From: Clostridia bacterium
Lineage (GTDB): Bacteria; Bacillota; Clostridia; Christensenellales; Aristaeellaceae
NCBI GenBank assembly: GCA_017550745.1
Contig: JAFZOG010000075.1
Coordinates: forward strand, 1-49,192
Length of the DNA: 49,192 nucleotides
Direction of reading: 5' to 3'
Shown: positions 1-49,192 of the stretch, piece after piece
How positions within the stretch are numbered: position 1 is the stretch's first letter
How the letters are laid out: each line of letters opens with the position of its first letter
Program-made: the position numbers and the translations under genes
The notes under the pieces: generated by a model
Seen by the model: the letters and a program-made list of their open reading frames with translations, nothing else
The model's database searches: none
Told to the model about the DNA's origin: nothing

Positions 1-511
1 AGATCGTTTTCAGGTCATTGGCGAATGCTTTACGGTCCTTGTCCGACACATATTTCAGCGTGTTGCGTACCTGGTGGACAATACAGCGCTGGTATTCAGT
101 CTGAGGATACGCGGCAGCAATAGCATCCTTAATCCCGGTCAAGCCGTCTGCACAAAGAATCAGGATATCCTTAACACCCCGGTTGCGAAGCTCATTCAGC
201 ACTGACAGCCAGTACTTTGCGCTTTCATTCTCTCCGACCTGGATGGACAGCACCTCCTTCCTGCCCTCGCAGTTGATTCCCAGGATGACGTATGCTGCCA
301 GCTTCCGGATCACGTTGTTGTCACGAACCGAATAGTGGATGGCGTCAATGAACACCACGGGATAGATTTCGCTCAAGGGCCTTTTCTGCCACTCTTCGAT
401 CTGGGGCAGGAGCTTGTCCGTCACGTCCGAGATGAAGCCCTCTGACGCCTCAAACCCGTAGATATCCATGAGCGTGTCAGATATCTGCCGGGTGGTCATC
501 CCTTTCGCATA
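1..511 (-). mobile_element. IS256-family transposase, fragment open at the window edge and truncated at its N-terminal side
   Basis: Read on the minus strand this stretch is one open frame encoding the middle of an IS256/mutator-type DDE transposase. It starts at Y-A-K-G-M-T-T-R-Q-I (511 downward), a conserved stretch that normally lies about 90-100 residues into the protein, and includes VVFIDAIHYSVRD, which carries the first catalytic Asp, and ILILCADGLTGIKDAI, which carries the second. The frame runs off the window at base 1. The N-terminal DNA-binding part is missing: homology stops abruptly at about 512-516, where a phage lysin reading on the opposite strand begins. No terminal inverted repeat is visible at the break. 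This is therefore either a decayed IS copy joined to a prophage by deletion, or an assembly joint at a repeated element. Family assignment is firm; the state of the element is inferred. Confidence 0.88.
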
Positions 512-516
512 CCATT

Positions 517-1101
517 TGGAACGAGTACGTGACCGGGCGCTGCGAGCTGAAGAACGGCGTCCGTGCCGACGGCGCGGCGATGCTGCCGGGCGATCCCGTG
601 TTCAAGCGCCGCACGGAGAATGGGAAAGTCAACCGGCACCACATCGGGTACTTCGTGGGCGGCGACACCGTGATCGAGGCCAAGGGGACACAGTCCGGCG
701 TGGTGACCAGCAAGCTGTCCTCCTGGCATGAAACAGCCCATTGGCTAAACGTGGAATACGAAGGGGGTAAGGTTTTCGTGGACTATCCGACCTTGAAACG
801 GGGCAGCACCGGCGAGGCCGTGCGGCGGCTCCAGGAGCTTTTGAACGAAAAGGGAATCACAGCGGAGCCGCTTGTGGTGGATGGCAAGTTTGGAGCGAAG
901 ACCGAGAACGCAGTTGTGCTGTTCCAGGCCGCCAATGACTTGACGCCGGACGGCGTGTGCGGCCAGGCCACCTGGACAGCGCTGACCGGGGAAACGCCGC
1001 CCGCTGTGGATACCGTGACCATCATCCGGGATGAGCTGGCCCAGCAGCGCCGCAAGCTGGAAGAGGTCACCGCCTGGATCAACGCAAGGCTGGAGGTGTG
1101 A
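517..1101 (+). pseudogene. Truncated phage endolysin: end of an NlpC/P60-like amidase domain plus a peptidoglycan-binding domain
   Basis: The recognisable product begins at W-N-E-Y-V (517). A GTG at 529 could serve as a start, but the catalytic first half (Cys nucleophile region) is absent. About residues 1-80 resemble the tail of an NlpC/P60 cell-wall hydrolase, with HHIGYFVGGDTVIEAKGTQS. Residues about 85-150 form a classic PG_binding_1 repeat (TLKRGSTGEAVRRLQELL, then VDGKFGAKTENAVVLFQ and DGVCGQATWTAL). The C-terminus is a short helix. The holin follows 3 bases downstream, the usual lysis-cassette order. In an intact phage the protein would cut peptidoglycan during lysis; here the catalytic domain has been cut off at the junction with the IS256 fragment. 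The remaining reading frame could at most make a wall-binding fragment. Confidence 0.8.
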
Positions 1102-1104
1102 GCT

Positions 1105-1563
1105 ATGTGGAAAAGAATCATTGAGTTCGTGTCCGCTGCCGCCGGGGTCGTGCTGTCATTCTTCACGGGCATGCCTCCCATCATTTGGGTGTTGATCGCA
1201 GTTATGACCCTGGACTATATCACCGGGATCGCGTGCGGCTTCGCTGGCGTATCGCCGAAGACACCGACCGGCGGCCTGTCCAGCGCCACGGCCTTTCGGG
1301 GCTTGCTTAAAAAAATATTGATCCTGGTGGTGGTGGGCCTGGCTGCCCTGGTGGACTACGCCATCGCCATCAGCGCAGGGATTGAGATGGCGGCGGTCAC
1401 GGGCGCGTGCTGTCAGTGGTTCATCGCCAGCGAGGGGCTTTCCATCCTGGAGAATGCTGCGGCGGTCGGCATCCCCATTCCCAAGGCCCTGACCCGTGTT
1501 TTGGAAGTCATGCGCGAGAAGGGCGAGGATCGTTCCGGCGTTGACGCGCCGCAGGAGAAATGA
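1105..1563 (+). CDS. Phage holin, holin_4/TcdE-like family
   Basis: 152 residues. A short N-terminal helix is followed by hydrophobic segments at about 12-45 (AAAGVVLSFFTGMPPIIW..LIAVMTLDYITGI), 70-90 (KKILILVVVGLAALVDYAIA) and 95-118. The D-Y-I-T-G motif in the first hairpin and the Gly/Ser/Thr-rich loop before the second segment are typical of the phage_holin_4_1 (toxin secretion/phage lysis) family. The C-terminus is charged, as in holins. GGAGGTG lies about 10 bases before the ATG, inside the end of the lysin gene, so the two are probably translated together. The expected role is to make membrane lesions that release the endolysin. It looks intact although its partner lysin is truncated. 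Confidence 0.88.
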   Translation: MWKRIIEFVSAAAGVVLSFFTGMPPIIWVLIAVMTLDYITGIACGFAGVSPKTPTGGLSSATAFRGLLKKILILVVVGLAALVDYAIAISAGIEMAAVTGACCQWFIASEGLSILENAAAVGIPIPKALTRVLEVMREKGEDRSGVDAPQEK

Positions 1564-1597
1564 TATACTGTCCCCAAAAAGCAGGGAGGGAATCTCA

Positions 1598-1858
1598 ATG
1601 CAAAACAAGGAACAGGAACAGGCCAGCGTACCTTACTTTATCCATGAAGGGCAGATGGCGCGAATGGAGAGAATCATCCGCATTCTGGCGATCATCCTGG
1701 CGGCATTGATGATTGTGACCGTCGGGCTGTTTATCGTGAATAATGTAATTTGGATGCGCTACACCGATGCCCAGGTACAACTGGTCCGCACGGAGGTGTC
1801 CAATGACGGAGTACACCAACAGCCAGATCAAGACCTTAATCTTGGAGAGGGTGCATGA
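1598..1858 (+). CDS. Small phage-encoded membrane protein, function unknown
   Basis: 86 residues starting at the ATG that follows GCAGGGAGGG. An earlier in-frame start exists but lies inside the holin gene without a ribosome binding site. Residues 1-25 are polar with a YFIHEGQMARMERI stretch. One membrane segment spans about 27-52 (IIRILAIILAALMIVTVGLFIV), and a short polar tail follows. Similar one-span proteins sit behind holins in many Clostridia prophages, so a spanin-like or lysis-accessory role is possible, but nothing in the sequence proves it. Its 3' end overlaps the next gene by 56 bases in another frame. Confidence 0.7.
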   Translation: MQNKEQEQASVPYFIHEGQMARMERIIRILAIILAALMIVTVGLFIVNNVIWMRYTDAQVQLVRTEVSNDGVHQQPDQDLNLGEGA

Positions 1859-2006
1859 CAAGCGCCACCGGCTGATCCTGTATAACCGCTATGTGAACGG
1901 GGAAACCTTCGAGCGCCTGGCAGAAGACTACGGCTTGTCCTCCAAGCAGATCAGCAGGATCATCCACAAATACGATCACGCTCTCTTTCATGACCTTCCC
2001 GGTTGA
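1803..2006 (+). CDS. Small helix-turn-helix protein, sigma-70 region-4-like
   Basis: 67 residues. ATG 1803 is chosen because GGAGG stands at 1792-1796, inside the 3' end of the preceding gene. Residues about 14-60 read as a DNA-binding tri-helix: RHRLILYNRYVNGETFERLA then EDYGLSSKQISRIIHKY. This matches the region-4 type helix-turn-helix of sigma factors and of phage late-gene activators. It may control transcription of the late genes, but no target site can be identified here. The stop codon lies inside a terminator hairpin (1992-2029), which would end transcription of the lysis group. Confidence 0.72.
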   Translation: MTEYTNSQIKTLILERVHDKRHRLILYNRYVNGETFERLAEDYGLSSKQISRIIHKYDHALFHDLPG

Positions 2007-2029
2007 ACGCCGGGGAGGTCTTTTTTTTT
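1992..2029 (+). terminator. Rho-independent terminator after the phage lysis genes
   Basis: The arms GACCTTCCCGG (1992-2002) and CCGGGGAGGTC (2010-2020) pair, with one G-U, around a short loop. Nine T follow (2021-2029). The stem overlaps the stop codon of the helix-turn-helix gene. Confidence 0.85.
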
Positions 2030-2133
2030 GTGTCCAAAAAGTGTCCGATTCCCTTCCTTCATCTGTCCCGTCCGCGGCATCGCGGGCGGGCTTTTTTATT
2101 GCGACAATATACGCAGCAAGGAGGAACTGCGCC

Positions 2134-2511
2134 GTGTGGAGGTATGCGAATCCAAACCCCAAGGGAAAGGAGACCGGGGACTGCGTGATCCGCGCCATCT
2201 CCCTGGCAACGGACAAAAGCTGGTATCAGGTCTATGACGAGCTTTCTTCTTTGGGCCGTGCCGAGTGCGACATGATGAGCACGAACGCCACCTGGGGCCT
2301 GTACCTGTATCGCCTGGGCTTCGAGCCGTTCTTAATCCCCGATGCCTGTCCCGCGTGCGTCACCGTCCGGGCATTCTGCCGGATGTTTCCCCGAGGCACA
2401 TACATCATCGGAACCGGGAATCATGCCGTCGCCGTGATCGACGGCGACTACTACGATTCCTGGGATAGCGGCGGCACCGTTCCATCATACTTCTGGAAAA
2501 TCAAAAATTGA
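2134..2511 (+). CDS. Phage papain-like cysteine-peptidase-fold protein
   Basis: 125 residues. The start is the GTG at 2134 because AAGGAGG precedes it by about 9 bases; the longer in-frame extension runs through the terminator at 1992-2029. The layout fits a papain-like fold: Cys in KETGDCVIRAISLATDKSW (about residues 13-30), His in YIIGTGNHAVAVIDG (about 95-108), and an Asp in DYYDSWDSGG shortly after. The spacing of Cys, His and Asp and the small size resemble the peptidase_C39-like proteins found among late genes of gut Bacillota phages. Such proteins may trim phage or cell-wall proteins; the substrate is unknown. The catalytic triad is inferred from pattern only. Confidence 0.6.
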   Translation: MWRYANPNPKGKETGDCVIRAISLATDKSWYQVYDELSSLGRAECDMMSTNATWGLYLYRLGFEPFLIPDACPACVTVRAFCRMFPRGTYIIGTGNHAVAVIDGDYYDSWDSGGTVPSYFWKIKN

Positions 2512-2527
2512 ATGGAGGGCGTTTCTC

Positions 2528-3061
2528 ATGGCTGGCTATGACAATTTCCCCACATACAATCCTTACCCCGCGTATCAGAACAATAGCTACCAGCAGCAGT
2601 ACTCCCAAGCGGGAGCGATGCAGAATCCCTACCAGACACAACCCCAGAGCTATGCTGCCCAGCAGCAGCCCGTGGGCATTGTTTGGGTTGACGGCGAGGT
2701 TGGCGCGAAGGCATATCAGCTCCCCGCGGGCTGGCCTGTGAACGCGCCCATGCCGCTTTGGGACACCAACGATACCATCATCTATCTCAAGTCTACTAAC
2801 CAGATGGGGATGCCGAATCCGATCCAGAAGGTGCGCTACACCATGGAGGAGCAGCCCCGTATCGCGCCCGCGATGCAGTCCAATCAGGCGATGCTGCCCG
2901 GCAGCGGCAGCTATCAGGAGGCCCAGCAGACACACCAGGACATGAGCCAGTATGTCCGGCGTGACGAGCTGGAGCAGATGAAGGACGAGCTCAAGGGCGC
3001 CATCTCCGCTCTCGGGGCGGAACAGAAGGGGGCGCGGACAAATGGGAAATCCTCTGTTTAA
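2528..3061 (+). CDS. Phage-associated protein with Gln/Tyr/Pro-rich N-terminus, function unknown
   Basis: 177 residues, start supported by GGAGGG 8-13 bases upstream. Residues 1-48 are low-complexity and rich in Tyr, Gln, Asn and Pro (YNPYPAYQNNSYQQQYSQ). Residues about 49-90 form a compact beta-rich module, GIVWVDGEVGAKAYQLPAGW then DTNDTIIYLKSTNQMG, seen in many phage late-gene clusters of gut Bacillota next to holins. A charged helix with a coiled-coil look (RRDELEQMKDELKGAISAL) occupies about 140-165. A structural or virion-associated role is plausible. It overlaps the next gene by 20 bases, so the two are likely translated together. Confidence 0.65.
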   Translation: MAGYDNFPTYNPYPAYQNNSYQQQYSQAGAMQNPYQTQPQSYAAQQQPVGIVWVDGEVGAKAYQLPAGWPVNAPMPLWDTNDTIIYLKSTNQMGMPNPIQKVRYTMEEQPRIAPAMQSNQAMLPGSGSYQEAQQTHQDMSQYVRRDELEQMKDELKGAISALGAEQKGARTNGKSSV

Positions 3062-3308
3062 GCAGCTTTACGGAGACCAGCCCGCGCCAACCCAGCATAG
3101 CCAGCAGCCTGTGGACATGCGGCAAGCAATGACCGAGCTACAGGCCCACCCTGCCCAGCTCATCCGTCAGGCTGGGTTTACGGTGCCGGACGAGATCGCC
3201 GGGAATCCCCAGGCTGCGGCTATGCACATCATCCAGTCCGGGCAAGTGAAAAGCCCCATCCTCCAGCGGCTCCAGCCCATGCTGAATATGCTCTTGGGGC
3301 GGCGCTGA
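3042..3308 (+). CDS. Small phage-associated helical protein, function unknown
   Basis: 88 residues, ATG overlapping the end of the previous gene by 20 bases with AAGGGG just upstream. It is predicted mostly helical with Gln/Pro-rich surface (QLYGDQPAPTQHSQQPVDMR), then HPAQLIRQAGFTVPDEI and PQAAAMHIIQSGQVKSPIL. The constant pairing with the upstream GIVWVDGE protein in similar phage loci is remembered context, not proof. No catalytic motif is visible. Confidence 0.6.
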   Translation: MGNPLFKQLYGDQPAPTQHSQQPVDMRQAMTELQAHPAQLIRQAGFTVPDEIAGNPQAAAMHIIQSGQVKSPILQRLQPMLNMLLGRR

Positions 3309-3372
3309 TCCAGGCAAACAATCCGCTCAGTGCGCAGGGGCGGCTTGTAATAAAAGAAAGGAATCTAAGACT

Positions 3373-4277
3373 ATGACGAGTGAAGGCTCTAATATGTATA
3401 TGCCCGTGGCTCCCGCTTATGGCTATGGCAACAATGGCGGCGGCTTTGGCTTCGGCGATGGGAACGGCTGGTGGATCATTCTGCTGCTCCTGCTTGCCGG
3501 GAACGGCATGTGGGGCGGCTTCGGCGGCGGCGGTATGTGGCCCATGATGATGGGCGGAATGGGCGGCGGCTGGGAGCTCTATCCCTGGCTGAACAATTCC
3601 CAGCACATCTCGGACGGCTTTGCGACCAGAATCTCCAGACCAGTATCGGCGCTTTGCAGAACAGCGTCACTTCCGGTTTCGGGGACGTGCAGACCAGCCT
3701 GTGTTCCGGTTTCGCTGGCGTGAACGCCGGAATCGCGAATGGTTTCGCCCAGGCGGAGATCGCCAACAACGCCCGCCAGATCGCCAACCTGGAACGTTCC
3801 TTCGCCGCTCAGACTGCAGCGACCGCCGGAACCTCCGCCATCCAGGCGCAGCTGGCCCAGTGCTGCTGCGACAACCGGGCGGCGACGGCTGATCTGAAGT
3901 ACACCGTGGCGACCGAGAACTGCGCAGACCGCACCGCTGCCGCGCAGAATACCCGCGACATCATCGACGCCCAGACCCGCGGCACCCAGGCCATCCTGGA
4001 CAAGCTGTGCGCTTTGGAACTGGACGGCGTGAAAGGCCAGCTGGCCCAGGCGCAGCGCGAGAACGTGGGCTTGCAGAACCAGCTGAACATGGCTGCTCTC
4101 CGAGAATCCCAGACCGCGCAGAATGCATTCATCTCCCAGGGCTTTGCCAACGAGGTTGACGCGCTGTACAACCGGCTGAACAACTGCCCCGTGCCGACCA
4201 CTCCCGTCTATGGCCGAACGCCGATCTTCACCTGCAACAACGGCGGCTGCGGCTGCAACGGCGGCTTCGCCGCTTAA
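3373..4277 (+). pseudogene. Gly-rich phage protein with helical tail, split by a one-base frameshift near 3619
   Basis: Translation starts at ATG 3373 after AAGAAAGG. The first frame gives a Gly/Tyr/Trp/Met-rich membrane-like segment (NGWWIILLLLLAGNGMWGG, then GGGMWPMMMGGMGGG) and ends correctly as LYPWLNNSQHISDGF. The remainder of that frame is nonsense and stops at 3723. The continuation lies in another frame: CDQNLQTSIGALQNSVTSGF, then a long Ala/Gln-rich helical region, and a Cys/Gly-rich end (TCNNGGCGCNGGFAA) stopping at 4277. Restoring one T in the GGCTTTGCG stretch (about 3617-3620) joins the two parts. A clean one-base loss in a T run suggests mutation or a sequencing error. No canonical slippery heptamer is present, so programmed frameshifting is less likely. 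The repaired product would have about 301 residues. Confidence 0.75.
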
Positions 4278-4289
4278 GGAGGCTTAACC

Positions 4290-4763
4290 ATGGCTGAGTA
4301 TGTTTATAACCCGGTGCAGACCGTTCTTCCGAATCAGAACGTACTGCTGCAGGACAGTATTCCTTGCAATCGGGGCTATGTGCTTCACCGTAACGGCTCC
4401 GGCATCCTTACTCTCCGTGGCTGCGTCAATGGTACCGGGTGCTTCGCCCGGTACCAGGTGACCTTTAACGGGAATATCGCGGTTCCGTCTGATGGGACGG
4501 TCGGGCCGATCTCCGTTTCCCTGGCGATCGACGGGGAGCCGATCCAGACCAGCAAGGCGATCTTTACCCCTGCGGCAGTCGCGGACAATCCCCCCACCGA
4601 CAACAACTTCGGCAACGTCACCAGCACGGCGATCATCACCGTTCCCCGCGGCTGCTGCACGACCATCGCCGTGGAAAACACATCCGCCGGCCTGACCGCT
4701 GCGGATCCGGCTCCCGCGATCCTCGTAAAGAATGCCAACCTGACCGTGACCCGCATCGCCTGA
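4290..4763 (+). CDS. Phage beta-sandwich protein (TNF/C1q-like or head-fibre-like), function unknown
   Basis: 157 residues, preceded by AAGGAGG 8 bases before ATG. The sequence alternates short beta strands: NVLLQDSIPCNRGYVLHR, GSGILTLRGCVNGTGCFARY, GTVGPISVSLAIDGEPIQTS, STAIITVPRGCCTTIAVENT and a final ILVKNANLTVTRIA. Regular strands with small Gly/Thr turns resemble C1q/TNF-like or BclA-tail-like surface trimers. In phages such proteins often decorate heads or tails. Four Cys residues may pair. It lies in the same plus-strand train as the preceding genes with a 12-base gap. Fold is inferred by pattern, function is not known. Confidence 0.6.
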   Translation: MAEYVYNPVQTVLPNQNVLLQDSIPCNRGYVLHRNGSGILTLRGCVNGTGCFARYQVTFNGNIAVPSDGTVGPISVSLAIDGEPIQTSKAIFTPAAVADNPPTDNNFGNVTSTAIITVPRGCCTTIAVENTSAGLTAADPAPAILVKNANLTVTRIA

Positions 4764-4779
4764 AAGGAGGAGATCAGCA

Positions 4780-5121
4780 ATGTCTGAACGTTACGAGCAT
4801 TTGGAGAAAGCTCTTTGCAAGGAGCTTGAAAAGCTGGACAAGAAATACAGCGCCGACGTGGAAATGACCGAGCAGGACGCGGAACGCGCCGACCGTTTGT
4901 ATCATGCCCTGAAAAGCGCCGAGACTTATCACGCCATGAAGGACGCGGGCGAGGAAGGCGAGGAGTATAGCCGGTCCTACCGTGGCCCGCGTGGCGGCGG
5001 TTCCTATGCGCGGGGCCGCAGCCCCTACACCGGACGCTATGTGTCCAGGGAAATGGGCGACGGCTATTCCGGGCATTATCCCATGGACTACATCGACCCG
5101 TACTGGGATCGCCGGTATTGA
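4780..5121 (+). CDS. Small phage-associated charged protein, function unknown
   Basis: 113 residues with AAAGGAGG 9-16 bases before ATG. Residues 1-60 form a strongly charged helix (EHLEKALCKELEKLDKKYSA, then EQDAERADRLYHALKSAETY). Residues 61-113 are Arg/Gly/Tyr-rich and probably disordered (SRSYRGPRGGGSYARGRSPY, then SGHYPMDYIDPYWDRRY). The basic, aromatic tail could bind nucleic acid or a structural partner. It is the last gene of the phage-derived block before the tRNA gene. Confidence 0.65.
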   Translation: MSERYEHLEKALCKELEKLDKKYSADVEMTEQDAERADRLYHALKSAETYHAMKDAGEEGEEYSRSYRGPRGGGSYARGRSPYTGRYVSREMGDGYSGHYPMDYIDPYWDRRY

Positions 5122-5124
5122 GCC

Positions 5125-5169
5125 TGTGTCCACTTTTGTGTCCAGATACATCTAAATAATCTGTGTCCA
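5125..5169. repeat. Cluster of TGTGTCCA octamers at the right end of the phage block
   Basis: TGTGTCCA occurs at 5125-5132, 5137-5144 and 5162-5169, all in the same orientation, and a fourth copy lies at 2029-2036 immediately after the phage terminator. The right-hand cluster sits between the last phage gene and the tRNA-Val terminator. Such iterated short sites could be recombinase arm sites or residues of past insertions. Function is not shown. Confidence 0.4.
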
Positions 5170-5193
5170 GTTTAATAAACCTGGAAACAAAAA

Positions 5194-5227
5194 CCCCGGA
5201 AGCCTTGAATTACTTGGCTTTCCGGGG
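5194..5227 (-). terminator. Bidirectional terminator between the phage block and tRNA-Val
   Basis: CCCCGGAAGCC (5194-5204) pairs with GGCTTTCCGGGG (5216-5227), with one bulged base, around an 11-base loop. A T run follows on the minus strand (complement of 5189-5193) and a T-rich stretch on the plus strand. It ends the tRNA transcript and probably also stops phage read-through. Confidence 0.85.
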
Positions 5228-5239
5228 CTTTCTTCTTCA

Positions 5240-5313
5240 TGGGATTAGTAGGGCTCGAACCTATGACCTCCACGATGTCAACGTGGCGCTCTAACCAACT
5301 GAGCTATAATCCC
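5240..5313 (-). tRNA. tRNA-Val, anticodon GAC
   Basis: The minus strand folds as a 74-base cloverleaf: acceptor GGGATTA/TAATCCC, D arm GCTC-AGTTGGTTA-GAGC, anticodon stem CCACG/CGTGG with loop TTGACAT (anticodon GAC, reading GUC), a 5-base variable loop, and T arm with TTCGAGC. The outermost T-stem pair is A-C. CCA is not encoded. A promoter lies at 5331-5359 and a terminator at 5194-5227, so it is a single-gene transcript. Its 3' end points to the phage remnant, the common arrangement when a prophage has integrated into a tRNA. Confidence 0.95.
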
Positions 5314-5330
5314 TTACAAGGAACAGAAGT

Positions 5331-5359
5331 ATTATAGCATATGCAGCCGGAAAATGCAA
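5331..5359 (-). promoter_or_regulatory. Promoter of tRNA-Val
   Basis: On the minus strand, TTGCAT (5354-5359), a 17-base spacer and TATAAT (5331-5336) stand 18 bases before the tRNA. The -10 is perfect. Confidence 0.85.
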
Positions 5360-5398
5360 TAGCAAATTCTCCCGATTGAAAACTTTTCCGGTTACTAC

Positions 5399-5427
5399 TT
5401 GTACAATTCATGAGAATCGTGTATACT
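5399..5427 (+). promoter_or_regulatory. Promoter of the antiporter operon
   Basis: TTGTAC (5399-5404), a 17-base spacer and TATACT (5422-5427). It stands about 105 bases before the first antiporter gene. The leader between them contains a Shine-Dalgarno-like AAAGGAGAAAG at 5439-5449 with no convincing gene. Confidence 0.7.
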
Positions 5428-5531
5428 GAATACCTCTAAAGGAGAAAGCATTTAATTGGTAGGAAAAGGACGCACCGCCATGGTCAGGTGATAGCGGGAC
5501 TTTGAAGAACACGGGAATTGGGGAGAGAAGA

Positions 5532-5996
5532 ATGGCGCTGTTGATTTTTATGTTCTGGGTGGTGCTGAACGGCAGGTGGAGCCTGGAAATCACGTTGATC
5601 GGTGCGGGGGTGACGGCGCTTGCGTTCGTATTTATGTGCGCGGCGTGCGGATGGTCGCTGCGGAAGGAATGGAAATTCTATCAGGTGGGGCCGCGGCTGA
5701 TCATGTACTGCTTCACGGTGATCGGCGAGATCATTAAAGCCAATCTGAAAATGTGCCAGGTGGTGTATTGGGGCGAAGCGGACGCGGTGGTTCGGGTGAT
5801 ACGAACGAAGCTCCAAACGCGGCTGGGGAAAATGGCCCTGGCGAACGCCATCACGCTGACGCCGGGCACCATCACTTTATCGGTGAAGGGTGACGAGCTG
5901 ACCATCCACTGCCTGCGCCCTGAGTTGGCGGAGAAACTGGACGACCTGATCTTTGAAAAAAAGCTGCTGAAAATCGAGGAGGCGCTGCGTGGATAA
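5532..5996 (+). CDS. mnhE: Na+/H+ antiporter subunit E (MnhE/MrpE, MbhA-like)
   Basis: 154 residues from ATG 5532, which follows GGGGAGAGAAG; an upstream in-frame non-ATG start at 5502 is less well placed. The N-terminus holds the family signature of two close membrane spans (LLIFMFWVVLNGRWSLE, then ITLIGAGVTALAFVFM). A further hydrophobic segment spans about residues 48-72 (GPRLIMYCFTVIGEIIKANL). The soluble C-terminal half carries the conserved LANAITLTPGTITLSVKGDEL block. MrpE is a small structural subunit needed for assembly of the multisubunit antiporter in the cytoplasmic membrane. It is the first gene of a tightly packed ten-gene operon and overlaps mnhF by 8 bases. Confidence 0.93.
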   Translation: MALLIFMFWVVLNGRWSLEITLIGAGVTALAFVFMCAACGWSLRKEWKFYQVGPRLIMYCFTVIGEIIKANLKMCQVVYWGEADAVVRVIRTKLQTRLGKMALANAITLTPGTITLSVKGDELTIHCLRPELAEKLDDLIFEKKLLKIEEALRG

Positions 5997-6294
5997 TCTG
6001 TATACGCTGCTTATGCAGGGGGCCCTGATCGTGCTGGGGCTGGGGCTGTTCGTGTGCCTGTACCGCGCGGTGCGCGGGCCGTCCACCTCGGACAGGATCG
6101 TTGCCATTAACATGACGGGCACGTTTACCATCGCCATCATTCTGTTTCTTTCGCTGCTGCTGAAGGAAGGGTATCTCATGGACATTGCCCTGATTTACGC
6201 GATGCTCAGCTTCCTGGCGGTGGTGCTGCTGTGCCGGATCTATATCGGCATTCACCGGGCAAAGAAGGAAAAGGAGGCGCGGAAAGGTGCTTGA
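5989..6294 (+). CDS. mnhF: Na+/H+ antiporter subunit F (MnhF/MrpF, MbhB-like)
   Basis: 101 residues, GTG start preceded by GAGGAGG. Three membrane spans are visible: about 5-26 (YTLLMQGALIVLGLGLFVC), 40-60 and 65-87. The family motif CLYRAVRGPSTSDRIVAINM lies between spans 1 and 2. The C-terminus is Lys/Glu-rich. MrpF is a small integral subunit of the antiporter's membrane core. The gene overlaps its neighbours on both sides (8 bases each), which indicates translational coupling. Confidence 0.93.
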   Translation: MDNLYTLLMQGALIVLGLGLFVCLYRAVRGPSTSDRIVAINMTGTFTIAIILFLSLLLKEGYLMDIALIYAMLSFLAVVLLCRIYIGIHRAKKEKEARKGA

Positions 6295-6613
6295 ATATAT
6301 ACGGCAGGCGGTGTTTGCGTTTCTGCTGCTGGCAGGGCTGGTGATCCAGATCACCGCCGTGATCGGAGTGAACCGCTTTCGGTTTTCCCTGAACCGTCTC
6401 CATCCGGCCGGTATGGCGGATACCCTGGGCTTACTGCTCATGGCGCTGGCGGCGGCGGTGTACGCTGGGTTTGATCCGGTCACGCTGAAAATCTTCTTTA
6501 TCATCCTGTTTTTCTGGATCACCAGCCCGGTTTGCTCCCATCTTCTGGGCCGCCTGATTCGGGAAACGGATGAAAAGCATTATGAAGCGGAGGCGAAAGA
6601 ATGGAAGCCCTGA
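6287..6613 (+). CDS. mnhG: Na+/H+ antiporter subunit G (MnhG/MrpG, MbhC-like)
   Basis: 108 residues, GTG start after AAGGAGG. Spans are near 8-30 (AVFAFLLLAGLVIQITAVIG), 45-65 and 70-90. The MnhG signature region, VNRFRFSLNRLHPAGMADTL, follows span 1 and matches the family F-x-R-x-H-x-x-x-x-x-D/T pattern. Span 3 contains ITSPVCSHLLGR, also family-typical. It completes the E-F-G trio that forms the small-subunit module of Mrp and Mbh complexes. It overlaps the next gene by 13 bases. Confidence 0.92.
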   Translation: MLEYIRQAVFAFLLLAGLVIQITAVIGVNRFRFSLNRLHPAGMADTLGLLLMALAAAVYAGFDPVTLKIFFIILFFWITSPVCSHLLGRLIRETDEKHYEAEAKEWKP

Positions 6614-6885
6614 ACGCGATCCTGCTTTTATTCATGATCGTCTGCGCGCTGGCGGTTGCCTTCACAAAAAACCTGCTGGCCGCCGTGATTATTTTCATGG
6701 CCCAGGGATTGGCCATGTCCGTCGTGTGGGTCCTGCTTCAGTCGCCGGATCTGGCGATTACGGAAGCCTCAGTAGGTGCGGGCGTTTCCTCCATTCTGAT
6801 GTTCGCGGCGCTCAGAAAAATCCATGCCATCAAGGAGAAGGGAGAGGCTGACGATGACGAAGAAGAAAAAAAGGAAGCCCTCTGA
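6601..6885 (+). CDS. MbhD-like antiporter subunit (DUF4040 domain)
   Basis: 94 residues, ATG after GGAGGCG. Three predicted spans cover about 3-75: LNAILLLFMIVCALAVAFTK, then NLLAAVIIFMAQGLAMSVVW and VLLQSPDLAITEASVGAGVS. The last motif is the hallmark of the DUF4040/MbhD family, which in canonical MrpA is fused to the C-terminal end of the large subunit. Here it is a free protein as in membrane-bound hydrogenase (Mbh) type modules. The C-terminus is a highly acidic/basic tail (GEADDDEEEKKEAL). It overlaps the next gene by 32 bases. Confidence 0.88.
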   Translation: MEALNAILLLFMIVCALAVAFTKNLLAAVIIFMAQGLAMSVVWVLLQSPDLAITEASVGAGVSSILMFAALRKIHAIKEKGEADDDEEEKKEAL

Positions 6886-7804
6886 ATCCTTTCTGGACTG
6901 GCTGGAAAACGGCGGCAGCATTTTGGATGCGGAGATGGAAGATGGTCTGCGGGAGGATATGCCAGCAGAAGAAAACCTTCCGAAAAAAAGTAAAACAAGA
7001 AAACAGAAATGTGTTTCAAAAACTGTCGAGAAGCCTCGGAAAGCCTGTGCCGACGCCTGGTGGTACCGGCTGCTGACCGTTCTGGTGATGGGAACGCTGA
7101 TCTGGTTATTGACCGCGGCAGTGGACCGAATGCCGGAATTCGGCAGCGCGGATACTTTGATCGACAGCGAACTGACGGAATTTTATGTGGAAAAAACAAA
7201 GGAAGAAACCGGAGCGATGAACATCGTCACCGGCATCATCCTCAGTTACCGCGGCTTTGATACCCTGGGCGAAACCCATGTGCTGTTCATTGCTGTTTGC
7301 ACAGTGCTGCTGATGCTGAGCATCTACGGCGAGCGGGATGAGGAAAGGCGGCTGCTTCGCGGAGAGGAAGAACGCCATTTTGAGCCGCAGGATGACGTGA
7401 TCCTCCAATCCGCCGCCAGGCTGCTGACGCCGCTCATCTTTGTGTTCGGCCTGTATATCATTTTTAACGGACACCTGTCGCCCGGCGGCGGTTTTTCCGG
7501 CGGCGCGGTTTTAGGGGCGGGGCTGATCCTGTACCAGAACGCCTTCGGCTATGAAAAGATCGAGCGGTTCTTTACCTATAAAACCTTCAAATGCCTCTCC
7601 GTCTGCTGCCTGCTGTTTTACTCCCTGGCGAAGGGATACCACTTCTTTACCGGCGGAAATCACCTGGGCAGTTCTATTCCCATCGGCACGCCGGGGACTA
7701 TCCTGTCAGGCGGTCTGCTGCTGCCGCTGAATTTTGCGGTGGGATGTGTGGTTGCCTGCGTGATGTACGCCCTGTTCACCATGTTCAGGAAGGGGGAATT
7801 CTGA
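6854..7804 (+). CDS. Fused MbhE-like / MnhB-like antiporter subunit
   Basis: 316 residues, ATG 6854 with GGGAGAGG upstream. Residues 1-70 are hydrophilic and Lys/Glu-rich, an unusual cytoplasmic extension (KKKKRKPSESFLDWLENGG). Residues about 72-155 match MbhE: one span (YRLLTVLVMGTLIWLLTAA), an external segment, then SYRGFDTLGETHVLFIAVCT. Residues about 190-316 match the MnhB/MrpB domain, with the signature NGHLSPGGGFSGGAVLGAG around residue 207 and four spans. MbhE and MnhB (MbhF) are separate proteins in many complexes; here one polypeptide carries both, with an added charged tail. It overlaps the following mnhC start by a TGATG junction. Confidence 0.85.
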   Translation: MTKKKKRKPSESFLDWLENGGSILDAEMEDGLREDMPAEENLPKKSKTRKQKCVSKTVEKPRKACADAWWYRLLTVLVMGTLIWLLTAAVDRMPEFGSADTLIDSELTEFYVEKTKEETGAMNIVTGIILSYRGFDTLGETHVLFIAVCTVLLMLSIYGERDEERRLLRGEEERHFEPQDDVILQSAARLLTPLIFVFGLYIIFNGHLSPGGGFSGGAVLGAGLILYQNAFGYEKIERFFTYKTFKCLSVCCLLFYSLAKGYHFFTGGNHLGSSIPIGTPGTILSGGLLLPLNFAVGCVVACVMYALFTMFRKGEF

Positions 7805-8178
7805 TGCTGTCCCGATTGATGACCCATCTGGACGAGGTAACGGCTGTGGCGCTGTTCAGCATTGGCTTTGCCCTGCTTCTGCTGGACAAAAACCTGATGA
7901 AAAAAGTCATCGGCTTTTCGATGATGGACAGCGGCATTTATCTGTTTTTAGCTTCCTATGGCTACATTGAATCGCGCCTCGCCCCTATTTATACGGAAGG
8001 AATTGCCGAGGCGAACGCTTACGTGAATCCGCTGCCCGCGGGGCTGGTGCTGACCGGTATCGTGGTAGGAGTCAGCGTGACCGCCGTGATGCTTGGCCTG
8101 ACCGTGCGGCTGCATGAGCGCTATCACACCCTGGACATTGACGAGATCGCGGAGAAGATCCGGAGGGAGGGGAAATGA
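7804..8178 (+). CDS. mnhC: Na+/H+ antiporter subunit C (MnhC/MrpC, NuoK-like)
   Basis: 124 residues starting at the ATG in TGATG, so it is coupled to the upstream fusion gene. Three spans: about 12-28, 33-52 and 78-100. The NuoK/MrpC family pattern is clear: VALFSIGFALLLLDKNLMKK then VIGFSMMDSGIYLFLASYGY, and the terminal motif NPLPAGLVLTGIVVGVSVTA. In Mrp the C subunit, like NuoK, contributes to a proton path next to the D subunit. The C-terminus is charged. It overlaps the next gene by 4 bases (ATGA). Confidence 0.93.
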   Translation: MLSRLMTHLDEVTAVALFSIGFALLLLDKNLMKKVIGFSMMDSGIYLFLASYGYIESRLAPIYTEGIAEANAYVNPLPAGLVLTGIVVGVSVTAVMLGLTVRLHERYHTLDIDEIAEKIRREGK

Positions 8179-9671
8179 CGGCTATGATCTGGCAGCACAG
8201 TCTTCCCCTGCTGATGATCGTCCTGCCGCTGATGTGCGCGGCGGTTTCCTCCGTGCTGAGGGGCGAAGCCGCGCGAAAAGTAATGGCGGCGCTGACCCTG
8301 CTGGAATGCCTTGGCATGGGGATATTGCTGGACTACACGCTGGCGCGGAATGAATCCTTTGTGTTTGCCATGGGCGATATCGGCGCGCCTTTCGGCAACG
8401 AATTGCGCGTCGGCCCCACGGAAGCGCTGGTGGGCCTGCTGCTTTCAGCGGTGATGTTCCTGTCATTGCTGGGCGGATGGAAGCAATTATCGGAGGATAT
8501 CACGCCCAACCGGATGAACCTTTACGGCGCGGTGTACTGCCTGCTTACGGCTGCGATGGCGGCCATGGTGTTCACCAACGACCTGTTCACCGCCTATGTG
8601 TTCATCGAAATATCCACCATCGCCTCCTGCGCCCTGATCCTTTCCAGGAACAGGGGCGTCACCATGCTGGCTGCGACACGCTACATGATCATGAACCTGC
8701 TGGGAAGCGGCCTGTTCCTGCTGGGGCTGAGCATGCTTTACACCCTGACCGGTCATCTGCTGTTTCCGCAATTGGGAGAAGCAGTGCGGGATTTGGTGCA
8801 AAAGAACGCTTACCCCATGCCGCTGTACCTGTCTTTCCTGCTCATGACCATCGGCATTGCGATCAAAAGCGCTCTGTATCCTTTCCATACCTGGCTGCCC
8901 GGCGCGTACAGCACGGCCACGGCTGTCTCCAGCGCTGTGCTCAGCAGCGTGATATCAAAGATGTACATCTTCCTGCTGGTGAAGATTTTTTTCCGGGCGG
9001 CAGGCGCGGACGTGTTCGCCCGGCGCATCGAGGACGTCCTGCTCCTGTACGCCATCGCGGGCGTTCTTGCCGGTTCGGCTTACGCTATTGCCCAGCGCCA
9101 TATGATGCGCATGATCGCTTATTCCTCGGTAGCGCAGATCGGGTATATTTTCCTGGGTATCGCCCTGGGGACAGAAGCGGGTTTTGCGGCGGCGCTGTTC
9201 CATTTGCTGGCTCATTCCTCCGCCAAGTCTATGCTGTTCCTGGCTGGCAATAAGTTAAGATGTGAGGCGGGCAGGGAAGATACCTTCCGCGCTTTGCGCG
9301 GCACGGCAAGAAAAGCGCCGCTGGCAGCGCTGGCGTTCCTGATCGGGGCCTGCTCGCTGGTGGGCGTGCCGGTGCTGGGCGGCTTTGCCAGCAAGGTGTT
9401 TTTATCCAAAGCCGCCATTGACCTGGGCGGCTGGCGTATGGTCGTGATCCTTTCCACTCTGGCGGTCAGCACTGCGCTGAATGTGGCGTATATGCTCCGC
9501 GCGGCGCTGACGCTTTACAGAACCGGGGAGGAAGAAGCGCCTGAATCCAAAACGAAAGACGTGCCTTTCGCGTTCGCCATGGTGATCCTGATCGTCATCA
9601 ATATCGCCCTCGGTGTTTTCGGCGGCGCGGTCGTGGGCTGGATACTGCAGGGCATTTCTATTTTCGCATAA
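8175..9671 (+). CDS. Proton-conducting antiporter subunit 1 (MnhD/NuoN-like)
   Basis: 498 residues and about 14 membrane spans; start ATGA overlaps mnhC. Family landmarks are all present: Glu in span 5 (DLFTAYVFIEISTIASCALI), Lys in the broken span 7 (GIAIKSALYPFHTWLPGAYS), Lys in span 8 (SAVLSSVISKMYIFLLVKI), and span 12 (VGVPVLGGFASKVFLSKAAI). These residues form the proton half-channels in NuoL/M/N and MrpA/D. It is the first of four such subunits in this operon. It may be the direct partner of MnhC. The next gene starts 21 bases downstream after AGGGGG. Confidence 0.9.
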   Translation: MTAMIWQHSLPLLMIVLPLMCAAVSSVLRGEAARKVMAALTLLECLGMGILLDYTLARNESFVFAMGDIGAPFGNELRVGPTEALVGLLLSAVMFLSLLGGWKQLSEDITPNRMNLYGAVYCLLTAAMAAMVFTNDLFTAYVFIEISTIASCALILSRNRGVTMLAATRYMIMNLLGSGLFLLGLSMLYTLTGHLLFPQLGEAVRDLVQKNAYPMPLYLSFLLMTIGIAIKSALYPFHTWLPGAYSTATAVSSAVLSSVISKMYIFLLVKIFFRAAGADVFARRIEDVLLLYAIAGVLAGSAYAIAQRHMMRMIAYSSVAQIGYIFLGIALGTEAGFAAALFHLLAHSSAKSMLFLAGNKLRCEAGREDTFRALRGTARKAPLAALAFLIGACSLVGVPVLGGFASKVFLSKAAIDLGGWRMVVILSTLAVSTALNVAYMLRAALTLYRTGEEEAPESKTKDVPFAFAMVILIVINIALGVFGGAVVGWILQGISIFA

Positions 9672-9692
9672 TGCGGATAGGGGGAAATATAC

Positions 9693-11147
9693 ATGAATTT
9701 ATTGATGGTATTCGCAATTCTGCTGCCCATTGTGATGGCCTGTATGTGGCGCTGGCTGCGGCTGACGGGCGAAGCCCTGCATAAGGCGTCCTTCAGCACC
9801 ATCCTGGCGGGCGCCGTGCTGGCTACCGCCTGCGCGCTGATTCCGAATATGCCGCAGATCTGCCTTCGTTGGACGGATATGCTGGCTTTCTCTTTCCGGG
9901 TAGACGGGGTGAGCCGCATCTGGCTGCTGCTGCTGGCTGTCATCTGGCCCGGCGTGGGGCTTTATGCCCAGGAATACCTGGAGCATGATGAAAACCCCGC
10001 CCGCTTCTTCCTGTTCTATACAGTCACGCAGGGTGTGCTCCACGCGCTGGTGATGGCGGGCAACCTGGTCACCTATTATATGTTCTATGAGGCCATGACC
10101 CTGCTCACTGTGCCGCTGGTGCTGCATAACCGGGATAAGGAGGCCGTGGCCGCCGCGATCAAGTATCTGATCTATTCGGTGATCGGCGCATCTGCTGCCC
10201 TGATCGGCATTTTCTACATCGGCGCAATCGGCGGCACCGGGGATTTTGCCTCCGGCTTAGTCACCGCCCAACAGACCGCCGGGAAGGAAGGCTTGACCAT
10301 GGCCATCTTCCTGACCATGCTGATCGGCTTTGGCGTAAAAGCAGGCATGTTTCCCCTGCACGGATGGCTCCCCACTGCCCACCCGGTGGCTCCCGCACCG
10401 GCCAGCGCCGTGCTGTCCGGCGTCATCACCAAGATGGGCGTGCTGGGCATTGTGCGGGTACTTTTCTGCATAGCGGGCGCGGACAGGATCCGCGGCACCT
10501 GGGTGCAATACACCATGCTGGCGCTGACGCTGACGACCATCCTCATGGGCTCGCTGCTGGCGCTCAAGGAAAAAAAGCTGAAAAAGCGTCTGGCCTATTC
10601 TTCAGTTTCCCAGGTTTCCTATGTACTGTTCGGCCTGTTCACCTTAACGGAATGGGGCTTCGTCGGGGCCATGCTGCATGTGATCTTTCATTCCCTGATG
10701 AAGAATACCCTGTTCATGGGGGCCGGCTGCATCATTCATAAGACCGGAAAGAACCGGGTGGATGAGATGGAGGGCCTTGGCAAGCGCATGCCCTGGACGT
10801 ATGCTTTCTTCACCGTGGCTTCCCTGGGCCTGGTCGGCATCCCGCCTACCGGCGGCTTCATCAGCAAATGGAATCTGGCGCAAGGCGCGTTGGCCACCGG
10901 CCTGTCCTTCAGCTGGATCGGCCCCACGGCGCTGTTGATTTCCGCCGTGCTGACCGCCGCGTATCTGTTTACCGTGGTGATCAAAGGCTGCTTCCCCGGC
11001 GAGGACGTAAAGCCCGAGCCGAACTGCGAAGCCGGCTGGAAGATGCTTTTGCCCATGGGTATATACTCCGCGCTGATCGTGCTGCTGGGCATGTTCTCCG
11101 GGCCGATCATTGCCTATTTCCAGTCTGTGGCCCAAATGCTGCTGTAA
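9693..11147 (+). CDS. Proton-conducting antiporter subunit 2 (MnhD/NuoM-like)
   Basis: 484 residues, about 14 spans, ATG after GGGGGAAATATAC. The channel residues expected for an active subunit are present: Glu in LVTYYMFYEAMTLLTVPLVL, Lys in GFGVKAGMFPLHGWLPTAHP, Lys in ASAVLSGVITKMGVLGIVRV, and GIPPTGGFISKWNLAQGALA in span 12. The full HPVAPAPASA loop is typical of MnhD/NuoM. It probably exchanges protons and possibly Na+ across the cytoplasmic membrane as one of the pumping modules. The following gene begins 10 bases downstream. Confidence 0.92.
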   Translation: MNLLMVFAILLPIVMACMWRWLRLTGEALHKASFSTILAGAVLATACALIPNMPQICLRWTDMLAFSFRVDGVSRIWLLLLAVIWPGVGLYAQEYLEHDENPARFFLFYTVTQGVLHALVMAGNLVTYYMFYEAMTLLTVPLVLHNRDKEAVAAAIKYLIYSVIGASAALIGIFYIGAIGGTGDFASGLVTAQQTAGKEGLTMAIFLTMLIGFGVKAGMFPLHGWLPTAHPVAPAPASAVLSGVITKMGVLGIVRVLFCIAGADRIRGTWVQYTMLALTLTTILMGSLLALKEKKLKKRLAYSSVSQVSYVLFGLFTLTEWGFVGAMLHVIFHSLMKNTLFMGAGCIIHKTGKNRVDEMEGLGKRMPWTYAFFTVASLGLVGIPPTGGFISKWNLAQGALATGLSFSWIGPTALLISAVLTAAYLFTVVIKGCFPGEDVKPEPNCEAGWKMLLPMGIYSALIVLLGMFSGPIIAYFQSVAQMLL

Positions 11148-11157
11148 GGAGTTTGCC

Positions 11158-12609
11158 ATGCAACTGCTGATGTGCGCGCTGCTGCCGGTGCTGCTGGGGG
11201 CGCTGCTGCGCCTGATTCATAAGCTGCCCCGGGGAGCGCGAATGTGCTTCGCCCTGCTGTCCGCCCTTCTGACCTCCGTATGCGTGGGATATCTGTCGTT
11301 CACGGACGGCGGGGAAAGGTACGAGCTGTTCCGGCTGTCGGAGCAGTTTGTGTTTGCCCTGCGGCTGGACGGGGCGGGCATGGTGTATATCGGTCTGGCG
11401 GCAGCGCTGTGGCCCATTTCGGTGCTGTACGCTATTGAATACATGCGCCATGAAAAGCGGGAGGGGAACTTCTTTTCCTGGTATCTGGCCGCTTACGGCG
11501 CATCTGTGCTGCTTTCGGCGTCGGACAACTTGTTCACGCTCTATATTTCCTATGAATTGCTCACGCTCTTCACCGTTCCGCTGGTGTGGCATATACAGGA
11601 CGACGCGTCCACAAAAGCCGCGTTCCGGTACATGCTGTATCTGATCGGCGGCGCTGCGCTGGGCTTTATGGCCATGCTGGGCCTGAGCGATTTTGGGCTG
11701 GGTGCCTTCGGAAGAAATCCTGTTTTACCGGAAGGCGCGGACATGGGCTGGTTCCGGGTATTATGTCTGCTGGGCTTCCTGGGCTTCGGCGTGAAAACGG
11801 CGGTGCTGCCCTTGTCCCGGTGGCTCCCGGTGGCTTCCGTAGCGCCCACGCCTGTAACCGCGCTGCTGCACGCTGTGGCTGTGGTAAACGCGGGCGTGTT
11901 AGCGGTTGCGCGCTTCCTTTACTACACGGTACCGCTGGACGCATTGCGGGGCACTTGGGTACAGACGGCCATGCTTATCCTCTGCGCCGCCACGGTGCTA
12001 TTTGCCTCCGCGATGGCAGTGCGGGAACAGCATTTAAAGCGCCGCCTTGCCTGGTCAACCGTGAGCAACCTGAGTTATATGCTGCTGGGCCTGTCGCTGA
12101 TGACGGAACATGGCATGGCCGCTGGGCTTTCCCACATGGTGTTTCACGGACTTATGAAAATCATCCTGTTCTTCTGCGCGGGCGCGGTGCTGACGCAGAC
12201 GGGTTTCACCCTTGCCCGGCAAACCCACGGCCTGGGGCGGCAGATGCGGGTAACATTCTGCGCGTTCACCGTTGCGGGCCTTTCCCTGATGGGCGTTCCG
12301 CCGCTGCCGGGGTTTGTGAGCAAATATGCCCTGGCCACAGCCGCTTTTACCTTGAATAATACCTGGGCTTTTATCGGCGGCATCGCGCTGCTGGTGTCTT
12401 CGGTGCTGACGTGTATTTACATTTTTACTGTCGTGTTTCCTGCATACTTTCTGCAGCCGGCCAGAACTGGGGCGGATCAGCCGCATGATCCCGGCCCCTG
12501 TATGAAAATTTCGCTGATTCTCCTTTGCCTGCTTCTGATTGCCGCAGGCATGTGCGCGGGCCGTATCATGGAGTGGCTGACTGTCCTCGCGGAAGGAGGT
12601 ATCGTATGA
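11158..12609 (+). CDS. Antiporter subunit 3 (MnhD/NuoM-like) with substituted channel residues
   Basis: 483 residues from ATG 11158, which follows AAGGAGTTTGCC. The span-5 Glu (LFTLYISYELLTLFTVPLVW) and span-7 Lys 213 (GFGVKTAVLPLSRWLPVASV) are kept. The FPLHGWLP motif of the sister proteins is LPLSRWLP here, so its His is lost. The span-8 Lys is replaced by Asn 244 (TALLHAVAVVNAGVLAVARF, compared with ITKMG in the neighbour). Span 12 keeps PPLPGFVSKYALATAAFTLN. Loss of the central-axis Lys suggests a weakened or non-pumping structural copy, or a different ion specificity. That is inference from known roles of these residues. Overlaps the next gene by 4 bases (ATGA). Confidence 0.88.
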   Translation: MQLLMCALLPVLLGALLRLIHKLPRGARMCFALLSALLTSVCVGYLSFTDGGERYELFRLSEQFVFALRLDGAGMVYIGLAAALWPISVLYAIEYMRHEKREGNFFSWYLAAYGASVLLSASDNLFTLYISYELLTLFTVPLVWHIQDDASTKAAFRYMLYLIGGAALGFMAMLGLSDFGLGAFGRNPVLPEGADMGWFRVLCLLGFLGFGVKTAVLPLSRWLPVASVAPTPVTALLHAVAVVNAGVLAVARFLYYTVPLDALRGTWVQTAMLILCAATVLFASAMAVREQHLKRRLAWSTVSNLSYMLLGLSLMTEHGMAAGLSHMVFHGLMKIILFFCAGAVLTQTGFTLARQTHGLGRQMRVTFCAFTVAGLSLMGVPPLPGFVSKYALATAAFTLNNTWAFIGGIALLVSSVLTCIYIFTVVFPAYFLQPARTGADQPHDPGPCMKISLILLCLLLIAAGMCAGRIMEWLTVLAEGGIV

Positions 12610-14831
12610 TCCTAATGCTGGCGCTTCCGCTCATTGGCGCGGTGATCGCCCCGCTGATGGGAAAAATCCGCGGCGGGCTGCGGGAATTGTTCCTGCGCCT
12701 GTTCACCCTGGCCGAACTGGCCTTGGCAGGATTCCTCTTCTACCGGGTGTGGAACGGAGAAGAAATGTTCCTGTGGTTCCCTTCCATGCTGGGCTTGGGG
12801 CTGTATTTCTATGTGGATACCTTCCGGGCGCTGTACGCTTTGCTGGCCTGCTTCATGTGGGCGCTGGCCTGCCAGTTTTCCTTGGAATACTTCGCCGGGC
12901 ATGGGGGAAACCGGGGGCGGTACGCCTGCTTCACACTGATCACGCTCTGCGGCGTGGTGGGCGTGTTCTTCTCCGACGACCTGTATACCACTTTCGTATT
13001 TTTTGAAATCATGTCCATTGCTTCTTATCCCTGGGTGGCCCATGAGGAAACGCCTGGCGCCATGCGGGCGGCGCAGACCTACCTGGGCGTATCCGTTGCC
13101 TGCGGCATGGTGACGCTGATGGGCATGTTCCTGGCCTGGAAGGAAATGGGCAGCCTGGCCTTTGACGCGCTGCGGGCCAACAGCGGGAACCCCAGGCTGA
13201 TTCTTCCGGCCTGCCTTATGCTGGTGGGTTACTGCGCGAAGGCCGGCATGGTGCCGCTGCATATCTGGCTCCCGAAAGCGCATCCCGTGGCCCCGGCGCC
13301 GGCCAGCGCCTTGCTTTCCGGCATGCTGACCAAAACCGGCCTGTTCGGCGTGATCGTGATCGGGATGAACATTTTGGGCGATAACTCGGTTTTCGGCCAC
13401 GTCATACTGGGCCTTGGCCTGTTTACGATGACACTGGGGGCGGTATTGGCGGTATTCTCCGTGAACCTGAAACGCACGCTGGCCTGTTCTTCGCTTTCCC
13501 AGATCGGCTACATCACCGTGGGCCTGTCCTGCGCCATGCTGCTGGGACATCACGGCGCGCTGGCCGCTGCGGGAGCGGTTGGGCATATGGTGAACCATTC
13601 GCTGCTGAAGCTGTGCCTGTTCCTGTGCGCGGGCGCTGTATACATGAAAGCCCATACCCTCGATTTAAACGACCTGCGGGGCTTTGGCCGGGGAAAGATA
13701 CTGCTGCATATCGTTTTCCTGCTGGGCGCTTTGGGCCTGGCGGGCGTGCCGGGGCTGAACGGGTACACCAGCAAAACGATGATCCATGAAGGGCTGGTGG
13801 AGCTGGCTGAGGAGATCGAAGGCTTTTCCGTATATCGCTTTTGCGAGTGGGTGTTCCTGTTCGCTGCCGGGCTGACCACGGCGTATATGCTGAAGCTCTA
13901 CATTTGCCTGTTCTGGCAGAGGAATACGGATGAACACAGGCAGGCGCATTACGATGAACTGGGCCATGGATGCAGCATGACCTTCCGTTCCGCCCTGGTG
14001 CTGCTGCTGACGGTCGTTCCCCTGCTGCTCATCGGCCTTCAGCCGAATCATATACTGCTGCCGCTGACACAGGCAAGCGCTTCTTTCCTGAACCGGCCAG
14101 CGCTCATTCACGAAGTGATGTTCTTTTCGCCCGCCAACCTGATGGGCGGCGGGATCAGCTTGGTGATCGGTGTGGCGGTGTACCTGCTGTTTGTTCGCAC
14201 GGCGCTGTACAGCCGGGGAAAGGGCTACCTGAACCGCTGGCCGAAATGGCTCGACCTGGAAGAGTTTTTTTACCGCCCGGTCTTCGCCCGATTCCTGCCA
14301 TGGTTGGGCACCACGGCTGCCGCATTCCTCGATTATATTCCAAACAGCAGGCTGGTCACGGTGTGGATTCCAAACAGTATCGCAGCAGTTTTTTCCTTTA
14401 TGGACCGCTTGCCGGACAGCAGACTGGTCGCTGAATGGATCCCCAAAGGGATCACAGCGGTATTCTCCTTCCTGGATCATCTGCCGGAAAGCTGGTTCTT
14501 TATGAAGCTTCTGCCCGGCGTATGCGTAGCGGTCAGCCGGGTGTTCGATTCGCTCATGGATACAGTGCTGCTCTTCTTCCGATCCCTGTTCCTGACCAGT
14601 CGGACGGATTTGCAGTTCGCCAAAGACCATAATCCCATTACCCGCCTGTCCTGCGCCATCACGGAAACGCTGTATCAGGCGGGGCTGGTTCCCGGCAGGC
14701 TGGTTCGCCGTAATCCCGATGAAACGCAGTACGGCAATTCTCTCACCAACGCCATTTCTTTCGGTTTGCTCATCACGGCCATCGGCATCGTGGCGGCGAT
14801 CCTGTATGTGTTCATCCGTATGGGAGTTTAA
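12606..14831 (+). CDS. Large antiporter subunit 4 (MrpA/NuoL-like) with a repeated C-terminal segment
   Basis: 741 residues from the ATG in ATGA. Residues about 1-500 are a standard proton-channel domain: Glu in LYTTFVFFEIMSIASYPWVA, Lys in YCAKAGMVPLHIWLPKAHPV, Lys in ASALLSGMLTKTGLFGVIVI, and GVPGLNGYTSKTMIHEGLVE. The C-terminal third is longer than in NuoM and carries three 24-residue repeats at residues 574-645 (starting FLDYIPNS, FMDRLPDS and FLDHLPES), then a long hydrophilic stretch and a last span (GLLITAIGIVAAILYVFI). In NuoL the equivalent region forms a lateral helix along the complex; the repeats may play that part. The DUF4040 part of classic MrpA is encoded separately upstream. 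Confidence 0.88.
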   Translation: MILMLALPLIGAVIAPLMGKIRGGLRELFLRLFTLAELALAGFLFYRVWNGEEMFLWFPSMLGLGLYFYVDTFRALYALLACFMWALACQFSLEYFAGHGGNRGRYACFTLITLCGVVGVFFSDDLYTTFVFFEIMSIASYPWVAHEETPGAMRAAQTYLGVSVACGMVTLMGMFLAWKEMGSLAFDALRANSGNPRLILPACLMLVGYCAKAGMVPLHIWLPKAHPVAPAPASALLSGMLTKTGLFGVIVIGMNILGDNSVFGHVILGLGLFTMTLGAVLAVFSVNLKRTLACSSLSQIGYITVGLSCAMLLGHHGALAAAGAVGHMVNHSLLKLCLFLCAGAVYMKAHTLDLNDLRGFGRGKILLHIVFLLGALGLAGVPGLNGYTSKTMIHEGLVELAEEIEGFSVYRFCEWVFLFAAGLTTAYMLKLYICLFWQRNTDEHRQAHYDELGHGCSMTFRSALVLLLTVVPLLLIGLQPNHILLPLTQASASFLNRPALIHEVMFFSPANLMGGGISLVIGVAVYLLFVRTALYSRGKGYLNRWPKWLDLEEFFYRPVFARFLPWLGTTAAAFLDYIPNSRLVTVWIPNSIAAVFSFMDRLPDSRLVAEWIPKGITAVFSFLDHLPESWFFMKLLPGVCVAVSRVFDSLMDTVLLFFRSLFLTSRTDLQFAKDHNPITRLSCAITETLYQAGLVPGRLVRRNPDETQYGNSLTNAISFGLLITAIGIVAAILYVFIRMGV
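14325..14540 (+). repeat. Three in-frame 72-base repeats inside the large antiporter subunit
   Basis: Units at 14325-14396, 14397-14468 and 14469-14540 encode 24 residues each. The consensus is F-[LM]-D-x-[IL]-P-[NDE]-S-[RW]-[LF]-[VF]-x-x-[WL]-[IL]-P-x-[GSV]-[IC]-x-[AV]-[AV]-[FS]-[SR]. Units 1 and 2 agree best; unit 3 is more diverged. The regular spacing predicts short amphipathic helices separated by Pro. Confidence 0.85.
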
Positions 14832-14847
14832 ATAGGAGGCGCTTCAA

Positions 14848-15489
14848 GTGAACTGGCTCAATCAACTGGAACGGAGGCTGGGGCGGCATTACATCCCCAA
14901 CCTGATGAAATACCTGTGCTTTGCCATGCTGGGCGTGTTCGTTCTGGAATACCTGCCCCTGTACCGCAGCGCGTATCAGCTTTTGTACTTTAACCGGGAG
15001 CTGATCCTGCGGGGTGAAATCTGGCGGCTGATCACGTTCATTTTCCTGCCGCCCAGCAGCAGTATCATCTGGATCCTGTTCAGCCTGTATTTTTATTACT
15101 TCCTCGGGACGGCGCTGGAATCATACTGGGGCAGCGCACGGTTTAACATCTATTACGCCATTGGAATACTGGGAAACATTATTTCCGGCTTTATCATGGG
15201 CGTGGCTACCAACGAATACTTGAACCTGTCGCTGCTGCTGGCATTCGCCGTGCTGTATCCGGAGCATGAGATCCTGCTTTTTTTCTTCCTGCCGGTGAAA
15301 ATGCGGTGGATCGGCTGGGCCTGGGGCGCATATCTGATATATCAGCTCGTGATCCTGCCTCTGCCTTACAAACTCTCCCTGGTTTTCTCTCTGCTGCCCT
15401 TTATCCTGTTCTTCGGAAAACAAGCCTGGCTGCAGGCGCGGATGGATTTCCGCCGCGTCCTGCGCTGGATCAATATCCATAGAAACTGA
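14848..15489 (+). CDS. Rhomboid-like membrane protein lacking the protease residues
   Basis: 213 residues, GTG start after AATAGGAGG. About six spans: 20-42, 55-70, 75-100, 110-130, 150-175 and 180-200. The rhomboid scaffold is recognisable: GEIWRLITFIFLPPSSS after span 1 and YYFLGTALESYWGSARFNIY. The catalytic GxSG motif and the partner His are absent; the place of the Ser motif reads ATNEYLNLSLLLAFAVLYPE. This is typical of derlin-like/iRhom-like pseudoproteases common in Clostridia, which may bind and handle membrane proteins. It is the last gene of the antiporter operon, 16 bases downstream, and may aid assembly of that complex (inference). A strong terminator follows. Confidence 0.8.
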   Translation: MNWLNQLERRLGRHYIPNLMKYLCFAMLGVFVLEYLPLYRSAYQLLYFNRELILRGEIWRLITFIFLPPSSSIIWILFSLYFYYFLGTALESYWGSARFNIYYAIGILGNIISGFIMGVATNEYLNLSLLLAFAVLYPEHEILLFFFLPVKMRWIGWAWGAYLIYQLVILPLPYKLSLVFSLLPFILFFGKQAWLQARMDFRRVLRWINIHRN

Positions 15490-15504
15490 TGCGCGTTCAT
15501 TCCA

Positions 15505-15544
15505 AAAACGGCGCGGCTCCCGATTTGCGGAGCCGCGCCGTTTT
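15505..15544. terminator. Strong bidirectional terminator after the antiporter operon
   Basis: AAAACGGCGCGGCTCC (15505-15520), loop CGATTTGC, GGAGCCGCGCCGTTTT (15529-15544): a perfect 16-base stem. It serves the convergent antiporter operon (plus) and phosphate symporter gene (minus). Confidence 0.95.
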
Positions 15545-15556
15545 GTCTGTAAAAAA

Positions 15557-17194
15557 TCAGGTATTGTGCGCATGCTGGGATTCTTCCCTTGCGCAGGAGG
15601 CGATGTTCATGGCGTGGTCGGCCACGCGTTCCAGGCAGTTGATGGCTTCCAGGAAAATGACGCCGGACTTGGGCGTGCATTTGCGCTCCTTCAGCCGGTC
15701 GATGTGCTTTTTGCGCAGGGCTTCGGTCATCTCATCCACCTTTTCCTCCGCTTCCTTCAGAGAATCCATGATAGAGTCGGGAATGCCCCATTCCTCCAGG
15801 CCCTCCAGGGCGGCGTCCAGCACTTGAATGGTGTATTCAAACAGCCCTTCCAGCTCCTGGGTGGCCTTTTCGGACATCTTGGCGTTGCGGTCGATCCGCT
15901 CATGGGCCAGGTTCAGCAGGTTCATGGCGTGGTCGCTGATGCGCTCGATGTCGGTGACGACGTGGAACAGATTGGCGATGCGCTTGCTTTCATGCTCGCT
16001 CAGTTCCAGCGGCATCACGGAGACAAGGCCTTCGGTGATCGCTTCTTCCAAATAGTCGGCCAAATCCTCATGGGCGATGATCTTCTGCTCCTGGGAAAGA
16101 TCGAGGGTACTCAGGGCGTCAATGGCAAGGATCAGGTGGTCATGGGTTTCGCGGCCCATGCGGCACACCTCGCGGTACAGTTGCTCAGCCGCCAGGGAGG
16201 GGGTTTTCAGCAGGCGTTCGTCGTAATACATCATCTTGAGCTTGTTTGTTTCTTCCTCTTTGCTGGGCACAGCCAGGCAGGCCAGCTTCACCAGCAGGTT
16301 GCCGAAGGGGAAGAGGATGGCGGCACTGATGACGCTGATCGAAATGTGCATCATGGACACACACAGCTTGGGATTGCCCGGAAGCAGCATTTCCGCCCAT
16401 TGTGTAAGCGGCAGGATGAGGCTCAGAATCAGAAAGATCGAAGCGCTGATGAGGTTAAAGATCAGGTGGATCATGGCGGTGCGTTTGGCGGCTGTGCGTG
16501 AATTGGCCATGGAGAGCAGCGACGGCGTACACGCGCCGATCTTCGCGCCCAGCAGCAGGTACAGTACACCCTGCATGCTGATCAGCCCGCTGGCAGCCAG
16601 CACCTGCACGATACCGACGGATACAGAGGAGCTTTGCAGCAGTGCCGTCACCAGCATACCTACGATCAAACCCAGAATGGGATTTCGCACACCCTGCATC
16701 AGCTCCAGAAACACGGGCCATTCCTTGAGGGGCTCCGTGGAGGAGCTCATCAGATCCATACCGATAAACAGCACGCCCAGGCCCATGCAGACCGTTCCCG
16801 CCTGCTTGACCGTTTCTTTTTTTTCAAACACCGTCATCATCAGGATACCGATGAAAGCAAACACAGGGCCGGGGTCGAATTTGATGGACAAGAGCAGCGA
16901 CGTGACCGTCGTGCCGATATTCGCGCCCATGATGACGCCGACGGACTGGGCCAATGTGAGCAGCTGCGCGTTCACAAAGCCCACCACCATGACCGTCGTC
17001 GCGCCGGATGACTGGATGATGGCGGTCACGCAAATGCCTGTCAGCAGCGCAATGAAGCGGTTCCGGGTCATCATGGAGAGGAAATTTTTCAGCTTCGGCC
17101 CTGCCGCCCGCTCCAGGCCCTCACCCATGGTGCGCATGCCGAACAGGAAAAAGGCCAGGCCGCCCAGCAGCGTCAGCACACTTTGAAAATTCAT
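15557..17194 (-). CDS. Na/Pi-cotransporter family protein with C-terminal PhoU-like domain
   Basis: 545 residues from ATG 17194, preceded by AGGAGG. The two inverted NaPi_cotrans repeats are clear: AIIQSSGATTVMVVGFVNAQ around residue 57 and LLQSSSVSVGIVQVLAASGL around 195, with QSS motifs that bind Na+ and phosphate. About eight to nine spans cover residues 1-310. Residues about 340-545 are a cytosolic PhoU-like helical bundle (RIANLFHVVTDIERISDHAM, and CLERVADHAMNIASCAREES near the end). This arrangement is the usual bacterial YjbB/NptA type. It is thought to move phosphate with Na+ and to sense it through the PhoU domain. Its ATG overlaps the stop of the upstream lipase gene (ATGA). Confidence 0.92.
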   Translation of the reverse strand: MNFQSVLTLLGGLAFFLFGMRTMGEGLERAAGPKLKNFLSMMTRNRFIALLTGICVTAIIQSSGATTVMVVGFVNAQLLTLAQSVGVIMGANIGTTVTSLLLSIKFDPGPVFAFIGILMMTVFEKKETVKQAGTVCMGLGVLFIGMDLMSSSTEPLKEWPVFLELMQGVRNPILGLIVGMLVTALLQSSSVSVGIVQVLAASGLISMQGVLYLLLGAKIGACTPSLLSMANSRTAAKRTAMIHLIFNLISASIFLILSLILPLTQWAEMLLPGNPKLCVSMMHISISVISAAILFPFGNLLVKLACLAVPSKEEETNKLKMMYYDERLLKTPSLAAEQLYREVCRMGRETHDHLILAIDALSTLDLSQEQKIIAHEDLADYLEEAITEGLVSVMPLELSEHESKRIANLFHVVTDIERISDHAMNLLNLAHERIDRNAKMSEKATQELEGLFEYTIQVLDAALEGLEEWGIPDSIMDSLKEAEEKVDEMTEALRKKHIDRLKERKCTPKSGVIFLEAINCLERVADHAMNIASCAREESQHAHNT

Positions 17195-18711
17195 ACGTTC
17201 CTCCTGCGTTGCCTTTGCATTGCAAGGCGGTTGGTTCTGCGGCTCAAGCCGGCGCGGCGCCCGGGGAAGTGTTTGATTCCGCTGCGGACACCGGGTTCCA
17301 TCCTGCTGGCGGGAGCGCACCAGGTTTTCGGCTGAAGCGCGCCAAAGCGTTCTGTCACGATGTACTGGTATGAGGCCAGCGCGTTTGTACCGACGGGGCC
17401 GCACAATTTGTGGGGGAGGGCCAGGGCGCTTAAAAACGCCATGGAAAACGTTTTGCTGCCATACGCCTTGATGAGGAGGGAAACGCGGTATTGCAGCGCC
17501 GAAAGCGTTTGCTGGGGAGGAGTTTCATTGCCGGAAGCCAGGGTATAGCCCTGCTTTACCTTCCGGATGAGAAACCGAAGCAGGTCATCTCCGCGTCCGC
17601 TGAAAGCGGACAGGATCCGGTTAGGAAGAAAACTACCCATCAGCCGGTTGAGGGCAGCCAGCGTTTCTCCATGGGCTGTGTCCTGGATGGCCAGCAAAAC
17701 AGCCAGCACCGTCAGGAATGCGCCGCCTGAGTCCGTCACGTTGCGGGTAACAGCGAGCAGCGCGCGGAATGCTTCGCTTTCTCCTTTATGTCCATAGCAC
17801 CGGGTCCGCATCTCTTCATCCGGGTAATATATGCGGCATCGGCCGAAATGCAGCAGCGCGCCTGTGCGGGGAAACACATCGTCCGCGTTGATGATGTGGA
17901 AAAGGGGGAAAGCGGCCAACTCGCAGGGGGGATGATGGTACAGCACGCTGGGGGACGCGAAGCCGACGCCGATCATATTCTGCCGAAGCACCCCGCGCTG
18001 AATGGCCAGGAAAGCAAACAGCTGCATGATGGCGCCGCCCTGGCTGTGCCCGGCCATCCAAATGCGGAATCGGCTGGTGGGCCTTCTGCATTCCTTCAAA
18101 ATGTCCGCGAACGTCAGCCGATCGACGCCCAGGTCTTTTGCTGTTTCGGGAAACTGGATCGCTTCGCAGTTCTCTTCAAACTGTTTTGTCAGCTGCAAAA
18201 AACCGTCGTGCATCTGGTTGGCGCGGTTGACGCGGAAATTGGAGATCCAGTCGTACACGCGTTTCCCTGTTCCCATAAATCCTACCGCGGCCAGGTATTG
18301 CCCGCTCCACAGCGGATGCAGCATTACCAGCGCTTTGCAGGTATCGCTCCCCTCCCGCTGACGAAGCGTGCCCATGATCTGGCTGATGGGATTCTTCCTT
18401 TTCAGTCGCATCTTTGCCAGCTGCTGATAGTATTCGCTCATCAGCTCGTCCACAGGCCCGCCGCCTTCGGTGTTATTAACAGCCTGGCCTGTCAACAGTT
18501 TATTGTCCACTTGGTAGGAAAAATCGCGCCACCCGGCTTTCTGCCACAGGTCAGTATCCATATTGTAGGCTGTGGCAGCCAATTCAAGCGACAGCATCGC
18601 CATATCGCGGGAAAACGCAGGCTGCAGCAGGCCGTTCACTTCCTCCCACGGCATGCACAGCGGCGTGATATCGCTCAGATCATATCCTGTAAACTGTCCG
18701 GGTACGGACAT
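17191..18711 (-). CDS. Lipase class 3-like alpha/beta hydrolase
   Basis: 506 residues. ATG 18711 is preferred over an ATG six codons upstream because AAGGAGG stands 8 bases before it. The nucleophile elbow is GHSQGG with Ser 223 (RIWMAGHSQGGAIMQLFAFL). A nearby Asp lies in FHIINADDVFPRTGAL and a His in RCYGHKGE, together a plausible triad. The upstream segment with VGFMGTGKRVYDWISNFRVN matches class 3 lipases, which have the oxyanion loop there. No signal peptide is present, so it is cytoplasmic or exported by another route. Residues about 350-506 are basic and unassigned, the last 40 strongly Arg-rich. It is followed by the phosphate symporter with a 4-base overlap, an unusual pair that hints at a role in phospholipid turnover or phosphate scavenging (inference). 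Confidence 0.75.
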   Translation of the reverse strand: MSVPGQFTGYDLSDITPLCMPWEEVNGLLQPAFSRDMAMLSLELAATAYNMDTDLWQKAGWRDFSYQVDNKLLTGQAVNNTEGGGPVDELMSEYYQQLAKMRLKRKNPISQIMGTLRQREGSDTCKALVMLHPLWSGQYLAAVGFMGTGKRVYDWISNFRVNRANQMHDGFLQLTKQFEENCEAIQFPETAKDLGVDRLTFADILKECRRPTSRFRIWMAGHSQGGAIMQLFAFLAIQRGVLRQNMIGVGFASPSVLYHHPPCELAAFPLFHIINADDVFPRTGALLHFGRCRIYYPDEEMRTRCYGHKGESEAFRALLAVTRNVTDSGGAFLTVLAVLLAIQDTAHGETLAALNRLMGSFLPNRILSAFSGRGDDLLRFLIRKVKQGYTLASGNETPPQQTLSALQYRVSLLIKAYGSKTFSMAFLSALALPHKLCGPVGTNALASYQYIVTERFGALQPKTWCAPASRMEPGVRSGIKHFPGRRAGLSRRTNRLAMQRQRRRNV

Positions 18712-18752
18712 GCGCAGATCCTCCTTCATAGTTTTCCAACCTATCCCATGCT

Positions 18753-18781
18753 ATCATACCATAATGCGCATCGGGAAACAA
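18753..18781 (-). promoter_or_regulatory. Promoter of the lipase-phosphate symporter pair
   Basis: On the minus strand TTGTTT (18776-18781), 17 bases, TATGAT (18753-18758) with an upstream TGG (extended -10). It lies about 40 bases before the lipase start. Confidence 0.75.
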
Positions 18782-18838
18782 GCTGTTTTGCGGAATTTGC
18801 GCTATTTTGCTGTTTTTGGGCGTTTTGAAAAGAATAAA

Positions 18839-18867
18839 AACGGCCTGGCAGAAAAAGCCGGGCCGTT
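18839..18867 (-). terminator. Terminator of the rha operon
   Basis: AACGGCCTGGC (18839-18849), loop AGAAAAA, GCCGGGCCGTT (18857-18867), followed on the minus strand by TTTTTATTC. It stands 23 bases beyond the end of rhaD. Confidence 0.9.
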
Positions 18868-18890
18868 CGATTAAAGGAAAGCGGTTTTGT

Positions 18891-19703
18891 TTAATCCAGA
18901 TACCCTGCGCGGGCTTTGATATTGAAGCGTTTCTCCAATAGATGCATCTGCTCGTCGGTGATAGTGTTCAGGCGGGGAAGATGCGCGATCTTCATATAGA
19001 TTTCAGCGGCTTTTTCGGCGGTTTCGATGAGGCCGAAGGTTTCGTCCAGATCGGCGCCCGCGCCGTAAATCCCGTGCTGGCTCCACACTACCAGGCGCGC
19101 GGTGAGCATTTTTTCCGCGGTTGCTTCTCCGATCTCATTGGTGCCGCAGAGCATCCAGGGCAGCACGTTTACGCCCTCGGGGAACACAACGATGCACTCG
19201 GTGCACATCTGCCAGAGGGTACGGGTGAAGGCTTTCTCGTCCAGGTCATGAACATAGGTCATGGCCAGGAGGTTTGCGGGGTGACAGTGCATCACCACGC
19301 GGTTATTGGGGTTCACCTTCAAGCGGGCAACATGGCTCATCATGTGGGCAGGGAATTCGCTGGTAAAGCTGCCGCCGTCATCAAAGCCCCAGATCAGCTC
19401 GGCCAGCCCGCCGTTAGCGGTAACGCGGATGATGCCCAGGTTTACTTCAGGAGCATACTGCACGTTTTTGAAATATTTTCCTGTGCCCGTGACGAGAAAA
19501 AGCTTTCCGTCCAGTTCCGGCGCGGTGAAGCCCGTGGGGATTCTCAGTTTCACATGGTTCGGGTCCAGATAATCCTTCACGTCCGATTCATCCAGCATCA
19601 GGCTCACGTTGCCGCCGTTGCGCTCATCCCAGCCGTGGGCGTACATGTTGGTGATGGTGCGGATCATGTCCACCATAAAAGGCGCGGTCAGAATGTCCTT
19701 CAT
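18891..19703 (-). CDS. rhaD: L-rhamnulose-1-phosphate aldolase
   Basis: 270 residues, close to the E. coli RhaD length. This class II, zinc-dependent aldolase splits L-rhamnulose 1-phosphate into dihydroxyacetone phosphate and L-lactaldehyde. The metal-binding His pair is in RVVMHCHPANLLAMTYVHDL and the third His in LVVWSQHGIYGAGADLDETF. Phosphate-binding GNVSLML lies near residue 28 and a second Gly motif in VTGTGKYF. It is the third and last gene of the rhamnose operon; its ATG overlaps the rhaA stop by 4 bases. A terminator follows. Confidence 0.95.
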   Translation of the reverse strand: MKDILTAPFMVDMIRTITNMYAHGWDERNGGNVSLMLDESDVKDYLDPNHVKLRIPTGFTAPELDGKLFLVTGTGKYFKNVQYAPEVNLGIIRVTANGGLAELIWGFDDGGSFTSEFPAHMMSHVARLKVNPNNRVVMHCHPANLLAMTYVHDLDEKAFTRTLWQMCTECIVVFPEGVNVLPWMLCGTNEIGEATAEKMLTARLVVWSQHGIYGAGADLDETFGLIETAEKAAEIYMKIAHLPRLNTITDEQMHLLEKRFNIKARAGYLD

Positions 19704-20956
19704 TTTCTGTTCACCAGCACTTTCTGCTCATATTCCACAATCTGCGGGAACCATTCCCCGTCGGCAGGCTTGCCGCAGCGGCGGCAGTATTCGTCCCAGA
19801 TTTCACCGAAGGGCAGGGTCTTAAACTCTTCCTGGCGGACCATCAGTTCCGTGAAGCAGCCTTCGTCCTGGAGTTTTTTCAAGCTTTCGGCGGGGGAGAG
19901 CAGGGCGGAAAGCAGGGCCTTCTGCACGTTGCGGTACCCCGTCACCCAGGCGGAAATGCGGTTGATAGAAGCGTCGAAGTAGTCCAGCGCGATGTTTACC
20001 CGGCCGTCCAGGCCGCCGCAGCGCACGATCTCCTTGGCAATTTCCTTGGTTTCGTCGTCAAAGAGTACCACGTGGTCGCTGTCCCAGCGGATGGGGCGGG
20101 TGATGTGGAGCGCGATTTCGGGGAAGAAAGCCAGCAGGGCAGGGATCTTGTCGGACACCACTTCGGTGGGGTGATAGTGGCCGTTGTCCATGAGGGGGAT
20201 ACACTTGTCCATGTTCATGGCGGCATAGGACAGGGAAAACTCCGCGCTGCCTACGGTGTATGCTTCTACGCCGATCCCGAATACCTTGCTTTCCACGCAG
20301 GGCTTGACCTTTCTGAAATCGTACGGCTCAGAGAGGATTTCGTCAATGCTTTCGCGGTAACGCACGCGGGGTCCCATCCTGTCGGCGGGCACATCTTTGA
20401 AGCCGTCGCCCGTCCAGATGTTCATGGTGCAGGGCTGGCCCAGCTCATCCGCCAGATAATTGGAAATGCGGATGCATGCTTTCCCGTGCTCGATCCAGAA
20501 TTTGCGGGTTTCTTCATTGGGGGAGGCCAGCGTCAGGGGATCGCACTTGGGATGGGAGAAGAAGGTGGGGTTAAAGTCGCATCCGAGGCCGCGCTCCTTG
20601 CAAAAGTCCACCCACTTTTTAAAATGCCTGGGTTCCAGCTTGTCCCGGTCAGCCCACTCGCCGTTTTCAAAAATCGCGTAGCTGGCGTGCAGGTTCATCT
20701 TGGGCGTGCCGGGGATCAGGGAAAGCACCTGATCCAGGTCTGCCATCAGTTCTTCCGGAGTGCGGGCGCGGCCCGGATAGTTGCCTGTGGTCTGGATGCC
20801 GCCGGTGAGGGGCTTGCTGGGGTCGGTGTCAAAGCCGCGCACGTCGTCCCCCTGCCAGCAGTGCAGCGAGACCGGTACGGTCCTGAGCTTTTCTATCGCT
20901 GCTTCCACATTCACGCCCATGGCTTCATACCGTTTTTTTGCTTCTTCGTAACTCAT
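19700..20956 (-). CDS. rhaA: L-rhamnose isomerase
   Basis: 418 residues, as in E. coli RhaA (419). It converts L-rhamnose to L-rhamnulose in the cytoplasm using Mn2+ and Zn2+. The N-terminus EEAKKRYEAMGVNVEAAIEK and the motif SLHCWQGDDVRGFD are family signatures. Metal and substrate ligands are visible in NLHASYAIFEN, the SHPKCDPLTLASPNEETRKF region, NIWTGDGFKDVPADRMGPRV, and MDNGHYHPTEVVSDKIPALL with its His and Asp. Overlaps rhaB and rhaD by 4 bases each, so the three enzymes should be made at matched levels. Confidence 0.96.
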   Translation of the reverse strand: MSYEEAKKRYEAMGVNVEAAIEKLRTVPVSLHCWQGDDVRGFDTDPSKPLTGGIQTTGNYPGRARTPEELMADLDQVLSLIPGTPKMNLHASYAIFENGEWADRDKLEPRHFKKWVDFCKERGLGCDFNPTFFSHPKCDPLTLASPNEETRKFWIEHGKACIRISNYLADELGQPCTMNIWTGDGFKDVPADRMGPRVRYRESIDEILSEPYDFRKVKPCVESKVFGIGVEAYTVGSAEFSLSYAAMNMDKCIPLMDNGHYHPTEVVSDKIPALLAFFPEIALHITRPIRWDSDHVVLFDDETKEIAKEIVRCGGLDGRVNIALDYFDASINRISAWVTGYRNVQKALLSALLSPAESLKKLQDEGCFTELMVRQEEFKTLPFGEIWDEYCRRCGKPADGEWFPQIVEYEQKVLVNRK

Positions 20957-22227
20957 TTGCCCGCCTCCATTTGAATTTTTAAATTGCCAAGCGCCGTTGC
21001 CTCAATGGGCAGGGCGATCACTTGCTTGCCGGTGGCTTCCTCCGTGAGCCTGTTCAGGAACCCGTTTTTGGCCCCGCCGCCCACGATGTACAGCTTCTGA
21101 TAAGTCCTGCCCGTATTGCGCTCGATTTCATCAATCGCCTGCTTGTAGCCCTGGGCCAGGGAACGGTATGCGCAGCGGAAATACCCCATTTCGCACTTTG
21201 GCGGATGGGGAAGCCGGGCGTCGAACGCGGCTTTCATGCTTTCCGGAGCCAGGAAAATGGGGTCGTACACATCCACCGTATGGTCAAAATGCTTTTCTTC
21301 GGCTTCGGCGGTGATTTCGCGCCAGGGCTTTCCGGGGCAGAGTTCATCCCGCAGGCGGTTGACCAGCCACATGCCCATGATGTTTTTCTGATAGCGGTTA
21401 TAGCCCACGCCGCCCTCATTGGAGTAGTTCGCCGCCTGGCTGGCCGCATCCGTGATGGGCTTTGGAGTTTTTACACCCAGCAGGCTCCAGGTTCCGGAGG
21501 AAATATAGAGTTCATTGCCCTCCATGGGGATGCCCTCCACTGCGCTGCCGGTGTCGTGGGTGGCGCAAAGCATGACCTTGATGCCCTTGTATTCCCCGAC
21601 GGCCGTGCCGGGCTGCCGCAATGGCTTAAAAAACCTTTTGGGCAAATCAAGCGCCTGGATGACAGCTTCGTCATATGTTCCCGTCGCCGCGCTGACCATG
21701 CCGCCTGTGGTGGCGTTGGTGTATTCATGGGACACAATTCCGGTCAGCCCGAAGATCAGGTATTCCGGGATCATCAGAAAATCGCTGGCCTTGTCCAGGC
21801 GCCCGGCCAATTTGTCGGCATACAGCTGATAAATCGTATTAAAGGGCTGGAATTGGATCCCCGTGCGGCGGTACAGCTCCGCAAAGGGTATCTTTTCGTG
21901 CACTTTGGGGATGATTTCCTCCGTCCGGCTGTCCCGGTAAGCGAAGCAGGGAAGAATGGGATCGCCGCCGTCCATCAGCACATAGTCCACGCCCCAGGTG
22001 TCGATCGACAGACTTTCGATCTTCGGGTATGCTTTCAGCGCTTCATTGATGCCCTTTTTCACATGATCCAGCAGCGCGCGGATATTCCACACCAGATGCC
22101 CGTTTTCCGTTTCCACGCCGTTTGGAAAGCGGTACACCTCTTTGGTCTGAATCTGCCCATCCTCCAGCCAGCCTGCAATGTGCCGCCCGGAGGAAGCGCC
22201 AATGTCTACGGCCAGATAATACTTCAT
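20953..22227 (-). CDS. rhaB: L-rhamnulokinase
   Basis: 424 residues, somewhat shorter than E. coli RhaB (489) but typical of Clostridia. FGGY-family kinase: phosphate 1 motif YYLAVDIGASSGRHIAGWLE at the N-terminus, sugar-binding EIIPKVHEKIPFAELYRRTG, central SLSIDTWGVDYVLMDGGD, the ATP-binding CATHDTGSAVEGIPMEGNEL, and adenosine motif YIVGGGAKNGFLNRLTEEAT. It phosphorylates L-rhamnulose for the aldolase. A weak AAGGAATG ribosome site precedes the ATG. The gene begins only 35 bases after the exported-protein gene, with no terminator between, so it may be transcribed from the promoter at 23876-23904. Confidence 0.95.
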   Translation of the reverse strand: MKYYLAVDIGASSGRHIAGWLEDGQIQTKEVYRFPNGVETENGHLVWNIRALLDHVKKGINEALKAYPKIESLSIDTWGVDYVLMDGGDPILPCFAYRDSRTEEIIPKVHEKIPFAELYRRTGIQFQPFNTIYQLYADKLAGRLDKASDFLMIPEYLIFGLTGIVSHEYTNATTGGMVSAATGTYDEAVIQALDLPKRFFKPLRQPGTAVGEYKGIKVMLCATHDTGSAVEGIPMEGNELYISSGTWSLLGVKTPKPITDAASQAANYSNEGGVGYNRYQKNIMGMWLVNRLRDELCPGKPWREITAEAEEKHFDHTVDVYDPIFLAPESMKAAFDARLPHPPKCEMGYFRCAYRSLAQGYKQAIDEIERNTGRTYQKLYIVGGGAKNGFLNRLTEEATGKQVIALPIEATALGNLKIQMEAGK

Positions 22228-22262
22228 CGCGCTTGTTTCATTCCTTCCAGTAGAATATCGCG

Positions 22263-23792
22263 TCAGTTGGCTGCCGGGTCGATGATGGATACATCGATGC
22301 GGGGATAGCTCCTGACGTTGCCGTCGTCGCTGAGCACGGTATAGGTGCTTGCGGTGGTGCCGTAGACTTTCACTTTGCTTTCATTGGGGTAGTTGGGCTT
22401 TTCCTGGCAGATCAGATAGCAAATATCCTTATAACTGCTGCCAGATTTGGTAAGCGCCAAAGTGACCACCCATTCATTGAGGCTCTGGGTGGTACTGGTG
22501 ATATAGCCTTCCAGCCAGACGCTTTTGCCCTGGTTTTCTGTTTTGGCCAGATTGGCGTAAGCGATTTTCTTGGCATTTGCGCGGATCTTTTCTCCCCGCT
22601 CGGAATCGGAATAGGTGCGGGTGCCGGAATAGGAGAAGGTGCGCTCGTGCATGCCCTTTTTCGTTACGGTGAGCACGAAGGTATAGGTGCCTTCCGCCGA
22701 TGTATCCACCTTAAAGCTGAATTTATCGCCCCCGACCGTCTTATTGTAGGATATAGGTCCGGAGACATTCAGCTGGATTTTCGCGCCGGCTTCGGCGATG
22801 CCGGACACGACGGTCTCATCGTTCAGCGATTCTCCGGGCGACTGCTGCACTTCGACAGAAAGCAGGCCCTGCTTGAATGTGACGGAATACAGCCGCTGCG
22901 CGGTGATGGACCCTTCCAGCTCCGCTGTCAGGGTAAGGGAATATACGCCCTGGCTGGGCAGCTTTACCTTGATGGAGAAGTTGCCGCTGTTGTTTGCCTC
23001 GCTTGAGAAGGTCTGGCCGCCGGTGGAGCCCAGGGAAAACAGCGTGGCTGTTACCTTGGCCTTTTTCGCAGTCGTGCCTTTGATGGTAAACGTATCTTCG
23101 CTGGTTTCGGTGGGCGGCGCGCTGGTGAGCGACAGCTTGATGGGCAGCGAAGGCATGGGCAGGATCTCCGTGAATTCCCAGGTCTTCATCACCTTTTCCA
23201 GCAGCGTGTTGTCTGCCGCCTTGGGCGTGCGGTTTCGCACCTGCAGATCCAGCGTGATGGTGTAGCCGTTCCGTATGGTGCGGCGCTGGTAGCCCGCGCA
23301 GACCAGTTCGCCCTCCTGCCGCAGCGTATATTCCGTCTGAAGGAAGCGAAGAACGTTCTTGCCGTAATTGGCCCACTTGGCGGAAGAATACGAATAACCC
23401 AGTATGCCGTAGGCGGAGCCGTTGGTGTGGGAGGTGCGGAACTCCTTGCGCATGGCTTCGTCCTGGTTGTTTAAGTCAAAGTATGTCTGTCCGTCCACGT
23501 CCCGCAGGGCGGTAATCACCAGGGTGCGGCTGTTGTCCTCGTCGTAAGCCATCAGCAGGATACCTTCCTGATCAAAGCTGTTGGACAATGCGTCGTGATC
23601 CAGGTCATGGGCTTCCAGCCACGCCCGGTTCGTGCCCAGGTTATAAGGCGTGAGCACCATTTCAAATTCTTCCGGAATCGCCACCTGGGCGCGGACGTCG
23701 CCGAAAGTATACGTCTCCGCCAGGGCGGAAATGGAAAATGCGAGCGTCAGCACCAGCACCGAAATAAGGACAAACAGGTATTTCCGCGGCAT
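22263..23792 (-). CDS. Exported protein with Ig-like repeats and a C-terminal OB-like domain, function unknown
   Basis: 509 residues from ATG 23792 after GAAGGGAGG. A cleavable signal peptide is clear: PRKYLFVLISVLVLTLAFSI ending in SALAE near residue 25. Residues about 26-190 resemble a PsbP/DUF-like extracellular domain. Residues about 205-400 contain Ig-like repeats, each with a G-T/G-x-A-x-K core (FTIKGTTAKKAKVTATLFSL and ETVVSGIAEAGAKIQLNVSG). The last 95 residues (KSVWLEGYITSTTQSLNEWV and SKVKVYGTTASTYTVLSDDG) look like a small OB-fold. It has no enzyme motif. Its position directly upstream of rhaBAD may reflect shared transcription rather than a rhamnose role. A cell-surface or envelope function is likely. 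Confidence 0.65.
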   Translation of the reverse strand: MPRKYLFVLISVLVLTLAFSISALAETYTFGDVRAQVAIPEEFEMVLTPYNLGTNRAWLEAHDLDHDALSNSFDQEGILLMAYDEDNSRTLVITALRDVDGQTYFDLNNQDEAMRKEFRTSHTNGSAYGILGYSYSSAKWANYGKNVLRFLQTEYTLRQEGELVCAGYQRRTIRNGYTITLDLQVRNRTPKAADNTLLEKVMKTWEFTEILPMPSLPIKLSLTSAPPTETSEDTFTIKGTTAKKAKVTATLFSLGSTGGQTFSSEANNSGNFSIKVKLPSQGVYSLTLTAELEGSITAQRLYSVTFKQGLLSVEVQQSPGESLNDETVVSGIAEAGAKIQLNVSGPISYNKTVGGDKFSFKVDTSAEGTYTFVLTVTKKGMHERTFSYSGTRTYSDSERGEKIRANAKKIAYANLAKTENQGKSVWLEGYITSTTQSLNEWVVTLALTKSGSSYKDICYLICQEKPNYPNESKVKVYGTTASTYTVLSDDGNVRSYPRIDVSIIDPAAN

Positions 23793-23875
23793 ATGCGTGC
23801 CTCCCTTCGTATCGCGGCCATGATCATGGCATGGACTCGTAAGCAAGAAAAATCGCGCTTTTCGGCATCCACTGT

Positions 23876-23904
23876 ATTTTAGCATACTTTATTCTCCTTT
23901 TCAA
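23876..23904 (-). promoter_or_regulatory. Promoter upstream of the exported protein and rha genes
   Basis: Minus strand: TTGAAA (23899-23904), 17 bases, TAAAAT (23876-23881), about 85 bases before the ATG at 23792. Confidence 0.7.
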
Positions 23905-23992
23905 CCGTCCTTTGCGGCTGTGAATGTAAAGTTTCATAGATTCCCTTGAAATGGAAAATTATTCAAAATTTTATGCCGACAGGAAAAACGGG

Positions 23993-24021
23993 ATGACAAA
24001 AGGCCGATAATATGCTATAAT
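23993..24021 (+). promoter_or_regulatory. Promoter of the degV-family gene
   Basis: ATGACA (23993-23998), 17-base spacer, perfect TATAAT (24016-24021), 53 bases before the ATG. Confidence 0.85.
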
Positions 24022-24073
24022 TTGCACGTTTGGTGGAATGATTTACCGACGCGATGCATGAAAAGGAGTATTT

Positions 24074-24922
24074 ATGAGCATTAAAGTAACCTCAGACAGC
24101 ACCTGTGACTTAACGCCGGAGCTGCTTTCACGCTATAACGTGACGCTGACGCCCCTCTCCGTGATCAAGAACGGCGAATCTTTTCTGGATGGCGTTGACA
24201 TTACCCCTGAAGATATTTACCGCCATGTGGACAACGGCGGTACGCTGTGCAGCACGTCGGCGGTGAACGTGGACGGCTACCGCAAGCTGTTCAAGGAGCT
24301 TTCGGCACAGTACGAGGCGGTGATCCACATCACCATCGGGGCGCAGTTTTCCGCCTGCTATCAAAATGCTTCCATTGCCGCGTCCAATTTCAAAAATGTG
24401 TATGTGGTGGACAGCATGAACCTTTCCACCGGCCAGGGGCATCTGGTGATCGAGGCCTGCGAGCTGGCGGCCCAGGGTATCTCCGCGGTTGAAATCTGCG
24501 CCCGGCTCAATGAACTGCGCGGACGGGTCTTCGCCAGCTTTATTTTGGATCGGCTGGACTATATGCAAAAGGGCGGGCGCTGCTCCTCCATCGTGGCGCT
24601 GGGGGGCAAGCTGCTGCACATCAAGCCGCAGATCGCCGTGGTGGACGGCAGCATGAAGATGGTGGACAAATATCGCGGCAGCCTGGAAAAGTGCGTGGAT
24701 AAATACGTGAAAGGCCTGCTCAAGGACAGGAAGGATCTGCGCCTGGACCGTATTTTCATCACGCATTCTCCAGTGTCTGAGGAGGCGGTGCGTATCGCCC
24801 GGGAAACCATTAAAAAGTATGCGGACTTCAAGGATGAAAATATATTCGAAACAAGCGCCAACTGCACCATCGCCTGCCACTGCGGGCCCGGTACACTGGG
24901 CGTGCTGTTTATGACAAAATAA
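24074..24922 (+). CDS. DegV family fatty-acid-binding protein (FakB-like)
   Basis: 282 residues, ATG after AAAAGGAGT. The DegV pattern is complete: SDSTCDLTPELLSRYNVTLT at the N-terminus, DGVDITPEDIYRHVDNGGTL with the SCS-like TLCSTSAVN motif, VVDSMNLSTGQGHLVIEACE, then the conserved FILDRLDYMQKGGRCSSIVA and LLHIKPQIAVVDGSMKMVDK. Proteins of this family bind one fatty acid in a deep pocket and, as FakB, present it to the kinase FakA for use in phospholipid synthesis. No fakA gene lies in this window. It is a single-gene transcript with its own promoter and a bidirectional terminator. Confidence 0.92.
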   Translation: MSIKVTSDSTCDLTPELLSRYNVTLTPLSVIKNGESFLDGVDITPEDIYRHVDNGGTLCSTSAVNVDGYRKLFKELSAQYEAVIHITIGAQFSACYQNASIAASNFKNVYVVDSMNLSTGQGHLVIEACELAAQGISAVEICARLNELRGRVFASFILDRLDYMQKGGRCSSIVALGGKLLHIKPQIAVVDGSMKMVDKYRGSLEKCVDKYVKGLLKDRKDLRLDRIFITHSPVSEEAVRIARETIKKYADFKDENIFETSANCTIACHCGPGTLGVLFMTK

Positions 24923-25013
24923 GGCTTGGGAATCTTCGCTCAATCATCTGCACGGCCGCAAAGTGGGCCAGCGCAAAAATAGCACGGGATTTTCTGCAGT
25001 TCCAAAAAAGAAG

Positions 25014-25047
25014 ACAGCCATGCCGGACGATTGTCCCGCATGACTGT
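25014..25047. terminator. Bidirectional terminator between degV and the GH127 gene
   Basis: ACAG-CATGC-GGAC (25014-25027 with two mismatches) pairs with GTCC-GCATG-CTGT (25032-25047). Plus-strand T-rich TTTCTGTTTATT follows, and the minus strand has CTTCTTTTTT. Confidence 0.75.
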
Positions 25048-25054
25048 TTTCTGT

Positions 25055-27085
25055 TTATTCGGCCAGCCACACACGCATTTCGCCTTTGCCCCGATTGTTC
25101 CAGGCAAAGTAGGGAATGAGGGTGATTTCGGTTTCCTCCGTTTCAGCGGGGGTCCAAGGCATGTAGAGCGGTGCGTTTGCGGCAGGCTCCTTCAAACGCC
25201 TGCCGGGCAGGGTCATGGCGGGCAGGGTCATGCCATCGATCAGCATGGTTTTTTCCCGGGCTTCCGCCACCTGGTCAGGCAGGACGCGGAGCAAGTGCAG
25301 GTTCTTTCCGTTGTCCGCTTCCTCGGCACAGAATACCAGCGGGCCGCGGGTAAAGCACACCTGGCCCATCGTTTCTTTTACCAGCGGGGAGGCTTTTAAC
25401 GCCTTGACGGGCATGGTGAAGTGAATGGTGATCTGGTCGCCCTGCTTCCAGATGCCCTTGGCGTACAGATAGCCGTTTTCACTCCAGCTCTTCACGCCGG
25501 CAGGAATCTTCACCTGCGCGTTGCCGGCCCAGGCAGGGTCTCGGAATGCCAAGGTGCCCACCGCCTGCCCGTCGGCGACGGAAATCCGCACGTCGCCGTT
25601 TTTCAGCAGATCGGCTTCCATGCGAAGGGACATGGAAGTGCCGCCCAGGTTCACGGTCAGGTCGCTGCCGATATAGAGGTGGAAATACAGGGTATCCTTG
25701 GTCTGCGTGACGATGTACTGGCCCAGGGAAGATACGATGCGGGCAATGTTGGGCGGGCAGCAGGCGCAGCCGAACCACTTTTGGCGTACGGGCTTTACAT
25801 GGGAGAGCCGCGCGTCGGTTTCACAGGCGGCAGGAACGGCCTCCAGCGGGTTGACGTAGAAGAAGCTCTGCCCGTCCAAGGCCATACCGGCCAGAACGGT
25901 ATTATACAGCGCCTGCTCCATCACGTCGGCGTAACTGCTTTGGGGCTTGAGCTGCAGCATCCTCCGGGCGAAGAAAGCCAGGCCGATAGCCGCGCAGGTT
26001 TCGGAATACGCGGTGTCGTTGGGCAAATCGAAGGGACGGGAGAAGGCTTCGCCTACATGGGTTGCGCCGACGCCGCCGGTGATATACAGCTTTTCCCGAA
26101 CGACGGACTGCCATAGCCTATCGCAGGCCGCTTCCATTTCGGCATCGTCGCACAGCCGCGCTTCATCCGCCATGCCGCTGCACAGGTACATTTGCCTGAC
26201 CGCGTGGCCCACCGCTTCCTTCATGTCCCGTACAGGCATATTTGCCTGGTAGTATTCATACCGCTCCGCGGAAACGGGAAGCTCGGGCAGGCCTTTTGCC
26301 GCGCGGCGGCGGTTTTCCTCCTGCGCGAAGGTGCTGGGCTCCGTGCCGCGGACATCCAGGAAGAACTTTGCCAGGTCACGCCATTGTTCTTCTCCTGTTT
26401 CTTCATACATCCGCATGAGCGCCATTTCGGCGATTTCATGGCCGGGGCAGCCGCGTTCTTTATCCGGGCCGTATTTGGAAGAGATGCACTCCCCAAACCG
26501 CCGGGCCGCGTTCAGCAGATCATCCTTCCCGGTGGCCTGATGCCAGGCGACGGCGGCTTCCACCAGATGGCCGAAGCAGTACAGTTCATGATGGTCGCGC
26601 AGGTATGTGAAGGCCCGCTCCCGGCCGGTGAGGGTGTAATAGGTATCCAGATAGCCGTCTTCCTCCTGGGCCGCGCAGATCATGTCCACCGCCTTTTGGG
26701 CCTGGGCCTGCAAAGCAGAGTCAGGCTTTGCCATCAGCTGGTAGGATACGGCCTCCAGCCACTTGTACCCGTCGCTGTCCTGGAACACAAAGCCGTAGAA
26801 CGCGTCCTCCTGCGGCTTTTTTCCTTCCTCGGGCAGCGTTTCGATGCGGTCGGAATGATGGGCGGGGATGAATAGCTTGCCGGCTTTTTTGGCTGCCACG
26901 GCCCGCGCTGCCGCCCGCATATTGTGCGCCCACCAGCTGGGCGCGGCGTCAGGGATCTGATCGTTCAGCGCGTTCCACTGGTAAGGGATCACCGCCTGGC
27001 GGATCAGGCCGATTTCCCTCGCCCAGAAGGGATCGGTCACGCGGATACTGTGCAGGGAAAGAGGCTGGGACGATTCGGAACGCAT
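25055..27085 (-). CDS. GH127 family beta-L-arabinofuranosidase
   Basis: 676 residues, the usual length of the DUF1680/GH127 family. An alpha/alpha barrel fills residues about 90-440 (HHELYCFGHLVEAAVAWHQA, CPGHEIAEMALMRMYEETGE) and beta domains follow. The active-site cysteine cluster is complete: Glu 362 and Cys 364 in YSETCAAIGLAFF, and Cys 442-Cys 443 in GCACCPPNIAR. In characterised members these bind zinc and one Cys is the nucleophile. The enzyme removes beta-linked L-arabinofuranose from plant glycans or glycoproteins. No signal peptide is present, so it should act on imported oligosaccharides. It follows the GH29 gene by 19 bases and probably shares its transcript. Confidence 0.93.
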   Translation of the reverse strand: MRSESSQPLSLHSIRVTDPFWAREIGLIRQAVIPYQWNALNDQIPDAAPSWWAHNMRAAARAVAAKKAGKLFIPAHHSDRIETLPEEGKKPQEDAFYGFVFQDSDGYKWLEAVSYQLMAKPDSALQAQAQKAVDMICAAQEEDGYLDTYYTLTGRERAFTYLRDHHELYCFGHLVEAAVAWHQATGKDDLLNAARRFGECISSKYGPDKERGCPGHEIAEMALMRMYEETGEEQWRDLAKFFLDVRGTEPSTFAQEENRRRAAKGLPELPVSAERYEYYQANMPVRDMKEAVGHAVRQMYLCSGMADEARLCDDAEMEAACDRLWQSVVREKLYITGGVGATHVGEAFSRPFDLPNDTAYSETCAAIGLAFFARRMLQLKPQSSYADVMEQALYNTVLAGMALDGQSFFYVNPLEAVPAACETDARLSHVKPVRQKWFGCACCPPNIARIVSSLGQYIVTQTKDTLYFHLYIGSDLTVNLGGTSMSLRMEADLLKNGDVRISVADGQAVGTLAFRDPAWAGNAQVKIPAGVKSWSENGYLYAKGIWKQGDQITIHFTMPVKALKASPLVKETMGQVCFTRGPLVFCAEEADNGKNLHLLRVLPDQVAEAREKTMLIDGMTLPAMTLPGRRLKEPAANAPLYMPWTPAETEETEITLIPYFAWNNRGKGEMRVWLAE

Positions 27086-27104
27086 TTGTATCTCTCCTCC
27101 GTTA

Positions 27105-28571
27105 TCAGGTCATTTGCAGGCGGAACGCAACTGGCATGCAGCTTTGAATGTGCGGTGCGCGGATATGCAGCCCTTCGTCGTCGCGGTTCCAGGCGATTTC
27201 ACCGTCAAAGCCCAGGGCTTCCACCTTGTCAATGCCGCCGATGAAAGCAGGCAGGGACAGGGAACGGATACTGGCCTCTCCATTTTCCGGCCAGGCCATA
27301 ACCACGGCGTACAGGCAGCCGCCCTTGACGGTAAAGCGGATGTCCTTTTCCGTAAATTGCTTTTCCTTGCTCTCGGCAAACTGTCCTTCCTCCACGTTAG
27401 TGGGGCCCTCGCCGAACACGCGCCAGGGACGGGTGCCATAGATCGCCTCGCCGTTGACCTTGAGCCAGGCGCCGATGGCTTTCAGCACCGCCGTGTCCTC
27501 CGGGCCGATGGTGCCGTCCGCCTTGGGGCCGACGTTCAGAAGCAGCGTGCCGTTTTTGCTGACCACGTCCACCAGCGTGCATACCAGGTCAACCGGCTTT
27601 TTGAAATCGTTCTGCTCCGTGTAGCACCAGCTGTTCTTGGCAATGGCAGTGTCCGTCTGCCAGAAGAAGGGCTGGGTAGCGGCAAAGTGGCCGCGCTCCA
27701 TATCCGGCACCGCGGTGCCCAGCATAAAGGTATCCTGCTTGTAATTGATGGCGGGCTGCACGCCCCATTCCGCGGAACGGCTGTAATAATACGCGGCGAA
27801 TTTTTTGATGTAGGGCTTCATCACGTTTTGCAGGATCCACCAGTCAAAATAGAACACCAACGGATGGAACCTGTCCACCAGCTCGCAGCATCTTAGGAGC
27901 CAGTCCTCCATAAATTCCTGACTGGGCGGGCATTCCGCGTCGCGATCCTCGAAATTTTTGGGCTCGGGCATGGAGGGCCAGTAGATGTCATCCCGGTCGA
28001 TGGGATCGTGAATATCGGAATCGAATTCTTTCCCATGCCCCAGGAAAAACCAATGTTCAATGCGGTGGCTGCTGACGCCCATGGGGATGCCCCGTTCATT
28101 CAGGGCTTTTTTCAGTTCTCCCGTGGTGTCACGGCAAGGGCCCATTTCGGCGGCGTTCCAATGGCTGATATCACTTTTATACATCTGAAACCCATCGTGA
28201 TGCTCGGCAACGGGGATCACGTATTTTGCTCCCGCTTCACGGAACAAATCCGCCCAGGAGGCGGGATCAAAGCGCTCCGCTTTGAACAGGGGAATGAAAT
28301 CCCTGTACCCGATTTTTTTATGGGGACCGTAGGTTTCGATATGATGCCGATACTCCTCGCTGCCCTGGATATACATGTTCCGGGGATACCATTCGTTGCG
28401 GAACGCGGGCACGGAATATACACCCCAGTGGATGAAGATGCCGAACTTGGCATCCTGATACCATTGCGGTACCTGAAAATGGGCGAGGGATTCCCAATTG
28501 TCCTGGAATTGTCCCTGGGCAATCACGCGGTTAATTTCTTTTAATCTGGCGGCGCGCTCTGCGGCGTTCAC
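27105..28571 (-). CDS. GH29 alpha-L-fucosidase
   Basis: 488 residues, GTG start after AAAGGAGG. The family signature is WYQDAKFGIFIHWGVYSVPA, followed by EWYPRNMY. The catalytic nucleophile is Asp 243 in LVFYFDWWIL. The motif YVIPVAEHHDGFQMYKSDIS lies at about 120. A C-terminal beta domain carries TLLLNVGPKADGTIGPEDTA, also typical. It releases L-fucose from glycan ends. It lacks a signal peptide, so it should work in the cytoplasm. The gene is 31 bases behind the NAD(P)HX repair gene and 19 before GH127, all on the minus strand. Fucose and arabinose catabolic genes are not in this window. Confidence 0.94.
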   Translation of the reverse strand: MNAAERAARLKEINRVIAQGQFQDNWESLAHFQVPQWYQDAKFGIFIHWGVYSVPAFRNEWYPRNMYIQGSEEYRHHIETYGPHKKIGYRDFIPLFKAERFDPASWADLFREAGAKYVIPVAEHHDGFQMYKSDISHWNAAEMGPCRDTTGELKKALNERGIPMGVSSHRIEHWFFLGHGKEFDSDIHDPIDRDDIYWPSMPEPKNFEDRDAECPPSQEFMEDWLLRCCELVDRFHPLVFYFDWWILQNVMKPYIKKFAAYYYSRSAEWGVQPAINYKQDTFMLGTAVPDMERGHFAATQPFFWQTDTAIAKNSWCYTEQNDFKKPVDLVCTLVDVVSKNGTLLLNVGPKADGTIGPEDTAVLKAIGAWLKVNGEAIYGTRPWRVFGEGPTNVEEGQFAESKEKQFTEKDIRFTVKGGCLYAVVMAWPENGEASIRSLSLPAFIGGIDKVEALGFDGEIAWNRDDEGLHIRAPHIQSCMPVAFRLQMT

Positions 28572-28602
28572 GGGCAGTCCTCCTTTATGATCCTTTTTCG
28601 CT

Positions 28603-30186
28603 TTACCGATAACAGGCCGGCGGGGAGATTTCGCCCCGGCCCCAGCGTTCGGCGTCGTTCAAACAGGAAATGAGCTGGTCGGTAGTCAGCTCCCGCCGGC
28701 CGTATTTTTCTTCCCCCACAACGCCCGCCATGCCGTGCCAGAGGCAGGCCAGCGCGGTCAGCTCAAACGGTGACATGGGGCCAAGGTCGTGAAGCAGCAC
28801 GGCCACAATCCCCGTCAGCGCGTCGCCGCTGCCGCCCTTCGCCAGAGCGGGGGAGCCGACGGTGTTGAGATAATACTTCGGCTGCCCGTCCTCTACGCGG
28901 CAAATGACAGTCGCATCGCTTTTCAGCACAGCAGTGCAGTTGTATTTTTCCGCCAATGCCCGGGCAGTGTTCAGGCGGTCTGCCATGATTTCGTCCATCG
29001 GACGGCCCAGCAAATGCGCCGCTTCGCCGGGGTGGGGCGTGATGACGGCATTCCCGCCCAGCTTCATTACATGCTTTGAAAGCAGGTTCAGGGCATCCGC
29101 GTCCCAGACGGAAGGCTTGTCCGGGTTCCACAGCTTTAGAATGTTCTCCCAAACAGCTTCATCCTGCCCCAGGCCGCAGCCCACAGCGAACACGTCATAG
29201 GCAGGGGGATTTTCAACGGCTTTGTTGATATCCAGGCACATGGCGTTGGGAACCAGTGTTTGCAGGATGGGGATGATTTCCTTCTCGCAGGCAATCGTGG
29301 TCAGTCCTGCTCCGGCTGTCACGGCGGCTTTGGCGCACATGGCGGCGGCCCCGGCCATGCCCGGCTTACCTGCGTAAATCAGAATCCGCCCGCATTCTCC
29401 TTTATGGGAGGTTATGTCCCGCCGGCGGAGGAAGCATAATGCGCGGGGCATGTATGCAATCCGCGAAGGTTCCGGGTGCGTCAAACCGTGCATCTGATGT
29501 AAACCGATATCAGCAACCACGGTTTTTCCCACGGCATCCCGATGCTTCGTCAGAAACAGACCGACCTTGGGGGCATGAAACGTAACGGTTATATCGGCAT
29601 GGATAAACGCGCCGGGGGCGTTGCCTGTCGCTCCGTCGATGCCGCTTGGAATATCCACGGCGATCACAGGCTTGCGCCGGGTGAAATCACTGAGCGCCGC
29701 GTTCATGATGCCGCTGGCCAGCGAATCCGGTTCGCCATGCAGTCCCGTTCCCAGCATCGCGTCCACCGCACCGTCGAAGGCATCGCAAAAGCCTGCTTCA
29801 GAATAGGGCAAGGAATCCGTGGGGATATCCCGCAGATTGAGAAGCGGAATTCCCATCTGTTCCGCCCATGTGCGGTTGGTTTTTGCGTTCTGGGTTTTAG
29901 GTTCGCCGGTCATATAGACGGCGGGCCTGCCGCCGCGCATAGCGAACAAACGGGCGGCGGCCAATCCGTCCCCGCCGTTATCGCCTGTGCCGCAGAGGAA
30001 AAGCACCTTTTTTTCTCGGCAGTCTCCGCCCAGCGTTTTCTCCAGTTCGTCCACCACGGCAATAGCGGCATGCTCCATCAGCAGGATGCTGGGAACGCCC
30101 AAGTCGAATGCTTTCTGCTCCGTGCGCCGCATTTCTTCCGGCGTAAGCACTTCATATTGAAACCGTCCGGAATCGTCATACATCAT
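28603..30186 (-). CDS. nnr: Bifunctional NAD(P)H-hydrate epimerase / ADP-dependent dehydratase
   Basis: 527 residues. ATG 30186 is chosen because AAAGGAACGG precedes it inside the acpS end. The N-terminal half (about 1-215) is the epimerase domain (NnrE/YjeF_N): LLMEHAAIAVVDELEKTLGG, LCGTGDNGGDGLAAARLFAM and VIAVDIPSGIDGATGNAPGA. The C-terminal half (about 240-527) is the ribokinase-like dehydratase (NnrD): RILIYAGKPGMAGAAAMCAK, VWDADALNLLS, VITPHPGEAAHLLGRP and the anion-hole motif KGGSGDALTGIVAVLL. It repairs damaged NADHX and NADPHX. The pairing with acpS is conserved in many Bacillota. It begins 2 bases after the acpS stop. Confidence 0.95.
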   Translation of the reverse strand: MMYDDSGRFQYEVLTPEEMRRTEQKAFDLGVPSILLMEHAAIAVVDELEKTLGGDCREKKVLFLCGTGDNGGDGLAAARLFAMRGGRPAVYMTGEPKTQNAKTNRTWAEQMGIPLLNLRDIPTDSLPYSEAGFCDAFDGAVDAMLGTGLHGEPDSLASGIMNAALSDFTRRKPVIAVDIPSGIDGATGNAPGAFIHADITVTFHAPKVGLFLTKHRDAVGKTVVADIGLHQMHGLTHPEPSRIAYMPRALCFLRRRDITSHKGECGRILIYAGKPGMAGAAAMCAKAAVTAGAGLTTIACEKEIIPILQTLVPNAMCLDINKAVENPPAYDVFAVGCGLGQDEAVWENILKLWNPDKPSVWDADALNLLSKHVMKLGGNAVITPHPGEAAHLLGRPMDEIMADRLNTARALAEKYNCTAVLKSDATVICRVEDGQPKYYLNTVGSPALAKGGSGDALTGIVAVLLHDLGPMSPFELTALACLWHGMAGVVGEEKYGRRELTTDQLISCLNDAERWGRGEISPPACYR

Positions 30187-30188
30187 AA

Positions 30189-30563
30189 CTATCCGTTCCT
30201 TTCCGCTACGCACACCGCCGCGGCGACGCCTGCGTCATGGGTGATGGAGAGAAAAAAGGAGTCGATGCGTTTGTCCTCGGCCAGATCCGCGTATTCACCA
30301 TGCAAAGCGTAATACGGCGCGCCGTAAGCGTCGTGCATCACGGAAATGCCTCGGATGTCCGCTGAGATCCCGACGCCCAGGGCTTTCGTAAAGGCTTCCT
30401 TCGCGGCGAATAATCCGGCCATGGAAGCTGCCGCCGCCTTCCCCTTGCCGCGAATATATTCCTGTTCCGCCTCGCTGAAAAAACGGGCGAGGAATCGCCC
30501 GTCCCGGACAAGTTTTTCCATGCGCGAAATATCGCACACGTCCAAGCCTACGCCCACGATCAT
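30189..30563 (-). CDS. acpS: Holo-[acyl-carrier-protein] synthase
   Basis: 124 residues from ATG 30563, which overlaps the P1 peptidase stop (ATGA). The family motif VGVGLDVCDISRMEKLV with its metal Asp is at the N-terminus, and GLFAAKEAFTKALGVGI with the catalytic Glu follows near residue 55. The C-terminus has DSFFLSITHDAGVAAAVCVA. It transfers phosphopantetheine from CoA to ACP to make active carrier for fatty-acid synthesis. It is sandwiched between the P1 peptidase and the NAD(P)HX repair gene. Confidence 0.96.
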   Translation of the reverse strand: MIVGVGLDVCDISRMEKLVRDGRFLARFFSEAEQEYIRGKGKAAAASMAGLFAAKEAFTKALGVGISADIRGISVMHDAYGAPYYALHGEYADLAEDKRIDSFFLSITHDAGVAAAVCVAERNG

Positions 30564-31513
30564 GGCTTGGAATACAGCAGGGCGTTGGCGATGGCCCTGG
30601 CGGTCACTTCCGCGGCGGCGGCGCACAGCTTCACAAAATTGACTTCCGCGCCTGTACGGGCGGTGGCCAGGGCAAAGAGCGTATCGCCGTCCATCTGGGT
30701 ATGCACCGGGCGGATAGTCCGCGCCAGGCCGTCGTGACTTACGTCAGCCAGACGGTTCACCTGCTCTTTGGTCAGCTTGCAGTCCACGGCGATGACGCCG
30801 ATGGTGGTATTGCTGCCGGGAGCCGGAATGCGAATCTGCTGGGGCACTGGCGCGTGGCCGTAGAGCAGCCCTTCCGCCAGCACCGGCGTACCGTCCGGCA
30901 TATGGGCGCAGCCCAGCACCTCCTGGGTTTCGGGATGGTATACGTCCCCCACGGCATTGACGGCGACGACAGCGCCGACGGTCACGCCTTCAGGCAGGGT
31001 GAGAGAAGCGGAGCCAATGCCGCTGTCCTGTGGCACTGCGCCGGGCACCAGCTTGCCTACTGTCGCTCCCGTGCCTGCGCCCACCTTGCCCTGGCCCATC
31101 CCCTTGGCGGCGTTCATGCAGGCGGAGCGCCCCATGGCCGCGTCAGGGCGGATGGAGGAGTCGCCCACCGCCAGGTCGAACAGCACGGCCGCAGGCACAA
31201 TGGGCACATGCACGCTTCCCATATCCATGCCGCAGCCCATCTGCTCCAGGTAACGCATCACGCCGCCGGCCGCGTCCAGCCCAAAGGCGCTGCCGCCGGA
31301 CAGGACGACTGCGTTTACGTTTTCCACCAAATTGCCGGGACGCAGCAAATCCGTTTCCCGCGTGCCGGGGGCCGCGCCGCGAACGCTTACGCCGCCGACA
31401 GCCCCTTCCTTCCTGCACAGCACCACGGTGACGCCCGTCTTGCCCCGGGCGCTCTGGGCGTGGCCTACGCGGATTCCGTGCACATCGGTAATATCGCCGG
31501 GATAATAATTCAT
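30560..31513 (-). CDS. P1 family peptidase (DmpA/BapA-like, S58, autoprocessing)
   Basis: 317 residues, ATG after CGAGGTGCG. It belongs to the L-aminopeptidase/D-esterase fold of N-terminal-nucleophile enzymes. Landmarks: DITDVHGIRVGHAQ, VSVRGAAPGTRETDLLRPGN, VVLSGGSAFGLDAAGGVMRY, the VGAGTGATVGKLV loop, and DSGIGSASLTLPEGVTVGAV, where processing of the precursor is expected. Such enzymes remove N-terminal residues from beta-peptides or amides; the natural substrate is not predictable. It begins 18 bases after the NUDIX gene and is coupled to acpS by a 4-base overlap. Confidence 0.9.
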   Translation of the reverse strand: MNYYPGDITDVHGIRVGHAQSARGKTGVTVVLCRKEGAVGGVSVRGAAPGTRETDLLRPGNLVENVNAVVLSGGSAFGLDAAGGVMRYLEQMGCGMDMGSVHVPIVPAAVLFDLAVGDSSIRPDAAMGRSACMNAAKGMGQGKVGAGTGATVGKLVPGAVPQDSGIGSASLTLPEGVTVGAVVAVNAVGDVYHPETQEVLGCAHMPDGTPVLAEGLLYGHAPVPQQIRIPAPGSNTTIGVIAVDCKLTKEQVNRLADVSHDGLARTIRPVHTQMDGDTLFALATARTGAEVNFVKLCAAAAEVTARAIANALLYSKP

Positions 31514-31531
31514 AACGCACCTCGAAAAAAA

Positions 31532-32023
31532 TTATACTGCAGCAGTTTCAATATACGCTGTCAGCGCCAGGTATTCCCTTAAGTATATCCCGCGCTTTTC
31601 TTCATTTTCGGCGGAATAATCCGCATGGCGGGAGAAGATGGCAACGGCCTCGTCCAGCGGCAGCCATTCAGGCCGCAGGCCGCGGGCGGCTTCCGCTTCT
31701 GTCAGTTGAACCCTTCCTTTGCCGATGGCCTCGCAGGCAAAGTAATGGCTGATATAGCGGTATTCCTCGTAATACTCGTTCATCCGCAGGAATTGCCCCA
31801 GCGGACGGACGATCAGGCCGGTTTCCTCCTCGGTTTCCCGAACGGCGCAGGCTTCCGGCGTTTCGCCGTCCTCCAGGCCGCCGCCGGGAATCATCCACAA
31901 GTCAGATCGTTTTTCATGCGTCAGCAGGATGTTTTTTCCGCAAACGATCACTGCCCGGCTGCCAACGCGGGTCTTTGTAAACGTTTCAAACCGGTTGTCG
32001 CCCAAAATCTCCAATTCTTTCAT
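31532..32023 (-). CDS. NUDIX hydrolase
   Basis: 163 residues. The full NUDIX box GX5EX7REUXEEXGU is present from GGLEDGETPEACAVRETEEE into TGL (about residues 48-70); its Glu residues bind Mg2+ for diphosphate hydrolysis. The upstream WMIPGGG motif is normal. Substrate cannot be told from sequence; a nucleoside-diphosphate derivative is the general expectation. It may be the first gene of the minus-strand run to the glycosidases. A cluster of short inverted repeats lies directly upstream (32031-32062). Confidence 0.9.
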   Translation of the reverse strand: MKELEILGDNRFETFTKTRVGSRAVIVCGKNILLTHEKRSDLWMIPGGGLEDGETPEACAVRETEEETGLIVRPLGQFLRMNEYYEEYRYISHYFACEAIGKGRVQLTEAEAARGLRPEWLPLDEAVAIFSRHADYSAENEEKRGIYLREYLALTAYIETAAV

Positions 32024-32030
32024 CGTTCCA

Positions 32031-32062
32031 CATTCTTGTTCGAAAGAATGAATACATTCATT
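32031..32062. repeat. Overlapping short inverted repeats before the NUDIX gene, possible operator
   Basis: CATTCTT/AAGAATG (32031-32037 and 32044-32050) and AATGAAT/ATTCATT (32047-32053 and 32056-32062) overlap, forming three neighbouring half-sites. No convincing -35/-10 pair was found near them. They are 8 to 40 bases before the NUDIX start, so a regulator could bind here. Confidence 0.4.
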
Positions 32063-32099
32063 AGAATAAACAATCAGCGCGAAATGGAGGCAGAAAGAA

Positions 32100-32129
32100 C
32101 GGAGAGCAAAGAGAAACCTCCGCTCTCCG
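32100..32129 (-). terminator. Probable terminator of trpS
   Basis: On the minus strand CGGAGAGC (complement of 32122-32129) pairs with GCTCTCCG (complement of 32100-32107) across a 14-base loop, followed by TTCTTTCT. The stem is perfect at 8 pairs, but the T tract is mixed. Confidence 0.55.
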
Positions 32130-32136
32130 CGATGAC

Positions 32137-33138
32137 TTAAAACTGATAAAGCCCGACCTTCTTATACACCTTCCGAAGTGTTTTCTGCGCCAGATACGCC
32201 GCCCGCTCGGAATTGCGCTTGAGCATGGCGCTCAGGCCGTCTTTGTCGGCGATGATAGCGTTGTAGCGCTCCTGGATGGGGGAGAGTTCAGCGATGACGG
32301 CTTCACTGACGGCTTCCTTCAAAGCTCCGTAACCCAGGCCGGACAGGGAAGCGACGGTATCCTCCATGCTTTCCTTTTTCAATACGCTCAGGATGGTGAG
32401 CAGGTTGGAAACGCCGGGCTTGCTGTCCGGGTCGAAGCGGATCTCGCCGTCGCTGTCGGTGACGGCGCGCTTGAGTTTCCGGCGGATATCATCGGGCCTG
32501 TCCAGCACGGCAATGAATGTATCTTCCGGGTCAGACTTGCTCATCTTTTTCGTAGGCTCGGAAAGGCTCATGATTTTCGCCGTTGCTTTGGGAATGTAGG
32601 GTTCGGGAATGGTGAACACGTCCCCGTAGATGCTGTTGAATCGCTGGGCGATATCGCGGCAGATTTCCACGTGCTGCTTCTGGTCGCCGCCCACGGGAAC
32701 CAGGTTGGTCTGGTACAGCAGGATATCGGAGGCCATCAGCACGGGATAATCAAACAGGCCCGCGTTGATGTTGTCCGCGTGCTTGGCGGATTTGTCCTTG
32801 AACTGGGTCATGCGGGACAACTCGCCCATGTAGGTGTAACAGTTCAGGATCCATGCCAGCTCCGCATGGGCAGGCACATGGCTCTGGCAATAGATGATAT
32901 TTTTATCGGGGTCTAAGCCGCAGGCCACGTAGATGGCGGCCAGGCTGGCCGTGCGCTTGCGCAGCTCGGCAGGATTCTGGCGTACCGTCAAGGTGTGCAG
33001 GTCAGCCATGCAGTAAAGGCAGTCTGCGTCGTCAAAGAGCGAAAAATTCCGCAGCGCGCCGATGTAGTTGCCCAGCGTAATATTTCCTGAGGGCTGGATG
33101 CCCGAAAACACGACTTTCTTTTTGTCCTGGTTCTCCAT
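32137..33138 (-). CDS. trpS: Tryptophanyl-tRNA synthetase
   Basis: 333 residues from ATG 33138; an in-frame GTG three codons upstream is possible, but the AAAGGGG site suits the ATG. Class I synthetase: HIGH-like VFSGIQPSGNITLGNYIGAL near the N-terminus, YCMADLHTLTV, the tryptophan-pocket segment YPVLMASDILLYQTNLVPVG, and KMSKS in TKKMSKSDPEDTF. It charges tRNA-Trp. I see no T-box sequence upstream, which many Bacillota trpS genes have. Instead the leader contains a three-unit promoter/hairpin array (33168-33404). Confidence 0.96.
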   Translation of the reverse strand: MENQDKKKVVFSGIQPSGNITLGNYIGALRNFSLFDDADCLYCMADLHTLTVRQNPAELRKRTASLAAIYVACGLDPDKNIIYCQSHVPAHAELAWILNCYTYMGELSRMTQFKDKSAKHADNINAGLFDYPVLMASDILLYQTNLVPVGGDQKQHVEICRDIAQRFNSIYGDVFTIPEPYIPKATAKIMSLSEPTKKMSKSDPEDTFIAVLDRPDDIRRKLKRAVTDSDGEIRFDPDSKPGVSNLLTILSVLKKESMEDTVASLSGLGYGALKEAVSEAVIAELSPIQERYNAIIADKDGLSAMLKRNSERAAYLAQKTLRKVYKKVGLYQF

Positions 33139-33167
33139 GGTGATCAAACCCCTTTGTCTCGTTTTTC

Positions 33168-33404
33168 TCTGATGGTCTTCATCTTTCCCTTGCGGGGGCC
33201 GCCGACACGCGCCTTGGCTTTGCCCGTGGGCCCATCCAGAATTATACCATAACGCTTGCCGCTTTTCCCTCCGGGAAGCGGCAAGACGGCCGACCGCGCT
33301 GCGCGCCGGTCGCCTCGTTATTATACCATGATGGTCGGCGTCTTTCCCTTACGGGAGCCGCCGACACGCGCCACGGCTTCGCCCGTGCGCTCATCCTTAT
33401 TATA
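33168..33404 (-). repeat. Three tandem 79-base units, each an extended -10 box plus two hairpins
   Basis: Reading the minus strand, units run 33404-33326, 33325-33247 and 33246-33168. Each opens with TATAAT preceded by ATGG and, 17 bases further upstream, a -35-like hexamer (TTTACA for unit 1, GGGAAA for units 2 and 3). Unit 1 has hairpins at 33372-33387 (CACGG/CCGTG) and 33334-33365 (GTCGGCG/CGCCGAC with inner TCCC/GGGA). Unit 2 has a 33291-33312 stem (CGACC/GGTCG) and a 33255-33285 stem (CTTGCCGC/GCGGCAAG with TTCCC/GGGAA), with different sequence but the same layout. Unit 3 resembles unit 1 with poorer pairing. The -35 hexamers of units 2 and 3 are part of the preceding unit's second hairpin. 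The 328-base interval holds no convincing gene. Confidence 0.8.
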
Positions 33405-33427
33405 CCATGATCCTTTCGGGCTGTAAA
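33399..33427 (-). promoter_or_regulatory. Best promoter upstream of trpS (unit 1 of the array)
   Basis: TTTACA (33422-33427), 17 bases, TATAAT (33399-33404) with extended -10 TGG. Two further extended -10 boxes follow at 33320-33325 and 33241-33246, each 17 bases after GGGAAA. Confidence 0.75.
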
Positions 33428-33466
33428 GCGGAAGAAACAAAAACGTCGGCAGGCAGCAGCGTTCAT

Positions 33467-34804
33467 TCACTCCGCTGCACTGTAGCGCCTGAGGCCCTTG
33501 GGGTAATGGTTTTTCAGGATACCGTCGGCGGCTTTGGCCCAGCCTAACGCCAAGCCGTTCAGCGTGGGGGTGCAGAAACCGCGCAGGGATTCGGGCGCAG
33601 GCAGCGTTTGGCCGGCCTGGTACAGGCGGGCTTCTCCCACAGTCAGCGACGTGCTGTAAACGGACGGCATATACAGCGCCAGGGCGTGATCGGGCACGAA
33701 TATCCTGCCCTTCATTTCGCCCAGGTGCAGCCCGACGCGAAGTGTTTTAACGCCGTCTAAAGGCGGCAAAGCGTTTGGCGGCTGAACAGTTTTTCCGGCA
33801 AAGACCGCCTCAGGAAAAAAAGAAACGGCATACCGGCTTTTCAAAAAAGCTCCGGCTGCGTCGGCTGCGTTTTTATCAACAGAGGACAGGGCGGGCGTTG
33901 AGCGTTCCTTTTTTGCTTTTGCCGGAATCGCTTCTTCCCCGTCCTTTTTCAGCAGCGCCACAAAATGTCCCTCTCCCCGTATGCGATGCGGCCAAAGGCG
34001 CAGTATACCGCCGCATTCCGGCAGTCCGTTCAAAGCAAAAGGAAGAAGCGAAAAACCGGGATGCTCGCACAAAAATGCTTCGATGACCCCTTCGTTTTCT
34101 GTTGGATTGAAGGTGCATGTGCTGTATGCCAGCACACCGCCCGGACGCAGCATCAGCGCGGCGTGGTTCAGGATGTGGCGCTGGCGCCTGGCGCAGCCCG
34201 CCGGAGACGTGGGCGTCCATTCCTTCACTGTTTCGGGATGGCGGCGGAACATGCCTTCCCCGGAGCAGGGCGCGTCCACCAGAATCCTGTCGAAAAAGCC
34301 CGGCCATCTGCCGCTGAGCTCTTCCGGGAGCTGGCTGACAACCACTGCGTTGGGAACGCCCATCCGCTCGATATTCCGGGAGAGGATTTGCGCGCGGCTG
34401 AATACGGGTTCATTGCAAACCAGCAGTCCGTCTCCCTGAAGGAAAGCCGCCAGCTGCGTGCTTTTGCCTCCCGGAGCGGCGCAGAGATCAAGCACTTTTT
34501 CCCCGGGAACGGGATGCAGCGCTGCCGCCGCTGCCATGGCGCTGGGTTCCTGCAAATAGTATGCGCCTGCTTCATGGAGGGGATGCGCTCCCGCTGCGGA
34601 ATCCAAAGAAAGGTAATAGCCCTTTTCAGCCCACGGTACTTTTCCCTCCGCATCCTCCGGAGGCTTGATTCCGTTCCTGACGCGAAGCCCCCGCGCCGGG
34701 GGCTGTTCATAGCTATGCAAAAAATCGGGCAGCATCGGCCCCAAAATCGGCTTCAGCTGCTCGACCCATTCCTGGGGAAAATCAAAATGCGTTTGTCCAC
34801 TCAT
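33467..34804 (-). CDS. rsmF: RsmF/RsmB-type 16S rRNA m5C methyltransferase
   Basis: 445 residues, ATG 34804 with AAAGGGG about 11 bases upstream. The N-terminal RsmB/RsmF domain is followed by the SAM fold: motif I DLCAAPGGKSTQLAAFL near residue 106, motif IV with the catalytic-site VDAPCSGEGMFRRHPE, and motif VI AYSTCTFNPTENEGVIEAFL whose Cys is the usual nucleophile. Residues about 310-445 form the PUA-like RNA-binding tail (KTLRVGLHLGEMKGRIFVPD and SLTVGEARLYQAGQ). It methylates a cytosine in 16S rRNA in the cytoplasm. The gene is 45 bases after an unknown membrane protein gene of the c-di-AMP group and may be co-transcribed. Confidence 0.93.
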   Translation of the reverse strand: MSGQTHFDFPQEWVEQLKPILGPMLPDFLHSYEQPPARGLRVRNGIKPPEDAEGKVPWAEKGYYLSLDSAAGAHPLHEAGAYYLQEPSAMAAAAALHPVPGEKVLDLCAAPGGKSTQLAAFLQGDGLLVCNEPVFSRAQILSRNIERMGVPNAVVVSQLPEELSGRWPGFFDRILVDAPCSGEGMFRRHPETVKEWTPTSPAGCARRQRHILNHAALMLRPGGVLAYSTCTFNPTENEGVIEAFLCEHPGFSLLPFALNGLPECGGILRLWPHRIRGEGHFVALLKKDGEEAIPAKAKKERSTPALSSVDKNAADAAGAFLKSRYAVSFFPEAVFAGKTVQPPNALPPLDGVKTLRVGLHLGEMKGRIFVPDHALALYMPSVYSTSLTVGEARLYQAGQTLPAPESLRGFCTPTLNGLALGWAKAADGILKNHYPKGLRRYSAAE

Positions 34805-34849
34805 TCAGTGCATTTCCCCTTTGCGGACTGTACAGACGCAAAACGGCTT

Positions 34850-35602
34850 TCAGTTTGTGCTGCCATCGGATTTGTTCTGATCGGGCAGGACAGGATCGTG
34901 GAACGCCTCCTGGCGATTGACAGCCGGGGGCAGGCCGTCCAGCAGAGAATCTTCTTCCACCTCGGGAATCATCAGTTTATTCGCCCACACAGGTTTCTTT
35001 TTTTCATATTTTTCAGTGCGCCGTTTGTGCCGCACTTCGGGAGCGGAGCTTTTCTGATACGCCGCGCTCAGCCAGGATTCTGTCACAATGGGCGGGGGCT
35101 GGTACGGCTCGGCCTCGGGATACTGCCAGTGGCGGCCCTGCCTTTCCTGCGTGATGCCGCCAAAATCCGCATCCCTTTTCAATTGTTCCGTAAAGTTTTC
35201 CGGAATGAAAGGCTGTTCCTGGGCGGCAGCCTGAGGAAATTCAGGCTCCTGCCAATCCGGTTCCGGGGCTTCTTCCGCCTTTGGAATTTCCAGCGCCACG
35301 CCGCCCTGGTAGCCTTTGTCGAAACGCTTGGGCACGGCCTCGTTATCCGTTTTGAGCCGCCGTGTAAACCGCCTGATCCTGGACTGCCAAATCAGGTATG
35401 GCTGCCATCGGAATAACCAAACCAGCATATCCACCGCTGTGCCGCAAATGGCCAGCACAAGCGCCAGCCAAAGCCAATGGTCGCCCAGCCAGGAAAAGAA
35501 GCTGCCAAAGGCGCCCGTAGCGGAGGAAGACCAGATCCGCTGCGTGATGGTGCGAACCCACCCGAAAAGCAGGGAAAACAGGGAATTTGCAAAACTATTC
35601 AT
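34850..35602 (-). CDS. Membrane protein of unknown function in the c-di-AMP cassette
   Basis: 250 residues, ATG 35602, beginning 6 bases after the cdaR stop. One or two hydrophobic segments lie at about 4-18 and 35-65 (DHWLWLALVLAICGTAVDML). The rest is long, polar and Glu/Pro/Gln-rich (AEEAPEPDWQEPEFPQAAAQ), with no known domain, and probably cytoplasmic and disordered. The common operon glmM is not next here. Its position between cdaR and rsmF suggests an accessory role to CdaA-CdaR, but that is inference. Confidence 0.6.
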   Translation of the reverse strand: MNSFANSLFSLLFGWVRTITQRIWSSSATGAFGSFFSWLGDHWLWLALVLAICGTAVDMLVWLFRWQPYLIWQSRIRRFTRRLKTDNEAVPKRFDKGYQGGVALEIPKAEEAPEPDWQEPEFPQAAAQEQPFIPENFTEQLKRDADFGGITQERQGRHWQYPEAEPYQPPPIVTESWLSAAYQKSSAPEVRHKRRTEKYEKKKPVWANKLMIPEVEEDSLLDGLPPAVNRQEAFHDPVLPDQNKSDGSTN

Positions 35603-35608
35603 AGCTGC

Positions 35609-36724
35609 TTACGGATTGCTGTCGGTTGACAGCTTCACGAATTCTTCCGGCAGGATGGTAACGATCACCTGCACGGAGTTGTTGCTGATATAATCCATGT
35701 TGCCGGGGGTGTTCAGGTATACAATCTGGCTCACGGTGCGGGTTTGGCCGCTGATGTCCACCGGGTCATAGGGAAACAGCGCCGCGCCTTCCTCCAGGAA
35801 GGGGGCGATGGCCACTTCGCTGCCCGCCAGGGTGATGCTGGTGGGGATCACCCGGATGTTGCTGACAGCATAGCCCTCCGCCGGTTCGCCTTTCAGGAGG
35901 GAATTTTCGTCCACCTTTACGCGGGTCATGGCGTAAACGTTCTGCGTGATCGTGATGCGCTGAATGGACGTAGCCATGCCCCGGGGGTTGACGGTAAAGT
36001 TGGTGCTGTCCAGCACGTTGCCTTCCGCGTCCTCAAAGAAGAACGGCAGGCTGACCGTGTTGGGGGAGCGAACGAGGCTCAGCGCGCTTTGGTCGTAATT
36101 CACCACACAGCGGACAGCCTGCTCCACAAGGGATTTGGGCCCGCTGATATCCACCGATTCCACGCTGCGGACGATGGAGGTGGCGTATATGCCCTCCGGG
36201 ATTTCACCGCTGCGCCGCACCTCCACCGGTACGCCGGACAGGGTGCCGTATTCTTCCACCACCAGGGTTACGTCGGCATCGATCACCTCCAGCACTGTGC
36301 CGTACTGGGAGGCATTGCTGGCGGTGGCGGAAATTTTCAGGGTCTGTTCGCCCGCGGACTGGATCTGGGATACGTCAAGCCGGGCGATATAGTTTGCCGC
36401 GGCTGCGGAGCTGTAGTTTTTCTGGGGAACACTGGCCCGCAGCGTCACCGTGTTCAGGTTTTCCAGCCCGGAAACCACGATCAGGCCGTTGGAACGCAGC
36501 ACAGCCGAATTGGTGACGGACACGCGCACGTCCTCAATCGTTTTCGTGCGGGGAAGCGAGGTGTCCTGGGTGATCAGCACGCCCCACAGGCAGATCGCCA
36601 GCGCAAGGCTCCCCACTTTCCAGCCCCAGTTATGGGTGAGGGCGTTCAAAACTTTGCGGCCAAGGTCGGTTTCCTTGGTTTTTTCCTGCTCAGAGGGGGA
36701 AGAAGCGGCGTCATTCTTCATCAT
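35609..36724 (-). CDS. cdaR: CdaR/YbbR-domain regulator of diadenylate cyclase
   Basis: 371 residues, ATG 36724 after AAAGGAGG. One N-terminal membrane span (WKVGSLALAICLWGVLI, about 35-51) anchors a chain of extracellular YbbR repeats, each with a V-x-x-x-V-V-E/G-beta pattern (RTKTIEDVRVSVTNSAVLRS, GTLSGVPVEVRRSGEIPEGI, LVRSPNTVSLPFFFEDAEGN). CdaR binds CdaA and modulates its cyclase activity. It overlaps cdaA by 14 bases, so the pair is translationally coupled. Confidence 0.93.
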   Translation of the reverse strand: MMKNDAASSPSEQEKTKETDLGRKVLNALTHNWGWKVGSLALAICLWGVLITQDTSLPRTKTIEDVRVSVTNSAVLRSNGLIVVSGLENLNTVTLRASVPQKNYSSAAAANYIARLDVSQIQSAGEQTLKISATASNASQYGTVLEVIDADVTLVVEEYGTLSGVPVEVRRSGEIPEGIYATSIVRSVESVDISGPKSLVEQAVRCVVNYDQSALSLVRSPNTVSLPFFFEDAEGNVLDSTNFTVNPRGMATSIQRITITQNVYAMTRVKVDENSLLKGEPAEGYAVSNIRVIPTSITLAGSEVAIAPFLEEGAALFPYDPVDISGQTRTVSQIVYLNTPGNMDYISNNSVQVIVTILPEEFVKLSTDSNP

Positions 36725-37577
36725 TGCCTGTTCCTCCTTTCCGAGCCCGTTTCAGCTGGTGGGTAAAGCGCCAAAGCCGGGAATGCTCCTCATGGTACAT
36801 TTCGCGCAGCACCCGTCTGATACCCTCGGCGTCCAAATGGCGGGTCAGTTTGCCGCCCCGGGCCATGGAAATGATGCCGGTCTCCTCGCTGACGATCAGC
36901 ACGATGGCGTCGGTGCTTTCGCTCACGCCCAGGCCTGCGCGGTGGCGGGTGCCCAGGTCGCGGCTGATGGAACGGTCTTCGCTCAGCGTCAGCACACAGG
37001 CGGCGGACACGATGCGCTGGCCCCGGATGATCACGGCCCCGTCATGCAGGGGAGTGTTGGGCTCAAAAATGTTTTCCAGCAAGGGTGCGGAAATGATGGA
37101 GTCGATTTCGGTGCCGCTGCTTTCGGTGATGTCCTTGAGGCCCGTGCGCTGTTCGAATACGATCAGCGCGCCGACCCGGCGGCGGGAAAGACGCAGCAGG
37201 CATTGGGTGATTTCATCCACGATGCGTTCGCTTTCGTCCCGCTGGGCGGAGCGGTCCAGCTTGGCCGTGCGTCCGATCTGCTCCAGCGCTTTGCGCAGTT
37301 CCGGCTGAAAGAGGATCATCAGCGCGATCACGCCGTTGTTCAGGATGCTCCTGAGTACCCAGTTCAGCGTGGTCATGCCCAATAGCTCACTGACGTAGCT
37401 TGCCACAATAATGACCGCCAGCCCCTTTAAAACCTGGATGGTTCGGGTCTGCCGCGTGATTTTGACCAGCTGGTAAATTAAAAACGCAATAATGGCTATA
37501 TCCAGATAATCGACCCATGTGGGCCGATGGATGATATTCCAAAAAAAGGTCTGAACCTGGTCCCAGAAACCGGACAA
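36711..37577 (-). CDS. cdaA: Diadenylate cyclase CdaA
   Basis: 288 residues, slightly longer than B. subtilis CdaA (273). The TTG at 37577 is the start: GAGGG lies 9 bases before it, while the ATG a few bases upstream is out of frame. Three spans lie at about 22-100. The DisA_N catalytic domain follows: PNTPLHDGAVIIRGQRIVSA with the DGA motif and LGTRHRAGLGVSESTDAIVL with the RHR motif. It makes cyclic di-AMP from two ATP at the membrane; c-di-AMP controls potassium and osmolyte balance and cell-wall integrity in Bacillota. A dedicated promoter lies at 37616-37644. Confidence 0.95.
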   Translation of the reverse strand: MSGFWDQVQTFFWNIIHRPTWVDYLDIAIIAFLIYQLVKITRQTRTIQVLKGLAVIIVASYVSELLGMTTLNWVLRSILNNGVIALMILFQPELRKALEQIGRTAKLDRSAQRDESERIVDEITQCLLRLSRRRVGALIVFEQRTGLKDITESSGTEIDSIISAPLLENIFEPNTPLHDGAVIIRGQRIVSAACVLTLSEDRSISRDLGTRHRAGLGVSESTDAIVLIVSEETGIISMARGGKLTRHLDAEGIRRVLREMYHEEHSRLWRFTHQLKRARKGGTGNDEE

Positions 37578-37615
37578 TCCGCATCACCCTCACTTTCGTA
37601 CGGGTTTTCTATTTT

Positions 37616-37644
37616 ATTATACTACAAAACCTTCTTTCCGCAAA
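37616..37644 (-). promoter_or_regulatory. Promoter of the cdaA operon
   Basis: Minus strand TTTGCG (37639-37644), 17 bases, perfect TATAAT (37616-37621), 38 bases before the TTG start. Confidence 0.75.
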
Positions 37645-37746
37645 TCCCCTATCTGCAATTTTTTCGTATATAAATCGTAAAAATTTTTCAATTGCCTTTT
37701 TGCGCCGGACAATTTGATAATCATGTGGGAAAAAATTTGTTTTTCC

Positions 37747-37775
37747 GTGACGTGGGAACAAATTCGTGCTATAAT
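37747..37775 (+). promoter_or_regulatory. Promoter of the clostripain-like gene
   Basis: GTGACG (37747-37752), 17 bases, perfect TATAAT (37770-37775), 55 bases before the start. The -35 is only partly conserved; the surrounding 37650-37760 is unusually A+T-rich. Confidence 0.65.
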
Positions 37776-37830
37776 GGTTTTGAAAACAGGCAGGGCTTCC
37801 TGCGGAAAAAACGATAAAGAAGGGATGAAT

Positions 37831-40830
37831 ATGCAAGGAAACGGCCCCTTGAACCGGAAAAAGAAAGTAACCGGGACTGCCAGTGAAGACAGCATGAAAA
37901 CTGAGGGCCCCGGCATGGGCACCGGCCCGGTTGGAAACGCAGACGGCTATCAGGATCGGAAAGAGCAGCAAATGCAGGGCGGTACCCCCGGGCGCACTGC
38001 CAATCCTTTGCAGGGGAATACGCCCCTGAACCGGCCTAAACAGGCTGCGGGCCAGGCGTCTTCCGGCAGCATGAACACCCATGGCCCGGGCATGGGCGGC
38101 TCGCCCCAGCAGGCCCGTCCGCAAAACACGGGCGCAGCCCAGAACAGGCCGTTTACTGCCCAGAGCCAGCAGCGGCCCCAGTCGGTACCTTCCTTTATGA
38201 ACCAGCAGCGGCCCCAACAGAACCGGCCTCAGCAGGCGGCTTCCCAGCAGCGGCCTCAGCAAAGCCAGAACCGGCCCGCGCAGCCACCGCCACAACAGCA
38301 AAAGACACAGCAGCAATTCACAGGCGGCGGCACCCCTGCCTCCTCCGGAAACCAGACCAGCCGTGCTTCCGGCGGCAAGAAAAGCCCGCTGTTGCTCATC
38401 ATTGTCGCGGTTGCGGCATTGCTTCTGGGCGGCGGCGGATTGGGCGGCTTGTTTGGCGGCGGATCCGATACTTCATCCGGTTCTTCCGGCCTGGGCTCCA
38501 TGCTCAATGAACTGGCCGGCGGCAGTTCTTCGTCTTCTGGGCTGGAAAGCCTGCTGGGCGGCGGTACCTCCGGCACGTCTTCCGGCGTGGGCGACCTGCT
38601 GGGAACGCTGGCAGGCGGCGACTCCGGCGGCGGGATTACCTCCATGCTGGGCAGCCTGCTGGGCGGTTACAGCTCTGACGCGCTGGGGGATATCCTGGGC
38701 GGCAGTTGGTTCAGCAGCCAGACAGGCTACGGCGCCAGCAGCAGTACCTCCAACGCCTATAACCTGACGCAATCCACCCCCGTTTCCTCTTATACCGGCA
38801 CCCTGAACCGGGAAGTGGCGGCGGGCAGCCGGGATAAATACACCGTCATCAAGGGCAGCGGCAAGGACAAGGTGACCGTGATGGTATACCTGTGCGGGGC
38901 TGACCTGGAAAGCCGCAGCGGCATGGCTACCAAGGACCTGCAGGAAATGCTGAACGCCTCGTTCGGAAGCAACCTCAAGCTGATCGTGTACTCCGGCGGC
39001 TGCTCCTCCTGGCGGAATAACATGATGTCCGGCAAGGTGAACCAGATCTGGCAGATCGAAGACGGCAAGCTCAAGAGCCTGAACGGCAACGCGGGCACAG
39101 GGGCGATGACGAACCCGGCGACCCTTTCTTCCTTTATCCAGTACTGCGCCAAGAATTTCAAGGCCAACCGGTACGCCCTGGTGCTGTGGGATCACGGCTC
39201 CGGCTCCGTGAGCGGCTATGGCTATGACGAGCGCAATACCCGCGCGGGCTCCATGACGCTGGCTGGGCTGAACCAGGCGTTCCAGGACGGCGGCGTGAAG
39301 TTTGATTTCATCGGCTTTGATACCTGCCTGATGGGCACTGTGGAAAATGCCCTGATGTGCAGCAAATACGCGGATTACCTGATCGCCTCCGAGGAAACCG
39401 AGCCCGGCATCGGCTGGTACTATACCGACTGGCTGACCGCCTGGGGCAGCAATACCTCCATGGCGACGCTGGACATCGGCAAGCAGATCTGCGACGATTT
39501 CGTCACAATGTGCGCTTCTTCCTGCCGGGGCCAGCAAACCACGCTGTCGATGATCGACCTTGCCGAGATGGAGAACACGATTCCCGGCAAGCTCAAGGCC
39601 TTCTCCCAGTCCGTGTCCTCCATGATTACCGAGAAACAGTATAAGACTGTGTCCAATGCCCGCAACGGCAGCCGCGAATTTGGCACGTCCGCGAAGGTGG
39701 ATATGGTGGACCTGACCGACCTGTGCAACAAGATAAACACCCAAGAAAGCGCTGCGCTGGCGAAGGCTGTTCAGTCCGCGGTCAAGTACAACCGCACGGG
39801 CAATATTTCCAGCGCTTACGGCCTGTCCATTTACTTCCCTTACCAGAAGATGTCCAATGTGGATAAGGCAGTCAGCACCTACGCCGCCATCGGCATGGAT
39901 GACAGCTACGCCAAAGCCATCCGCGCCTTCGCCCAGGTGGAATCCAGCGGCCAGGCGGTAAGCTCCGGTTCTTCCTCCGCGATGTATTCCCTGTTTGATA
40001 TGCTGGGTTCCTCCGGCAGCGGCGCGGCTTCCTCCAGCAGCTCTGGCAGTTCCGGCGATCTGGTGAGCGAGCTGCTTTCCTCCTTCCTGGGCGGCGGATA
40101 CGGCCGGGTGATGGGTCTGGACAGCAGCAATACCGCCTTCCTCTCCGACCGTGAAATCTCCGACAGCGACCTGACCGCCTTCCTGGCCGACAATATGCTG
40201 GACGCCGCCGAATTGGTGTTCAAGGCCGATAACGGCGCGTACGTGCTGGATATGAAGCCCGAACAGTGGGCGCTGGTGACAGGCGCGGTGCAGAACGTGT
40301 TCTACGACAATGGCGAGGGCTATGTGGATTTGGGCCTGGATAACCTGTTCACCTTCGACGATCAGGGCCGCATGGTAGCCGACATGGACGGCACCTGGCT
40401 GGCGCTGAACGGCCAGCCCGCGCCTTATTACGTGGAAACAGCCCAGTATCTGGACAACGGCGGCTGGATCATTACGGGCCGCGTGCCTGCGATGCTGAAT
40501 GACCAGCGAGTGGACCTGCTGATCGTGTTCGATCATGAGAATGAAAACGGCTATGTGGCCGGCGCGCGCGCCGTGTACGGCGATGAGACCGACATGGTGG
40601 CCAAAGCCATCACCGAGATTCAGGACGGCGACACCATCCAGTTCCTGGCTGACCTGTACGATTACCAGCAGAACTATACTGACAGCTACCGCTTCGGCAA
40701 GCCCATCACCGTCAGCGGCGCGCTCCAGGTGAGCAGCGTCTATCTGCCCGACAAAACCAAAGCGCTCGTCACCTATCGCTTCACTGACATCTACGGCCAG
40801 ACCTACTGGACGCCGGTGATCGGAAAGTAA
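37831..40830 (+). CDS. Membrane-anchored clostripain-like (C11) cysteine peptidase with repeat-rich N-terminus
   Basis: 999 residues. ATG 37831 has GAAGGG at the right distance; an ATG two codons upstream leaves no room. Residues 1-180 are Gln/Pro/Asn-rich and cytoplasmic. They contain two copies of a P-L-N-R ... S-M-x-T-x-GPGMG unit (from residues 6 and 65). A membrane span follows at about 185-203 (LLLIIVAVAALLLGGGG). Residues about 205-305 are Gly/Ser-rich with repeated L-L-G-G blocks. The C11 protease domain (about 350-720) has VTVMVYLCGADLE, His 455 in LVLWDHGSGS and Cys 499 in FDTCLMGTVE. A large beta-rich C-terminal region completes it. The protease would face outside. Confidence 0.88.
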   Translation: MQGNGPLNRKKKVTGTASEDSMKTEGPGMGTGPVGNADGYQDRKEQQMQGGTPGRTANPLQGNTPLNRPKQAAGQASSGSMNTHGPGMGGSPQQARPQNTGAAQNRPFTAQSQQRPQSVPSFMNQQRPQQNRPQQAASQQRPQQSQNRPAQPPPQQQKTQQQFTGGGTPASSGNQTSRASGGKKSPLLLIIVAVAALLLGGGGLGGLFGGGSDTSSGSSGLGSMLNELAGGSSSSSGLESLLGGGTSGTSSGVGDLLGTLAGGDSGGGITSMLGSLLGGYSSDALGDILGGSWFSSQTGYGASSSTSNAYNLTQSTPVSSYTGTLNREVAAGSRDKYTVIKGSGKDKVTVMVYLCGADLESRSGMATKDLQEMLNASFGSNLKLIVYSGGCSSWRNNMMSGKVNQIWQIEDGKLKSLNGNAGTGAMTNPATLSSFIQYCAKNFKANRYALVLWDHGSGSVSGYGYDERNTRAGSMTLAGLNQAFQDGGVKFDFIGFDTCLMGTVENALMCSKYADYLIASEETEPGIGWYYTDWLTAWGSNTSMATLDIGKQICDDFVTMCASSCRGQQTTLSMIDLAEMENTIPGKLKAFSQSVSSMITEKQYKTVSNARNGSREFGTSAKVDMVDLTDLCNKINTQESAALAKAVQSAVKYNRTGNISSAYGLSIYFPYQKMSNVDKAVSTYAAIGMDDSYAKAIRAFAQVESSGQAVSSGSSSAMYSLFDMLGSSGSGAASSSSSGSSGDLVSELLSSFLGGGYGRVMGLDSSNTAFLSDREISDSDLTAFLADNMLDAAELVFKADNGAYVLDMKPEQWALVTGAVQNVFYDNGEGYVDLGLDNLFTFDDQGRMVADMDGTWLALNGQPAPYYVETAQYLDNGGWIITGRVPAMLNDQRVDLLIVFDHENENGYVAGARAVYGDETDMVAKAITEIQDGDTIQFLADLYDYQQNYTDSYRFGKPITVSGALQVSSVYLPDKTKALVTYRFTDIYGQTYWTPVIGK

Positions 40831-40842
40831 TCTTCAAGCAAC

Positions 40843-40879
40843 AACAAGACCGCCCGCTTCATTCGCGGGCGGTCTTGTT
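40843..40879. terminator. Bidirectional terminator between clostripain-like gene and nagB
   Basis: AACAAGACCGCCCGC (40843-40857), loop TTCATTC, GCGGGCGGTCTTGTT (40865-40879): 15 paired bases. It ends the protease transcript (plus), followed by ATTCCTG. The opposite strand serves nagB. Confidence 0.9.
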
Positions 40880-40894
40880 ATTCCTGTAACAGTA

Positions 40895-41686
40895 TTACAG
40901 CCTTTCAGCTTTTTCGATATCCAGGAAATACTTGTAGGCGTCCACCGTCAGTTCGCCGCAGGCGGCTTCATCGCAGGCGATGATCGCGCCTTTGTGCATC
41001 TGCAGGGCGGAGCAGGTCCACTTCTGGCTCACGCCGCCCTCGACAGTGGCGGCCAGGGCGCGGGCTTTGTTATGGCCGTTGATCAGAATCAGCACTTCCT
41101 TGGAATCGGTCACCGTGCCAACACCGACGCTCAGGGCTTTCGCAGGCACATTTTCCGGATCGTTGCCGAAGAAGCGGCTGTTCACGATACGGGTGTCTGT
41201 GGTCAGGATGCGCACACCGGTGCGGGAGGCCAGGGAAGTGAAAGGCTCGTTAAAGGCGATGTGGCCGTCCACGCCGATGCCGCCCATGAACAGGTCGATG
41301 CCGCCGTAGCTTGCGATCTTTTCCTCATACCGGGCGCATTCGCCTTCCGGGTCGTCGGTCATGCCGTTGAGGATATTGATGTTTTCGGGCTTCATGTCCT
41401 TGAGGTGGTTGAAGAAATGATCGTGCATGAAGTACCAGTAGCTCTGGTCATGCTCATGGGGCAAGCCCAGGTATTCGTCCATGTTGAAGCTGACCACATT
41501 GGCGAAGGATACTTCTCCCGCCTGGTTCATCCTGACCAGTTCCTTGTAAACGCCGATGGGAGAGGAGCCGGTGGGCAGGCCCAGCACGAAGGGGCGGGCT
41601 TCCTTATGACCGTTGATTTTAGCGGCGATGTAACGCGCCGCCCAGAGGCACATTTTATCATAACTTTCCTGAATGACTACGCGCAT
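40895..41686 (-). CDS. nagB: Glucosamine-6-phosphate deaminase
   Basis: 263 residues from ATG 41686 after GGAGTGGAAAG. The family motifs are present: phosphate loop FVLGLPTGSSPIGVYKEL, SFNMDEYLGLPHEHDQSYWY with catalytic Asp, FMGGIGVDGHIAFNEPFTSL with active-site Asp-His pair, and KALSVGVGTVTDSKEVLILI. It converts glucosamine 6-phosphate to fructose 6-phosphate and ammonia, linking amino-sugar use (mucin, cell wall) to glycolysis. It has its own promoter. No nagA or transporter is nearby. Confidence 0.95.
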   Translation of the reverse strand: MRVVIQESYDKMCLWAARYIAAKINGHKEARPFVLGLPTGSSPIGVYKELVRMNQAGEVSFANVVSFNMDEYLGLPHEHDQSYWYFMHDHFFNHLKDMKPENINILNGMTDDPEGECARYEEKIASYGGIDLFMGGIGVDGHIAFNEPFTSLASRTGVRILTTDTRIVNSRFFGNDPENVPAKALSVGVGTVTDSKEVLILINGHNKARALAATVEGGVSQKWTCSALQMHKGAIIACDEAACGELTVDAYKYFLDIEKAERL

Positions 41687-41724
41687 GTTTCTTTCCACTC
41701 CTTTCTGAATTGGGAACAAGTGAT

Positions 41725-41753
41725 ATTATACAGGATTATCGTGCATACTTCAA
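41725..41753 (-). promoter_or_regulatory. Promoter of nagB
   Basis: Minus strand TTGAAG (41748-41753), 17 bases, perfect TATAAT (41725-41730), 38 bases before the ATG. Confidence 0.85.
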
Positions 41754-41758
41754 GCAAA

Positions 41759-41799
41759 AGATGCCGTTTTTTCAAATGGTTTCCGTGAGCTCGGCATCT
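41759..41799 (-). terminator. Possible terminator of the metal-binding lipoprotein gene
   Basis: Minus strand AGATGCCG and CGGCATCT (complements of 41792-41799 and 41759-41766) enclose a 25-base loop and are followed by TTTTG. It precedes the nagB promoter. Confidence 0.5.
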
Positions 41800-41809
41800 G
41801 ACGCGGGCG

Positions 41810-42703
41810 TCAGCCGCCGAGCGCTTCCTGTAAAACGGATAGGTTTTTGCGCATCGTATCCTCATAGGCGGTCAGCGCGCCGTCGCCGGTGACCAGCGGA
41901 TCGAGCTCGTATACCGGCACGCCTGTTTCCTGGGAGATGGTGCGCAGGGCGGTGTTTTCGTACTGCGGCTCGGAAAAAAGCGGCGGACTGCCGGCGTCCT
42001 TTACCTTCTGGATGACCTGCTTCAGCATCCGGGGAGAAATAGGCTCGTCAGGCTCCAGCGTTACCACAGCGGCCACTTCGAGGCCGTAGGCTTTTGCAAA
42101 GTAGGGGAAAGCCTCATGGAAGGTGACCATCGTTTTCTTGGGCAGCACGGAAATAGCCTGGCGCAATTCATCGTCCAGCGCTGTTAAACGGGCTTTGTAC
42201 GCTTCCGCGTTCGCCCTGATTTGATCCGCGCTGTCGGGAAGCAGTTCGCTCAACCCGGTTTGCAGGTTGTTTACCATCTGAATGGCATTCCGCGGGTCCA
42301 GCCAGATGTGCGCGTTGTATTCGCCGTGTTCGTGTTCATCTTTTGATTCCTGCTCGGCAATCAGCTCCACGCCCTGGGAGCAGTCTATGATGGTGAGGGA
42401 AGGAAACTGTTCCTCCAGGCTGGGCAGAAAGCTCTCCATCCCAGCGCCGTTCACCAGCAATGCTTTTGCTTTCGCCAGTGCTTTCATATCGCTGGTCAGC
42501 AGCTGGTAATCATGCAGGCAGCCGGTGGAGGGCGGGGTCATGGAGGATAGCTTCACATCCTCTACCCCGTCCAATACGTTCCGCGCCAGGACGTATACCG
42601 GATAGAACGTGGCCATTACGGACACTTCCTCCGCGCCTGCGCCGCAGCCAACCAGCGGCAGCAGCAAAAGGAAAGCAATTAGAAGCGAAATGATCTTTTT
42701 CAT
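41810..42703 (-). CDS. Zinc/manganese ABC transporter substrate-binding lipoprotein (ZnuA/TroA-like)
   Basis: 297 residues. Signal peptide with lipobox: KKIISLLIAFLLLLPLVGCG, Cys about residue 20, so it is lipid-anchored outside the membrane. Metal ligands of the family are visible: His in STGCLHDYQLLTSDM, His in EYNAHIWLDPRNAIQM, His/Glu in MVTFHEAFPYFAKAYGL, and a terminal Asp/Glu in GVPVYELDPLVTGDGALTAY. A short Asp/Glu/His-rich loop (DEHEHGEYN) is present. It should bind Zn2+ or Mn2+. The permease and ATPase genes are not adjacent, which is unusual. Confidence 0.88.
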   Translation of the reverse strand: MKKIISLLIAFLLLLPLVGCGAGAEEVSVMATFYPVYVLARNVLDGVEDVKLSSMTPPSTGCLHDYQLLTSDMKALAKAKALLVNGAGMESFLPSLEEQFPSLTIIDCSQGVELIAEQESKDEHEHGEYNAHIWLDPRNAIQMVNNLQTGLSELLPDSADQIRANAEAYKARLTALDDELRQAISVLPKKTMVTFHEAFPYFAKAYGLEVAAVVTLEPDEPISPRMLKQVIQKVKDAGSPPLFSEPQYENTALRTISQETGVPVYELDPLVTGDGALTAYEDTMRKNLSVLQEALGG

Positions 42704-42741
42704 TGAATTGCCCTTTCTGCGGTATGCTTCCCCGCATGGTT

Positions 42742-44249
<1,508 letters not shown>

Positions 44250-44288
44250 TCGAAAAAGCCATATAACTGAAAGATTACCATTCACATA

Positions 44289-44398
44289 TCTGGGGGAAAC
44301 CATTCTTTGCTTTCCGGGGCTGCCGCCCGGCCTACGCTGAAAACAGTCCACCGGACCGTTTTCCGGGCGCCTCGGCCCCAAAGAAGGTTTTCCCCAGA
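44289..44398. repeat. 110-base imperfect inverted-repeat element downstream of gdhA
   Basis: TCTGGGGGAAACC (from 44289) is answered by GGTTTTCCCCAGA (to 44398), and further inward TTCTTTG by CAAAGAA and CCGCCCGG by CCGGGCG. A small inner palindrome GAAAAC-TCC/GGA-GTTTTC sits at the centre. The whole 110 bases can fold into one long stem. Terminal repeats and lack of coding suggest a MITE-like or REP-like element, or a structured RNA. Only one copy was noticed in this window. Confidence 0.65.
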
Positions 44399-44422
44399 AA
44401 TACCTGAATCGTAACACTGAAA

Positions 44423-44461
44423 GCGCTGTTGCAGTTTTTCTATCCGCAACAGCGCATTTTT
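44423..44461 (+). terminator. Terminator of gdhA
   Basis: GCGCTGTTGC (44423-44432) and GCAACAGCGC (44446-44455) pair across a 13-base loop; TTTTT follows at 44457-44461, touching the stop of the convergent Cys-rich gene. Confidence 0.85.
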
Positions 44462-45105
44462 CATCTCCAGGGATCGATATAAGGGTCATAGATCGGTTCG
44501 GGATACCAGGGCAGCGGCCGGGGACGGCAGGAAGCCTCCGGGCGGCCGACAGTACAGGGGGAGATGAGGTAGCCTTCGATACATACTTCCAAGGGCACGT
44601 CACAGCAGAGCCCGTCACATGGGCAAGGACGCCCCGCCAGGCGGGCGCTGGCCTGAATCATCGGCTGTCCCCGCCAGCACTCGTAAGCGGAACAAAGGCA
44701 CCGCAGACGCAGTTCCTCCTGGATCTCTGTGGATACCGTGTATACGCAGCCGTTTCCATCCCGTATCCGCAGGGTGAGAAGGACGGTAACCAGCAAAGTC
44801 ATTCCGTGCCTGTCCCGGCAGGAAGAATCCTCCCAGCAGGGCGGACAGCGGCTGACAGCTTCCAGAATGGTGAAAGGCGGCTGCGCTTGTTCTGGCAGCG
44901 CGTTCAGGCTTACGGGATAGCATGCCCGGCGGCGGTATACCCTGCCGCTGGCCAGGACGCGCTGCATCAGGTATTCACCGCAGGGAGCGGGAGCGGAAGC
45001 GCATCCGCAGTCTGGTCTTTCAGGCGGGCGCGGTTCCGGCCTTGGGGCGGGGTGCGGCGCAGGCCGCCCGCATCCGCAAGAACCGGCGCGGCGGTTTTCT
45101 TTCAT
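44461..45105 (-). CDS. Cysteine-rich protein of unknown function
   Basis: 214 residues, ATG after AAGGGAGG. Twenty Cys are spread over the protein, many in C-x-C, C-C or C-x-x-C groups (SCGCG, DCGC, SRCPPCWED, RCLCSAYEC, PCPCDGLCCD). The first 40 residues are Pro/Arg-rich; the end is Pro/Tyr-rich (PWYPEPIYDPYIDPWR). No signal peptide or membrane span is evident. The Pro/Tyr-rich end and abundant Cys recall spore-coat-like or metal-binding proteins, but no family was recognised. It lies 78 bases behind the MBL lipoprotein gene and may share its transcript. Confidence 0.65.
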   Translation of the reverse strand: MKENRRAGSCGCGRPAPHPAPRPEPRPPERPDCGCASAPAPCGEYLMQRVLASGRVYRRRACYPVSLNALPEQAQPPFTILEAVSRCPPCWEDSSCRDRHGMTLLVTVLLTLRIRDGNGCVYTVSTEIQEELRLRCLCSAYECWRGQPMIQASARLAGRPCPCDGLCCDVPLEVCIEGYLISPCTVGRPEASCRPRPLPWYPEPIYDPYIDPWR

Positions 45106-45183
45106 GATGGAATCCTCCCTTCCAAAGGGTTCGATCCCATCTTATGCCGATCAGGCGGAAGGTGTGTAAAGCCGAGCCGGCCG

Positions 45184-46359
45184 TTATTCAATTCCGTTAT
45201 CCGTGACGGCGATGGGACGCCCATAGGCGTCAGAGAGAATGGCTGTATCCCGGCTGGTCTGATGCCAAACCCGTTTTTTACGCCATTTACAGTCGATCTC
45301 CACGTCGGATTCTCCGCTGCCGACCACGTACTTTTCTTTCGGCTGAACTGTCGCGTCCGGCAGATACAGCAGCTCATTTCCTTTGGAGGAATACAAGGCG
45401 CAGCCGTTCAGGGACAAAGGAGAACCGCTCTCGTTCAGAATGGTCAGCGTATCCTGCGCCAAGTTGATTTCAATGCGGATGCCCGATGCGCGTTCCGGAA
45501 TGTCCTGCCATATTACATCCTCCGCGCTTACCTCTCCGCCGAAGAGGGTAAACAGTACCGCGTCATGGAATTCCTGGGATACATACGTCTTGCAACCGAT
45601 GTTATTCAGGCGCTTGACGGTGGAAGCGGCGGGCGTATCGGGCTCTTCCGCGGTGCTGGTAAGAATGACTGCGGCTTTTGGCCTTACAGCTTCCAGGAAT
45701 GCTTTGCAGGTCGCTTTGTTGTCACCGTGATGCCCGACCTTCAACAGATCGCAAGGCCCGAGAACATTCGCGTAGAGCAATTCATATTCCTCGTCTTCCT
45801 TCATGTCCCCGGTCAGTAATATACTGCCCTGGGGCGATTCAAAGCGCAACACCAGGGAATTGTTGTTTTCGTTGTCCGTGTTGACGGACAGCGGACCCAG
45901 CACGGCAAAGCGGGCTCCGCCGCTGACAGGGATTTCATCTCCGGCTTCCAGCCAGGTCACCGTTTCATTCCGATACGCCGCGGCCAGCTTGGCAGGATGT
46001 TTGCTTTCCTTCTGGTCGTAATAAATTTTCGCTGCGTACCAGGCATCAACCTGGATATTGCTCTTTGAAAGCGCCATCAGCCCGCCTTCGTGATCCTCAT
46101 GGCAATGGGTAAGGAAAACGCCGTTCAACCGGGAAACGCCATACTGGGCCAGCGCAGTTTTCATTGCCGGTGCGTTTTGCTCGTATCCGGTGTCGATCAG
46201 ATAAGCGCTGTCCCCGTACATCAGCAGCATGCAGTCCGCCTTGCCGATATTCAGGCAAAGCAGGCGAACGGCATCGCCCCGGCTTTCAGAAATCACAGGG
46301 CCGCAGCCGGTGAGAAAAACGCACAGCAGCATCATACAGCAAATCAATCTTTTTTCCAA
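45184..46359 (-). CDS. Lipoprotein: ComEC-type metallo-beta-lactamase domain plus lamin-tail-like domain
   Basis: 391 residues. The TTG at 46359 is the likely start: AAAGGAGG is 10 bases upstream and the following EKRLICCMMLLCVFLTGCG is a signal peptide with lipobox. An ATG at 46335 would remove the charged end. Residues about 30-260 form a metallo-beta-lactamase fold: FLTHCHEDHEGGLMALSKSN with the HxHxDH zinc motif, SILLTGDMKEDEEYELL and LLKVGHHGDNKATCKAFLEA. Residues about 275-391 resemble a lamin-tail domain (INLAQDTLTILNESGSPLSL). Such secreted enzymes are thought to be nucleases or phosphodiesterases; the substrate is unknown. Confidence 0.85.
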   Translation of the reverse strand: MEKRLICCMMLLCVFLTGCGPVISESRGDAVRLLCLNIGKADCMLLMYGDSAYLIDTGYEQNAPAMKTALAQYGVSRLNGVFLTHCHEDHEGGLMALSKSNIQVDAWYAAKIYYDQKESKHPAKLAAAYRNETVTWLEAGDEIPVSGGARFAVLGPLSVNTDNENNNSLVLRFESPQGSILLTGDMKEDEEYELLYANVLGPCDLLKVGHHGDNKATCKAFLEAVRPKAAVILTSTAEEPDTPAASTVKRLNNIGCKTYVSQEFHDAVLFTLFGGEVSAEDVIWQDIPERASGIRIEINLAQDTLTILNESGSPLSLNGCALYSSKGNELLYLPDATVQPKEKYVVGSGESDVEIDCKWRKKRVWHQTSRDTAILSDAYGRPIAVTDNGIE

Positions 46360-46463
46360 ATAAGCCAAGCCTCCTTTCCATGCTGTCAGTATAACGCAAA
46401 ATGCTGAAATAAAGTTTAAAAACACAAAATTTTTACATTTTGCTTTGGCCCGAGCGATATAGG

Positions 46464-46491
46464 TTTAAATAAGGCCGGACGCGGGCATAAT
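46464..46491 (+). promoter_or_regulatory. Likely promoter of the dehydrogenase gene
   Basis: TTTAAA (46464-46469), 16 bases, CATAAT (46486-46491), 21 bases before the ATG. Divergent from the MBL gene. Confidence 0.5.
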
Positions 46492-46512
46492 AGCCCCATG
46501 GAGGTGGTATGA

Positions 46513-47553
46513 ATGAATCACGGAACATGGGACAGGATCCGTGTGGTGCAGTACGGCTGCGGGAAAATGGGCCGGGTGATCATGCGGTATTTGATGGACA
46601 AAGGCGCTCAGATCGTGGGCGCCATCGACATGGACGAAAGCATCGTTGACAAAGACATCGGGGAAATCGCGGGACTGAAGCAAATGACCGGCGTGAAAGT
46701 CCGCCGCGACCCGGATACCGTGCTGGATAACTGCGACGCGGATATCGCCGTTCTGACGCTGCAGAGCTTCCTGCATGACATGCATAAGCCGATTCTGGAG
46801 TGCGCCACCCGCGGTGTGAATGTGATCACCACGTCGGAGGAAGCCTTGTTCCCCTGGACGACATCTCCGGAGATCACCAATCAATTGGATGCTTTGGCCA
46901 AAGACATGGGCTGCACGATCGTCGGCAGCGGGATGCAGGATGTGTTTTGGGTGAATCTGCCTGCCTGCATCGCCGGAGGCGTGCACAGCATCGCGGAGAT
47001 CGACGGCGCGGTGAGCTACAATGTGGAGGATTACGGCATCGCGCTGGCAAAAGCCCATGGCGTGGGCCTGAGCGCTGAGGAATTTGAGCGTGACATCGCC
47101 CACAGCCAAAGCGTCCCTTCCTATGTGTGGAACAGCAATGAAGCGCTGTGCATGAAGCTGGGGCTGAGCGTGGAGCAGATGAAGCAGAAGGCGGTGCCGG
47201 TATTTGCCGATCATGATGTGCACAGCGAAACCGTCGGAGAGACCATTCACAAAGGCAAAGCCATCGGCATGAACGCCGTTGTCACAACCGTCACCCATCA
47301 GGGCATCGTGGTGGAAACCCAATGCATCGGCAAGATATACGAAGAAGGGGAGGGCGACCTGTGCGATTTTACGATTCACGGAGAGCCGGATGTGCGTTTC
47401 TCCGTGCGGAAGCCGGACACTGTGGCCCACACCTGCGCTACCATCGTGAACCGGATCCCGGACGTGCTGGCGGCGCCAGCCGGCTTTGTCACCATGGACA
47501 AGCTGCCCTGTGCGCGGTACTTGCCCTATCCGATGTTCATCAACATGCAATAA
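46513..47553 (+). CDS. 2,4-diaminopentanoate dehydrogenase-like NAD(P)-dependent enzyme
   Basis: 346 residues. ATG 46513 has GGAGG eight bases upstream; another ATG at 46509 is out of frame. A Rossmann N-terminus (IRVVQYGCGKMGRVIMRYLM, GAQIVGAIDMDESIVDKDIG) is followed by a dihydrodipicolinate-reductase-like central part (GVNVITTSEEALFPWTTSPE, VGSGMQDVFWVNLPACIAGG). This layout matches the Ord-type enzyme of the clostridial ornithine pathway, which deaminates 2,4-diaminopentanoate. Ornithine aminomutase and thiolase partners are not here, so the substrate may differ. Confidence in family is fair, in substrate low. Confidence 0.7.
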   Translation: MNHGTWDRIRVVQYGCGKMGRVIMRYLMDKGAQIVGAIDMDESIVDKDIGEIAGLKQMTGVKVRRDPDTVLDNCDADIAVLTLQSFLHDMHKPILECATRGVNVITTSEEALFPWTTSPEITNQLDALAKDMGCTIVGSGMQDVFWVNLPACIAGGVHSIAEIDGAVSYNVEDYGIALAKAHGVGLSAEEFERDIAHSQSVPSYVWNSNEALCMKLGLSVEQMKQKAVPVFADHDVHSETVGETIHKGKAIGMNAVVTTVTHQGIVVETQCIGKIYEEGEGDLCDFTIHGEPDVRFSVRKPDTVAHTCATIVNRIPDVLAAPAGFVTMDKLPCARYLPYPMFINMQ

Positions 47554-47557
47554 AAAC

Positions 47558-47592
47558 CGTCCCGCGCTGTTCCGGATGGAGCGTGCGGGACG
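47558..47592. terminator. Bidirectional terminator between the dehydrogenase and nucleotidyltransferase genes
   Basis: CGTCCCGC (47558-47565) and GCGGGACG (47585-47592) form the stem; TTTTT follows on the plus strand (47596-47600) and TTTTTATT on the minus strand. Confidence 0.85.
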
Positions 47593-47604
47593 ATCTTTTT
47601 ATCG

Positions 47605-48495
47605 TCAGGCAAGGTCGCTGTACAGGTCCTCGCTGTACACGCCTTTTTCATAGAGCCTGCGGAAGCTCTCTGCCACAGACGCTTTGTCTTCCTTGTATGT
47701 CACGCCGAACCATTGATCGTGGGTGGGGAGGACGGCTACTTCCACGCCTTCCTTCAAAAGCCCGTCCACGATGATTGGCAGCAGGTATTCATCCTTGAGC
47801 GGATTGGCCATCTCATGCAGGAATATGGGGAACCCGGCTTTCAGCACGTCCATGAAGGAGGCGGGCAGACACCAGAAGTTCATGGATACGAGGGAATCCA
47901 GGGCGATTTCAACGCCGTTGGCGGCAGCGCCCGTTTTAGTTTTTACGATATCGCGGGTCTCCGCAATACCGGTCAGCCTGCCGTCATGTACGGTGCATAT
48001 GCCGCGGGTGACGCCGCCGTTATCGGACAGCGTGTTTTTCAGCACATACCCGATCAGGCCGTAAGCGCTGGTTTTCAGAAACGCCGCCGCCTTTTGAAAG
48101 CTTTCAATGCCGTAATAATCGTCCGCGTTGATGACGGCAAAGGGTTCATCCAGCATGCCGTCGCAGGCCAGCACGGCGTGGCCGGTGCCCCAGGGCTTTA
48201 CGCGGCCTTCCGGAAGCGGGATCGGGATATTCTGGATTTCCTGAAAGGCGTACCCGATCTCCACGCCCAGCGGGGCGGTGACTTTTTCGATCCGGCTGCC
48301 GATGCACTCGCGAAAATCCTTCTCAATATCGCGGCGGATGATGAATACGATTTTGTTAAACCCAGCCGCGATGGCGTCATGGATGGAATAGTCGATGATA
48401 ATATGCCCCTGCCGGTCAATAGGTTCCAATTGTTTAATGCCGCTGCCGAAGCGGGAGCCGATACCTGCGGCCAGAATGACAAGCGTGGTTTTCAT
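47605..48495 (-). CDS. Sugar-phosphate nucleotidyltransferase family protein
   Basis: 296 residues, ATG after GAAGGATG. The Rossmann-like signature LVILAAGIGSRFGSGIKQLE opens the protein; Gly-Ser-Arg-Phe is the nucleotide-binding loop. VKPWGTGHAVLACDG and FAVINADDYYGIESFQKAAA supply further substrate and metal residues. It would join a nucleoside triphosphate with a sugar 1-phosphate, or a similar phosphate ester, to make an activated sugar for surface glycans. Acceptor and nucleotide cannot be told. It is 19 bases downstream of the flavodoxin gene. Confidence 0.85.
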   Translation of the reverse strand: MKTTLVILAAGIGSRFGSGIKQLEPIDRQGHIIIDYSIHDAIAAGFNKIVFIIRRDIEKDFRECIGSRIEKVTAPLGVEIGYAFQEIQNIPIPLPEGRVKPWGTGHAVLACDGMLDEPFAVINADDYYGIESFQKAAAFLKTSAYGLIGYVLKNTLSDNGGVTRGICTVHDGRLTGIAETRDIVKTKTGAAANGVEIALDSLVSMNFWCLPASFMDVLKAGFPIFLHEMANPLKDEYLLPIIVDGLLKEGVEVAVLPTHDQWFGVTYKEDKASVAESFRRLYEKGVYSEDLYSDLA

Positions 48496-48514
48496 TTTTC
48501 ATCCTTCCTCGTGT

Positions 48515-48949
48515 TTATCTTAAAGCGTTGTAGAACGCAAGAAATTCATTGATTTCTTTTTGCGTCGGATGGCCTTTCGAGGTGCCGCCCACTAGCTTGA
48601 AGGGGCCGTAGGTATTAAACCCCTGGCAAATGTACGAACCAAGCAGCACCGCCCGCCGCTGCTCGCAGGCATGGGTGATGCCGGTAAAATGGCTTTTCAG
48701 CTTCATCGCTGCGGTGGCCACGAAAAAGACTGGCTTGCGCTCCGGCAGATGTTCCTGGGCAAAACGCATGACTTGGCGGGCGAACGAACCGGCATATATA
48801 CCGGAAGCAAAGCCTACCCGGTCAAACGCTGAAAGATCAGTGGTGGACGGATTCTCCGCGTCGATCAGAACGACGCCGCCGGGCAAAGCATCCAGGAGTT
48901 TTTTGGTGTTTCCATGGTGCTTGGAATAATAAACGATAGCGGTTGCCAT
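48515..48949 (-). CDS. Flavodoxin family protein
   Basis: 144 residues. The FMN phosphate loop is YYSKHHGNTKKLLDAL at the N-terminus; SGIYAGSFARQVMRFAQEHL and KPVFFVATAAMKLKSHFTG follow as in short flavodoxins. The His pair in the P-loop is uncommon but compatible. It transfers electrons at low potential with FMN as cofactor, for example replacing ferredoxin. Ribosome site is weak. A promoter lies at 49015-49043. Confidence 0.88.
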   Translation of the reverse strand: MATAIVYYSKHHGNTKKLLDALPGGVVLIDAENPSTTDLSAFDRVGFASGIYAGSFARQVMRFAQEHLPERKPVFFVATAAMKLKSHFTGITHACEQRRAVLLGSYICQGFNTYGPFKLVGGTSKGHPTQKEINEFLAFYNALR

Positions 48950-49014
48950 GCGCTATACCATCTCCATCTTCAGAATTCGGCCCACGCCAATGCTTTATTC
49001 GTGTGCGTACTTAT

Positions 49015-49043
49015 ACTATACCAGAAAATATTCCCGCGTTCAA
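49015..49043 (-). promoter_or_regulatory. Promoter of the flavodoxin gene
   Basis: Minus strand TTGAAC (49038-49043), 17 bases, TATAGT (49015-49020) with TGG before it, 66 bases before the ATG. Confidence 0.7.
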
Positions 49044-49192
49044 TATAAAAATCTCATCTTTCCCATAAGTAAATGTCCTGCAACGCCAATAACAGCAGAG
49101 AAAAGCGGGCAGAAAAAACGACAATTGACAATCAAGCAGGAAGGGAGTTTGCGGAATCCAAGCTGCAAAAGAACTGGCGAAAAAGGCACTGG
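49044..49192. other. Non-coding or undetermined end of the window
   Basis: 149 bases up to the right edge. A TTGACA stands at 49125-49130 without a matching -10 at 17 bases. From about 49138 the plus strand could begin a gene (reading with GIQAAKELAKKAL to the edge), but no start codon with a ribosome site is visible, so nothing is called. Confidence 0.4.

Follow-up and report, generated by a model that had tools for sequence, protein, structure and literature searches.

A small folded DNA repeat situated next to promoter -10 elements in gut and rumen Clostridia

Overview

A small folded DNA repeat is situated upstream of many genes in gut and rumen Clostridia, as judged from the comparison of genome sequences. 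Its dispersal, its covarying fold, its position directly 3' of a -10 element, the retention of the native promoter and the presence of a -10 at its exit end are established by the alignments and locus comparisons described below. The best explanation, to which we assign a probability of about 0.8, is that the repeat is a non-autonomous mobile element with a preference for sigma-70 -10 elements, and that it recreates an extended -10 at its exit end. The new point is the apparent destination of the repeat, namely existing -10 boxes. In the open-licence literature, no report was found of this repeat, nor of any bacterial mobile repeat that targets a core promoter element and leaves one behind.

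The array upstream of trpS

The stretch of DNA that was analysed (the "window", 49,192 nucleotides) contains an array of the repeat before the tryptophanyl-tRNA synthetase gene. From its sequence, the array is composed of the native trpS promoter, followed by two intact units and one decayed unit (Table 1). The units were scored with a covariance model built from related units (R1). The gene downstream was recognised by eye and is presumably trpS rather than tyrS. Its upstream neighbour is a gene for an RsmF-type 16S rRNA methyltransferase (33467-34804, minus strand).

Table 1. Features of the trpS array and its surroundings in the window
Feature	Position	Strand	Remarks
Native trpS -35, TTTACA	33422..33427	-	17 bp from box 1; CTTTACA in the 21 relative loci whose promoter is readable
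Box 1, ATGGTATAAT, the native trpS extended -10	33399..33408	-	Relatives, with no units, have [AG]TGNTATAAT here (TGGTAAAAT in L214)
AAG, 3 nt, ahead of unit 1 core	33396..33398	-	
Unit 1 core, type A, three-way junction	33330..33395	-	R1 72.4 bits
Box 2, ATGGTATAAT, right-end -10 of unit 1	33320..33329	-	
Unit 2 core, type B, same junction, other stem sequences	33251..33319	-	R1 75.6 bits
Box 3, ATGGTATAAT, right-end -10 of unit 2	33241..33250	-	
Unit 3, decayed core with broken pairs, right end without box	33171..33236	-	R1 28.2 bits
trpS, tryptophanyl-tRNA synthetase, downstream of the array	32137..33138	-	Pfam tRNA-synt_1b

The three ATGGTATAAT boxes follow each other at spacings of 79 and 79 bases on the minus strand, in agreement with an earlier reading made from the letters of the window alone (the sequence-only reading). 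The 17-bp spacers given there, with the hexamers TTTACA, GGGAAA and GGGAAA, were also found to be correct. That reading described three tandem units, each of a promoter and two hairpins; to regard them as three equal promoters has to be abandoned because only the first box has a -35. A promoter scan of the array returned TTTACA-17-TATAAT at box 1 as its sole match, with 11 of 12 positions agreeing (one match found versus a shuffle mean of 0.2). The GGGAAA hexamer agrees with TTGACA at three of six positions. Furthermore, the third unit is decayed, scoring far below the other two, and has no box at its far end.

Two hairpins had been proposed to follow every box. They are present in all three units, but unit 3 folds little better than shuffled sequence: as DNA it has a z score of -0.74, with 43 of 200 shuffles folding equally well, versus -4.07 for unit 1 and -4.62 for unit 2. 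Units 1 and 2 differ in sequence and form the same junction, so the second unit does keep its layout with different stems, as had been noted.

The exact 79-bp spacing would be expected of a local minisatellite, in which only the promoter region of trpS had been duplicated in tandem. This explanation is refuted, and we give it practically no chance, as the same units occur at many unrelated loci of the source genome, units 1 and 2 differ in sequence and there is no unit at trpS in relatives. Copies 98-100% identical to unit 1 are found at several other loci of the source genome.

A search of the whole window against Rfam at the gathering score gave nothing at the array, the T-box included, and only a tRNA at 5240-5313. 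The absence of a T-box from the trpS array, which had been remarked upon earlier, thus stands for matches at that score. The best local match of the array is to 6C, with 24.8 bits (cut-off 47) and an E value of 0.3, and 14 related loci gave no match at the cut-off. Assignment to an Rfam RNA family (T-box, riboswitch or small RNA) is therefore not supported. A distant-mode search of plasmid and phage records with the 271-bp array of the window found no match.

The native promoter of trpS in related genomes

A trpS gene was identified in 28 of the 29 genus genomes, the source genome counted among them. The region upstream of it was compared in 25 relative loci of 24 genomes, L211-L213 being left out. 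In 21 of these loci CTTTACA is followed by [AG]TGNTATAAT and there is no unit. One of the 21, locus L214, has TGGTAAAAT in place of [AG]TGNTATAAT; loci L194, L201 and L215 have a different sequence at the promoter position, and L209 is a fragment. Box 1 had been counted as part of the repeat unit; its presence in 21 of the 25 relative loci identifies it instead as belonging to the native trpS promoter. R1 found units at none of 27 relative trpS loci (L209 excluded), and other copies stand before genes that look unrelated; both results disagree with the suggestion of an unusual trpS leader.

The same distinction between the first and the later boxes is seen in a larger sample. In 135 arrays recognised by the box pattern (L160 and arrays with fewer than 60 bases of left flank having been dropped), TTG is positioned exactly 17 bp before the first box in 32, versus 1-10 arrays for each of the other spacings between 12 and 23 bp. 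Before later boxes, TTG at 17 bp is found in 6 of 190 cases. The GGGAAA hexamers are unlikely to act as -35 elements, because TTG at 17 bp is rare for later boxes. When separated by type, 13 of 33 three-way-junction arrays have TTG at 17 bp, as do 19 of the remaining 102, which still include at least two junction-type arrays missed by the filter (L039 and L059). Judging from these promoters, the first box is native and the later boxes belong to the repeat and are without a -35.

Distribution of the repeat

The sequence-only reading suggested searching the source genome and its relatives for the unit, and such a search finds many dispersed copies, which covary when aligned. BLAST located 22 places with units in the source genome, the window among them. 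A two-box pattern gave 22 matches there, also including the window, versus none for a reversed control pattern. The units in this genome are of several types, which differ in stem sequence and have a common layout.

Within the genus, R1 gave at least 405 matches (E <= 0.001), distributed over 21 of the 29 genomes; the figure is a minimum, as scoring was confined to 150 candidates per genome. In the family, where stricter filters and 25 candidates per genome were used, matches were obtained in 28 of 200 genomes and in 9 of 50 genera; the exact two-box pattern is present in 11 of the 200 genomes. Among named genomes, a pattern of the two-box type matched at least 116 stretches, mostly in records titled Lachnospiraceae, Oscillospiraceae and other Clostridia; these matches include some chance hits in other phyla, and the spread that they indicate is a lower bound. 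Several copies are located at contig ends (L260, L263, L264, L275, L276, L290, L291 and L302). The repeats thus seem to interrupt assembly, so that the true copy numbers are probably higher than those counted.

The genes downstream of different copies look unrelated. According to Pfam they encode a tRNA synthetase and proteins with ACT, PP-loop, HAD hydrolase, MatE and LytTR domains. The dispersed copies favour a possibility named earlier, that of a repeat family carrying portable promoters, the promoter activity of the repeat's boxes being putative.

Filled and empty sites

The clearest comparison of loci with and without the repeat is given by a PP-loop gene, to which Pfam assigns the PP-loop class only and which we call guaA-like. 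R1 finds units at three of 13 loci of this gene (L367-L369). In the nearest empty locus, L370, ATGCGATAAT is followed directly by GAAGCCGCTTC. In the filled locus L368, the order is ATGCGATAAT, core, AAGGGATAAT, core, ATGGTATAAT and then AAAACCGCTTC. The filled loci have kept the native ATGCGATAAT or ATGCAATAAT on the left and carry the repeat's own ATGGTATAAT on the right. In L369 the junction between the two units has been lost. Nine further relatives were inspected: in eight the promoter is GATAAT or AATAAT and holds no unit, and in L378 neither such a promoter nor a unit is present. The comparison demonstrates, at the level of sequence, that units consisting of a core and a -10-like box sit directly 3' of the native -10. 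The filled copies hold two units each, so that no clean single-unit event is seen. There is no target-site duplication at the guaA-like gene, and none was recognised by eye in single copies away from a -10 (class 2, defined below).

Units were found by R1 in two of 21 loci of an ACT-domain gene, the source-genome copy being counted. The corresponding promoter has three units in G000 and two units of other types in G216, and there are none in the other 19 of the 21 loci. This looks like two independent insertions.

For a HAD-hydrolase gene, one of seven loci is filled (G000, which is counted in the set). The promoter reads TATACT in six close relatives; in the filled copy, the left box is TATAAT and the right box is degraded. 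The left box may sometimes be altered, which would count against a strictly untouched native box, unless the difference is a point mutation.

Flanks and orientation of the arrays

The flanks were also analysed in a sample chosen by the core only. It was taken from the best-scoring R1 places and the source-genome loci and consists of 126 arrays with 207 units, a subset of the 405 matches. Of these arrays, 115 have at least 70 bases of left flank and remained after repeated left flanks had been dropped. Hexamers agreeing with TATAAT at five of six positions or better were regarded as TATAAT-like. On the left, such a hexamer ends at gap 0 in 59 arrays and at gap 3 in 14, with at most one array per gap between 8 and 29; on the right, it is found at exactly +4 in 52 of the 115 arrays with right flank. 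These counts are not fully independent, since some orthologous copies are common to related genomes.

Arrays with a -10 within 0-4 bases were designated class 1 and the others class 2. The position 3' of a -10 that is seen at the guaA-like gene is thus found in 75 of the 115 array flanks (class 1) and not in 40, which are away from a -10 and are themselves in either orientation (class 2). In class 1, TTG occurs at a spacer of 17 in 25 of 75 arrays, versus 0-7 at other spacings. A start with a Shine-Dalgarno sequence is found downstream of 53 of 64 testable class-1 arrays, versus 21 of 64 in the mirror. The corresponding figures for class 2 are 15 of 35 and 17 of 35, that is, no orientation preference.

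Fold and covariation of the core

The core is 58-77 nt long, with a median of 69 nt. An alignment of 22 distinct units shows a three-way junction, in which a closing stem, P1, encloses two hairpins, P2 and P3. Of the 431 pair cells in the alignment, 98.8% are standard, and double changes occur in 16 of the 20 pairs. The covariation score was reached by none of 500 shuffles and controls with slid partners were far lower; 20 of the 22 rows had been taken from a list selected for complementarity in P1, a bias towards P1 and not towards P2 or P3. One covariation measure, that of further pair types, is no higher than in shuffled data, with 23 versus a shuffle mean of 24.7 and 457 of 500 shuffles as high. 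The covariation of the stems supports the earlier proposal of selection on the structure itself. The core begins with four variable bases (GATG, AACG, GTTT, GACG and others), while the box stays TATAAT-like.

The kinds of mismatch in the stems give an indication of the molecule on which selection acts. In 173 distinct units found by R1, the rows of which had been fitted to the model, G.T and A.C mismatches number 8 and 9 in P1, 7 and 9 in P2, and 33 and 14 in P3. Selection at the RNA level would favour G.T over A.C, and we therefore infer that P1 and P2 look selected as DNA and P3 perhaps as both DNA and RNA. As RNA, the sense strand is slightly better folded than the antisense strand in 116 of 167 units, with means of -34.5 and -33.6 kcal/mol. 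The excess of G.T in P3 and the better fold of the sense strand fit some selection at the RNA level.

These last properties, together with the covarying stems and the sense orientation of class-1 copies before genes, are what would be seen if the units acted in the 5' leader as structured RNAs, regulating or stabilising the mRNA, and were selected at each gene. We consider this improbable. Most orthologous genes are without units, the genes behind the copies look unrelated, and the class-2 copies have no preferred orientation. In addition, the 5' strand of P1 would precede the transcript start expected from box 1, yet P1 covaries (in rows whose choice favoured P1).

Arrays and related repeat families

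In several class-2 arrays, the linkers between units are alike within a locus and different between loci, so that duplication in place is probably a further way in which arrays grow. Together with the 40 of 115 arrays that are away from a -10, the locus-specific linkers imply that some units do not include the box. Linkers that are not -10 elements and are alike within one locus were noticed in L231, L232, L247, L260, L278 and L279. By eye, several of these arrays end just before a Shine-Dalgarno-like sequence.

Evidence on the relative age of units within class-1 arrays is mixed, a trend in the linkers having no matching trend in the broken pairs. Of 31 such arrays, 17 have a first linker that resembles ATGGTATAAT more closely than their last right box does, 4 show the opposite and 10 are ties. 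Broken stem pairs are fewer in the first unit in 8 arrays and fewer in the last in 12, with 11 ties.

Pattern matches with other cores and the same box fall into sets of 44, 14 and 8 loci when loosely grouped by shared 9-mers, the largest of which may be chained. Since the box was the search key, its being shared is no evidence by itself; a -35 at 17 bp is evidence. In a member of the 44-locus set, the box pairs with the next bases as a perfect hairpin. Similar hairpins between the box and the bases following it, for example GGTATAATATC-GAAA-GATATTATACC, were observed in several box-sharing families. Short repeats with the ATGGTATAAT box and a different core are seen in L073, L077, L085, L170, L171, L185 and others from Lachnospiraceae and Oscillospiraceae. 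A family AACGAGGAAA...CGAG of about 82 bp has the same box (L087, L095, L099, L104, L158, L164 and L167) and occupies more than one locus in Lachnoclostridium sp. An14. Among the matches listed, box-sharing repeats of other core families are present in two cultured organisms, Acetatifactor muris DSM 23669 and Lachnoclostridium sp. An14.

A subfamily GACGAG..CGTC (L311, L315, L319 and L330-L333), six of whose seven copies are from G094, is located in or beside short AGGGATTAGGG-type repeats and not at promoters. Locus L160 is a CRISPR-like array in which ATGATATAAT occurs by chance within the repeat; it is a false positive of the pattern and was left out of the counts.

Candidate movers and template switching

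The Y1 transposase of the genus is not supported as the mover of the repeat, because in the assembled genomes of the genus it does not track the repeat. None of its 13 loci carries a unit. Y1_Tnp has matches in 10 of the 29 genomes, among them G202, G069, G115 and G212, in which R1 finds no unit, and none in the repeat-rich genomes G094 and G030. A mover from beyond the genus, or in DNA missing from the assemblies, is conceivable. There is also no match in G094 and G030 to PF01797, which we take to cover RAYT. GTAG occurs anywhere in the unit in only 12 of 173 distinct units; with GTAG rare and PF01797 absent from these two genomes, membership of the RAYT/REP group is not supported. The repeat also does not have the properties of a MITE derived from a transposon with terminal inverted repeats: the box is a direct repeat, P1 is only 4 bp long, and the left and right boxes at the guaA-like gene differ. 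P1 is no obvious guide sequence, as it varies while the target stays the same.

The repeat might be moved by no dedicated enzyme at all, if any segment lying between two -10 boxes could be copied from one promoter to another by replication slippage or by template switching at the short boxes that they share. The box is indeed the sequence common to both ends, it is carried by several unit families unlike in sequence (for which it was the search key), the locus-specific linkers of class 2 suggest growth by tandem duplication, and the search of genus genomes for a Y1 mobiliser found none. Nevertheless, this explanation appears doubtful. Little sequence is common to the two boxes of the guaA-like gene, GATAAT or AATAAT on the left and TATAAT on the right, class-2 copies occur where there is no box, and the covariation points to a need for the fold itself.

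Proposed mechanism

In the preferred reading, that of a mobile repeat, one strand of the core can form the three-way junction, the commonest form of the repeat ending in the 10-nt extended -10, ATGGTATAAT. The empty sites and flank statistics show that it is located mostly directly 3' of an existing -10 hexamer and in the direction of transcription. As at the guaA-like gene, the native -35 and -10 would remain upstream, with the repeat's -10 taking up the native position relative to the gene. By rebuilding an extended -10 at the exit end, such an insertion would let the host gene keep its promoter box. Arrays would result from further insertions or from tandem duplications. Transcription from the native promoter would now pass through the hairpins, and further transcripts may begin close to the former start site, from the extended -10 downstream. 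Copying, by a putative enzyme, may proceed through a folded single-stranded form of the DNA, as in IS200/IS605, and the -10 may be recognised in its melted state.

A wider and more tentative proposition, in our opinion somewhat less likely than not, is that folded mobile repeats integrate at working sigma-70 -10 elements, perhaps since these are single-stranded in the open complex, and rebuild an extended -10, and that several unrelated repeat lineages in Clostridia have converged on this habit. If the repeat does target a core promoter element and leave one behind, as in the preferred reading, its insertion would directly duplicate promoter boxes, move them apart and supply many genes with structured leaders. 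The further question of whether single-strand DNA integrates at the -10 region melted in an active promoter could then be put to the test.

Comparison with known systems

The repeat is not claimed as a member of IS200/IS605 or of REP/RAYT, and the resemblance to each is partial. Passages of one account describe IS200/IS605 elements as inserting 3' of a short target, with no target duplication and no terminal inverted repeats (PMC7290912). The palindrome-associated transposable elements (PATEs) of this group, as far as that description extends, resemble the repeat in being short and in having hairpins, and resemble its copies at the guaA-like gene and in most array flanks (75 of 115, but not the other 40) in lying 3' of a fixed short target; neither group has terminal inverted repeats, and the guaA-like gene shows no target duplication. 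However, their target is a tetra- or pentanucleotide, whereas that of the repeat is a -10 hexamer. Moreover, the hairpins of the repeat close into a three-way junction, and Y1 does not track it.

REPs are presented, in passages of another source (PMC8266576), as high-copy palindromic repeats with a proposed mobilisation in trans. On these points, REP/BIME sequences with RAYT (TnpA-REP) are like the repeat, with its many palindromic copies. Unlike them, the repeat prefers promoters in the sense orientation, and GTAG is rare in its units.

Correia, RUP and BOX elements are small dispersed repeats able to carry parts of promoters, and have terminal inverted repeats and a short target duplication. 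They differ from the repeat in this duplication, none being seen here. Putative mobile promoters, or cases of promoter reuse, are short promoter-carrying sequences found before unrelated genes. In contrast to these, the repeat appears to leave the native promoter in place and to add a -10 at its exit end.
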